From: Aurantimonas coralicida | Lineage (GTDB): Bacteria; Pseudomonadota; Alphaproteobacteria; Rhizobiales; Rhizobiaceae | Length of the DNA stretch: 38,656 nucleotides | Direction: 5' to 3' | NCBI GenBank assembly: GCA_011050685.1 | Contig: DRFF01000103.1 | Location: 1 to 38,656, forward strand | Part shown: piece after piece, positions 1-38,656 of the stretch | Layout of the letters: each line of letters starts with the position of its first letter | Position numbering within the stretch: position 1 is the stretch's first letter | The notes under the pieces: generated by a model | What the model saw: only the letters and a program-made list of their open reading frames with translations | The model's database searches: none | What the model was told of the DNA's origin: nothing | Translations under genes and position numbers: made by a program

Positions 1-334
1 TCGGCTAGCGGTAGTCTGTCCTCGGTCATCGGGTGCTCCGGTCAGGTTGAAGTCTCGCAACTCCACCTTAGCCGGCCATTCCGGTGGCCACCTCCGTCAC
101 ACCTTCTGACGTCCGATTTTCCACCACCAGCGCGGACACTACCTGTCGTCCTGGCCAGATGCCGAAATATCGAGCCGTCGAAATCGCCGCGCAGCGGAAT
201 GGGCATTGCCATGGCAAACTTCCGCTTGACACAGTGATTGAGAATTCTACCGGCTTGGGATCCCCAAGAGAGTCACGCTCGATGCTCGCTGGTATGGGTC
301 AAGTCGACACGAATTACAGGGTGATAGCTGCCTC
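1..334. other. Upstream region without a recognisable gene
   Basis: No open frame here resembles a known protein. A TTGACA hexamer lies at 226-231 on the + strand, about 100 bp before the first gene, but no good -10 box sits at the right distance, so it is only a weak promoter candidate. The region runs off the left edge of the window and could include the 3' flank of an unseen gene. Confidence 0.4.
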
Positions 335-2380
335 ATGCGATTGAATCTCGACAGGCTGATGGGTCAGGCCAGCAAACTTCGACGAAAGGGCGATCTGGCG
401 CAGGCCAGTCAGCTTTATCTGACAATCCTCGAAGCGTATCCCGGAAACCAGCGCGCGTCGAAGGCGCTCGAACAGCTGCGAACTGAGGCCATCGATCCGC
501 CAGTGGAAACGTTGAGGGATTTGGAATCCCTATATCAGAAAGGCGAATTTGCCGACGTCGCTGAGACGGGTGAGCGGCTCGCGCAGGACTTTCCACGGTC
601 TTTCACCCTTTGGAATATTATTGGAGCGGCAAACCAGGCTCTCGGTCGAACCAATGCCGCAGAGGCGAATTTTCGCCGAGCCCTCGACATCAATCCGCAG
701 GACGCCGATGCACACAACAATCTTGGGGTGATCCTCAAAGCCCAGAATAGAACCGGAGAAGCACTCGAAAGCTATCAACGCGCCACGTTGTTCAACCCGA
801 ACCACGCTGACGCTCTCGTAAATCTGGGAAATCTTGTCAAAGATACGGGTCGCGTTGATGACGCGCTGACCTACTATGCCAAAGCACAGCGAATAAACCC
901 GGGGGATGCCACGATATACTATAATATTGCCGGGACGCTTCAAGAAAAAGGTGAAGTAGAGGAATCCGTTCGTCACTATCTTCGAGCGCTCGAACTCGCT
1001 CCCGATTACCACAAGGCGCGAGCGCAGCTTCTGCACCAGCTGGCGCATCTGTGCGACTGGGATCGACTGCAATCCTTCAGCACGGACACGGCGACCCTGG
1101 GGATCGTCGGCGAGCCGGTCGAGCCGTTCGCTTTGTTGTTCCTGGAAGACTCGCCCTCGCGCCAGCGTATCCGCTCGGAACGGTTTGCCGCTAAGAGGTT
1201 CGAGGCGAGCCCCCTCCCCATACCGATTCGGACTGTCGTTCCGCGGAAAAACTTGCGCATCGGTTATTTCTCAGCCGATTTTCACAGCCACGCGACCATG
1301 TATCTTCTCTCCCAGGTCCTGCTGGGGCATGATCGAAGTTCGTTCGAGATTTACATCTATTCCTATGGCGCCAAGCAGGACGAATGGATCACGCCCACCC
1401 TGAAGAACGCCGTTACCCGTTTTCAGGATGTGCGGGAATTGTCCGATCTTGATCTGGCCGGCCTTGCCCGTCGTGATGCTCTCGACATCGCCGTCGATCT
1501 GAAAGGCTATACGCGGAATTCGCGGTCTGGCATTTTCTCGCACCGCCTGGCGCCGATCCAGATCAGTTATCTCGGATATCCCGGTACGATGGGCGCCCGC
1601 TTCATCGATTACATCGTCGCGGATGACGTGATCATTCCGCCCTCGCACCGTGAACACTATACCGAGAACGTCATATACCTTCCCCATTCGTATCAGCCGA
1701 CCGACAATAGCAGAGAAATTCCGGACAAGCCGTCGAGCCGCCAGCAATTCGGACTACCGCCAGACGGCTTCGTCTTTTGCTGCTTCAATGCGACCTACAA
1801 GATCACCCTGCGCGAATTCGCCATCTGGATGCGCCTTCTCGGCAAGGTGGATGGAAGTGTTCTTTGGCTGTTGCGATCCAACAAGTGGGCCGAAGCGAAC
1901 CTCCGTGCGGCGACCAAGGCGCACGGAATCGATGAATCACGGCTCGTCTTCGCGGAACGGCAGCCGCATCTTGAGCATCTGGCGCGGCACCGGCATGCGG
2001 ATCTTTTCCTCGACACGTTCAACGTCAATGCCCATACGACGGCAAGCGATGCTCTATGGGCCGGGCTGCCGATCGTCACGAGAATGGGCGAGCAATTCGC
2101 GGCAAGAGTGGCCGCGAGCGTCTTGCATGCCGCAGGGCTTCCAGAACTGATAACCGATTCCGACGAGGCCTATGAGATGCTCGCCCTCGACCTGGCGACG
2201 GATCGATGCAAGCTCGACGTGATCAAGCAGAAGCTTTCCGACAATCGTCTCACCCAGCCGCTGTTCGACAGCAGACGCTATACGAAACATCTGGAAGCTG
2301 CCTATCGGCAGGCCTGTCAGCGCTATATCGACGGCAAGGCAGTCGATACGATCCGGGTAGAAGATGATAGGGCGGGGTAA
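335..2380 (+). CDS. TPR / O-GlcNAc-transferase-like (GT41) protein
   Basis: The 681-residue protein has tetratricopeptide helices over roughly residues 10-240, the clearest repeats being at about 90-225 (for example NNLGVILKAQNRTGEALESY). A C-terminal GT41/SPINDLY-type catalytic region covers about 305-660. Family motifs are visible: IGYFSADFHSHA (309-320), GYPGTMGA (414-421), a lysine at 489 in the FNATYKI segment, and DTFNVNAHTTASDALWAG (560-577). There is no signal peptide, so it should be cytosolic. Members transfer a sugar from a nucleotide donor to protein Ser/Thr, and in bacteria they often sit in glycan or flagellin-modification loci. The glycan island downstream supports a glycosylation role, but donor and acceptor cannot be read from sequence. 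The ribosome site before the ATG is weak; an ATG at codon 9 is an alternative start. Confidence 0.9.
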   Translation: MRLNLDRLMGQASKLRRKGDLAQASQLYLTILEAYPGNQRASKALEQLRTEAIDPPVETLRDLESLYQKGEFADVAETGERLAQDFPRSFTLWNIIGAANQALGRTNAAEANFRRALDINPQDADAHNNLGVILKAQNRTGEALESYQRATLFNPNHADALVNLGNLVKDTGRVDDALTYYAKAQRINPGDATIYYNIAGTLQEKGEVEESVRHYLRALELAPDYHKARAQLLHQLAHLCDWDRLQSFSTDTATLGIVGEPVEPFALLFLEDSPSRQRIRSERFAAKRFEASPLPIPIRTVVPRKNLRIGYFSADFHSHATMYLLSQVLLGHDRSSFEIYIYSYGAKQDEWITPTLKNAVTRFQDVRELSDLDLAGLARRDALDIAVDLKGYTRNSRSGIFSHRLAPIQISYLGYPGTMGARFIDYIVADDVIIPPSHREHYTENVIYLPHSYQPTDNSREIPDKPSSRQQFGLPPDGFVFCCFNATYKITLREFAIWMRLLGKVDGSVLWLLRSNKWAEANLRAATKAHGIDESRLVFAERQPHLEHLARHRHADLFLDTFNVNAHTTASDALWAGLPIVTRMGEQFAARVAASVLHAAGLPELITDSDEAYEMLALDLATDRCKLDVIKQKLSDNRLTQPLFDSRRYTKHLEAAYRQACQRYIDGKAVDTIRVEDDRAG

Positions 2381-2397
2381 TTGCCCAGACGACAAAT

Positions 2398-2428
2398 CGA
2401 TCTCTTGGTCGCAGCGACCGTAAGATCG
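2398..2428. terminator. Hairpin between convergent genes
   Basis: CGATCT (2398-2403) pairs with AGATCG (2423-2428), and inside it GGTCG pairs with CGACC around a CAG loop. The hairpin sits in the 105-bp gap between two converging genes, where a bidirectional terminator is expected. There is no T-run on either side, so termination by this structure is inferred. Confidence 0.45.
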
Positions 2429-2485
2429 GCCAACCGCACCTTGTTGCTTGGCGCAAATTGCACCCCGCAAGACCTCAAGGGTGGC

Positions 2486-3298
2486 TCAGACACGCCTCAG
2501 AAAACCGTCCGGTGAGGCCGTGATCATCAGCTTGTGCTCGATGTCCTTGTCGGTCTCAAAGTGCAGGGGGTGGCCGTCTCGGCCACTCCGTCCGGTGGTG
2601 TTCAGCGCCTCCATGTACTCCCAGACCGCTGTCTTGGGGTTGTTACCTTTGCCCCATGGACGATCGGCGCACATGTCCGCGGGAAGATTCTCCACGCCGC
2701 TGTCCCAAACCACGCAATAACACCCCCTGGACGTCAACGGGGCATACAGTTCAAGCTCCTCCAGAACATGCGCGTGGGTGTGATTGGAGTCCAGGAACAC
2801 CATGACACGCTCATAGCCATCGGCATGAGCGTAAATTGCCTCTGCCGACTCCCGCGAAGTGGACGATCCTTCGAGCAAATGGATCATGCGTCGCAGCGGA
2901 TGGGCATCCAAGCCTTCGCGGTTATGCGCTCTGATGTCGATATCGACGCCGACGACCTTGCGCCGGCTCGCCTTCGGGTCGATCACGGTCCCGGCTTCGA
3001 CTGCATCGCAATAATCGAGCAGCGCCAACATCGAGGCGCTCATGATCAAGGATCCGCCGTGAGCAATGCCGGTCTCGACGATCAGGTCGGGGCGGCACGC
3101 CCAGATCAATTCCTGGATGGCATAGATGTCCTGAGGCACCTGAATGATCGGCCGTCCAAGCCAGCTGAAATTCTGCGCGTAGCGATGCCGGATGGCCTCG
3201 CGAATCCAGATATTGCTCAGTCCGATAAAATCTCGGTCTTCACCGGCATCGCGGATATTCGATGCCACGAAATTGCGAAACTGTTCAGCGGGGTCCAT
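2486..3298 (-). CDS. CmcI-family (cephalosporin hydroxylase-like) methyltransferase
   Basis: This 270-residue protein belongs to the CmcI/rhamnosyl O-methyltransferase family (PF04989). The SAM-binding region reads VETGIAHGGSLIMSAS (74-89), followed by VVGVDIDIR (115-123) and the acidic/His cluster LDSNHTHAHVLEEL (169-182), which in this family is associated with a metal. Despite the family name, members in glycan loci are usually sugar O-methyltransferases acting at C1 to C4 hydroxyls. The ATG at 3298 is preceded by GGAGA at good spacing. The frame stays open 28 codons further upstream, but that extension is not family-like. The gene is divergent from rfbF and convergent with the TPR glycosyltransferase. 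A role in methylating a glycan sugar is inferred from context. Confidence 0.85.
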   Translation of the reverse strand: MDPAEQFRNFVASNIRDAGEDRDFIGLSNIWIREAIRHRYAQNFSWLGRPIIQVPQDIYAIQELIWACRPDLIVETGIAHGGSLIMSASMLALLDYCDAVEAGTVIDPKASRRKVVGVDIDIRAHNREGLDAHPLRRMIHLLEGSSTSRESAEAIYAHADGYERVMVFLDSNHTHAHVLEELELYAPLTSRGCYCVVWDSGVENLPADMCADRPWGKGNNPKTAVWEYMEALNTTGRSGRDGHPLHFETDKDIEHKLMITASPDGFLRRV

Positions 3299-3676
3299 CT
3301 CGTCTCCAATCGGCGCGCATTCCGAGGCGTCCTGTCGGCCCTGGCAGGCCCTGCAGTAAGGCGAATCGGCAGCAACGCACAAGCGGATGCTTCAAGGGCC
3401 AGGCGCGGCGTCGGTGATGGTCGGGCAGAGAGGGGTGCAACGTGGCGGTGGCGAAGACCGCCGACGTTGGCAATGATCACCCACAGGCTCGCACCGCCAT
3501 CTGGAATCGACGAAGCCGCCGTCCGTCCGGCTTATCATCAGGCCCACACAAGCGAGTCTCCCTTAAGTCAATCAGGTGATTCTCGGGGACTTCTGGCAGA
3601 TCTTGATGCAGCGTCATTCACCGTTTTCATCTGTAGCGCCATGCAAATCGGCGCATGCAGAAGCCCGGAATAAGGC
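3299..3676. other. Divergent intergenic region, 378 bp
   Basis: This gap must carry the promoters of the methyltransferase on the left (-) and of rfbF on the right (+). I see no confident -35/-10 pair and no recognisable gene. The open frames in it look like chance frames. Confidence 0.5.
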
Positions 3677-4450
3677 ATGAAAGTCGTTATCCTGGCGGGC
3701 GGCCGCGGCTCGCGACTGGCCGAGGAAACCTCGGTGCGGCCGAAGCCACTAGTGGAGATCGGCGAAAAGCCGATCATCTGGCACATCATGAGCATCTACG
3801 CCCATTTTGGCTTCAAGGATTTCATCGTCTGTGCCGGCTACAAGGGCTACCAGATCAAGGAATATTTCGCGAACCTCGTTCTGCACCACAGCGACGTTAC
3901 GGTAGATCTCGGCCGGAACCTGATCCACTATCACCAATCGGACAAGCTCGATTGGCGCGTCAGCGTGATCGACACCGGTCTCGACACTATGACAGGCGGG
4001 CGGCTGAAGCGCGCCAAGCCGTATCTTACGCCGGGCGAGCCCTTTTGCATGACTTATGGTGATGGGGTCGCCGACGTGGACGTGGCCCGCGAAGCTGCAT
4101 TTCATCGCGCGCACGGGCTCAAGGCGACAATGTGTACCGTGGCACCACCCGGCCGTTTCGGCACGGTCAATATCGAGGGCGAACGCGTCTCGGCCTTCGT
4201 GGAGAAGCCCACGGCCGACACGCAACGCATCAATGGCGGCTTCTTCGTCCTGCAACCGGAGGTGCTCGATCTCATCGAGGGCGACGGCACGGTATGGGAG
4301 AGCGGGCCGCTGGAACGGCTGGTCGCCGAAGGCCAACTCGCCTCCTTTCGCCATGATGGCTTTTGGCGTCCCATGGACACGCTGCGCGAACGTATTCACC
4401 TCGACGAAATGTGGAATGCCGGCGCCGCGCCATGGAAGATCTGGACGTGA
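3677..4450 (+). CDS. rfbF: Glucose-1-phosphate cytidylyltransferase
   Basis: The enzyme makes CDP-glucose from CTP and glucose-1-phosphate, the entry step to CDP-linked 6-deoxy and dideoxy sugars. The 257 residues equal the usual family length. The N-terminus shows the nucleotidyltransferase signature AGGRGSRLAEETSVRPKPLVEIG, interrupted here only for citation: AGGRGSRL (7-14), RPKPL (20-24), then GEKPIIWHIM. TYGDGVADV in the middle gives the metal-binding aspartates, and GRFGTVNIEGERVSAFVEKP follows. It is the first gene of a four-gene run. Its last 19 bases overlap the start of rfbG, so the two are translationally coupled. The start has a modest GGA ribosome site eight bases upstream. Confidence 0.96.
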   Translation: MKVVILAGGRGSRLAEETSVRPKPLVEIGEKPIIWHIMSIYAHFGFKDFIVCAGYKGYQIKEYFANLVLHHSDVTVDLGRNLIHYHQSDKLDWRVSVIDTGLDTMTGGRLKRAKPYLTPGEPFCMTYGDGVADVDVAREAAFHRAHGLKATMCTVAPPGRFGTVNIEGERVSAFVEKPTADTQRINGGFFVLQPEVLDLIEGDGTVWESGPLERLVAEGQLASFRHDGFWRPMDTLRERIHLDEMWNAGAAPWKIWT

Positions 4451-5505
4451 CCGGATTCTGGACCGGCCGCCGCGTCCTCGTCACCGGTCATACCGGCTTC
4501 AAGGGCGGCTGGCTCTGTCTGTGGCTGGAGCGCCTGGGGGCGCAGGTGACCGGCGTTGCCCGCGCGCCCGAGACCGAGCCGGCGCTTTATCACCTGCTTG
4601 GCCCCTGGAACGGCCGGGACCATCATCTCGCCGACATCCGCGATCTCTCGGCGCTGGCGCCGCTGGTAAATACGGCGCGCCCGCAAGTGGTGTTTCATCT
4701 GGCTGCCCAGCCGTTGGTGCGGCGGTCCTATGCCGAACCGGTCGAGACCTTCGAGACCAATGTCATGGGCACGGTGAATCTTCTTGCGGCCATTCGTGGG
4801 GCGCCGGATGTGCAGGCTGTGGTGGTGGTGACCACCGACAAGGTCTATGCCCATCGCGATGATGGTCGTCCGTTTGACGAGGACGACCGGCTCGGCGGCA
4901 ATGATCCCTACAGCTGTTCGAAGGCCTGTGCCGAACTCGTCGTCCAGGGTTTCCGCGACAGTTTCTTCGGTTCGGGCGGCCCGGCACTGGCCACCGCCCG
5001 CGCCGGCAATGTGGTCGGCGGCGGCGACTGGTCGGAGGATCGGCTGGTGGCCGATTGCGTGCGTTCGCTCGAAGCGGGGAGGCCCGTCCATCTACGCGCG
5101 CCGCGCTCGATCCGGCCCTGGCAGCATGTGATTGAGCCGCTGGCGGGCTATCTGAAACTGGCGCAGGCGTTGACGGAGGAGCCGGCCCGCGCGCCGCAGA
5201 CTGTGAATTTCGGTCCGGACCCGGATCAGTCCGCCACAGTAGCCGAGATGGCGGAGCGGCTCGCCGCCGCTTGGGGCGCTGCCGAAGCCTGGCTTGCCGA
5301 CGAGGGATCGCATCCGCCCGAGGCGAAGGCGTTGCGTCTGCGCTCGGATCGCGCCGCCGAGGCACTGGGCTGGCGACCGCGCCTATCGCTGGACGAAACC
5401 CTTACCTGGACCGCCGACTGGTATCGCGCTCACCGCGCCGGTGCCGACATGCGCGAATTCACGACGGCGCAGATTGCCGCCTATGAAGAGCGGGCGTCGC
5501 GATGA
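4432..5505 (+). CDS. rfbG: CDP-glucose 4,6-dehydratase
   Basis: This short-chain dehydrogenase-type enzyme converts CDP-D-glucose to CDP-4-keto-6-deoxy-D-glucose using bound NAD. The 357-residue protein has the characteristic GHTGFKGGWL nucleotide-binding loop at 19-28, VTTDKVY at 133-139, and the catalytic Y160-S-C-S-K164. I chose the ATG at 4432 because GFWTGRRVLVTGHTGFKG then falls at the usual distance from the N-terminus; the frame is open further upstream inside rfbF. It overlaps rfbF by 19 bases and the next gene by 4 (ATGA). Its product is the branch point for dideoxyhexoses. No rfbH (3-dehydrase) is present in the window, so the sugar should keep oxygen at C3. Confidence 0.96.
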   Translation: MEDLDVTGFWTGRRVLVTGHTGFKGGWLCLWLERLGAQVTGVARAPETEPALYHLLGPWNGRDHHLADIRDLSALAPLVNTARPQVVFHLAAQPLVRRSYAEPVETFETNVMGTVNLLAAIRGAPDVQAVVVVTTDKVYAHRDDGRPFDEDDRLGGNDPYSCSKACAELVVQGFRDSFFGSGGPALATARAGNVVGGGDWSEDRLVADCVRSLEAGRPVHLRAPRSIRPWQHVIEPLAGYLKLAQALTEEPARAPQTVNFGPDPDQSATVAEMAERLAAAWGAAEAWLADEGSHPPEAKALRLRSDRAAEALGWRPRLSLDETLTWTADWYRAHRAGADMREFTTAQIAAYEERASR

Positions 5506-6032
5506 GATTCATTGAGACGAAGGTGGCCGGCGCCTGGGAGATCGAGATCGAGCCACTCTCCGACGAGCGGGGTTTTTTTGCGCGCGCGTTTTGCGCGGAA
5601 ACCTTCGCGACGCGAGGGCTGATGGATCGATTCGTTCATGCCGACATTTCCTTCAACCCCTCCCGGGGCACGCTGAGAGGGATGCATCTCCAGGCTCCTC
5701 CGAGGGCTGAGATCAAGCTCGTTCGCGCCGTGCGCGGCCGAATTTTCGATGTCGCCGTGGATCTGCGACCGCAGTCGCCGACCTATCTCGGCCATGCCGC
5801 CGTCGAACTCGACGCGAGCCGCTGGAACGCCCTCTATGTGCCCGCCGGCTGTGCCCACGGGTTCCTTACCCTCGAAGACGATTGCGAGGTCCTCTACCTC
5901 GTCTCCGAGATCTACGCCCGCGACCTCGCCCGCACCTTCCGCTGGAACGATCCCGCCTTCGGCGTGAACTGGCCGGCCGAACCCCAGATCATCTCGGCCC
6001 GTGATGCCAATGCAGAGGACTTCAAGCCATGA
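5502..6032 (+). CDS. RmlC-like NDP-4-keto-6-deoxyhexose 3,5- or 5-epimerase
   Basis: This is a 176-residue cupin of the dTDP-4-dehydrorhamnose 3,5-epimerase family. The catalytic residues known for RmlC can be placed: H62 in RGTLRGMHLQ, H119 in the YVPAGCAHGF loop, Y132 and Y138 in VLYLVSEIY, and D150 in FRWNDPAFGV. The family acts on 4-keto sugars. Since the genes on both sides use a CDP sugar, the substrate here is probably CDP-4-keto-6-deoxyglucose rather than the dTDP form. No rmlA, rmlB or rmlD is present. It starts in an ATGA overlap with rfbG and ends in an ATGA overlap with the glycosyltransferase. Whether it inverts C3, C5 or both cannot be told. Confidence 0.88.
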   Translation: MRFIETKVAGAWEIEIEPLSDERGFFARAFCAETFATRGLMDRFVHADISFNPSRGTLRGMHLQAPPRAEIKLVRAVRGRIFDVAVDLRPQSPTYLGHAAVELDASRWNALYVPAGCAHGFLTLEDDCEVLYLVSEIYARDLARTFRWNDPAFGVNWPAEPQIISARDANAEDFKP

Positions 6033-7339
6033 ACGCTCCCTTCGATCCCGCAAAGCTGCCTGCCAGCGCGCCCACCACAGTCATGGAGGCGCCGTCCGAT
6101 GTGACGCTGAGCATCTGCGTCCCCACCTACAATCGCGCGCGCTTCCTCGAACATCTCTTTCCGCATCTGGCCGAGGCGAGCCAGGCCTTCGACTTCACCT
6201 ATGAAATCGTCGTCTCGGACAATGCTTCGCCGGACGATACGGCCACCGTGGTCGAGCGCTTCCAGGCGGACGGCTTGCCGATCCGCTATTTCCGTCAGGA
6301 AGAGAACAAGGTTCTTTCCAATCTCCTCAGCGCCTTCCACCACGCGCGGGGACGCTATCTCGTCTATCTGGCGGATGATGATCTGATCGTACCGGAGGCG
6401 CTGGCCGACAACATCCGCTTCATGCTGGCCAATCCGGAGATCCGGGCCTGCTACACCCCGTGGGACATCTACGACGATGTGAACAAGGCCTCGCATCAGT
6501 TGTTTTATCAGTTGGATACCGAGCTCGCTGTCTTCCATCCCGGTCAGGAGGTAGATCTGCTCAATATGCTCGTCAAAAATCACATCATCCCGGAGATCGC
6601 GATCTACCGGGCCGATGCCGTGCGCTGCATCGTCTCGGCGCCACGCTTCTGTTACTGGGCGTTCAGCTATCTCGCCACAATCGCCGCGCAAGGGCCGATC
6701 GCCTTCCGGCAGATGCCCTACTACCGCTCGGTGACACTGTCGCCCGTCATGCCCAACCGGTCCCAGGAAGGGACCGCCGACAACCTGTCCAACTGGGACA
6801 GCTTCCGAGGTGGCATCGAATACATGATTTTCAGCCTACTGCGCCGGCACAACGTAACCCCCGACGCGGAAGTACGGCTGGCGTTCCGCGACATGGTGGA
6901 CAGCTTTCTGCAATTGCGTATGCGCGTGACCTTAAGACTGTGGCTGGGCCGCCGGGATTATATCCGCGCCTATGAAATCCTCTGCCGCCTGAACTATCTC
7001 AACCCCAACGCGATCGAGGGGATCGACAATCTGGAGAAGCTGTCGCCGTTGATCATGGCGCAGACGCTGGCGCGCCTCGCCAACGGCATCGCCGGCATCG
7101 ACCGCGTAGTGCTGGCCGGTATCGGCGACAGCGATGCCGTCGGGACCATGTTGCGGGATCTGGGGCTGGAGGAGCGTATCCGGGTTGAAGCCGCCTCGGA
7201 TGCGCCTGACGAAGGCGCCCGGACTGGCTGCCTTGTCTTCATTGGACAAGAGGATCTGCGCCAGGATTTTGTGGATCAAGGCTATGAACCCGGGCTCATC
7301 GTCAGCGAAAGGAATATCGGCGCCAATATCCTGATCTAA
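6029..7339 (+). CDS. Family 2 glycosyltransferase with C-terminal extension
   Basis: A GT-A fold catalytic domain covers roughly residues 25-260: SICVPTYNRARFLEHL at the start, the nucleotide-binding VSDNASPDDT (62-71), and the DXD-type metal motif YLADDDLI (113-120). The remaining residues to 436 include a helical stretch and a small Rossmann-like end (RVVLAGIGDSDAVGTMLRDL) resembling the effector-like tails of other proteins in such loci. No signal peptide or membrane segment is visible, so it should work at the cytoplasmic face. It is the last gene of the coupled rfbF-rfbG-epimerase-GT run, which suggests it transfers the 6-deoxy sugar made by those enzymes. Donor and linkage are inferred only. 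Confidence 0.9.
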   Translation: MNAPFDPAKLPASAPTTVMEAPSDVTLSICVPTYNRARFLEHLFPHLAEASQAFDFTYEIVVSDNASPDDTATVVERFQADGLPIRYFRQEENKVLSNLLSAFHHARGRYLVYLADDDLIVPEALADNIRFMLANPEIRACYTPWDIYDDVNKASHQLFYQLDTELAVFHPGQEVDLLNMLVKNHIIPEIAIYRADAVRCIVSAPRFCYWAFSYLATIAAQGPIAFRQMPYYRSVTLSPVMPNRSQEGTADNLSNWDSFRGGIEYMIFSLLRRHNVTPDAEVRLAFRDMVDSFLQLRMRVTLRLWLGRRDYIRAYEILCRLNYLNPNAIEGIDNLEKLSPLIMAQTLARLANGIAGIDRVVLAGIGDSDAVGTMLRDLGLEERIRVEAASDAPDEGARTGCLVFIGQEDLRQDFVDQGYEPGLIVSERNIGANILI

Positions 7340-7509
7340 GCGACTCCCTCGCCCGCTGGCCGAAGACCTCTTCCAGGCTCTCACAAGCCGACTCGTGTCC
7401 GCTTGCCGCCGCGGCTAAAGTCGAGCATTGACCGACCAGCCGCCTCGGTGGCGCTGGACCGCATTGGAGGCGAACGAGTGAGATCCACCCGACGCAAAGG
7501 AGCGATCCG

Positions 7510-8736
7510 GTGAACTGCAGGCACTGCGGCGGCGCCCTTCGTCTGCCGTTTCTCGATCTCGGCAGCGCTCCGCCCTCCAACGCCTACCTCACCGAGGAGG
7601 CGCTGCTGGAGCCGGAAATCTGGTTTCCACTGCGGCTGCTGGTCTGTGGCAGCTGCTGGCTCGTGCAGACCGAAGATCACGCCGGCCGCGCCGCACTGTT
7701 CACCGATGACTACGCCTATTTCAGCTCGTTTTCGTCTTCCTGGCTGGCGCATGCGAAGCGGTATGTGGAAGCGATGATCGCACGCTTCGGCCTCGGGGCC
7801 GAAAGTTCGGTCGTCGAGATCGCAGCCAATGACGGTTATCTCCTGCAATATGTCGCCGCCGCCGATATCCCCTGCTATGGGATCGAACCGACCGCCGGCA
7901 CAGCCGCATCGGCGCGCGTCAAAGGACTCGAGATCATCGAGAGCTTCTTCGGCAATGCGCTGGCCGAAACCTTGGTTGAGCAGGGCCGACAAGCCGACCT
8001 CATAGCGGCAAACAACGTGCTGGCGCATGTGCCGGACATCAACGACTTCGTGGCGGGTTTCGCCAGGTTGCTGAAGCCGAGTGGCGTTGCCACATTCGAG
8101 TTCCCGCATCTTCTAATGATGGTGCGGGACAACCAGTTCGATACCGCCTACCACGAACACTATTCCTACCTGTCACTGACAGTGGTGGAGCGCATCTTCA
8201 CCCTCAGCGGACTGTTGGTTTTCGACGTCGAGGAACTGCCGACCCACGGTGGCAGCCTGCGGGTGTTCGCCCAGCGCCGCGATACCGCCGCCCATCCCGT
8301 GTGCGCATCCGTTCCGGCGCTACGGGAGCGGGAAGCAAACGCGGGCATGAGCGACGCCGATTTCTATCGCGGTTTTCAGGTCGAGGCCGAGCGGGTCAAG
8401 GACGATCTGACGCGCTTCCTGATCGATGCCAAGCGCCAAGGCCTGACCGTTGGCGCGTACGGCGCGGCGGCCAAGGGCAACACACTTCTCAACTTCGCCG
8501 GCGTGAAACGCGACCTTCTGCCCTATGTCGTGGATAAGAACCCAGTCAAACAGGGACGGTTCCTGCCCGGCAGCCGCATTCCGATCGTCTCGGAAGATCA
8601 TTTGCGGGCATCGCGGCCAGACCGTGTCCTGATCCTGCCCTGGAACCTCGCCGATGAGGTCATGGCTCAATTGGCTTACATCCGCGAGTGGGGTGGCGCC
8701 TTCGTAACTGCCGTGCCGAGGATGAACCTTATCTGA
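7510..8736 (+). CDS. Zinc-ribbon sugar C-methyltransferase (TylC3/TcaB9-like)
   Basis: This SAM-dependent enzyme of the NDP-sugar C-methyltransferase family has three parts. An N-terminal zinc ribbon has C3, C6, C46 and C49. The SAM domain reads VVEIAANDGYLLQYV (101-115). The C-terminal domain begins near GAYGAAAKGNTLLNFAG. The active-site string YHEHYSY (214-220) matches the Tyr-x-Glu-His catalytic set known from TcaB9, and Y70 lies in the DDYAYFSSF segment. These enzymes methylate C3 of 4-keto-6-deoxy sugars. Here the likely substrate is CDP-4-keto-6-deoxyhexose from RfbF/RfbG. It starts with GTG, eight bases after AAGGAG. It lies 170 bp after the GT2 gene, so it may have its own promoter or share the operon. 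Confidence 0.92.
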   Translation: MNCRHCGGALRLPFLDLGSAPPSNAYLTEEALLEPEIWFPLRLLVCGSCWLVQTEDHAGRAALFTDDYAYFSSFSSSWLAHAKRYVEAMIARFGLGAESSVVEIAANDGYLLQYVAAADIPCYGIEPTAGTAASARVKGLEIIESFFGNALAETLVEQGRQADLIAANNVLAHVPDINDFVAGFARLLKPSGVATFEFPHLLMMVRDNQFDTAYHEHYSYLSLTVVERIFTLSGLLVFDVEELPTHGGSLRVFAQRRDTAAHPVCASVPALREREANAGMSDADFYRGFQVEAERVKDDLTRFLIDAKRQGLTVGAYGAAAKGNTLLNFAGVKRDLLPYVVDKNPVKQGRFLPGSRIPIVSEDHLRASRPDRVLILPWNLADEVMAQLAYIREWGGAFVTAVPRMNLI

Positions 8737-8792
8737 CGGTCCGCGGAAAGAGGTTGTCGACGCAAGCCCAGCGCATCTGGGTCGAAGGACGC

Positions 8793-10100
8793 TTACGAGG
8801 CGATTGTTCGCGTCTCGTCGCGCGGGCGCGACGTCTGCCATGGTTCAGATCCGACCGAGGGGGCGAGGCTTGGATCGTCTGGAAAGCAGGCGCGGAAATG
8901 ACCGATGCTGCCCTTCGATCGGCTTTCGGAGAGCAGATGCGCACTGTCCCTCCTGCCCGCTTCTTGCGGGTCCGCGCCTAAGCTGGAGAGGAACCAGGCG
9001 CGCGAATTGCGTCCCAGCGCTGCTGCGAAATCACGACGGCGGCGGGGTTGGGCAGCCAATCGTGCATAGGTCTCGGCGAAGACACCCAGCGTGGTCGCGG
9101 GCTCGCGTGACCTTGCCATATCGGCAGCCGCCGCTGCTCCGAGCTTCGCCACCTCGCCGGGATTTTGCCGTATCCGGTCGAGCAACGAGGCGCACTGGAA
9201 GACATCCCCCACGACGAAGCCGTTACGGCCATCGCACACGATATCTCGTTCGGCCGGGTTGTCCCACACGATGGGCGTAGCTCCCATCGACATGGCTTCA
9301 ACCAGTGCGTTCTCGCCGGTGCCGTAGTGGCCTGGGCTCAGGAGATAAAAGAAGACGTCGATCCCTTTCAGGACCGTGCGCGGATCGTTGGCATAGCCCT
9401 CGAACCGAATTCTCTCGGGATATCGCATAGCGGCGGCGCGGGCCGCGACCTCCCCCGTTGGGTCAAGGTGACCCCACATGGAGACGCGAATGTCACCGTC
9501 CATCGTATCGATCACATCGAAGATAGCCGGGTGCATTTTGATGAAATCGAGCGTGCCGAGATAGCCGTAGCGCAAAGGGTGCCAGGGGCTCACCCGGCGC
9601 TGGGTCGAGGCGAAGCCGAAGCCCGAATTAGCGATGCCGAACACCTCCGGTCGTGCCTCCACCAACGGCAAGAGATTGGTCGCTTCCAGTGAGCAGGGAG
9701 AGGTGAAGAGCGTACGATCCGCCTCAGCCAAAAGGCCAGCCGGAATGAGCGGCTGGCCAAGACCCGAAATATGGACCCATAGCGCCAGACGCATCGCCGG
9801 GAGGGGTGTGGTGGCGAGCGAATGATAGACACGGGGATGGTTCCACCATTCCACTTGCACCACATCCGCCGCTTCCACCAGATCGCAAAGCCGCATGCTG
9901 CCGGGGCGGACAACAATGTGCCCGCCAGCCTCCGCGATGCGCCTGACGAAGGTAGTGTCGCGCGGCTCTTCCAGGAGAACGTATGTATGGCACAGGTGAC
10001 GCCCTCCGTCCGCAGGCTCGTCTCGGCTGGCTTCGGCCAGCACGGCGTGGGCCTTGCCGACGCCGCCACCAAGATGAGCGCAGATGTGGAGGATGTTCAC
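8793..10100 (-). CDS. Glycosyltransferase, GT-B fold (GT4-like)
   Basis: The N-terminus MNILHICAHLGGGVGKAH is the glycine-rich acceptor-domain loop of GT-B enzymes. The donor domain contains FEGYANDP and GTGENALVEAMSMGATPIVWDN (first part 261-280), which corresponds to the E-x7-E nucleotide-sugar motif. The last 70 residues form a variable, low-information tail. Translation starts at a GTG that overlaps the stop of the upstream radical SAM gene (GTGA), with GGAAG upstream, so the two are coupled. It is the last gene of the reverse-strand operon (SDR, radical SAM, GT). Only 56 bp separate its end from the converging C-methyltransferase gene. The donor sugar is not predictable. Confidence 0.88.
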   Translation of the reverse strand: MNILHICAHLGGGVGKAHAVLAEASRDEPADGGRHLCHTYVLLEEPRDTTFVRRIAEAGGHIVVRPGSMRLCDLVEAADVVQVEWWNHPRVYHSLATTPLPAMRLALWVHISGLGQPLIPAGLLAEADRTLFTSPCSLEATNLLPLVEARPEVFGIANSGFGFASTQRRVSPWHPLRYGYLGTLDFIKMHPAIFDVIDTMDGDIRVSMWGHLDPTGEVAARAAAMRYPERIRFEGYANDPRTVLKGIDVFFYLLSPGHYGTGENALVEAMSMGATPIVWDNPAERDIVCDGRNGFVVGDVFQCASLLDRIRQNPGEVAKLGAAAAADMARSREPATTLGVFAETYARLAAQPRRRRDFAAALGRNSRAWFLSSLGADPQEAGRRDSAHLLSESRSKGSIGHFRACFPDDPSLAPSVGSEPWQTSRPRDETRTIAS

Positions 10101-11170
10101 TCAGCCGCTTCCAATATCGGCCGCCGTCCGCCGGGCGCCGCGATCGCAGGATCGAGCGTGACCTCTGCTTTGAATTTGGCCAGAAGCTCGACTCGATAGG
10201 GATCGATATTGTCCGGAAGGCAGTGACTGAGTTGGCCGCAACCGCTGCAGACGTTATTTTCGCAACGCTTGCCTTCCAAGTGCTGCAGGCGCAGCGCGTT
10301 CATAGCGTTGGAATTCCAGATCGCCTTCATCGACGTCGTCCTGACGTCGCCAATGATCAGCTTGCGCCCCCAGTCGAGAAAGCAGGAACTGACGAGCCCA
10401 TCGGCATTCACCGAATAACCATAGAAAATGTAGGGACAGGTCTGCGTCGTCGCGACCGGCTGCTGGTAGATCCCTTGAGTGATCTTGACTCCCGTGTGGG
10501 CTTCGATGTCGAACTCCGGCCAGCAAGGCGCGAAGTTTTCAATGAAGATGCGATCGCAATGGTCGCCGAAGGTGTCAAAGAATTCCTGCCGCTGCGCCTC
10601 GGTGATCAGCTCGCCGGGGATCTTGACCACCACTTCGCACTGGCCCTTGTTTTCGTAGAGCCATTTGACGTTCGTGACGAAGCCTTCGAAGTCGAAATCG
10701 AAGCCAGTGAAGCGCCTGTATTGCTCGCGCGTCATGCCGTCGACGGAAATGTTGATTTTGTCGAGGCCGGCTTTCAGTACCGGGCCGAGGCGTTCCGGGG
10801 TCAGGAAGGTTCCGTTGGTGGTGGTGTCGATATAGTCCACATACCCGCTCGCCTTGGCATAGGCGATCATGTCGGCGAGGCGCTTGTTCAGGAACGGCTC
10901 GCCGTCCTTATATAACCGCAACACCTTGATGGGTTTCTCAAACTCGGCGAGATCGTCGACGATCTTCGTGAATACGTCGAACTTCATGGCGCCCTGGTAG
11001 CGACCGGTCTCGCGGATCATGTCGCGATGGCCGGTAGGGCAGAACGTACACTGGAAATTGCACGAGCTGGCGGGATCGACGAAGACGACGAAGGGCGTCT
11101 CGAGCGGAATGACGGTCTCGAGCGCCGTCCGGTCGTCGAGGTTTATGCGCGGCTTGATCTCTGCCTTCAT
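10097..11170 (-). CDS. Radical SAM enzyme with SPASM-type C-terminus
   Basis: The 357-residue protein carries the radical SAM cluster motif C37-NFQ-C41-TF-C44 followed by PTGHRDM. A C-terminal cysteine-rich SPASM-like region includes TCPYIFYGYSVNADG, SSCFLDWG and CENNVCSGCGQLSHC. It should bind one catalytic and at least one auxiliary iron-sulfur cluster. Relatives in glycan loci act on sugars or their carriers, for example by dehydration or epimerisation, but some SPASM proteins modify peptides. The ATG at 11170 is chosen because it follows the previous stop by 16 bp and gives the usual spacing to the cysteine motif. It is coupled to the GT gene by a GTGA overlap, which suggests the product is a modified sugar used by that transferase. 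Confidence 0.9.
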   Translation of the reverse strand: MKAEIKPRINLDDRTALETVIPLETPFVVFVDPASSCNFQCTFCPTGHRDMIRETGRYQGAMKFDVFTKIVDDLAEFEKPIKVLRLYKDGEPFLNKRLADMIAYAKASGYVDYIDTTTNGTFLTPERLGPVLKAGLDKINISVDGMTREQYRRFTGFDFDFEGFVTNVKWLYENKGQCEVVVKIPGELITEAQRQEFFDTFGDHCDRIFIENFAPCWPEFDIEAHTGVKITQGIYQQPVATTQTCPYIFYGYSVNADGLVSSCFLDWGRKLIIGDVRTTSMKAIWNSNAMNALRLQHLEGKRCENNVCSGCGQLSHCLPDNIDPYRVELLAKFKAEVTLDPAIAAPGGRRPILEAAE

Positions 11171-11186
11171 GAATTCGGACTTGTCC

Positions 11187-12086
11187 TCAGTTTCCGGCCG
11201 ACACCAGGTTGCACACTCCGACGACCACCGCCGGATCTCCTGGCCGCGGCTCGGCGGCGCCAAATTCCAGCAGGTCACGGCGCCCCATTGCGTCCGCCAC
11301 GCGCTCGGCGAGCTGCCGAACGGTAACGGCGCGACCAGAGCAGATGTTAATTGCGCCAGGCTGGCCTGTGTCAACCACCTGCGCCACCATGGCACCGGCT
11401 GCGCGGACATCGAGAAAATCCCGTAGCTGCGTGCCCGATGAGAGCCGGGCCACCTGGCCGCGATCGATCTGCTGGCGGACATAAGCGGCGAGACGACTGG
11501 GGTGCTCCCCCTCGCCATAAAGATAAAACAGCCGCGCCCATGATAACGTGGTCCCAGTCCCGGCGAAAAAAGGCTGGACGATCTGGAGCAGGGCGAGCTT
11601 TGCCGTAGCGTAGAGTGTCGTTGGTCCGAGCGGCGAGTCGCTGCTCAGATGCGAAGATGGCAGCGCATATTCGAAGCAGGTCCCGATGCCGATGACGTGG
11701 CCGACACCGGCAGACGCGGCCCCACGCGCCAGCGCCAGGCTGCCACGAACGCAATCGAGGTTTTCCGGCGCGTGAAGATAAATGCCGGGGGTCGCAAACC
11801 ATGCCGCGTGGATGATGGTGTCCACCCCGGCGCTCGCCTTAGACCAGAACGCCGGCTCTTCCGCGAACAGGTCCTCGGTCTCGATAATGTCGGCTTCTGC
11901 GGCCAGCCGGCCGCCAGTGCCAGTGCGCAGCACCACCCGCACGCTGTGACCGTTCTCGCTCAACGCGCGGTGGATCTGCCGTCCGACGAAGCCAGTGGCG
12001 CCAGTGAGCAAAACTGTCTTGGCGGGAAGCGAGCCCGGCCGCATTGAGGCGGGACAGTCGGTATCGGGCCGAGGTTCAGTCTGCAT
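11187..12086 (-). CDS. NAD-dependent epimerase/dehydratase (SDR), short C-terminus
   Basis: This is an extended short-chain dehydrogenase with GATGFVG at 29-35, IIHAAW at 91-96, IGTCFEY at 134-140 and catalytic Y159-A-T-A-K163. Such enzymes reduce or epimerise nucleotide-linked 4-keto sugars, so it could be the 4-ketoreductase that finishes the CDP-3-C-methyl-6-deoxyhexose. The end is unusual. After ARPGDP-like residues (EPRPGDPAVVVGV), most relatives continue about 30-40 residues with a substrate-side helix; here the frame ends with CNLVSAGN. This may be natural shortening or a 3' frameshift. The start at 12086 lacks a clear ribosome site, and the ATG at 12044 is an alternative much closer to the Rossmann loop. 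It leads the reverse operon. Confidence 0.85.
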   Translation of the reverse strand: MQTEPRPDTDCPASMRPGSLPAKTVLLTGATGFVGRQIHRALSENGHSVRVVLRTGTGGRLAAEADIIETEDLFAEEPAFWSKASAGVDTIIHAAWFATPGIYLHAPENLDCVRGSLALARGAASAGVGHVIGIGTCFEYALPSSHLSSDSPLGPTTLYATAKLALLQIVQPFFAGTGTTLSWARLFYLYGEGEHPSRLAAYVRQQIDRGQVARLSSGTQLRDFLDVRAAGAMVAQVVDTGQPGAINICSGRAVTVRQLAERVADAMGRRDLLEFGAAEPRPGDPAVVVGVCNLVSAGN

Positions 12087-12382
12087 GGCGGCGCTGCCGT
12101 TCGCATTGCTGTATCGTGATCACCCTGCCACCGGCCAGATGGCCCATGGCGGGAATCACTGTGGCCCCCGCGCAAGCGCCACAAGGTTTGCGGCAGGGAG
12201 CGCGTTCAGGGTGCCGTTCGGTAGACTGCGGCGACAAAAGCCGCAGATTGATGACGCCGTATAGCCCGCCGAGCCTGGGAACTCCAGGCGGAGCAGTCAA
12301 ATGCGCGAGAAAGGGATTGGGCCGAGGTGCGACAGCGTAATTGGGAGAACCGGCTGTCGCGGCTGCGCGAAAGGTGGGTGAC
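12087..12382. other. Divergent intergenic region with two hairpins
   Basis: The gap separates the reverse SDR operon from the forward FkbM genes. It contains two perfect hairpins: CTGCGGC-gacaaaa-GCCGCAG at 12226-12246 and GCCTGG-gaact-CCAGGC at 12273-12289. Neither is followed by a T-run. They may be leader-RNA structures or operators for the divergent promoters. I see no convincing -35/-10 pair and no gene. Confidence 0.45.
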
Positions 12383-13606
12383 GTGACCTCTGTTTGCCCC
12401 GCTGCATCCCCCGGTCGCGATGACCGGGTCAGCCGCCATTTCGACACCATGCCTCACTCCAGCGGAGCTTCTGCTTTGCTCCGGGCGGTCAATGCTGCCG
12501 CGCCCGGCGGCAGTCCCGTGGTGCCCGGCAACCGTCCGCTCTGGCTCTATGGTGCCGGCGATCTGGGCAAGCTGGCCCGCAGTCATCTCGATGCGGTCGG
12601 CCAGCCCATCGCAGGCGTTGTCGACCGCAACGCCGAGGCGCATGCAAACGATCCGGCCTGGGCCGGCATCCCGGTGCATGCGCCCGAGACCGTGTCGAAG
12701 GAGGTGAAGGCGAAGACGTTGCTCGCAATCTCCATCGTCACAAGCCCCTACGCGCCTTTGCACAAAGTGCTCAACGACCAGGGCTGGACCACCATCGTGC
12801 CCGTCTATGACGTGGCCGAGGCCTTCCGCGACCGCCATCCACTGAGCAATGGCTGGTTCGCCTCTCAGCTCTCCGAGCTGGAACTGGAAGAAGCCGACCT
12901 TGTGCTGGCGGCCTTCGCCGACGATGCTTCCCGAGCGCATTACCTGCGCTTTGCCGCTTGGCGTCTCGGGCGGCAGGAGTGGGACTTCGCGGGTGCCCCG
13001 GTTGCCCCGCGGGAGCGCTTCTTCATCCCCGAGATCAAGGCGGCCCTGCGCCCCGACGAACGCTTCCTCGATGCCGGCGCCCACCATGGCGGCGTCACCG
13101 CCCGTCTGCTGGCGGAAACCGAAGGTGTCTTCTCGACGGTCTGGGCCGTGGAGCCCGACGAAGCCAGCCGGGCCGCGCTTCGATCCTATGTCGAAGGGCT
13201 TCCTCCGCAGCTGCGGGACCGCATCCATGTGGTCGACGCCGTGCTTGGCGCGCGGCGCGAGCCGGTCCGCTTTCATGATGGTCTCGGCTATGCATCGCAG
13301 ATCGCCGTTACAGGTCAGGTTCTGCGCTCCAGCGAGCCTTTGGACGGGCTAGACCTCGACGTGACGTTCATCAAGCTGCATCTGGAGGGGGCGGAGCTCG
13401 CCGCTCTTATCGGCGCGCGGGAGACGTTGCACCGGTGCCGACCGCTCGTCGCGCTGACTGTCTATCACGACGCTGCCGGCCTGATCGAAACGCCGCGCTG
13501 GCTGATGCGGAATATGCCCGATTACGCAATTTTCATGCGCACCCATGCCTGGTGCGGCACGGGCGCCGTGCTCTATGCCCTTCCCAAAGAGAGGCTCGTT
13601 CCATGA
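12383..13606 (+). CDS. FkbM-family methyltransferase with N-terminal Rossmann-like domain
   Basis: The protein has an N-terminal sugar-nucleotide/NAD-like domain with WLYGAGDLGKLARSHLDAVG (residues 54-73) and VVDRNAE. A C-terminal FkbM methyltransferase domain follows, with the SAM loop ERFLDAGAHHGGVTARLL (226-243) and the later VTFIKLHLEGAELAALIGA segment. FkbM proteins O-methylate sugars or polyketides, and several such fusions occur in LPS or capsule loci. The GTG at 12383 is chosen because AAGGTGG lies five bases upstream; a TTG 42 bases earlier and an ATG at 12449 are alternatives. It overlaps the next FkbM gene by ATGA, so the two are translated together and probably act on the same glycan. 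Confidence 0.85.
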   Translation: MTSVCPAASPGRDDRVSRHFDTMPHSSGASALLRAVNAAAPGGSPVVPGNRPLWLYGAGDLGKLARSHLDAVGQPIAGVVDRNAEAHANDPAWAGIPVHAPETVSKEVKAKTLLAISIVTSPYAPLHKVLNDQGWTTIVPVYDVAEAFRDRHPLSNGWFASQLSELELEEADLVLAAFADDASRAHYLRFAAWRLGRQEWDFAGAPVAPRERFFIPEIKAALRPDERFLDAGAHHGGVTARLLAETEGVFSTVWAVEPDEASRAALRSYVEGLPPQLRDRIHVVDAVLGARREPVRFHDGLGYASQIAVTGQVLRSSEPLDGLDLDVTFIKLHLEGAELAALIGARETLHRCRPLVALTVYHDAAGLIETPRWLMRNMPDYAIFMRTHAWCGTGAVLYALPKERLVP

Positions 13607-14328
13607 CCGTATCGGCCGCCACCAATCGTCTCGTCATGGATCTCGGCATGAACAATGGCGACGACACAGCCTACTATCTCGCCAAGGGGTACGATGTCGT
13701 TGCGCTGGAGGCGAACCCGCGACTCGCCTCCGCCGGCCGCACACGGTTTGCCCCTGAAATTGCCGCCAAGCGTCTGACGCTCGTCGAAGCCGCAATTTGG
13801 AAGACCTCCGGCATCGTGACCTTCCATGTCAATGACGACAACGATCATTGGAGCAGCATCGAGCCCGGTTGGGCGGGGCGCGACGACACGGCGACCCACC
13901 CGGTGGACGTGCCCGCCGTGACTCTCGGCGACCTGTTCAAGCGCCATGGCTCGCCGTTCTACCTGAAGATCGACGTCGAGGGCGTGGACGGGCTGGTGCT
14001 GGACCAATTGCGGGAGCAACCCACCAAGCCTTCCTACGTGAGCGTCGAGGATTGCCGCTTCGGCTTCGACTACATCGAAATACTGGCCGCTGTTGGGTAT
14101 GACGGCTTCAAGCTGCTGGATCAGTCTACGGTGGCCGAGATGCGGGATACGGAAATCGACTACGACTTTCCCGCGTCATCCTCGGGACCGTTCGCCGAGG
14201 ATGTGCCGGGCCACTGGTTGGCCAAGCGGGAGTTCGTTGAGCTCTATGCGAGGACTGTGCGCGACCGGTCGGGGCGCCGACTCGCACCGAGGACAAACTG
14301 GTGGGATATCCACGCGGCACGGCTCTGA
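13603..14328 (+). CDS. FkbM-family methyltransferase (single domain)
   Basis: This 241-residue SAM-dependent methyltransferase has the binding loop LVMDLGMNNGDDTAYYLAKG (10-29), VVALEANPR (32-40), and the FkbM hallmark PFYLKIDVEGVDGLVLDQL (118-136). The start codon lies in an ATGA overlap with the preceding FkbM gene, so it is translationally coupled. It lacks the N-terminal domain of its neighbour. O-methylation of a sugar or another small acceptor is the family role; the acceptor is unknown. The 3' side faces a 690-bp gap without genes. Confidence 0.9.
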   Translation: MTVSAATNRLVMDLGMNNGDDTAYYLAKGYDVVALEANPRLASAGRTRFAPEIAAKRLTLVEAAIWKTSGIVTFHVNDDNDHWSSIEPGWAGRDDTATHPVDVPAVTLGDLFKRHGSPFYLKIDVEGVDGLVLDQLREQPTKPSYVSVEDCRFGFDYIEILAAVGYDGFKLLDQSTVAEMRDTEIDYDFPASSSGPFAEDVPGHWLAKREFVELYARTVRDRSGRRLAPRTNWWDIHAARL

Positions 14329-15019
14329 ATCCGGGATCGACGCGAACGACCGCGAGACGTTCGGTCCTGCATCAGAACTTCGTCAGGATGACCGAGCGCG
14401 TAGCCTTCAGCTACAATGGGAGAGACGATCGCATTCGACCGCCACCGCCATCCTCCCCCCCTCGCGCCAGGAGGGTCGGAGACCGCGCCCATTTGACCCG
14501 GCCGACCGTAAAACCATGTCTGCCGAACGTCACGCAGGGATACGTCCCCTTTGGTCCGGACGCGAAGGTTCAGCGTCACACCAGCCTGTCATGCGACCTG
14601 ACATCAGGCGCTTGCCGTCGAACTGGGGTCGTCGGCCCCGGTGTCTTTCCCAATCTGTCGTCCGACACGGAGCAGGCAGCGATCGCATCGGAGCCATCCG
14701 CCATGCTGCCTCCGAAGCGACAGATGTTCCCCTCAGGGGCGGAGCCGTTCTCGCCGGCACTTCCGCCGACCTCGTCACTTTCGCGGTGTTGTTTCGCAGT
14801 CGATTGGACCGGGCCGCTCGGTTCGCGGTACGCCGAAAGGCGATGGACGGGGCGGGGCAAGCCGCGCATGGTGCGGCCATCAGGAGCGGCGACCGGGTCT
14901 GACGATCATGGCAGTAGCGACGCCGTGATGTGTGCCCAACCGCTGATCGCAAGTCGGACGTGGACCATGCCGTGGCTCCAGGCCATCACCGCCCCTCCAG
15001 GACATCGGGAGTCCGACCA
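14329..15019. other. 690-bp gap with no recognised gene
   Basis: Several frames stay open on both strands because the DNA is GC-rich, but none gives a protein-like sequence or a good start. Short GC hairpins such as CCCC-TCA-GGGG occur near 14730. It could be a decayed gene, a long leader of the next gene, or both. I recognise no transposase motif. Confidence 0.5.
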
Positions 15020-16723
15020 GTGAAAAAGCTGCTCTTCATCATTCCCCCCTATTTCAACGCGAACGACTATCTCGACAAGCATCGCGCCGCCGTGCTGCCC
15101 GCCTTCACGATCCCCTACGGGATCCTGTCGATGGAGGCCTATCTGGTCGAACATTGCGTTCAGCTTGGCGACATGCGGTTGGTGGACCTCAATGTCACGC
15201 TAAAGCGACTGGTCGAAACCCAGACGGTGGATTCGCACGAGGCGGTTTTCAATGCCGAGCTGCAAGCGGTTCTGGAGGATTTCCAACCCGACATCGTCGG
15301 CATTTCGGCGCTGTTCAACTCGTCCTTCGGATATATCCAGCGGCTGGTGAAAGTCGCCAAGGATTTCGACCCGGATATCCTCACCATCGCCGGTGGAGGA
15401 TTGCCCTCGGCGGCCTACAAGCTGATGCTCGACACCTGTCCCGATCTCGATGCCATCTGCAAGGGCGAGGGCGAACTGCCGCTCAAGGCGCTGATCAATT
15501 CAGACGATCCGGCTGAGGTCATCGCGAACCACCGTGCCTGGATCGACCGGCCGGCAATTGCCAGGGGCAAGGCGCCGGCCCACGATTTCATCGCTGATCT
15601 CGATGACATCCCACCGATGAACTATTCGATCATTGATCTCGACAACTACAACCAGCGCGGGATCGACAAGCGCTACACCGACCAGCCGAAGCGGGAAATG
15701 GCGATCCACACCTCGCGCGGCTGTCCATTCCTGTGCGTGTTTTGCTCCAATCCCTCGCTGCATGGCCGCGATGTCCGCTTCATGTCGGTCGAACGTGTGG
15801 TCGCGGATGCCAGGCGCATGCGCGACGATTTCGGCATGACCGTTCTCATGCTGGAGGACGACCACTTCTTCCATGACAAGGAGCGCGCCAAACGGCTGCT
15901 GCGGGAGCTGGCGAAGCTCGACATCCGCTGCGAGTTTCCCAATGGCGCCGCAGTCTATGCGATCGACGACGACATGGCCGAACTGCTGGCCGCGGCGGGG
16001 GTCTCGGCGGTGGCATTGGCCGTGGAATCGGGGTCTAACCATGTGCTCAACAACATCATCAAGAAGCCGCTGAAGAAGAAACTGATCAGGCCCGCGGTCG
16101 AAGCCTTGCGCAAGCACGGTGTGCGATCGCATGTGTTCATCGTCACCGGCCTGCCCGGCGAGCTTGATGAGCACCGCCAGGAAACGCTGGAGATGCTGCT
16201 GGAAAACGGGTTCGACTGGATCCATGTCTATCTGGCGATCCCGATCTTCGGCAGCAGGCTCTATGATATATGCGTCGAGAACGGCTATATCGAGGACGCC
16301 GGCAACGAGAACTTCGTGGCGACCAAGTCGGTAATCCGGGCGCCCGGCATCGATCCGGTCAAGCTCGAGGCGTTCGCCTACGAGACCCAGTTGCGGGTCA
16401 ATTTCGTCGAGAACTACAACATCAGAATCGGGCGGCATGACATCGCGCTGCACTACATGAAGAACGTCGTCGACAAATATCCCGATCACGGCTTCGGCCA
16501 CCTGTATGTCAGCCAGTGCTATGCGGCGCTCGGAGACCAGGAGCTGGCGCTGGAGCATGCGGCCAGCGCACGCACCATCTTCGACACCGACGACTGGTGG
16601 AAAGCCCTCGCTATCAAGCATGGGTGCGACTATCGGCGCATCATCGATGCGGTCGTCGACGAACAGCCGCTGCCGCCAGTGGCTGGTTTGGCCAAGCCAA
16701 TCGTGGAAATGGCTTCCGTGTGA
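15020..16723 (+). CDS. B12-binding-type radical SAM enzyme
   Basis: The 567-residue protein has an N-terminal cobalamin-binding-like fold: KLLFIIPPYFNANDYLDKHR at the start, then FQPDIVGISALFNSSFG and ILTIAGGGLPSAAY. It lacks the classic DxHxxG histidine motif. A radical SAM core follows with C235-PFL-C239-VF-C242 and VALAVESGSNHVLNNIIKKP. A C-terminal helical tail (about 470-567) looks TPR-like (HYMKNVVDKYPDHGFGHLYV). Family members perform methylations or ring rearrangements on unactivated carbons. The GTG at 15020 follows CGGGAG by eight bases. It stands alone after a long gap, at the end of the glycan island, so a role in modifying a glycan or lipid is a contextual guess. Confidence 0.88.
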   Translation: MKKLLFIIPPYFNANDYLDKHRAAVLPAFTIPYGILSMEAYLVEHCVQLGDMRLVDLNVTLKRLVETQTVDSHEAVFNAELQAVLEDFQPDIVGISALFNSSFGYIQRLVKVAKDFDPDILTIAGGGLPSAAYKLMLDTCPDLDAICKGEGELPLKALINSDDPAEVIANHRAWIDRPAIARGKAPAHDFIADLDDIPPMNYSIIDLDNYNQRGIDKRYTDQPKREMAIHTSRGCPFLCVFCSNPSLHGRDVRFMSVERVVADARRMRDDFGMTVLMLEDDHFFHDKERAKRLLRELAKLDIRCEFPNGAAVYAIDDDMAELLAAAGVSAVALAVESGSNHVLNNIIKKPLKKKLIRPAVEALRKHGVRSHVFIVTGLPGELDEHRQETLEMLLENGFDWIHVYLAIPIFGSRLYDICVENGYIEDAGNENFVATKSVIRAPGIDPVKLEAFAYETQLRVNFVENYNIRIGRHDIALHYMKNVVDKYPDHGFGHLYVSQCYAALGDQELALEHAASARTIFDTDDWWKALAIKHGCDYRRIIDAVVDEQPLPPVAGLAKPIVEMASV

Positions 16724-16836
16724 TGGCGGCTTTCCTGTCCCCGTATTCCTCGGCCGAAGGAGGATCATGTTACCGTGTCCTGTCCCGCGATCGTCGCCCC
16801 CCCGGCGCTTCGAGGCGGTCCAGGCATCGCTGCGCA

Positions 16837-17007
16837 GCCGTAACCCGAAGCTTTCATCTCCTCGCATACTTACGGGTCCGATTGCTGCGCATGGAGGAAG
16901 AGCTGGCGAACGCGCGATAACGGATCAGCCGCCTGATGACGGTGGTGGAGCGCGGTCTCATCGAAGCGTTCGATCCCGATCTCGCAGCGAAGCTTTCTGC
17001 GGAAGCA
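16837..17007 (+). pseudogene. Possible serine-recombinase C-terminal fragment with in-frame stop
   Basis: One + frame reads LLRMEEELANAR, then TAA at 16918-16920, then RISRLMTVVERGLIEAFDPD in the same frame. The pattern (charged helix, RI.RL...VE.GL) resembles the coiled C-terminal region of large serine recombinases. A single C-to-T change (CAA to TAA) would explain the stop. No catalytic domain is left upstream. The family assignment is tentative because only about 55 residues remain. Confidence 0.4.
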
Positions 17008-17052
17008 ACTCACAATGACGGAGGACGGGCCGTACCCACTGGGAGTCAGGAA

Positions 17053-17129
17053 TGGTGCACCCGAGAGGGTTCGAACCTGTGACCTTCGGCTTCGGAGGGC
17101 GACGCTTCTTTCGGTTGACCTACAGGGCA
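17053..17129 (-). pseudogene. tRNA-Arg(CCG) 3'-half remnant, attachment-site scar
   Basis: On the - strand the sequence contains GTCGCCCTCCGAAG, then GGTCACAGGTTCGAACCC and CTCTCGGGTGCACCA, which is the anticodon loop (CTCCGAA, anticodon CCG), variable region, T-loop and CCA end of an alphaproteobacterial tRNA-Arg. The 5' half is badly decayed: the acceptor 5' strand does not pair, the D-arm is disturbed, and the anticodon and T stems each have a mismatch. A good 3' half with a poor 5' half is what an integrative element leaves at its distal attachment site. The adjoining integrase fragment supports this. Confidence 0.65.
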
Positions 17130-17368
17130 AATCCGTAAATTTGCTTAAGGATGTCGCGCACATGGATCGCCGTTGCGGGCGCCCCGCGCTCAACGATCTT
17201 CCCGCAATGGGCGCGTAGGTCGTCCGGCGTAATCTCCGTGAGGAGCCGATTGCGCCAAACTGATAGTAACTCCCGTTCGAAGATCGAGCGCCGCATGGCC
17301 CGCGTGCTGTCGGCCATCGGCGCATTCACGAGCCACTTTTCGCCGAATTCCCGGAAGCTCTTGGCTTC
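17120..17368 (-). pseudogene. Tyrosine integrase fragment (core-binding domain)
   Basis: The - strand reads SFREFGEKWLVNAPMADST, then RRSIFERELLSVWRNRLLTE and GAPATAIHVRDILKQIYGFA. This is the SAM-like core-binding domain of P4-type integrases. A TAA lies at 17369-17371 just before it, and the frame stops where it meets the tRNA-Arg remnant. Both the N-terminal arm-binding domain and the whole catalytic domain (R..HxxR..Y) are missing. The fragment therefore cannot recombine DNA. It marks the former presence of a tRNA-targeted genomic island. Confidence 0.8.
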
Positions 17369-17434
17369 TTATCAATGCGTTATAGCGTATCGTAGCGTAG
17401 CTTCGGATATCGCCGGATGAGCAAAAATCATTCC

Positions 17435-17454
17435 CACTCGATTGTTTGCGAGTG
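17435..17454. other. Short perfect hairpin
   Basis: CACTCG (17435-17440) and CGAGTG (17449-17454) form a 6-bp stem around an 8-base loop in an AT-richer patch between the integrase and vapC remnants. It may be a leftover terminator or operator. Confidence 0.3.
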
Positions 17455-17477
17455 ACATAAGATATTGTTTTTCCTAG

Positions 17478-17698
17478 CCTCAGGCTCTGTTTGCGGGCCG
17501 CATCCTGTCGTTCGACGACAAAGCAGGCCTCATCTGGGCGCAGCTGATGGCGGCGGGAAAGCGGCCGGTAAGCCGCGCGGTGGGCTCGAAATGATTATCG
17601 CTGCTGTCGCAGGTGCGAACGACTGCGTGGTAGTAACATACAATGAAAAGGACTTTGTCGGAGTTGAGATCGTCAATCCTATGCGCGGAGCGATCTAG
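17478..17698 (+). pseudogene. vapC-like PIN toxin, 5'-truncated and frameshifted
   Basis: The first frame gives ALFAGRILSFDDKAGLIWAQ and MAAGK. A shift near 17560 then brings in GKAAGKPRGGLEMIIAAVAG, ANDCVVVTYNEKDF and NPMRGAI before the stop. Joined, this is the C-terminal half of a VapC/FitB PIN-domain ribonuclease, including the conserved D/E-M-IIAA and VVT.N..DF motifs. The N-terminal catalytic aspartate region is absent and no vapB antitoxin is visible upstream. It is a decayed toxin-antitoxin remnant within the island scar. Confidence 0.75.
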
Positions 17699-17759
17699 TG
17701 CAGAGCCGGTTCAACGAATGCGTTGGGAGATATGATGGCTGAAACTCAAATAGAGTAGA

Positions 17760-17867
17760 CGGAGCCGCAGGCTGTCCAAAGACTTCGAGAACCTGTCGCG
17801 CAACGCGCTCGCCTTCCTCAAACTGGCGTCTATCCGCTTCATGATCCGAAGGTTCTGTTTGAAATGA
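17760..17867 (+). pseudogene. IS5-family transposase C-terminal fragment
   Basis: The + frame reads RSRRLSKDFENLSRNALAFL followed by KLASIRFMIRRFCLK and a stop. This matches the end of IS5-group transposases (...KDFENL...ALAF..LA.IR.M.RRL). Only about 35 residues remain and no catalytic DDE part is present. No terminal inverted repeats could be paired because the other end is lost. Confidence 0.75.
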
Positions 17868-18224
17868 ATAACTTTCCGGACCAACTCTAAAGTCCGGCGG
17901 GCGTTCCCAATCCGCGCTTCACCGATATTCTCGCGCGAGGGCACTTCGCACGGATCGTGCATCCTCCGGAAATGCTCGGGAATATCGACGGCCGGACAAT
18001 GCGGCGGCGCAATATTCTTGCAGCGAAAGAACGGCCGTCAGCGTCCCAAAGGCTGGTCCGCGCTGCGGTAAAATCGCCTTGCTTGCTTGATAAAGATCAA
18101 CGTTCCGTCATGCCGGGCGGATACCATCGCAGCGAAATCACGCCAAGCCGCGCTCCGGCCGGTCGGAGCTTGGTCATTCTGCCTCTCCGTTGACCGCGCG
18201 ATCCCCGCCCAAAGGTGCGACGCC
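17868..18224. other. Gap before the acetyltransferase gene
   Basis: A 78-codon open frame exists at 17957-18193 but it has no recognisable family and no ribosome site. The promoter of the gene at 18225 should lie here; I could not identify it. An AAAGGTG ribosome site lies just before 18225. Confidence 0.4.
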
Positions 18225-20918
18225 ATGCAAGCCCTTCTCGACCGAAGTCCACTTCATCGACTTTTCAATCCGGAATCCATCGCCCTGTTCGGCGCCAGCG
18301 ATGCAAAAAACAGTGTCGGGGCAAAGGTCTGGTCGAATTTGACCACCGGAGACTTCAAGGGTCGACTCGTTCCGGTCAATCCAAAGCATAAAGAAGTCGG
18401 TGGAGTGACATGCTATAGCTCGATCCTCGACGTGCCCGGCGACATCGATCTGGCGGTCATTGCCACGCCGGCGCGCACGATCCCGCAGATCATCGCGGAT
18501 TGTGGCGAAAAGCGCATCAGAAATGCTATCGTCCTGTCGGCGGGCTTCGTGGAGGCTGGTGCGGAAGGCGAGCGGCTGCATCGTCAACTGCTCGACGCCG
18601 CGCGCCGCGCGAACATGCGCTTTCTCGGTCCAAACTGCGTCGGACTTGTCCGCCCCTGGCTCGGGTTGAACGCAACTTTCCTGAATTCCGGCGTGCCGCG
18701 GGGCCGTCTTGCCCTGATCTCGCAATCCGGTGCGCTTTGCTCGGCCATCGCCGACTGGGCCGCGCCACATCATCTCGGCTTTTCGGCGATCGTCTCGCTC
18801 GGCAACTCAGCTGACATCGACTTTGGCGATGCCCTGCATTTCCTTGCCGTCGACCCGAAGACCGAGGCGATCCTTCTCTACGTCGAGGGTGTGCGCAATG
18901 CGCCGTCGTTCCTGAGCGCGCTACGTGCCGCAGCACGCACAAAGCCGGTCATTGTGTTGAAGGCCGGCCGCCACAACCAGAGTTCGACGGCCGCCCACAC
19001 CCACACAGGCGCGCTGATAGGATCGGACGAGGTCTTCGATGCCGCACTTGCGCGCGCCGGGGCTGTGCGGGCCCGCACCTTCGGCCAACTCTTCGCCGCG
19101 GCCGAGATCCTGTCGGCCAACAAACGCTCGAAAGGCAACAGGCTTGGCATCGTCACCAATGGCGGAGGCGCGGGCGTTCTTGCCGCGGATCGCGCGGGCG
19201 ACATGGACGTTGACCTCGCCGCTCCGTCGGAGGCCACCGTCACGGCGCTGGACAATATCCTGCCGCCCTATTGGTCGCGCGCCAACCCGATCGACATTCT
19301 CGGCGACGCCGCGCCCGACCAGTTTAAGGCCGCGGTGAAGGCTGCCCTCGCCGATCCGAATTTCGACGGTCTGCTCGTGATGCTCACACCTCAGGCGATG
19401 ACCGACGCGACTGCGGTCGCGGAAGCGGTTGTTTCGGCCCTCGCCGAAAAACCCACCAAGCCGGTGATCGCCTGCTGGATGGGCGAAAGCTCGGTCGCCG
19501 AGGGACGCTTCCATCTGAGCAAAAACGGCATTCCCGATTTCACCACGCCCGAGCGTGCGGTCGAGGCATTCTCCTATCTGGCCCAGCACTACCGGCACCG
19601 GAAACTGGCGCTGGAAACCCCTGGCCCCGGCAACGCCTTCTCGCCGGATCTGAGCGGAGCGCGGATGATTATCGCCGGCGCACTCAGCGAGGGGCGCAGC
19701 ATGCTCTCGGACATCGAATCCAAGGCTCTGCTGCATGCCTTCAACATTCCGATCAACATCACCATCGAGGCCGCAACCCCGGCCGCCGCGGTGATCGCCG
19801 CCGAGACGGTCGGCTTTCCGGTCGCGATGAAGGTCAACTCACCTGACATCACCCACAAGTCGGACGTCGGCGGCGTACGCCTCAACATCATGAATGCAGC
19901 CGACGTCAAGCTTGCCTTCCGGGAAATCGCCGCGGGGATAGCGAAAACACGCGCCGATGCAGCTTTTCTCGGCGTCACGGTTGAGCGCATGGCCCATGTG
20001 GAGGACGCGCGCGAGCTTGTCATCGGTGCCAGCCGCGATCCGGTGTTCGGTCCGACTATCCTGTTCGGAGCGGGCGGCACGATGGTCGAAGTGCTGCGCG
20101 ACAGCGCCGTCTCGCTACCACCGCTGAACGCGGTTCTGGCAAATCGACTGATCAACCGCACACGGGTGTCGCGCCTGCTCGACGCCTTTCGCGACCGCCC
20201 GGCGGTGGACCGGGAGGCGGTGGTCGAGGTGCTGTTGCGTATTTCCGATCTCGTCTGCGAATTAGCCGAGGTGACGGAACTCGACATCAACCCGCTGTTT
20301 GCCGGTCGCGATGGCGTCATCGCCGTCGATGCGCGCATCGGCATCGCCCGACCGCCGGCGCGCAGCGGTCCGTATGACCATGTCGCGATCCATCCGTTCC
20401 CGCGCCATCTCGTCTGGAAGGAGCACCTCTCCGACGGCACTCCACTGACCATCCGGCCGATCCGCCCGGAGGATGCCGAAAGCGAGCAGACCTTTGTGCG
20501 CGAACTCTCGCCGGAAGCCAGGCAGTTCAGATTCATGGGCACGCTGAACCAGCTTTCGCAGGAGATGCTCGTGCGTTTCACGCAAATCGACTATCGCCGC
20601 GAGATGGCACTGGTTGCGATGACCGAAGGTCCGCGCGGACCACGTCAGCAAGGCGTCGCGCGCTACGTCATCAATCCGGATATGACAAGCTGCGAGTTCG
20701 CCGTCGTGGTCTCTGACGAGGTGCAGAAGCAGGGCATCGGCACGCGGCTGATGAAGGCGCTGATGGAAGCGGCGCGCGACGAGCACAGCCTGGCCGTGAT
20801 GGAGGGCACGGTGCTGGCGCGCAACGCCTCGATGCTGCAACTGATGGCGGAACTCGGTTTCTCGGAAAGTCCCGATCCCGACGACCCCGGGCTTGTCTTC
20901 GTCGAGCGGGCGCTCTGA
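18225..20918 (+). CDS. Pat-like protein lysine acetyltransferase (ADP-forming acyl-CoA synthetase/GNAT fusion)
   Basis: The 897-residue protein has the full acyl-CoA synthetase (ADP-forming)-like part: CoA-binding Rossmann segment IALFGASDAKNSVGAKVWSN near 19-38, LGPNCVGL, the AAHTHTGALIGSDE stretch, and an ATP-grasp region (KALLHAFNIPIN, VAMKVNSPDITHKSDVGGVR). A C-terminal GNAT domain starts near 741 (LTIRPIRPEDA) with the acetyl-CoA loop QKQGIGTRLM near 834. This is the architecture of Salmonella/E. coli Pat (YfiQ), where the synthetase-like part is regulatory and the GNAT domain acetylates lysines of metabolic enzymes such as Acs. The ATG at 18225 has AAAGGTG upstream; the frame is open 46 codons earlier without support. 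The deacetylase gene begins 3 bp after its stop. Confidence 0.93.
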   Translation: MQALLDRSPLHRLFNPESIALFGASDAKNSVGAKVWSNLTTGDFKGRLVPVNPKHKEVGGVTCYSSILDVPGDIDLAVIATPARTIPQIIADCGEKRIRNAIVLSAGFVEAGAEGERLHRQLLDAARRANMRFLGPNCVGLVRPWLGLNATFLNSGVPRGRLALISQSGALCSAIADWAAPHHLGFSAIVSLGNSADIDFGDALHFLAVDPKTEAILLYVEGVRNAPSFLSALRAAARTKPVIVLKAGRHNQSSTAAHTHTGALIGSDEVFDAALARAGAVRARTFGQLFAAAEILSANKRSKGNRLGIVTNGGGAGVLAADRAGDMDVDLAAPSEATVTALDNILPPYWSRANPIDILGDAAPDQFKAAVKAALADPNFDGLLVMLTPQAMTDATAVAEAVVSALAEKPTKPVIACWMGESSVAEGRFHLSKNGIPDFTTPERAVEAFSYLAQHYRHRKLALETPGPGNAFSPDLSGARMIIAGALSEGRSMLSDIESKALLHAFNIPINITIEAATPAAAVIAAETVGFPVAMKVNSPDITHKSDVGGVRLNIMNAADVKLAFREIAAGIAKTRADAAFLGVTVERMAHVEDARELVIGASRDPVFGPTILFGAGGTMVEVLRDSAVSLPPLNAVLANRLINRTRVSRLLDAFRDRPAVDREAVVEVLLRISDLVCELAEVTELDINPLFAGRDGVIAVDARIGIARPPARSGPYDHVAIHPFPRHLVWKEHLSDGTPLTIRPIRPEDAESEQTFVRELSPEARQFRFMGTLNQLSQEMLVRFTQIDYRREMALVAMTEGPRGPRQQGVARYVINPDMTSCEFAVVVSDEVQKQGIGTRLMKALMEAARDEHSLAVMEGTVLARNASMLQLMAELGFSESPDPDDPGLVFVERAL

Positions 20919-20921
20919 GGC

Positions 20922-21839
20922 ATGCTCGGTATCGTTTCGCACCCCGACTGCCTGGAACACGACGCCGGGCCACTCCACCCCGATACGCGCGGGCGTCTGG
21001 ACGCGATTTCGAACCAGATGATTTCATCCGGCCTCGATTTCGTGGTTCGGCATTACGACGCACCGCTTGTCACCCGCGCCCAGCTCGAGCGCGTGCATGA
21101 ACCGGTCTATCTCGACCGGCTCGAAGCCACGTCGCCCGCCGCCGGCTTGGTGGCGATCGACGGTGACACAGTGTTGTCGCCCGGTACCTTGCGCGCGGCG
21201 CAACGGGCGGCTGGCGCCGGTGTCCTCGGCGTCGACCTGATCCTCTCCGGCGAGGCCGGCCCGGTTTTCTGTCCGGTCCGCCCGCCGGGCCACCATGCCG
21301 AGGCGGGCGCGGCGCTCGGCTTTTGCCTGTTCAATAACATTGCCGTCGCTTCAGCCCATGCGCTCGATGCGCATGGGCTGAAGCGTGTCGCGATCATCGA
21401 TTTCGACGCTCATCACGGCAATGGCACGGAGGAAATCTTCAAGCATGACAAGCGGGTTCTGTTCTGCTCGTCCTTCCAGCACCCGTTCTATCCCTTTACC
21501 GGCCATGCATCCGAGACGCCCAACCTCGTCGCTATCCCGCTTGCCGCCGGCGCGACCGGGCCGGAGTTTCGCGAAGCGGTTACCGATCATTGGCTCCCTG
21601 CCCTCGAACGCTTCGCACCGCAGATGGTGTTCATTTCGGCAGGCTTCGACGCCCATATTCTAGACGACATGTCGGATCTCTGCCTGACGGAGGCCGACTA
21701 CGTATGGGTGACCGACAAGCTTCTTGGCGTCGCACGCGCGCATGGCGAAGGCCGCGTGCTCTCCATGCTTGAGGGCGGCTACGAACCCACGGCGCTCGCT
21801 CGCAGCGTCGTCGCGCATCTGAAAGCGCTGATCGGGTGA
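20922..21839 (+). CDS. Histone-deacetylase-family (AcuC/HDAC-like) amidohydrolase
   Basis: This 305-residue zinc hydrolase of the arginase/deacetylase fold has the family signatures: RPPGHHAE with H124 and H125, IIDFDAHHGNGTEEIF with zinc ligands D162 and H164, ISAGFDAH with D243, and the catalytic tyrosine Y287 in LEGGYEP. It should remove acetyl or acyl groups from lysine or from small amines. It begins 3 bp after the Pat-like gene and must be cotranscribed with it. The writer and eraser of a lysine acyl mark are thus in one operon. Polyamine deacetylation is the main alternative. Just beyond its stop lies an IS110-type remnant. Confidence 0.93.
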   Translation: MLGIVSHPDCLEHDAGPLHPDTRGRLDAISNQMISSGLDFVVRHYDAPLVTRAQLERVHEPVYLDRLEATSPAAGLVAIDGDTVLSPGTLRAAQRAAGAGVLGVDLILSGEAGPVFCPVRPPGHHAEAGAALGFCLFNNIAVASAHALDAHGLKRVAIIDFDAHHGNGTEEIFKHDKRVLFCSSFQHPFYPFTGHASETPNLVAIPLAAGATGPEFREAVTDHWLPALERFAPQMVFISAGFDAHILDDMSDLCLTEADYVWVTDKLLGVARAHGEGRVLSMLEGGYEPTALARSVVAHLKALIG

Positions 21840-21881
21840 GCGCCGCGAGCGGTTCCGGTATCCGCGACACTGATCGCCTAT

Positions 21882-22091
21882 TCAATTTCCCGCGCTCGAA
21901 GGCGCAGTGCCTCTGACGGTCTGTTTGGCATCAAGGCATCGCCCCTTAGGTTCATCACGCTTTGGCACCTTGCCGCTCGCTTTCGCCATGATCACCGGCG
22001 CCCGATATATGCCGCCCGCGACGAGAAGCGCCCAGATCGCGCGGGCGATCTTGTTGGCCAGCGCCCACGCCCGCGACCTTGCATGGCTGAC
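21882..22091 (-). pseudogene. IS110-family transposase C-terminal fragment
   Basis: On the - strand, a frame ending in TGA at 21882 reads SHARSRAWALANKIARAIWA and LLVAGGIYRAPVIMAKASGK. The ALANK.AR..WALL..G..YR pattern is typical of the C-terminal end of IS110/IS1111-group transposases. Only about 65 residues remain; the DEDD nuclease and Tnp_20 serine domains are absent. The fragment starts a few bases after the apbE stop on the same strand, so the insertion may have replaced the original apbE downstream sequence. Confidence 0.65.
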
Positions 22092-22097
22092 GCGCCA

Positions 22098-23132
22098 TCA
22101 GCGACGATCCACAAGGGAAGTTTCACGCCACTGCGGGTCTGCTTCAGGCGTCAACGCGACCGGTGAGTGCGCAGCCGGATGCTCCTTCCCGTCCATCCAG
22201 CCGACGCGGCTCTGACGCAGGGTTTCGCCGACACGTTCGATGAAAATCGCTTTCAGCCCGTGATGTCGTGCGATCTCCAGCCCTGCGCCTGCGCCCCGCA
22301 CCATGAGAGCCGTTGCCCAGGCGTCCGCGTCCATGCAGCTTTCCCCCAGCACGGTGACCGATGCCGGCGATCCCGTGGCCGGGCCGCCCCGGGCCGGATC
22401 CATGGTGTGGGACAAGCGCCGTCCGCCAACATCAAGCCAGTGTCGGTAGTCACCGGATGTCGCGACTGCGCAATCCGCCAGTTCCAGGATCGAGAGCGGC
22501 GCGCGCTCCTCAAAGTCGGGCCGCTCCAGCGCCACCGTCCAGGGGCGGCCATCGGAGCGCTGACCGCATGCGCGCATCTCGCCATCGAGCCCCACCAGGG
22601 CATCCGTGATCCCGAAGCGTCCCAGCACCGCCATCATGCGATCGACGGCGTAACCTTTGGCGATGCCCGCCAGGTCCAGCGTCATGGGCGCGTGTTTGCG
22701 AACCCTCAGCGCATCGCCGTCAAGCTCGAGAACCTCATGCGCCAAGGCGTGGGCCCTGCCCAGGGCTACCCGCATCGCCTGTGGGTCCGCATGTTGCGGC
22801 CCGAACCCCCAGGCGGTGACGACATCGCCCATGCCGATATCGAAGGCGCCATCGGACAGCCGCCCGATCTCGAGGCCACGGGCCAAAACCTCCATCAGTT
22901 CGGGAGGGACCGAAACCCATTCACCCACCGGCGCGCGATTGACACACATCAGGTCGCTATCGGGCTTCCAGGTGGACATCTGGCGATCCACCAGGCCCAC
23001 GCTTTCGGCCAACGCGCAACGGATCGGAACGGGGTCCGTAGCGGGCGATGCATCGAATAGCGCCGACCAGCGGGTGCCCATGGTTGGCCCATTCAGCGCG
23101 TGGCGAACCAGATCAATAAACGTCCTCGGCAT
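22098..23132 (-). CDS. apbE: FAD:protein FMN transferase (ApbE)
   Basis: ApbE hydrolyses FAD and attaches FMN to a Thr or Ser of target proteins. The family motifs are present: NGPTMGTRWSALFD near the start, DGAFDIGMGDVVTAWGFGP, LDLAGIAKGYAVDRMM, CAVATSGDYRHWLDVGGRRL, SHTMDPARGGP and MDADAWATALMV. It lacks an obvious signal peptide or lipobox, although many ApbE proteins are exported. The start overlaps the reductase gene by 20 bases, so the two are coupled; an internal ATG at codon 18 would remove only pre-domain residues. Its neighbour DUF2271 protein carries a TGAS motif that could be its substrate. The C-terminus runs up to an IS110 remnant. Confidence 0.93.
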   Translation of the reverse strand: MPRTFIDLVRHALNGPTMGTRWSALFDASPATDPVPIRCALAESVGLVDRQMSTWKPDSDLMCVNRAPVGEWVSVPPELMEVLARGLEIGRLSDGAFDIGMGDVVTAWGFGPQHADPQAMRVALGRAHALAHEVLELDGDALRVRKHAPMTLDLAGIAKGYAVDRMMAVLGRFGITDALVGLDGEMRACGQRSDGRPWTVALERPDFEERAPLSILELADCAVATSGDYRHWLDVGGRRLSHTMDPARGGPATGSPASVTVLGESCMDADAWATALMVRGAGAGLEIARHHGLKAIFIERVGETLRQSRVGWMDGKEHPAAHSPVALTPEADPQWRETSLVDRR

Positions 23133-25320
23133 AGCGATTCTCCGCTTTCAACATCGCAGGTGTCAAACCCTGCGGGGTCAGGATATCCGTCAGCGCCTCC
23201 GCCACCCCCGCAGCCATGTCGCGTCCGCCACAGACCAGCACCTGCGCGCCGTCGGCGATCAGTCGCGCGACCTTCGGGGCGTCCCTTCGCAGCGCATCCT
23301 GGACATAGGCCCGCTGCTCCGTCCGTGAGAACGCGGTCGTGATAGAGGCAAGCCGGCCTTCCGTCCGCCAACCGGCGATCTCCGTGCCATAGAGAAAATC
23401 GCTGTCGGGGTGCCGGGCGCCGAACCACAGGTGCATCGGCCGGGCGCGCCGATTGGCCCGCGCGAATCCGGCAAGTGGTCCGATGCCTGTCCCAGCGCCG
23501 ATGAGGATTATCGGCTTGTGGTTTCGCGCGGGCCGAAACGCGGGGTTGCGGCGTATGAAGCCCGGCATGCTGTCGCCCGGTTGCAGGTCGAGAAGCTGCC
23601 CGGAGCAAAGACCGCCGGGGTGCTTCTTGACCACGATTTCGACGAAGCCATCGCCGCGTCCCGAAGCGAGCGAGTAGAACCGGGGCACGGCGGATCCGTC
23701 GGGGACGATGCCCAGAAGATCGCCGGGCCGAAAGCCTCCGAAGCCGCGTCCGAGCACGCGCTTCCAGAGCGAGGCCGTGGGCGGGGCGAAGCGCAGGATT
23801 GCGGTCGGCGCTTGCACCTCGGCCCCGTAGTCGCGGCGCGAGATCAGGGTCAGCGCCTCTGTCGCCGGCAGAACCGGCTGGTGGCCGAGCTCGAGTTCGA
23901 TCTCCATGGCGGTGCCGAGCGCCCGGCCCCAGCGGGCGAAATCCTGCGGCGACTGGCGGTCGACCGTGTCGAACGGCAGCAGCATCTTCCAGCCCCGCGC
24001 CTCGGCAGTCTCGGCAACGGCGCGGGCGAAGGCGCAGTAGGCCGGGAAGCTGCGGTCGCCGAAACCCAGCACCGCGAAAGCTGCGGCGGGCGGCGCATCG
24101 AGCTGCGCGACCCGGTCGAGGAACCCTCTGGCCGATGCCGGCGCATCGCCGTCGCCATAGGTTGCGGCGAGAACGATGATCTGCTGCGCGCGGGTGTAGC
24201 CGGCCGGATCGAAGGCCGACATCGGTGCAGCATGAACGCTCTGGCCCGCATCCGTCAGCGCCTTGTGCAGCGTCGCGGCAAAGCTCCATGTGCTGCCACC
24301 CTCGCTGCCGACCAGAATGATCGTTTCGGCCCGGGAAGCTGGCTGGTTGGCGTGGATCTGCGGCCTGCTCCGCCGCCCCGCCCACCACAGCACCATCCCG
24401 GTTCCGCCCATCACCGGCACGCCGAGAGCCATCAGCCCGAGCACCAGCCCCAGCGTTGCCGCTCCTTGGCCGGTGTGCAGCATGTAGATCGTTTCCGAGA
24501 GGCGCTCCCACCCGGTCAGGTCAGTCCAGCCAAGCAGTGCGCCCGTGCCCTGATCGAGATACCCGATGCCCCGGTCGGTCTTCAGCGTGAAGATATCGGT
24601 TGCGTCGCCGGGATAGGGAAAGTTCAGTTCGCGAAGTTCCGCGGTCGGGGTTCCGCCGAGCAGGTCGATCGCACCGAGCGCCACGCCAGTTTCGCCGCTC
24701 ATCTCGGACGGGACGGCAAGCGGCACTCCGCCGTCGGGTAAAAGATCGAAGGTGGAGGCCGTCATCCAGAGCGCGGTGGCGGAAGAGAGCGCGAGGCCCA
24801 ACACCGCGACGCGGGCGATCTCCACATGCAGGCGGCCTGGCATCGGACCGCGCAGCGGGGAGAACCAGCGGCGCCACCCACCTGCCCGCCGCGCGACCAG
24901 AAGCGCCCCGGAAACTGAAAGGACGAGCATCGCCAAAGCGGCCGCCGCCATGGTGATGCGTCCGCCGTCCCCGAGGAACAGGGACCGGTGCAGGTTGGTC
25001 AGCCAGCGCTCGGTCTGATTGGGGTCAGCCGAAGCGATCCCCTCTCCCGTGGCCGGATCGATGACCGCGGCGCCCGGCGTGCCGGCGTCGAACCAGTAGG
25101 CGGTGATCCGGCCGGACGGTGCGCGGCGGATCTGCTCGACGCCAGGATAGACAGCCTGGATGCGTAAAGCGAGGTCGGCCACGGTCAGACCGGCTTCCGC
25201 CTGCGGCGCAGCGAGGCGCTCCGCCGCCGGAAAGACGGACAGCGCCGCCCCGCTGAGCGCCAGAACGGTGACGAGAGCCAGAGCCACGAGACCCGGCCAG
25301 CGATGGAGCGCGCGGAGCAT
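23113..25320 (-). CDS. PepSY membrane / flavodoxin / CysJ-like reductase fusion
   Basis: The N-terminal 320 residues are a PepSY-associated membrane unit with helices near 9-30, 122-144, 168-188 and 286-314. Histidines next to them (H6, H111, H165, H282) could bind haem as in FoxB-type ferric reductases. A flavodoxin-like domain follows from about 333 (ILVGSEGGSTWSFAATLHKA), then an FAD domain (RFYSLASG near the middle) and an NAD(P)H domain (ILIGAGTGIGPLAGFARAN, VLVCGGRDMAAG). The end RYAEDVY matches the terminal aromatic of CysJ and cytochrome P450 reductase. It should pass electrons from NADPH through FAD and FMN to the membrane haems and on to a periplasmic acceptor, perhaps a flavinylated partner or ferric iron. 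It is the third gene of a four-gene operon. Confidence 0.92.
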   Translation of the reverse strand: MLRALHRWPGLVALALVTVLALSGAALSVFPAAERLAAPQAEAGLTVADLALRIQAVYPGVEQIRRAPSGRITAYWFDAGTPGAAVIDPATGEGIASADPNQTERWLTNLHRSLFLGDGGRITMAAAALAMLVLSVSGALLVARRAGGWRRWFSPLRGPMPGRLHVEIARVAVLGLALSSATALWMTASTFDLLPDGGVPLAVPSEMSGETGVALGAIDLLGGTPTAELRELNFPYPGDATDIFTLKTDRGIGYLDQGTGALLGWTDLTGWERLSETIYMLHTGQGAATLGLVLGLMALGVPVMGGTGMVLWWAGRRSRPQIHANQPASRAETIILVGSEGGSTWSFAATLHKALTDAGQSVHAAPMSAFDPAGYTRAQQIIVLAATYGDGDAPASARGFLDRVAQLDAPPAAAFAVLGFGDRSFPAYCAFARAVAETAEARGWKMLLPFDTVDRQSPQDFARWGRALGTAMEIELELGHQPVLPATEALTLISRRDYGAEVQAPTAILRFAPPTASLWKRVLGRGFGGFRPGDLLGIVPDGSAVPRFYSLASGRGDGFVEIVVKKHPGGLCSGQLLDLQPGDSMPGFIRRNPAFRPARNHKPIILIGAGTGIGPLAGFARANRRARPMHLWFGARHPDSDFLYGTEIAGWRTEGRLASITTAFSRTEQRAYVQDALRRDAPKVARLIADGAQVLVCGGRDMAAGVAEALTDILTPQGLTPAMLKAENRYAEDVY

Positions 25321-25332
25321 GACCTCGCCTCC

Positions 25333-25803
25333 TCACATGCCGTAGCTGAAGTTGGCGATGTAGCGACGCCCGCGCACCGGCGTACTGGCGCCGGCCGTCG
25401 TCAGCGGCACAGCCACCTCGTTCGGACTGTCGCGCATGTCCTCGACGGCCGCGTCGATATGCAGCGTGTATCCCGCATCGAACAGCGCATCGGCCAGGTC
25501 GAGCGTAATCGACAGCTCGCGTCCGGCGCCCACACTGGCGCCGGTGATGCCGTTGATCTGGGCGGCATCGCCTCCAGTGGCGCGATACCAGTCCGAGAGG
25601 TGTTCGTAGTACTTCGACTTGCCGCCAGCCATCCAGAGACTGCCGACATATGCGCCCTGCGCATCGGTGACATAGTAAGCAAGATAGGCGCCATCACCGC
25701 CATAGGTGTTGAGCGTCGTGGTCAGCACAACTGGGCGCGCCACGGCGAGGCTGGGAAGCGTCAGCGCGGTCGTCAGCGCGAGCGTTGCTAGAACGAATTT
25801 CAT
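25333..25803 (-). CDS. Exported DUF2271-type protein, candidate flavinylation substrate
   Basis: The 156-residue protein starts with a signal peptide (MKFVLATLALTTALTLPSLA, likely cleaved after AVA). The body fits DUF2271: VLTTTLNTYGGDGAYLAYYV, GSLWMAGGKSKYYEHLSDWY and the C-terminal RRYIANFSYGM. Residues 84-90 read NGITGAS, close to the D-G-x-T-G-A-T/S sequence that ApbE modifies with FMN at the threonine (here T87). It lies 12 bp upstream of the PepSY reductase and in the same operon as apbE. A periplasmic FMN carrier reduced by the membrane fusion protein is the simplest reading. The modification is inferred from motif and context. Confidence 0.87.
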   Translation of the reverse strand: MKFVLATLALTTALTLPSLAVARPVVLTTTLNTYGGDGAYLAYYVTDAQGAYVGSLWMAGGKSKYYEHLSDWYRATGGDAAQINGITGASVGAGRELSITLDLADALFDAGYTLHIDAAVEDMRDSPNEVAVPLTTAGASTPVRGRRYIANFSYGM

Positions 25804-25853
25804 CGGGTTCTGCCTTGTCGTTGAGGGGTGAGGACGGGGGCGACGGGCCGGGG

Positions 25854-26186
25854 TCAGTTCACTTGGACGTGTGGCGGGGCGCCGTTGCCGAAGAGAGGGT
25901 TCTGCGGCGGCGCGACCGACTTGGCCGGCGCGGGGTTGGGCCCGCCGTCGTCGTCGTCATCATCATCACGGTCATCGTCGTCATCGCGGTGGCTGGACCG
26001 CCGGCGGTCGTCATCGTCGTCGTCGCTGACGAGGAGGAACTGGAGCGACTCCGCTCCATCGTGGACGAATGCGGTGAAGCTGCTTTCCTCGCCGTCGGGC
26101 GGGGTTCGCAGCGCGCTCCACGCGGACACGCCAATGGCGAGCGTCAGCGCCGTGGTGGTGGCAAGCAGGGCGAGAGGTTTACGCAT
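25854..26186 (-). CDS. Small exported Asp-rich protein with APPxNxLF tail
   Basis: This 110-residue protein has a signal-type N-terminus (MRKPLALLATTTALTLAIGV), a short body (SSFTAFVHDGAESLQFLLVS) and two Asp/Arg runs (DDDDDDRRR near 55-63, DDDDDRDDDDDDD near 68-80). It ends with APPQNPLFGNG and PHVQV. I do not recognise a named family. The tail resembles the tail of the PepSY protein at 27868-28254 (APPNNGLFTPG ... VVV), and both follow an acidic linker. It is the first gene of the operon with DUF2271, reductase and ApbE, and is read from the promoter with the TCAGG repeats. The acidic runs could bind metal ions; this is a guess. AAGGAG lies upstream of the ATG. Confidence 0.8.
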   Translation of the reverse strand: MRKPLALLATTTALTLAIGVSAWSALRTPPDGEESSFTAFVHDGAESLQFLLVSDDDDDDRRRSSHRDDDDDRDDDDDDDGGPNPAPAKSVAPPQNPLFGNGAPPHVQVN

Positions 26187-26202
26187 GGCGAGGTCTCCTT
26201 GG

Positions 26203-26281
26203 ATCCGATAGGATCAATCTGGAGGCGGCACCTGAGGGCTTCCTGACAGCGACGCGGTTTCCGCTTCAGCTTGGCGTCAGG
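26203..26281 (-). promoter_or_regulatory. Response-regulator promoter block A (TCAGG-N6-TCAGG)
   Basis: On the - strand TCAGG-N6-TCAGG covers 26246-26231, an 11-bp repeat as used by OmpR/PhoB-type regulators. A second pair in the opposite orientation, TCAG-N7-TCAG, lies at 26266-26281. About 21 bases downstream of the second TCAGG is CCTATCG, a plausible -10. The block is nearly identical to the one at 27110-27187. It should drive the operon beginning with the Asp-rich protein, 45 bp away. Confidence 0.75.
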
Positions 26282-26382
26282 CACGAAAATGGTCGCATCG
26301 GCACGGGGTTCGGCGTTCTTGCCGGGACGGCGACTATCGTCGCGGTTCGGATGGTCATTGTCCGCAGTCCGCCGGAATCACG

Positions 26383-26409
26383 GAAGGCCGGCTGCAACTG
26401 CCGGCCTTC
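26383..26409. terminator. Strong hairpin after hemerythrin-like gene
   Basis: GAAGGCCGGC (26383-26392) and GCCGGCCTTC (26400-26409) form a perfect 10-bp stem with a 7-base loop, 31 bp beyond the end of the reverse-strand hemerythrin-like gene. No T-run follows, but position and strength fit a terminator that also insulates promoter block A. Confidence 0.65.
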
Positions 26410-26439
26410 ACGGGAACCCGCTACACGAGCGCCGCTGGT

Positions 26440-27045
26440 TTATTGGGGGGCGTCGAGCGGGTGCGGGTTGCCCAGCCCCATCATCGGGATCGGGTCACGG
26501 CCGTAGAGCGGCCCCGGGTCGCTCTGGCTCTCAGACGCATCGACCTCGGCCGCGCGGGCGGTAGAGCCGATGAGAATGGCGGCCGGATAGAGAAACTCCG
26601 CGTCGCTCATCTCATGCCAGATGATTCTCTCGGCAAGACGCGATACCTCCGGCCAGCCTCCCGCATCTCCCGCATCTCCCGCGGCGTACAGCTCTGCCAG
26701 CGCGCCGATGGCCTCTACCTGACCGTCGATCAGCAGGGGCAGTTCCGCCTGCAGGCTCGCCAATGCCGGCAGAGACCCAGCCACGGCCTTTCCTTCCGTG
26801 ACCGCTCCGAGGAGCCCGAGGGACGGTAAGACGGCCCTCTCCTCCGCCTCGATGTGGGTGCCCAGAAGATTGACCGCGTTGCGGGCCGCGCCGCCGACCT
26901 GACCCGGTGTGCCGGCAACTTCCTCGAGCTGCGTGAGGAAGTCCGCATGGGCCGCGCTCAGTAGGTACGGGGTTTCAAGGGGAGCTGCCGAAGCCGTCGC
27001 AGCAAATACGGATGCGACAGCAGAAACGGTGAATGACGCGTGCAT
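26440..27045 (-). CDS. Exported hemerythrin-like protein
   Basis: The 201-residue protein begins with a signal peptide (MHASFTVSAVASVFAATASA). The mature part is helical with His/Glu positions like the hemerythrin cation-binding domain: H33 in LLSAAHADFLTQLEEVA, H64-x3-E68 in GTHIEAEERAVLPSLG, and H144 with E150 in IIWHEMSDAEFLYPAA. Such four-helix proteins bind a di-iron centre and sense or bind O2, NO or iron. It ends in a loose Pro/Gly tail. The ATG at 27045 is preceded by AAAGGAG; the frame is open 26 codons further up but the ribosome site and signal peptide decide this start. It has its own copy of the TCAGG promoter, so it belongs to the same regulon. Confidence 0.75.
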   Translation of the reverse strand: MHASFTVSAVASVFAATASAAPLETPYLLSAAHADFLTQLEEVAGTPGQVGGAARNAVNLLGTHIEAEERAVLPSLGLLGAVTEGKAVAGSLPALASLQAELPLLIDGQVEAIGALAELYAAGDAGDAGGWPEVSRLAERIIWHEMSDAEFLYPAAILIGSTARAAEVDASESQSDPGPLYGRDPIPMMGLGNPHPLDAPQ

Positions 27046-27109
27046 GGTCTTCTCCTTTGATTGAAGCGTGTCTGATCCTCGATTCGCTTTCAGTGTGGAT
27101 CTTGCTTGA

Positions 27110-27187
27110 ATCGATACGAGCAATCTGGTGCTGCCACCTGAGAGCTTCCTGACAGCAACGAAGTTTTTGCTTCAGCTTGGTGTCAGG
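27110..27187 (-). promoter_or_regulatory. Response-regulator promoter block B (TCAGG-N6-TCAGG)
   Basis: TCAGG-N6-TCAGG lies on the - strand at 27152-27137, with an opposed TCAG-N7-TCAG pair at 27172-27186 and CGTATCG as a -10 candidate at the same distance as in block A. About 78 bp align with block A with few differences. It lies roughly 90 bp before the hemerythrin-like start codon. Confidence 0.75.
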
Positions 27188-27212
27188 AAAAAACCCCGCC
27201 ACGCAGGCAGGG
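27188..27212 (-). terminator. Rho-independent terminator of the PepSY-cytochrome b operon
   Basis: On the - strand CCCTGCC-tgcgt-GGCGGGG forms a 7-bp stem with one G-T wobble, directly followed by six T residues. It lies 41 bp after the end of the cytochrome b gene. The T-run touches the upstream edge of promoter block B, so the previous transcript is stopped exactly where the next promoter begins. Confidence 0.88.
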
Positions 27213-27253
27213 CTCAGTCCGGGTCGAGGGGCACGCGACACCTAAAATCAGGA

Positions 27254-27871
27254 TCAGGCGATATCACTGGGGCCGGGCGCGCGCTTGTTGCCCGTGATCA
27301 TGGCGCGGACGAGATTCTCGTGATGGCGGAACGAGGCGAGCACCACGCCTCCCAGGTGCAGCGCGATGAGGAGAAGCATCAAGTTGGCGAGCACCTCGTG
27401 CACTTCCTTCAGCGGTCCGTCCGTTTCCGCTCCACCGTCCCTGACTTTGCCGCCCTCCTCGTCGGCATGGGCAGCGGTCACGATCTGCGGCAGATCGGCT
27501 AGCATCGCGACACGGCTCGGCTCTTCCATCAGCCAGCCGGAGAAGGCAGTACCGGACAGCGTGACGAGCAACGCCACGATCATCGCCGCGGCCGCCGGGT
27601 TGTGGCCGAGATAGCGGCGTTCTCGTCCCCTCGCCATGTCACCCAGATAGGCGAGCGTGGTGGCCGGACCGCGCAGGAACTGCGCGAAGCGCACGTAGCG
27701 GCTGCCGACAAGGCCCCAGACCAACCGAAACGCGACGAGGCCTGCCACAACGTAGCCTGCGATTTCGTGAACCCGTTGAAGCTCGTCCGCTGTCAGCCAG
27801 GAGATCGCAAAAACCACCACCAGTACCCAGTGGAACAGGCGCACCACCGGATCCCAGACGCGGGTCATCAT
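27254..27871 (-). CDS. Cytochrome b561-type membrane cytochrome
   Basis: This 205-residue protein has four membrane helices and the His pattern of bacterial b561/hydrogenase-type cytochromes b: H14 in VRLFHWVLVVVFAISW, H35 in LQRVHEIAGYVVAG, and H158 and H172 in KEVHEVLANLMLLLIALHLG. A polar loop of about 40 residues (HADEEGGKVRDGGAETDG) is inserted before the third His. It should bind two haems b and shuttle electrons between quinol and a periplasmic partner. It starts in an ATGA overlap with the PepSY gene, so the two are coupled. Its transcript ends at the terminator at 27188-27212. Confidence 0.92.
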   Translation of the reverse strand: MMTRVWDPVVRLFHWVLVVVFAISWLTADELQRVHEIAGYVVAGLVAFRLVWGLVGSRYVRFAQFLRGPATTLAYLGDMARGRERRYLGHNPAAAAMIVALLVTLSGTAFSGWLMEEPSRVAMLADLPQIVTAAHADEEGGKVRDGGAETDGPLKEVHEVLANLMLLLIALHLGGVVLASFRHHENLVRAMITGNKRAPGPSDIA

Positions 27872-28254
27872 TCGACGACAACGCCGGGCTTGCTACCCGG
27901 AGTGAACAGACCATTATTCGGCGGCGCCATTGATGCGGCGGGAGCGGCATTCCTATCCGGTCGGCTGTCATCGTTGTCCTCGTCGTCATACTCCGTTTCG
28001 ACGATGGCCAGCGTGCCGGGATCGACCGTGACCTCGATCTCACGGCCTTGGGCGTCGCGGCCATCGATCTCATAGCAGCCGTCATCGGTCTTGATTCTGC
28101 GAACGGTCCAGCCCTGCGCCTCGGCCATGTTCTGGATCGCCTCGCGTGGTTGCCAATTGGCCATCGGAACATTGCAATCGCCGTCATCGGCATGGGCCGC
28201 ACCGGTCACGACAACGCCTGACAGAAGTGCGACGGTCATCAAGGATTTTTTCAT
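27868..28254 (-). CDS. Exported PepSY-domain protein with acidic linker and tail
   Basis: The 128-residue protein has a signal peptide (MKKSLMTVALLSGVVVTGAA, cut near AHA) and one PepSY domain (REAIQNMAEAQGWTVRRIKT, CYEIDGRDAQGREIEVTVDP). An Asp/Glu linker (YDDEDNDD) follows, then a tail with APPNNGLFTPG and VVV. The tail resembles that of the Asp-rich protein at 25854-26186. PepSY domains are small periplasmic modules, often near redox enzymes and two-component systems. The gene is divergent from the response regulator and coupled to cytochrome b561 by an ATGA overlap. The TCAGG-N6-TCAGG site lies 49 bp upstream of its start. Confidence 0.88.
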   Translation of the reverse strand: MKKSLMTVALLSGVVVTGAAHADDGDCNVPMANWQPREAIQNMAEAQGWTVRRIKTDDGCYEIDGRDAQGREIEVTVDPGTLAIVETEYDDEDNDDSRPDRNAAPAASMAPPNNGLFTPGSKPGVVVE

Positions 28255-28302
28255 CTTTCCGCCTCTCGTGACTGGTGGTGATGCGCCCTTGTCGCGCGCT
28301 AT

Positions 28303-28318
28303 CCTGACGGCGACCTGA
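28303..28318. promoter_or_regulatory. Response-regulator site C in the divergent promoter region
   Basis: The + strand reads CCTGA-N6-CCTGA, i.e. TCAGG-N6-TCAGG toward the PepSY gene. It has the same 11-bp repeat as blocks A and B, in the 145-bp gap between the PepSY-cytochrome operon and the response-regulator gene. TTATAC at 28331-28336 is a possible -10 for the regulator gene on the + strand. This suggests autoregulation plus control of the PepSY operon. Confidence 0.65.
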
Positions 28319-28399
28319 AGGACGCCGAATTTATACGTAAGGTGCGTGTAAGTCCCTCAGGGGATACCGGAACGACAGGACGAATGGGACCGGAACGAC

Positions 28400-29059
28400 A
28401 TGCGTGTGTTGCTGATCGAGGATGACACGGTGCTGGGCGCCGCGGTGCGCGACCAGATCGTCGCCGACGGCCATTCCGTGGACTGGGCCACCCGGCTTGA
28501 CGCGGCGAGCGGATATCTGGGGGTGGCGGTCTACGACTTGATCTTGCTGGACTTGATGCTGCCCGATGGGCGCGGCCAGCCGTATTTGCGCGCCTTAAGG
28601 GTGCGAGGCGATGTGACCCCCGTGATCATCCTGACCGCGCTCGACCAGATCAGCGACCGGATCGAGGGGCTAAATGCCGGCGCCGACGACTACATGGTCA
28701 AACCTTTCGACCTGTCCGAGCTCTCGGCGCGACTGAACGCTGTTGCCCGCCGCTATTCCGGCAACCCCAACCCGCTGATCACGCTGGGGGATCTGGAAAT
28801 CGACCTCGCGGCAAGAACTATCCGTCGGGGCGGCAAGGTCGTACCTCTGACCGCCCGCGAATGGATGTTGTTCGAGGCCTTGGTGCAGCGGCCCGGGCAG
28901 ATCCTGTCCAAGGCGCAGCTCGAAGAACGGCTTTACTCATTCGAGACCGAGATCGAGAGCAACACGATCGAAGTCCATGTCAGCCGGTTGCGCAAGAAGC
29001 TGGGGCACGACTGGATCGAGACGGTGCGCGGCTTCGGCTATCGGCTGGGCGCCGCATGA
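28400..29059 (+). CDS. OmpR/QseB-family response regulator
   Basis: The 219-residue regulator has an N-terminal receiver domain with acidic pocket E7-D8-D9, phospho-acceptor D51 in LILLDLMLPDGRG, T79 and K101 in YMVKPFDLSELSARL. A C-terminal winged helix follows from about 125, containing LTAREWMLFEALVQRPGQIL and VHVSRLRKKLGHDWIETVRG. It most resembles QseB/PmrA-type regulators, which bind direct repeats spaced one helical turn apart. Three such repeats (TCAGG-N6-TCAGG) lie upstream of this gene and of the two neighbouring operons. The sensor kinase follows in an ATGA overlap. It should activate the redox genes on the opposite strand. Confidence 0.95.
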   Translation: MRVLLIEDDTVLGAAVRDQIVADGHSVDWATRLDAASGYLGVAVYDLILLDLMLPDGRGQPYLRALRVRGDVTPVIILTALDQISDRIEGLNAGADDYMVKPFDLSELSARLNAVARRYSGNPNPLITLGDLEIDLAARTIRRGGKVVPLTAREWMLFEALVQRPGQILSKAQLEERLYSFETEIESNTIEVHVSRLRKKLGHDWIETVRGFGYRLGAA

Positions 29060-30396
29060 GATGGCCCGGCTCACTACAGGCACAGCTGGCGCTTGGGCTG
29101 GGACTGGGCTTGGCCCTCCTCTGGCTGGCAACCGCATGGGCGACGGCAGCCATCCTGCGCGGCGAGATGAACGAGGTGTTCGATTCCGCGCTCGAGGAAA
29201 CCGCACAACGCATCCTGCCGCTGGCAGTGATGGACATCATCGACCGCGAAGAGCAGGGCGTCAGCCAGAGCATCGCCACCCTGCGAAGCCACGATGAATT
29301 TTTCACCTACATCGTTCGAGACGACCAAGATCGCGTGCTGTTGCGCTCGCACGGAACCGAGGACGTGGTCTTTCCGGCCTTCGATGGCATGGGCTTCCGC
29401 CAGACGGCGACGCATCGGCTCTATTACGACGCGGCGCTGCAAGGGACGATCACCATCGCGGTCGCCGAACCATTGAGCCACCGTGCCGACGTGGCGCGCG
29501 AGGCTTTGGCTGGTCTCGCACTGCCCCTGGTCGTCGTCATTCCGATCAGCCTTCTCGGGGTGCTGGTGATCGTCCGGCGCAGCTTGCGGCCCGTTCGCCG
29601 GTTCAGCCGCGCGCTGGCCAGCCGCGGCGCCCGCGATCTATCCGAGGTTGGCGACAGCAATCTTCCAAATGAGATCCTGCCGGTGGCTGAGGCCGTCAAC
29701 CAGCTTCTGGACCGGCTGCGGCGTACGCTGGAGGCCGAGCGTAACTTCACCGCCAATGCCGCGCATGAATTGCGCACTCCCGTGGCGGCGGCGCTGGCAC
29801 AGACTCAAAGGCTGATGGCGGAAACCCCCGATCCTGCCGTGACCCAAAGGGCGGGCGAGATCGAAACCGCTCTGAAGCGATTGACGCGGCTGTCCGAGAA
29901 GCTGATGCAACTGGCCCGAGCCGAGGGCGGGCGAATGCGGCGCGACACCGCGACGGACCTGCGCCCCGTGCTGCGCATGGTCGTCTCGGATCTTGAGGGG
30001 ATCGCCGGGAAAGAGCGCATTGACCTCGAATTGTCGGACGCACCGGTCCTATCCGATATCGACCCCGACGCCTTTGCGATCCTCGCCCGGAACCTGATCG
30101 AGAACGCGCTGCGCCACGGCACCAGCCAGGCCCCCGTTCAGGTGATCCTGACGCCGCGCCGCACCCTGCGCGTGATCAACGAGGGCCCCGCCGTCCCGCC
30201 CGAAACGCTGGCGCGGCTTACGGCGCGTTTCGAGCGTGGGCAGGCCATATCGGAGGGCAGCGGGCTGGGCCTGTCGATCGCCAGGGCCATCGCGGACGGG
30301 GCGCAGGCGACGCTCACGCTGCAATCGCCCTCCCCGGGTCGGGCGGACGGTTTCGAGGCATCGTTCCAGGCACCGATAGGTCAGCAACCGGACTGA
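29056..30396 (+). CDS. Sensor histidine kinase (QseC-like)
   Basis: The 446-residue kinase has membrane helices near 8-33 and 152-174 that frame a periplasmic sensor of about 120 residues. A HAMP-like region follows, then the H-box NFTANAAHELRTPVAAAL with phospho-acceptor H237, the N-box LARNLIENALRHG, and the G-box SEGSGLGLSIARAIADGA. It pairs with the response regulator upstream, sharing 4 bases (ATGA). The signal is unknown; the regulon of PepSY, flavin and haem proteins suggests a metal, redox or envelope cue. The start at 29056 is chosen for the overlap and the proper first helix. Its stop is only 10 bp from the end of the converging membrane-protein gene. Confidence 0.94.
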   Translation: MRWPGSLQAQLALGLGLGLALLWLATAWATAAILRGEMNEVFDSALEETAQRILPLAVMDIIDREEQGVSQSIATLRSHDEFFTYIVRDDQDRVLLRSHGTEDVVFPAFDGMGFRQTATHRLYYDAALQGTITIAVAEPLSHRADVAREALAGLALPLVVVIPISLLGVLVIVRRSLRPVRRFSRALASRGARDLSEVGDSNLPNEILPVAEAVNQLLDRLRRTLEAERNFTANAAHELRTPVAAALAQTQRLMAETPDPAVTQRAGEIETALKRLTRLSEKLMQLARAEGGRMRRDTATDLRPVLRMVVSDLEGIAGKERIDLELSDAPVLSDIDPDAFAILARNLIENALRHGTSQAPVQVILTPRRTLRVINEGPAVPPETLARLTARFERGQAISEGSGLGLSIARAIADGAQATLTLQSPSPGRADGFEASFQAPIGQQPD

Positions 30397-30406
30397 GGGA
30401 GGCCAT

Positions 30407-30808
30407 TCAAACAGCCGCAGCGCGCCCAATGTTCCGAAAAGCCACGGCGGCTATGGCAGCCCACACAACCGTGCGCAGGATCATCGCGCCGATGGTGCGC
30501 ATCTCGTAGGCGCCGCCTTGCATCACATGCACCCCGAAAGCCAGCAGGACCAGAACGGTGCCCGCCAAAATGGCGATCGAGAGCCAGACGGCCCAATGCT
30601 GCCGCAGGATCAGGCCGATCCCCGCCGCGACATAGGCGAACCCCGCCAGAAAGTTGAACCACAGCACGAACGGCACAGCGTCGCCCACCGCAGCGCGGGC
30701 CGCGGTCCCGCCGAAGAGCGCGCGTCCGCCCGAAAAGATGGTGAGCGCCCCGAACACAACCGCCACGGCAGCCGCGATCAGCAGACCGAATTTTCGACTT
30801 GTCGTCAT
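30407..30808 (-). CDS. Small four-helix membrane protein, paralogue 1
   Basis: The 133-residue protein has four hydrophobic segments (about 8-27, 44-65, 70-92, 103-125). It carries the block VPFVLWFNFLAGFAYVAAGI and FGVHVMQGGAYEMRTIGAM. The same block appears in the protein at 32151-32564, so the two are paralogues. I do not recognise a named family with certainty. No enzymatic motif is seen. It converges on the sensor kinase gene. Association with the redox genes is by neighbourhood only. Confidence 0.8.
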   Translation of the reverse strand: MTTSRKFGLLIAAAVAVVFGALTIFSGGRALFGGTAARAAVGDAVPFVLWFNFLAGFAYVAAGIGLILRQHWAVWLSIAILAGTVLVLLAFGVHVMQGGAYEMRTIGAMILRTVVWAAIAAVAFRNIGRAAAV

Positions 30809-30955
30809 TCCTCACGTCCTGCGATGCTGTCGACAATAGCCCCCATGACCCGATTGCCCGTTTGTGAAACACGTAAATATCCGCCCCAAGCGGCGTACCC
30901 CGGTCCGCTGCTCAAATACGTTGACGCCCGGGCGCGAGAAGGGAGGATGACGCGT

Positions 30956-31453
30956 TCATTCTGCGAATTTCGGAAAGCGGTCTGTGGCGTATTCGGCGTG
31001 GCAAGCGCTACATGCCTCGATCATCTTGCCGAACTCCTCTTGCTGTTGCGCCCTGTCGCCGGACCGCGCGGCATCGGTAAGCGCCGCCGAAATCGCATGA
31101 AAAGCACGGTCCTGTTCAACGAACCCCTTTGGAACAGCCGCCATGAGATTCTTCCTATCTTCGGGCGTCATCGACTGTTGCAGGATGAAGCTGTCATGGA
31201 TGCGCTGGGCTAGTTCCGCCACGCGGGCGTTATCCCCAGCCACCAGTGCGGACAGGATCTGCTTGCTGGCATCCTCTATGGAAACCATCTCCTTGCGCAG
31301 TAGGTCTCGAAGCGTGTCAGTCAGTTTCGGGGAAACCGGCTCCGCGCTCTGTGCCAGTACCGAGCCATCGATAGCAATACTTGCGACGATCCCAAGCCAT
31401 AGAGCGCCCCGAATGCTCCACGAGCGCTTTCTGTCGGCGATCTTGTCCATCAT
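30956..31453 (-). CDS. Exported c-type cytochrome, cytochrome c'-like
   Basis: The 165-residue protein has an N-terminal signal (SIRGALWLGIVASIAI, cut after LAQSA). The single haem motif C148-S-A-C151-H152 lies close to the C-terminus, as in class II cytochromes c (c' and c556). The body is predicted helical. Class II cytochromes carry electrons or bind NO. GAGGAG lies eight bases before the first of two adjacent ATG codons. It stands between the two paralogous membrane proteins on the same strand, but gaps of 147 bp and 174 bp on either side leave the operon structure open. Confidence 0.87.
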   Translation of the reverse strand: MMDKIADRKRSWSIRGALWLGIVASIAIDGSVLAQSAEPVSPKLTDTLRDLLRKEMVSIEDASKQILSALVAGDNARVAELAQRIHDSFILQQSMTPEDRKNLMAAVPKGFVEQDRAFHAISAALTDAARSGDRAQQQEEFGKMIEACSACHAEYATDRFPKFAE

Positions 31454-31627
31454 CCTCTTGTCTCCTCTTCTTTATCGTCAATTGGCCTATTTCTGAAGCA
31501 CGTAGCATCCGGGCGTATCGGCAATGATTGGATTGCCGGACTTCGGGTTGCCCATGTTGGGCGCGGCAGTCGGCTCAGAACTAGCCAGACTGGTTTGGCC
31601 GAGGCGGCACGCGCTCCAGCCCCGAGC

Positions 31628-31984
31628 CTATTCGCGAACAGTCAGTGTGATCCCTTCGGAATTGACGTACTTCCCGCCACCCAGGGGCTCGAAGGTGACA
31701 CAGGTTTTGCCACGGCGTGGACCGCTGATCATCACCATGCAGATGCCATTTGCGCTGTAGCTCCAACTCCCGGAACCAGACATGAGCAGAGATTTCATGC
31801 TCACAGTGCCATCCGACGCATAGATCATGTCGACTCTCATTCCCATGCGACTGGCGGTCAGCTTTCTGCCCACGATCTGTTGGGAAATCTGCTGCGGGGT
31901 CAAAATCTCCGCGGCGACGGACGACGTCGAGCCGACGCCGAGCCAAATTGCTGAAAAAAGAAGAAGCCAGGGAAGTCGTGTCAT
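31628..31984 (-). CDS. Small exported protein of unknown function
   Basis: The 118-residue protein has a clear signal peptide (MTRLPWLLLFSAIWLGVGST, cut near VAA). The mature part has two cysteines (GICMVMISG and KTCVTFEPL) that could form a disulfide. The ATG at 31984 has GGAGAG upstream. The pattern G.W.Y...G.C.....G..C is like DUF995-type small secreted proteins, but I am not certain of the family. The TAG stop is followed by 46 more open codons in the same frame. Confidence 0.72.
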   Translation of the reverse strand: MTRLPWLLLFSAIWLGVGSTSSVAAEILTPQQISQQIVGRKLTASRMGMRVDMIYASDGTVSMKSLLMSGSGSWSYSANGICMVMISGPRRGKTCVTFEPLGGGKYVNSEGITLTVRE

Positions 31985-32150
31985 TCGTCTCTCCGCTTGT
32001 CCGTTCCTATAAATTGCCATTGCACTCATACGGACCCGAGCTGCCGATCTGAGGTGTTCGTCTTCAATCCGTCGGGACCGGCATTCTCGACGAGACGCAA
32101 GAGGCCGCGCCCCCCACTTGCGTGGATGGGACGTCCTTCGAAAGGCACTC

Positions 32151-32564
32151 TCATTCCGCTTGGTCTCGTCTGGTCCACAACACCCAAGCGAAAGACGCGA
32201 TGGTCAGCCACACCGTACTTCTCAAGGTCATGGCGACGATCGTGCGCACTTCATAACTTCCACCTGTCATAATATGCACACCGAATGCAGCAAATACCAG
32301 CAACGTTGCAAAAGCCAGAAGTATCGATAAATTAACGGCCCATCTTCGCCAACTATAAAGGCCGATGCCGGCGATGATGTAGGCCAATCCGGCGATGACA
32401 TTGAACCACAGCACGAACGGCACGTAGGCCCCAGCCCCGGCTCGTTCCGGCCCGTCGCTAACAAGAACGGCACCGCCGGAATAAAGCGTCAGCACGCCGA
32501 AGACGACCGCGATAATCGCCAGGACGATGATCCAACGGGGTCTTGATGCGGGAGGTCTGGCCAT
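32151..32564 (-). CDS. Small four-helix membrane protein, paralogue 2
   Basis: This 137-residue protein has four membrane segments and shares with the protein at 30407-30808 the blocks VPFVLWFNVIAGLAYIIAGI and FGVHIMTGGSYEVRTIVAM. The ATG at 32564 is preferred; an open extension of 23 codons upstream is not shared with the paralogue. Upstream on the same strand lies a TTGACA promoter overlapped by a palindrome at 32728-32743. No catalytic motif is visible and the function is unknown. Confidence 0.8.
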   Translation of the reverse strand: MARPPASRPRWIIVLAIIAVVFGVLTLYSGGAVLVSDGPERAGAGAYVPFVLWFNVIAGLAYIIAGIGLYSWRRWAVNLSILLAFATLLVFAAFGVHIMTGGSYEVRTIVAMTLRSTVWLTIASFAWVLWTRRDQAE

Positions 32565-33117
32565 CGTCTCAATGCCTTCTCGATTCAAAAATCGGCATGG
32601 AAGTTTCGGACATCGACCTGAAAGAATGCGCACGACCGCGACGGTGGCCGGTGAATGCCCATCCTCGGTAGAGATCGCATGACTTTCACCCTTAACAGGC
32701 CTGTCTTATTATGTTAGCTATCAATCACAAACTGTCAAGTTTGAGCTGTGTTTGAATGTTGGAACGTGACCCTCGGACCAACAATCCGTTCGCATGTTAT
32801 CATTGCGGCACTTCGCAGATCGCGATCTGCGAGGTCCTGCTACAGCGGGCTGCCAGCGTGGCCCCCACGCTCCGGGTCGGGCTGCGCGATCGGCCTGGGT
32901 CGCTGAGGCAGACCGCTACCACCTGCTGCCGCGGTCACCGGATCACGATGGTGGACGAGATCTACCCGGTTCAACAGCTTGCAGGTCCAAGATGCTGCGC
33001 GGCGAATATGCGCTCGATCAAGGCATGACGGTAAATCCCGCACTAGACCTGTGGGACAATCATTGAAGGTCGCCTGGCTCCCCGGAGCCGCGGCGCCACG
33101 ATAAGGACGGGCTTTTC
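32565..33117. other. 553-bp gap between divergent genes
   Basis: This holds the reverse promoter at 32711-32743 and, on the right, the unseen promoter of the efflux operon. Two overlapping + frames around 32756-33066 are open for about 90 codons, but they show no family resemblance and differ in codon pattern from real genes here. Confidence 0.5.
32711..32743 (-). promoter_or_regulatory. Promoter with palindromic operator
   Basis: On the - strand TTGACA (32738-32733) and TAACAT (32716-32711) are 16 bp apart. The perfect palindrome CAAACT-N4-AGTTTG (32728-32743) covers the -35 box, the usual position for a repressor site. It would control the membrane-protein gene starting at 32564. The regulator is not identified. 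Confidence 0.55.
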
Positions 33118-34119
33118 ATGCGATGGAAGCTGGGTTTGTTGCTCTTGGGCGCGGTGCTCCTCGGCGGAGGCGGGTATTTCGCGTGGCTCCAGTTCAAGCC
33201 GGCTGAACTGCCGGCCGGTTTCGCACAATCCAACGGGCGCCTGGAAGCCGAACGGGTGGATATCGCGACGAAATTTTCCGGCCGCGTGAAGGAGGTGCTG
33301 GTCGACGAAGGCGCTACCGTAACGGCGGGGCAAGTCCTTGCCAGAATGGACACCGCCGAACTTGAGGCGCAGCTCCAGGAGAGCAAAGCGGCTGGAAACG
33401 AAAGCGAGCAACAGCTGGATCAGGCAATCGCACTGCTTGCCCAGAGGAAGAGTGAACTGGCTCTGGCGGAGCAGGAATATGAACGATCCCGCTCGCTCGG
33501 GGAGAAGGGCTACACGCCGCTTGAAAAGGTCGAGCAACGGCAGGCGGCGAAGTTGACAGCGGAGGCCGCGGTCAGATCCGCCGAGGCGGGGATCGAACGG
33601 GCCAAGGCCGCCGTCGCCGCCGCGGCTGCTCGGACCAAGCGCATCGCTGAGAACATGAAGGACTCCGTGCTGACCGCGCCAAGGAGCGGGCGCATCCAGT
33701 ACCGGGTCGCGCAACCCGGAGAGGTTCTGCCTGCCGGCGGCCGTATCCTGACACTTCTTGATCTGACGGACGTCTACATGACCATCTTCTTGCCGACTGA
33801 AGAGGCCGGGCCGCTGGAGATCGGTGCGGAAGCTCGCATCGTTCCCGACGCGGCACCGCAATATGTCGTGCCGGCGACCGTGTCCTTCGTTGCCGCGGAT
33901 GCCCAGTTCACGCCGAAATACGTCGAGACCCAGAGTGAGCGTGAGAAGCTCATGTTTCGGGTCAAGGTGCGCCTGCCGCCGGAAATACTCGCACGCTACG
34001 CGCAGAGGGTGAAAGCGGGCATCACGGGCATGGCTTACGTCAGAATTTCGCCCAACGCGGAATGGCCCGAACGGCTCCAGATCAATTTACCCGAGTTGGA
34101 AAGTCCTGATGATGCCTGA
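33118..34119 (+). CDS. HlyD-family periplasmic adaptor (YhiI/YbhG-like)
   Basis: The 333-residue membrane-fusion protein has an N-terminal anchor helix (LGLLLLGAVLLGGGGYFAWL), a first lipoyl half (VDIATKFSGRVKEVLVDEGA), and a long Gln/Glu/Ala-rich coiled-coil hairpin at about 78-185. The second lipoyl half (VLTAPRSGRIQYRVAQPGEV) and a beta-barrel part follow. It links an inner-membrane ABC pump to an outer-membrane channel. The stop overlaps the start of the ABC gene by 11 bases. Gene order (HlyD, double-ABC permease, ABC-2 permease) matches E. coli yhiI-rbbA-yhhJ. Confidence 0.93.
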   Translation: MRWKLGLLLLGAVLLGGGGYFAWLQFKPAELPAGFAQSNGRLEAERVDIATKFSGRVKEVLVDEGATVTAGQVLARMDTAELEAQLQESKAAGNESEQQLDQAIALLAQRKSELALAEQEYERSRSLGEKGYTPLEKVEQRQAAKLTAEAAVRSAEAGIERAKAAVAAAAARTKRIAENMKDSVLTAPRSGRIQYRVAQPGEVLPAGGRILTLLDLTDVYMTIFLPTEEAGPLEIGAEARIVPDAAPQYVVPATVSFVAADAQFTPKYVETQSEREKLMFRVKVRLPPEILARYAQRVKAGITGMAYVRISPNAEWPERLQINLPELESPDDA

Positions 34120-36859
34120 GGTCGCGCCGCCCGTTGCGCAACTCGTATCGGTCAGCCACCGCTACGAGGCCGTGACAGCGCTTGACGATGTCTCGATTGA
34201 CGTTTCCGCGGGCCGCATGATCGGGCTGATCGGTCCCGACGGCGTCGGCAAGTCCACGCTACTCGGCCTCATCGCGGGCGTGCGAAAAATCCAGACGGGA
34301 CAGGTCACGGTTCTGGGCGGTGACATGGCCGGGCGCCGCTACCGTGACGAAGCCTGCATGCGGATCGCCTACATGCCGCAGGGCCTGGGGCGTAACCTGT
34401 ATCCAACACTATCGGTCCGGGAGAACGTCGATTTTTTCGGCCGGCTTTTCGGCCAGTCCGCGTCCGAGCGCGCCTGGCGGATCGATGACCTGCTGCACAG
34501 TACGGGTCTGCGTCCTTTTTCGGACCGGCCAGCCGGCAAGCTGTCAGGGGGCATGAAGCAGAAATTGTCGCTGTGTTGTTCGCTCATTCATGACCCCGAT
34601 CTGCTGATCCTGGACGAGCCGACCACCGGCGTCGACCCCCTGTCCCGGCGACAATTCTGGCAGTTGATCGACCGCATCCGAACGCGCCGTTCCCACATGA
34701 GCGTGATCACGGCCACGGCCTACATGGAAGAGGCGGATGGGTTCGATCACCTGATCGCCATGGATGACGGGAAAATCCTTGCGACAGGCACATCGGCCGA
34801 ACTGAAGATCCGCACCGGCCGCGAGACACTCGAAGAAGCGTTCATTGCCTTGCTGCCGGAGGCCAAACGCGCGGGCCATACAGTGGTGGAATTGCCACCA
34901 AGAGTCTCCCATGACGGCGTGCCTGCGATCGAAGCCAGCGGCCTCACCATGCGGTTTGGAGATTTCACCGCCGTCGACCACGTGACCGTCACGATCGAAC
35001 GCGGTGAAATCTTCGGTTTTCTCGGCTCGAACGGCTGCGGCAAGACGACGACCATGAAAATGCTGACCGGCCTGCTACCGCCCACCGAGGGCACGGCCAG
35101 GCTGTTCGGAAACCCGGTCGACGCGAACGACATGGAGACCCGCCGGCGCGTCGGCTACATGTCGCAGTCGTTCTCACTCTACGGCGAACTCAGCGTTCGC
35201 CAAAACCTGGATCTGCACGCAAGCCTCTTCGATCTTCCCAAAGCCGAGTCCCCTGCCCGCGTGCGGGAAATGATCGAGCGCTTCGATCTCGTCGATGTGG
35301 CCAACGAGTTGCCCGAGAGCCTGCCGCTGGGCGTGCGCCAGCGATTGCAGCTCGCCGTGGCGGTAATCCACAGGCCGGAAATGCTGATTCTCGACGAGCC
35401 GACATCGGGGGTCGATCCGGTGGCCCGCGACGAATTCTGGCGCATGCTGATCGCTTTGTCTCGTGAGGACGGCGTGACGATCTTCATCTCCACCCATTTC
35501 GTCAACGAGGCGGAGCGGTGCGATCGTATCTCCCTCATGCATGCCGGCAAGATCCTGGCGATGGATGCTCCGGACGCGCTGCGACAGGCGCGCGGTTCCG
35601 AGACGCTGGAGGATGCGTTCATCGGCTATCTCGAGGATGCGGCCGGCATCGATGAAACGGACGCGCAGAGCGACGTTCCACGGGGTGATGCTTCACCGGC
35701 CGCGACCGCGACACACGCCGCGACCCATTCCATCTTCGATGCGCGGCGCATGTGGGCGTTCGCGCGGCGTGAGGCGATGGAATTGATCCGCGATCCCATT
35801 CGCATCGCTTTCGCATTGCTCGGACCGCTCGTGCTCGCGATCGCCATGGCCTACGGGATTTCGTTCGACGTGGAGAAGCTCACCTACGCGGTCCTGGATC
35901 AGGACCGGTCTCAGGAAAGTCGCGCATTCCTCGAGAATTTTTCCAGCTCCCGCTACTTCGACAAACGTCCCGAGATCAGCACCCGCGCCGAGCTCGACCA
36001 ACGCTTGCGGAGCGGGGAGTTGCGGTTTGCGCTCATTGTCCCCCCGAGCTTCGGGCGCGATCTGCTGGCCGGCCACTCACCGGATATCGGCGCCTGGTTC
36101 GACGGCGCGGTGACGTTTCAGGCAGAAACGTCGCGCGGCTACGTGCAAGGGGCGCTGGCCAGTTATCTGGCGGAATTTTCCAGACGGGAACCGGTCGGCC
36201 AATCCGTCGCCCCGCTTGCCGATATCGAAACGCGCTTTCGGTACAATCAGGCGTTCTTGAGCGTCTACGCGATCTCACCAGGCGTCCTCATGCTGTTGAT
36301 CTACATGTTCGCGACAATGCTGACGGCGCTCGGCGTCGTCAGGGAGAAGGAACTGGGATCAATCACCAATTTATATGCAGCGCCGGCCAGCAAGCTGGAA
36401 TTTCTGATCGGCAAACAGCTGCCTTATATCGGAATCGCGATGGCGAGTTTTGCCAGTCTCGTCATCCTGATGTCGGGGTTCTTCCAGGTTCCGATCACCG
36501 GAAACTTCCTTGCGCTCTTCGTCGGCGCGATCCTGTTCGCCACGGCCGCCACTTCGCTGGGCCTGGTGATTTCTTCCTTCGTCTCGACGCAGCTTGCGGC
36601 GATTTTCGGATCGGCCATCATCGTGATGATTCCGAGCCTGAATTTTTCCGGAATGCTCTATCCTGTTTCGACGCTGCAAGGCGCCGGACGTATCATCGGG
36701 CATGCATTCCCGGCGCTGTACTTTCAAAAAATCACCAGCGGCACGTTCAACAAGGGTCTTGGCTTCGCCGATCTGTACCAGAGCTATCTCTGGCTTGCTG
36801 CCTTCTGTGTCATCTTCTGGATGCTCGCAACGTTCTTTCTGAAAAAGCAGGAAGCCTGA
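34109..36859 (+). CDS. rbbA: RbbA-like fused ABC transporter (two ATPases plus permease)
   Basis: The 916-residue protein has two ATP-binding cassettes and an ABC-2 permease in one chain, as in RbbA (about 911 residues). The first cassette has Walker A GPDGVGKST (42-50), signature LSGGMKQKLS and Walker B LLILDEPTTGVDP. The second has GSNGCGKTTTMK, but its signature is LPLGVRQRLQ instead of LSGGQ, as is usual in this family; its Walker B is MLILDEPTSGVDP. The last 370 residues hold six membrane helices with a large periplasmic loop. It should form a pump with the HlyD protein and the next permease. E. coli RbbA was first described as ribosome-associated, but an efflux role fits the operon. GGAAAG precedes the first ATG; a second ATG follows at once. 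Confidence 0.93.
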   Translation: MMPEVAPPVAQLVSVSHRYEAVTALDDVSIDVSAGRMIGLIGPDGVGKSTLLGLIAGVRKIQTGQVTVLGGDMAGRRYRDEACMRIAYMPQGLGRNLYPTLSVRENVDFFGRLFGQSASERAWRIDDLLHSTGLRPFSDRPAGKLSGGMKQKLSLCCSLIHDPDLLILDEPTTGVDPLSRRQFWQLIDRIRTRRSHMSVITATAYMEEADGFDHLIAMDDGKILATGTSAELKIRTGRETLEEAFIALLPEAKRAGHTVVELPPRVSHDGVPAIEASGLTMRFGDFTAVDHVTVTIERGEIFGFLGSNGCGKTTTMKMLTGLLPPTEGTARLFGNPVDANDMETRRRVGYMSQSFSLYGELSVRQNLDLHASLFDLPKAESPARVREMIERFDLVDVANELPESLPLGVRQRLQLAVAVIHRPEMLILDEPTSGVDPVARDEFWRMLIALSREDGVTIFISTHFVNEAERCDRISLMHAGKILAMDAPDALRQARGSETLEDAFIGYLEDAAGIDETDAQSDVPRGDASPAATATHAATHSIFDARRMWAFARREAMELIRDPIRIAFALLGPLVLAIAMAYGISFDVEKLTYAVLDQDRSQESRAFLENFSSSRYFDKRPEISTRAELDQRLRSGELRFALIVPPSFGRDLLAGHSPDIGAWFDGAVTFQAETSRGYVQGALASYLAEFSRREPVGQSVAPLADIETRFRYNQAFLSVYAISPGVLMLLIYMFATMLTALGVVREKELGSITNLYAAPASKLEFLIGKQLPYIGIAMASFASLVILMSGFFQVPITGNFLALFVGAILFATAATSLGLVISSFVSTQLAAIFGSAIIVMIPSLNFSGMLYPVSTLQGAGRIIGHAFPALYFQKITSGTFNKGLGFADLYQSYLWLAAFCVIFWMLATFFLKKQEA

Positions 36860-37986
36860 TGCGCAAGCGATTGAAGAATATTTTTCGCCTCGGTGTAAAG
36901 GAGCTGAACAGCCTTCGGCGCGATCCCGTCCTGCTGTTTTTGATTTTCTTCACATTTACATTTGCGATCTACACCGTTGCGACCGGTGTGCAGACGGAAT
37001 TGCGCAATGCGTCCATCGCCGTGGTGGACGAGGATCATTCCGACCTGTCGCGCCAGATCCGCGCGGCGTTTCTCAAGCCCTATTTTCAGTCCCCCGCCAC
37101 CCTCGCGATCGATCAGATCGACCCGGCCATGGACGCGGGTCGCTACGCGTTCGTGGTCGATATTCCCATCAACTTCCAGACCGACGTCCTTGCCGGTCAC
37201 CGACCGCAGGTCCAGGTCAACGTCGATGCGACCGCCATGACGCTGGCCGGAAATGGGGCCGCCTATATTCAGACGATCATCACCAATCAGCTCTCCGAGT
37301 TCCTGAGCCGTTCGGACAGGACGCCAACCCCACCAGTCACCTTGACGATGCGCACGGCGTTCAACCCGAATCTCGATTCGAGCTGGTTCATGTCGGTGAT
37401 GCAGATCGTATCGAACATCACGATGCTGTCTCTGATCCTGTCGGGTGCCGCGGTGATCCGGGAGCGCGAGCGTGGCACGATCGAGCATTTGCTGGTCATG
37501 CCGGTGACGCCGGGTGAGATTATGATGGCCAAGATCTGGGCCAATGGACTGGCGATCGTGCTGGCGGTCATCCTGTCCCTATACGTCGTCGTCCAGGGAG
37601 TGCTCTCGGTCAGGATCAGCGGTTCGATCGCGCTGTTCGTTCTCGGTACGTCGGTGTTTCTCTATGCGATGACCGCATTGGGGATCGTGCTGTCGACCTT
37701 TGCCAGCTCGATGCCGCAGTTCGCGCTCTTGGCAATCCCGTTTTTTGTCGTGATGAATATGCTCTCCGGCGGTACGTCACCGCTCGATGGCATGCCGCAA
37801 CTGCTGCAGATTATCATGCAGGCGGCCCCATCGACCCATTTCACGAGCTTTGCGCAGGCGGTTCTGTTTCGCGGCGCCGGCATCGACATCGTCTGGCGGC
37901 AACTCGCTGCAATGGCCATCATCGGAACTGTCTTGTTCCTTATGGCGCTGTCACGCTTTCGCGCAACCATGTCAGCCGCCCGGTAG
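36859..37986 (+). CDS. ABC-2 family permease (YhhJ/YbhR-like)
   Basis: The 375-residue permease has a first helix (VLLFLIFFTFTFAIYTVATG), a periplasmic domain of about 140 residues, and five helices in the C-terminal half, including ITMLSLILSGAAVIRERERG and GTIEHLLVMPVTPGEIMMAK. The RERERGTIE...P stretch is the typical ABC-2 coupling segment. Its start overlaps the ABC gene by one base (TGATG), with AGGAAG upstream. It completes the efflux operon and should dimerise with the permease half of the RbbA-like protein. The substrate is unknown. Confidence 0.93.
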   Translation: MRKRLKNIFRLGVKELNSLRRDPVLLFLIFFTFTFAIYTVATGVQTELRNASIAVVDEDHSDLSRQIRAAFLKPYFQSPATLAIDQIDPAMDAGRYAFVVDIPINFQTDVLAGHRPQVQVNVDATAMTLAGNGAAYIQTIITNQLSEFLSRSDRTPTPPVTLTMRTAFNPNLDSSWFMSVMQIVSNITMLSLILSGAAVIRERERGTIEHLLVMPVTPGEIMMAKIWANGLAIVLAVILSLYVVVQGVLSVRISGSIALFVLGTSVFLYAMTALGIVLSTFASSMPQFALLAIPFFVVMNMLSGGTSPLDGMPQLLQIIMQAAPSTHFTSFAQAVLFRGAGIDIVWRQLAAMAIIGTVLFLMALSRFRATMSAAR

Positions 37987-38264
37987 AGCGACAACAAGAA
38001 AGGTGGGCGAGACTTGGCACGCCCCCTCACCCAGGCAGGTTGGACAACAGCGTCGGATACTCGGCATGGAGCCGCATACATAAAAACGGTTAGTGTCCCT
38101 CGACAATCCACGTCATCACGCATCCCGGTTCGACGCTATGGATATCTCGATGGACAGCGCGTTATCCTGGCGAACGTTTCCCATTCAGTCGCTTGCGGAT
38201 CCGCCATTGGCAAGGATCGAGGTATAGGTTAGTTAGTGCTCCATCACTAGTATTCGGAATTGTC
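37987..38264. other. Gap between efflux operon and TetR gene
   Basis: A weak GGGCG/CGCCC hairpin (38005-38024) follows the permease gene without a T-run. A 72-codon open frame at 38014-38232 looks like a chance frame. The TetR promoter and operator should be at the right end. Confidence 0.4.
38234..38249. promoter_or_regulatory. Candidate TetR operator
   Basis: TAGTG-N6-CACTA is a perfect 16-bp palindrome ending 15 bases before the ATG of the TetR-family gene. Position and size fit an autoregulatory operator. A related CACTAG half lies upstream of the efflux operon near 33042, which is weak support for control of that operon. Confidence 0.45.
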
Positions 38265-38656
38265 ATGGCCGTTCGAAAACCCGCCCCCGAGCGCAGGGCC
38301 GAGATTTTGGAGGCGACCTTGCGGCTGGCGGACGAGCTCGGCCCCGACCGCCTCTCCACCGAGGCGATTGCCCGCGCGGTCGGACTGACCCAGCCAGGCA
38401 TCTTCCGGCATTTCCCCACCAAACAGGCGATCTGGGAAGCGGTCGCAGCAAAGATCACGGACAAAATGGCCGCTGGCTGGCGAACCGTCCTTGATCGTGG
38501 CGGCACACCGATCGATCGCTTGCGTGGCTTGATCGGCGCCCAATTGCGGCTGATCCAGGCGACACCCGCGATTCCCGCGATCCTCTTTTCCAGGGAGCTC
38601 CACGCGGAGAACGATTTTCTGCGCAAGTCGGTGCTGGGCCTGATGAACCGGTTTCA
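38265..38656 (+). CDS. TetR-family regulator, cut by the window edge
   Basis: The first 130 residues are present and the frame is open at the window end. The N-terminus shows a TetR DNA-binding domain: RRAEILEATLRLADELG, then the helix-turn-helix STEAIARAVGLTQPGIFRHF followed by TKQAIWEAV. The ligand domain begins but is incomplete (LIGAQLRLIQATPAIPAILF). It follows the efflux operon on the same strand after 278 bp, like CecR-type regulators linked to ybhGFSR-class pumps. It probably represses itself and perhaps the pump. The ribosome site is weak (GGAATTGTC before ATG). Confidence 0.88.
   Translation, partial: MAVRKPAPERRAEILEATLRLADELGPDRLSTEAIARAVGLTQPGIFRHFPTKQAIWEAVAAKITDKMAAGWRTVLDRGGTPIDRLRGLIGAQLRLIQATPAIPAILFSRELHAENDFLRKSVLGLMNRF

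Follow-up and report, generated by a model that had tools for sequence, protein, structure and literature searches.

Beside a two-component system in Aurantimonas coralicida lies a small set of genes for flavin- and heme-related membrane and periplasmic proteins, and the question raised by this locus is whether the short repeats between its genes are the operators of the neighbouring response regulator. The window analysed here is the whole 38,656-nucleotide stretch of contig DRFF01000103.1. A first-pass annotation had noted the repeat TCAGG-N6-TCAGG before three transcription units of the locus, and had proposed it as the operator through which the regulator ties these units, and itself, into one local regulon. 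The genes concerned are the following.

22098-23132, minus strand: ApbE flavin transferase (Pfam PF02424)
23113-25320, minus strand: PepSY_TM-flavodoxin-NAD(P) reductase fusion (Pfam families including PF03929)
25333-25803, minus strand: DUF2271 protein (Pfam PF10029)
25854-26186, minus strand: Asp-rich secreted protein (no Pfam family at E 0.001)
26440-27045, minus strand: hemerythrin-like secreted protein, a weak label (PF01814, E 0.032, 15.1 bits, below the cut-off of 25.3)
27254-27871, minus strand: cytochrome b561-type membrane protein (Pfam PF01292)
27868-28254, minus strand: PepSY_2 periplasmic protein with an acidic tail (Pfam PF13670)
28400-29059, plus strand: OmpR/PhoB-type response regulator of 219 aa, the proposed binder (Pfam Response_reg, PF00072, and Trans_reg_C, PF00486, above cut-off)
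29056-30396, plus strand: sensor histidine kinase whose start overlaps the regulator stop (Pfam 2CSK_N, HAMP, HisKA and HATPase_c)

The regulator joins a receiver domain to a winged-helix Trans_reg_C domain, the domain arrangement of the OmpR/PhoB family, and Asp51 was spotted in it by eye. Inspection of the sequence of the kinase sensor region showed many conserved residues, but no metal motif was recognised there. The DUF2271 protein contains TGAS, also seen by eye, which matches the [S/T]GA[S/T] definition of the flavinylation motif reported for DUF2271 (PMC8238504). With an ApbE protein, a substrate bearing this motif and a PepSY-type membrane protein (PF02424, PF10029 and PF03929), the locus has the composition of a flavinylation-associated PepSY-like cluster.

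The annotated repeat forms half of a 49-bp inverted element

Exact copies of TCAGG-N6-TCAGG occur on the minus strand at 26231-26246, 27137-27152 and 28303-28318, just as annotated, and nowhere else in the window, whereas 100 dinucleotide-shuffled versions of the window gave a mean of 0.07 and a maximum of 1. When 2 mismatches are allowed, the number of matches in the window is only slightly above chance (49 against 35.2 expected, with 1 of the 100 shuffles equally high), and the exact 16-mer is present 12 times across the genome, 3 of these copies being in this window, against 4 for the backwards control. Because of this last comparison the 16-mer by itself predicts sites poorly across the genome, and we rejected it as the whole operator; taken together, the two counts mean that the three sites are notable for their clustering and not for their rarity. 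Nor did the idea of three independent sites survive: the three positions are real, but sites 1 and 2 both lie within a duplicated 76-nt segment and are therefore not independent, the pair reflecting a recent duplication.

26206-26281, no strand assigned: upstream segment copy 1, 76 nt, 83% identical to copy 2, holding element 1
27112-27187, no strand assigned: upstream segment copy 2, 76 nt, 83% identical to copy 1, holding element 2

Beside each 16-mer, 35 bp off and on the opposite strand, there is a second repeat. The two together make up a 49-bp element, CTGA-N7-CTGA-N19-TCAG-N7-TCAG, in which two 11-bp direct repeats stand in opposite orientation and each 16-mer supplies one arm. Compared with the operator as first described, the element has double the length and is inverted, and the final G of TCAGG falls outside its core.

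26232-26280, no strand assigned: element 1, before the Asp-rich/DUF2271/reductase/ApbE operon; 0 mismatches; 12th outer base A towards the gene, G away from it
27138-27186, no strand assigned: element 2, before the hemerythrin-like gene; 0 mismatches; 12th outer base A towards the gene, G away from it
28304-28352, no strand assigned: element 3, between the divergently transcribed PepSY and regulator genes; 2 mismatches; 12th outer base A on both sides

The right arm of element 3 is degenerate, its half-sites reading TAAG/TAAG. At up to 3 mismatches the window contains 3 elements where 0.12 are expected, and the objection that the repeat occurs at random frequency fails for the element as it does for the 16-mer. 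A genome scan, which the first-pass annotation had suggested for the 16-mer and which gave little with it, is far sparser with the element: at up to 2 mismatches the whole genome holds 4, namely the three of the window and a 2-mismatch match on another contig, and this fourth match equals the control rate (1 in the backwards control). The elements lie 45 bp from the start codon of the Asp-rich gene, 92 bp from that of the hemerythrin-like gene (ATG at 27045), 49 bp from that of the PepSY gene and 48 bp from that of the regulator, and the outward arms of elements 1 and 2 face the 3' ends of neighbouring genes.

The element is retained at orthologous regulator loci

We compared 47 loci, consisting of the window and 46 others with an orthologous (group A) regulator (68-96% identical), L049 being excluded as a duplicate of L168. 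At 45 of the 47 the element is kept, at up to 3 mismatches, in the interval from which the PepSY and regulator genes diverge, and the gap between its arms is 19 bp in 40 cases and 20 bp in 5, with no other value; none of 940 shuffled upstream regions contained an element at the same threshold. At the two exceptions (L050 and L051) the operon follows the kinase gene, and a perfect element is found there instead, with the outer A on that side. The objection that the repeat might lack conservation among relatives thus fails as well. Shared descent links these loci, and the element, gap and A counts are not independent.

In a set of 28 non-redundant loci the half-sites show little or no variation, as do an A at position 61 and its mirror-image T at -11, while the spacers vary. 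The conserved core is TCAG, with some group A half-sites reading TAAG; the fifth base, the G of TCAGG, is not conserved among relatives. The TCAG-N7-TCAG arms hold to the 11-bp period, about one helical turn, that is characteristic of OmpR/PhoB direct repeats. At least one further element was found at 36 of the 47 loci, mostly before the DUF2271 or the Asp-rich gene, for a total of 44 (one more, at +7800 in L185, was set aside ahead of this count); a second element is absent from the other 11 loci.

A directional A and predicted -10 boxes

The elements were located without use of the base that lies 12 positions beyond the outer TCAG. At divergent elements it is A in 88 of the 90 flanks, missing once among the 45 on either side, and in L052 the element is present with the A on neither side. 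The 44 further elements are one-way, their gene side being defined as the operon side, and among them the A is found in 43 gene-facing flanks and in 6 of the 44 other flanks. For 39 of these elements a named cluster gene starts within 500 bp, and all 39 have the A, as do 4 of the remaining 5; at 4 one-way elements the opposite flank, too, has a named gene starting within 500 bp.

In a -10 box starting 10 nt after TCAG, the A would be the second base. The pattern TCAG-N7-TCAG-N10-CAGATT occurs twice in the window with 0 mismatches, and the position rule drawn from the relatives places two more candidate hexamers beside element 3.

26216-26221, minus strand: predicted -10 hexamer CAGATT of the Asp-rich operon, 10 nt past the outer TCAG; pattern with 0 mismatches; putative promoter role
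27122-27127, minus strand: predicted -10 hexamer CAGATT of the hemerythrin-like gene; pattern with 0 mismatches; putative promoter role
28288-28293, minus strand: predicted -10 hexamer GACAAG of the PepSY-cytochrome operon, from the position rule; putative role
28363-28368, plus strand: predicted -10 hexamer GATACC of the regulator-kinase operon, from the position rule; putative role

Apart from the A the predicted boxes are poor, and their last T is not conserved. A box at the -35 position at a fixed distance from the -10 box, here read from the A in 88/90 divergent and 43/44 gene-facing flanks, is the layout of a class II promoter, and the geometry appears to be that of an activator replacing the -35 box. 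In Salmonella, 12 nt (in one case 11 nt) separate the PhoP box from the -10 box downstream of it (PMC3335776).

The element tracks one regulator, and its half-site goes with the recognition helix

In a family set of 394 genomes, those with a regulator match at E <1e-99 were taken as regulator-positive (49 genomes; the next match was at 1.5e-84). The element, at up to 1 mismatch, is present in 47 of these 49 genomes against 19 of the 345 without the orthologous regulator (Fisher p 8e-43, with descent ignored), and the two regulator genomes missing at this threshold (L178 and L207) have the element at 2 mismatches. Two of the 19 were inspected: L209 has a group B regulator locus with an exact 19-bp-gap element, and L208 is without cluster genes. 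This co-occurrence, the retention at 45/47 loci and the recurrence before the DUF2271/Asp-rich operon in relatives give in silico support to the earlier proposal of one local regulon under the adjacent OmpR/PhoB-type regulator.

Group B regulators are paralogues (55-65% identical) with an exact TCAG arm at 9 of 16 loci; their arm gaps vary (24, 28, 30, 38, 40 and 40), and the directional A is present at 9 of 9 left arms and 3 of 5 right arms. Group C regulators (46-49% identical) are paralogues from the same genomes, and the next-best regulator of this genome is of their type (48% identical); their upstream box is TTAAG-N6-TTAAG, and their recognition helix contains His-Asn. At the position of this His-Asn, the window regulator and groups A and B have Ser-Arg, and the window regulator therefore departs from the PmrA/BqsR (TTAAG) pattern in both half-site and helix, with TCAG and not TTAAG-N6-TTAAG, and with Ser-Arg and not His-Asn.

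The helix comparison comprised 120 rows and is confounded by descent. Of the 65 Ser-Arg rows, 50 show an exact TCAG arm in the 250 bp upstream, one shows a TTAAG box alone and 14 lack both; among His-Asn rows, of which L026 and L137 are one locus, 6 of 9 have a TTAAG box (one of them with a TCAG arm as well) and 3 have neither. GTAAG-N6-GTAAG was found for 6 of 13 His-Arg rows, among the rows listed. Eight rows (dipeptide GQ, IA, LA, AQ or blank) were unaligned in the helix and are uninformative. The association of helix dipeptide and half-site is thus a correlation along the tree and not proof of a code. We tentatively take the Ser-Arg pair to occupy the place of His195/Asn196 in the helix of PmrA/BasR, and by this provisional mapping the two regulators would differ at these positions. 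The best PDB matches of the window regulator are BasR/PmrA (8jo2 and 4s04, the nearest solved full-length relatives) and CarR. In the PmrA recognition helix, Asn196 and His195 are near bases (PMC4660055).

The distal arm of one-way elements is the better conserved

In the one-way elements, the distal arm is perfect in 43 of 44 cases against 37 of 44 for the proximal arm, and it has the more conserved spacer and the longer consensus. These elements were chosen with both arms at up to 2 total mismatches, so that the level of distal conservation is partly built in, but the difference between proximal and distal arms is unbiased. We infer that the distal arm may bind more strongly and aid the near dimer. 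A reversed PhoP box 30 nt upstream at Salmonella ybjX raised output >8-fold (PMC3335776).

A model for the element and its alternatives

We consider it likely that the three sites are operators of the regulator encoded at 28400-29059, and that they serve to switch on a small membrane electron-transfer gene set. One head-to-tail dimer of the phosphorylated regulator would read one arm, with its 11-bp-period direct repeat, and each 49-bp element would accommodate two dimers in opposite orientation. With its outer half-site 10 bp from the -10 box, the gene-proximal arm would replace the -35 box and recruit RNA polymerase, a class II activation as for PhoB or PmrA. Between the PepSY and regulator genes both arms are gene-facing, and the element would drive both operons, including the regulator's own. 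At the Asp-rich operon and the hemerythrin-like gene a single arm would act on a gene; the other has no apparent -10 box and yet is kept, probably as a stronger site that helps the proximal dimer to bind. The targets would form a periplasmic flavin/heme electron-transfer set.

That the regulator binds the element but represses, its bound dimers blocking RNA polymerase and phosphorylation either releasing or tightening them, seems to us unlikely. A repressor could also use a proximal arm at the polymerase's -35 contact region, and some PhoP boxes are silencers (PMC3335776), but the fixed -10 distance behind the A in 88 of 90 flanks is needed by a polymerase-contacting activator and not by a repressor, and the non-gene sides retain the arm while losing the A (6/44). 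The same loss bears on the rather unlikely reading in which the proximal arm alone matters and the distal arm is left over from a two-way promoter that was duplicated: elements 1 and 2 are indeed mutual copies within the 76-nt duplication, and their outward arms face gene 3' ends with G in place of A at the 12th base, yet across the one-way elements the unused -10 base has gone while the distal arm persists without decay, more often perfect than the proximal arm and with a longer consensus.

Activation by the adjacent regulator through both arms remains our preferred reading also when the identity of the binder is considered. A group B paralogue, having the same recognition-helix residues and half-site, could use the element in some genomes. 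As a general account, reading by such a paralogue or by an unrelated factor is very improbable, given that the next-best regulator here is of group C type with its own box, TTAAG-N6-TTAAG, and that the element tracks the orthologous regulator (47/49 against 19/345 genomes). We give hardly any credence to the repeats being an RNA feature, such as a leader stem, or chance. The arms are inverted copies, and 183 of 315 spacer positions could pair if G-U is allowed, but 28 of 29 deviating core columns break the pair uncompensated, on which ground we rejected the stem; chance would supply 0.12 elements per window, against the 3 present.

On a more specific form of the model we are evenly divided. 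It would make the element a rigid two-dimer switch, in which a palindromic 49-bp element with a new half-site carries a reversed distal dimer as a high-affinity anchor, the keeping or losing of the -10 base on each side sets two-way or one-way use, and the replacement of His-Asn by Ser-Arg is the mark of a move from TTAAG to TCAG.

Relation to known systems

The pho box of PhoB consists of 11-bp-period direct repeats that replace the -35 box at a similar distance from -10, with boxes known in the same direction only and a different half-site; the element here shares the period and the -35 position, and differs in its half-site and in not being confined to one direction. BqsR (CarR) of Pseudomonas aeruginosa is an activator with the operator TTAAG-N6-TTAAG, of which 432 were counted in its genome at up to 2 mutations; its downstream pentamer overlaps the -35 at one studied promoter, and extra sites raise output (PMC4682146). 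The repeat period and the 6-bp spacer are equal to those found here, but the BqsR sites are TTAAG in same-direction arrays, whereas here TCAG forms a fixed inverted pair at three places. The PmrA/BasR dimer of enterobacteria reads two half-sites head to tail (PMC4660055). Salmonella PhoP, in its architectures I, II and V, resembles the present arrangement in having a box that replaces the -35 about one turn upstream of -10, and a reversed second box at ybjX (PMC3335776); spacing and orientation vary among the PhoP promoters, whereas here a single geometry recurs, across many genera, at almost all targets, divergent gene pairs among them.

Flavinylation-associated PepSY-like clusters resemble this locus in bringing together ApbE, a DUF2271 substrate and a PepSY-type membrane reductase (PMC8238504, PMC11334425). 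The literature on such clusters mentions Fur repression in Shewanella and Caulobacter, whereas here a two-component system with its own putative operator takes that place. Searches of the open-licence literature yielded no paper that describes this operator, nor one that assigns a two-component system to a cluster of DUF2271, PepSY and ApbE genes. Direct repeats with this period, a box in the -35 position and a second, reversed box have each been described individually (BqsR, PMC4682146; PhoP, PMC3335776); the novelty here lies in a half-site of TCAG, in an inverted pair whose geometry stays fixed from genus to genus, and in a -10 base that would decide between one-way and two-way use.

These results provide a concrete predicted operator and a small, self-contained candidate regulon for the two-component system of a flavin/heme electron-transfer cluster. 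The promoter layout permits a base-by-base test of the reversed second dimer and of one-way versus two-way transcription, and the shift of half-site alongside the altered recognition helix supplies a set of natural variants for working out the code by which PmrA-like regulators choose their sites.

Half-site and gap variation around related regulators

The arms of the 49-bp element (CTGA-N7-CTGA-N19-TCAG-N7-TCAG) recur at five loci that encode paralogous regulators 55-65% identical to that of the window (L132, L133, L193, L198, and L199), where they precede a divergent PepSY/regulator pair. Here the arms are separated by 24 to 40 bp, a gap that differs from the 19 bp of the element by approximately whole helical turns in most cases.

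The recognition helix of the window regulator carries Ser-Arg, and the half-site there is TCAG. At two same-genus loci encoding a more distant regulator (46-49% identical; L136 and L137), a perfect TTAAG-N6-TTAAG lies upstream, and the corresponding dipeptide is His-Asn. Where this dipeptide is instead His-Arg (L060, L061, L063, L064, L069, and L072), the regulator is preceded by GTAAG-N6-GTAAG, possibly a third step in a half-site series.

An additional perfect element, located +7800 from the regulator of L185, lies upstream of a second PepSY-type gene, and both its flanks carry the A found 12 bases outside the outer TCAG. At L124, cytochrome b561 is matched by two separate short segments (residues 1-42 and 152-205), while the locus still has four elements. 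Five overlapping CTGA/TCAG half-sites occur at ~4964 in L208; this genome lacks an orthologous regulator, and there are no cluster genes near that position.

A shared C-terminal tail and the distribution of the cluster

Two proteins of the window, the secreted Asp-rich protein (25854-26186) and PepSY protein (27868-28254), have a common type of C-terminal tail, PP.N.LF..G..P.V.V, but are otherwise dissimilar. In relatives, this tail is found on one of the two proteins, preceded by an acidic stretch.

The redox gene cluster (22098-30396) is patchy within the genus, with an orthologous regulator in two of the seven same-genus genomes sampled, and the closest named copies are those of Iodidimonas and Roseovarius (87-88%). 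Together, these observations suggest that the cluster has been transferred between orders.
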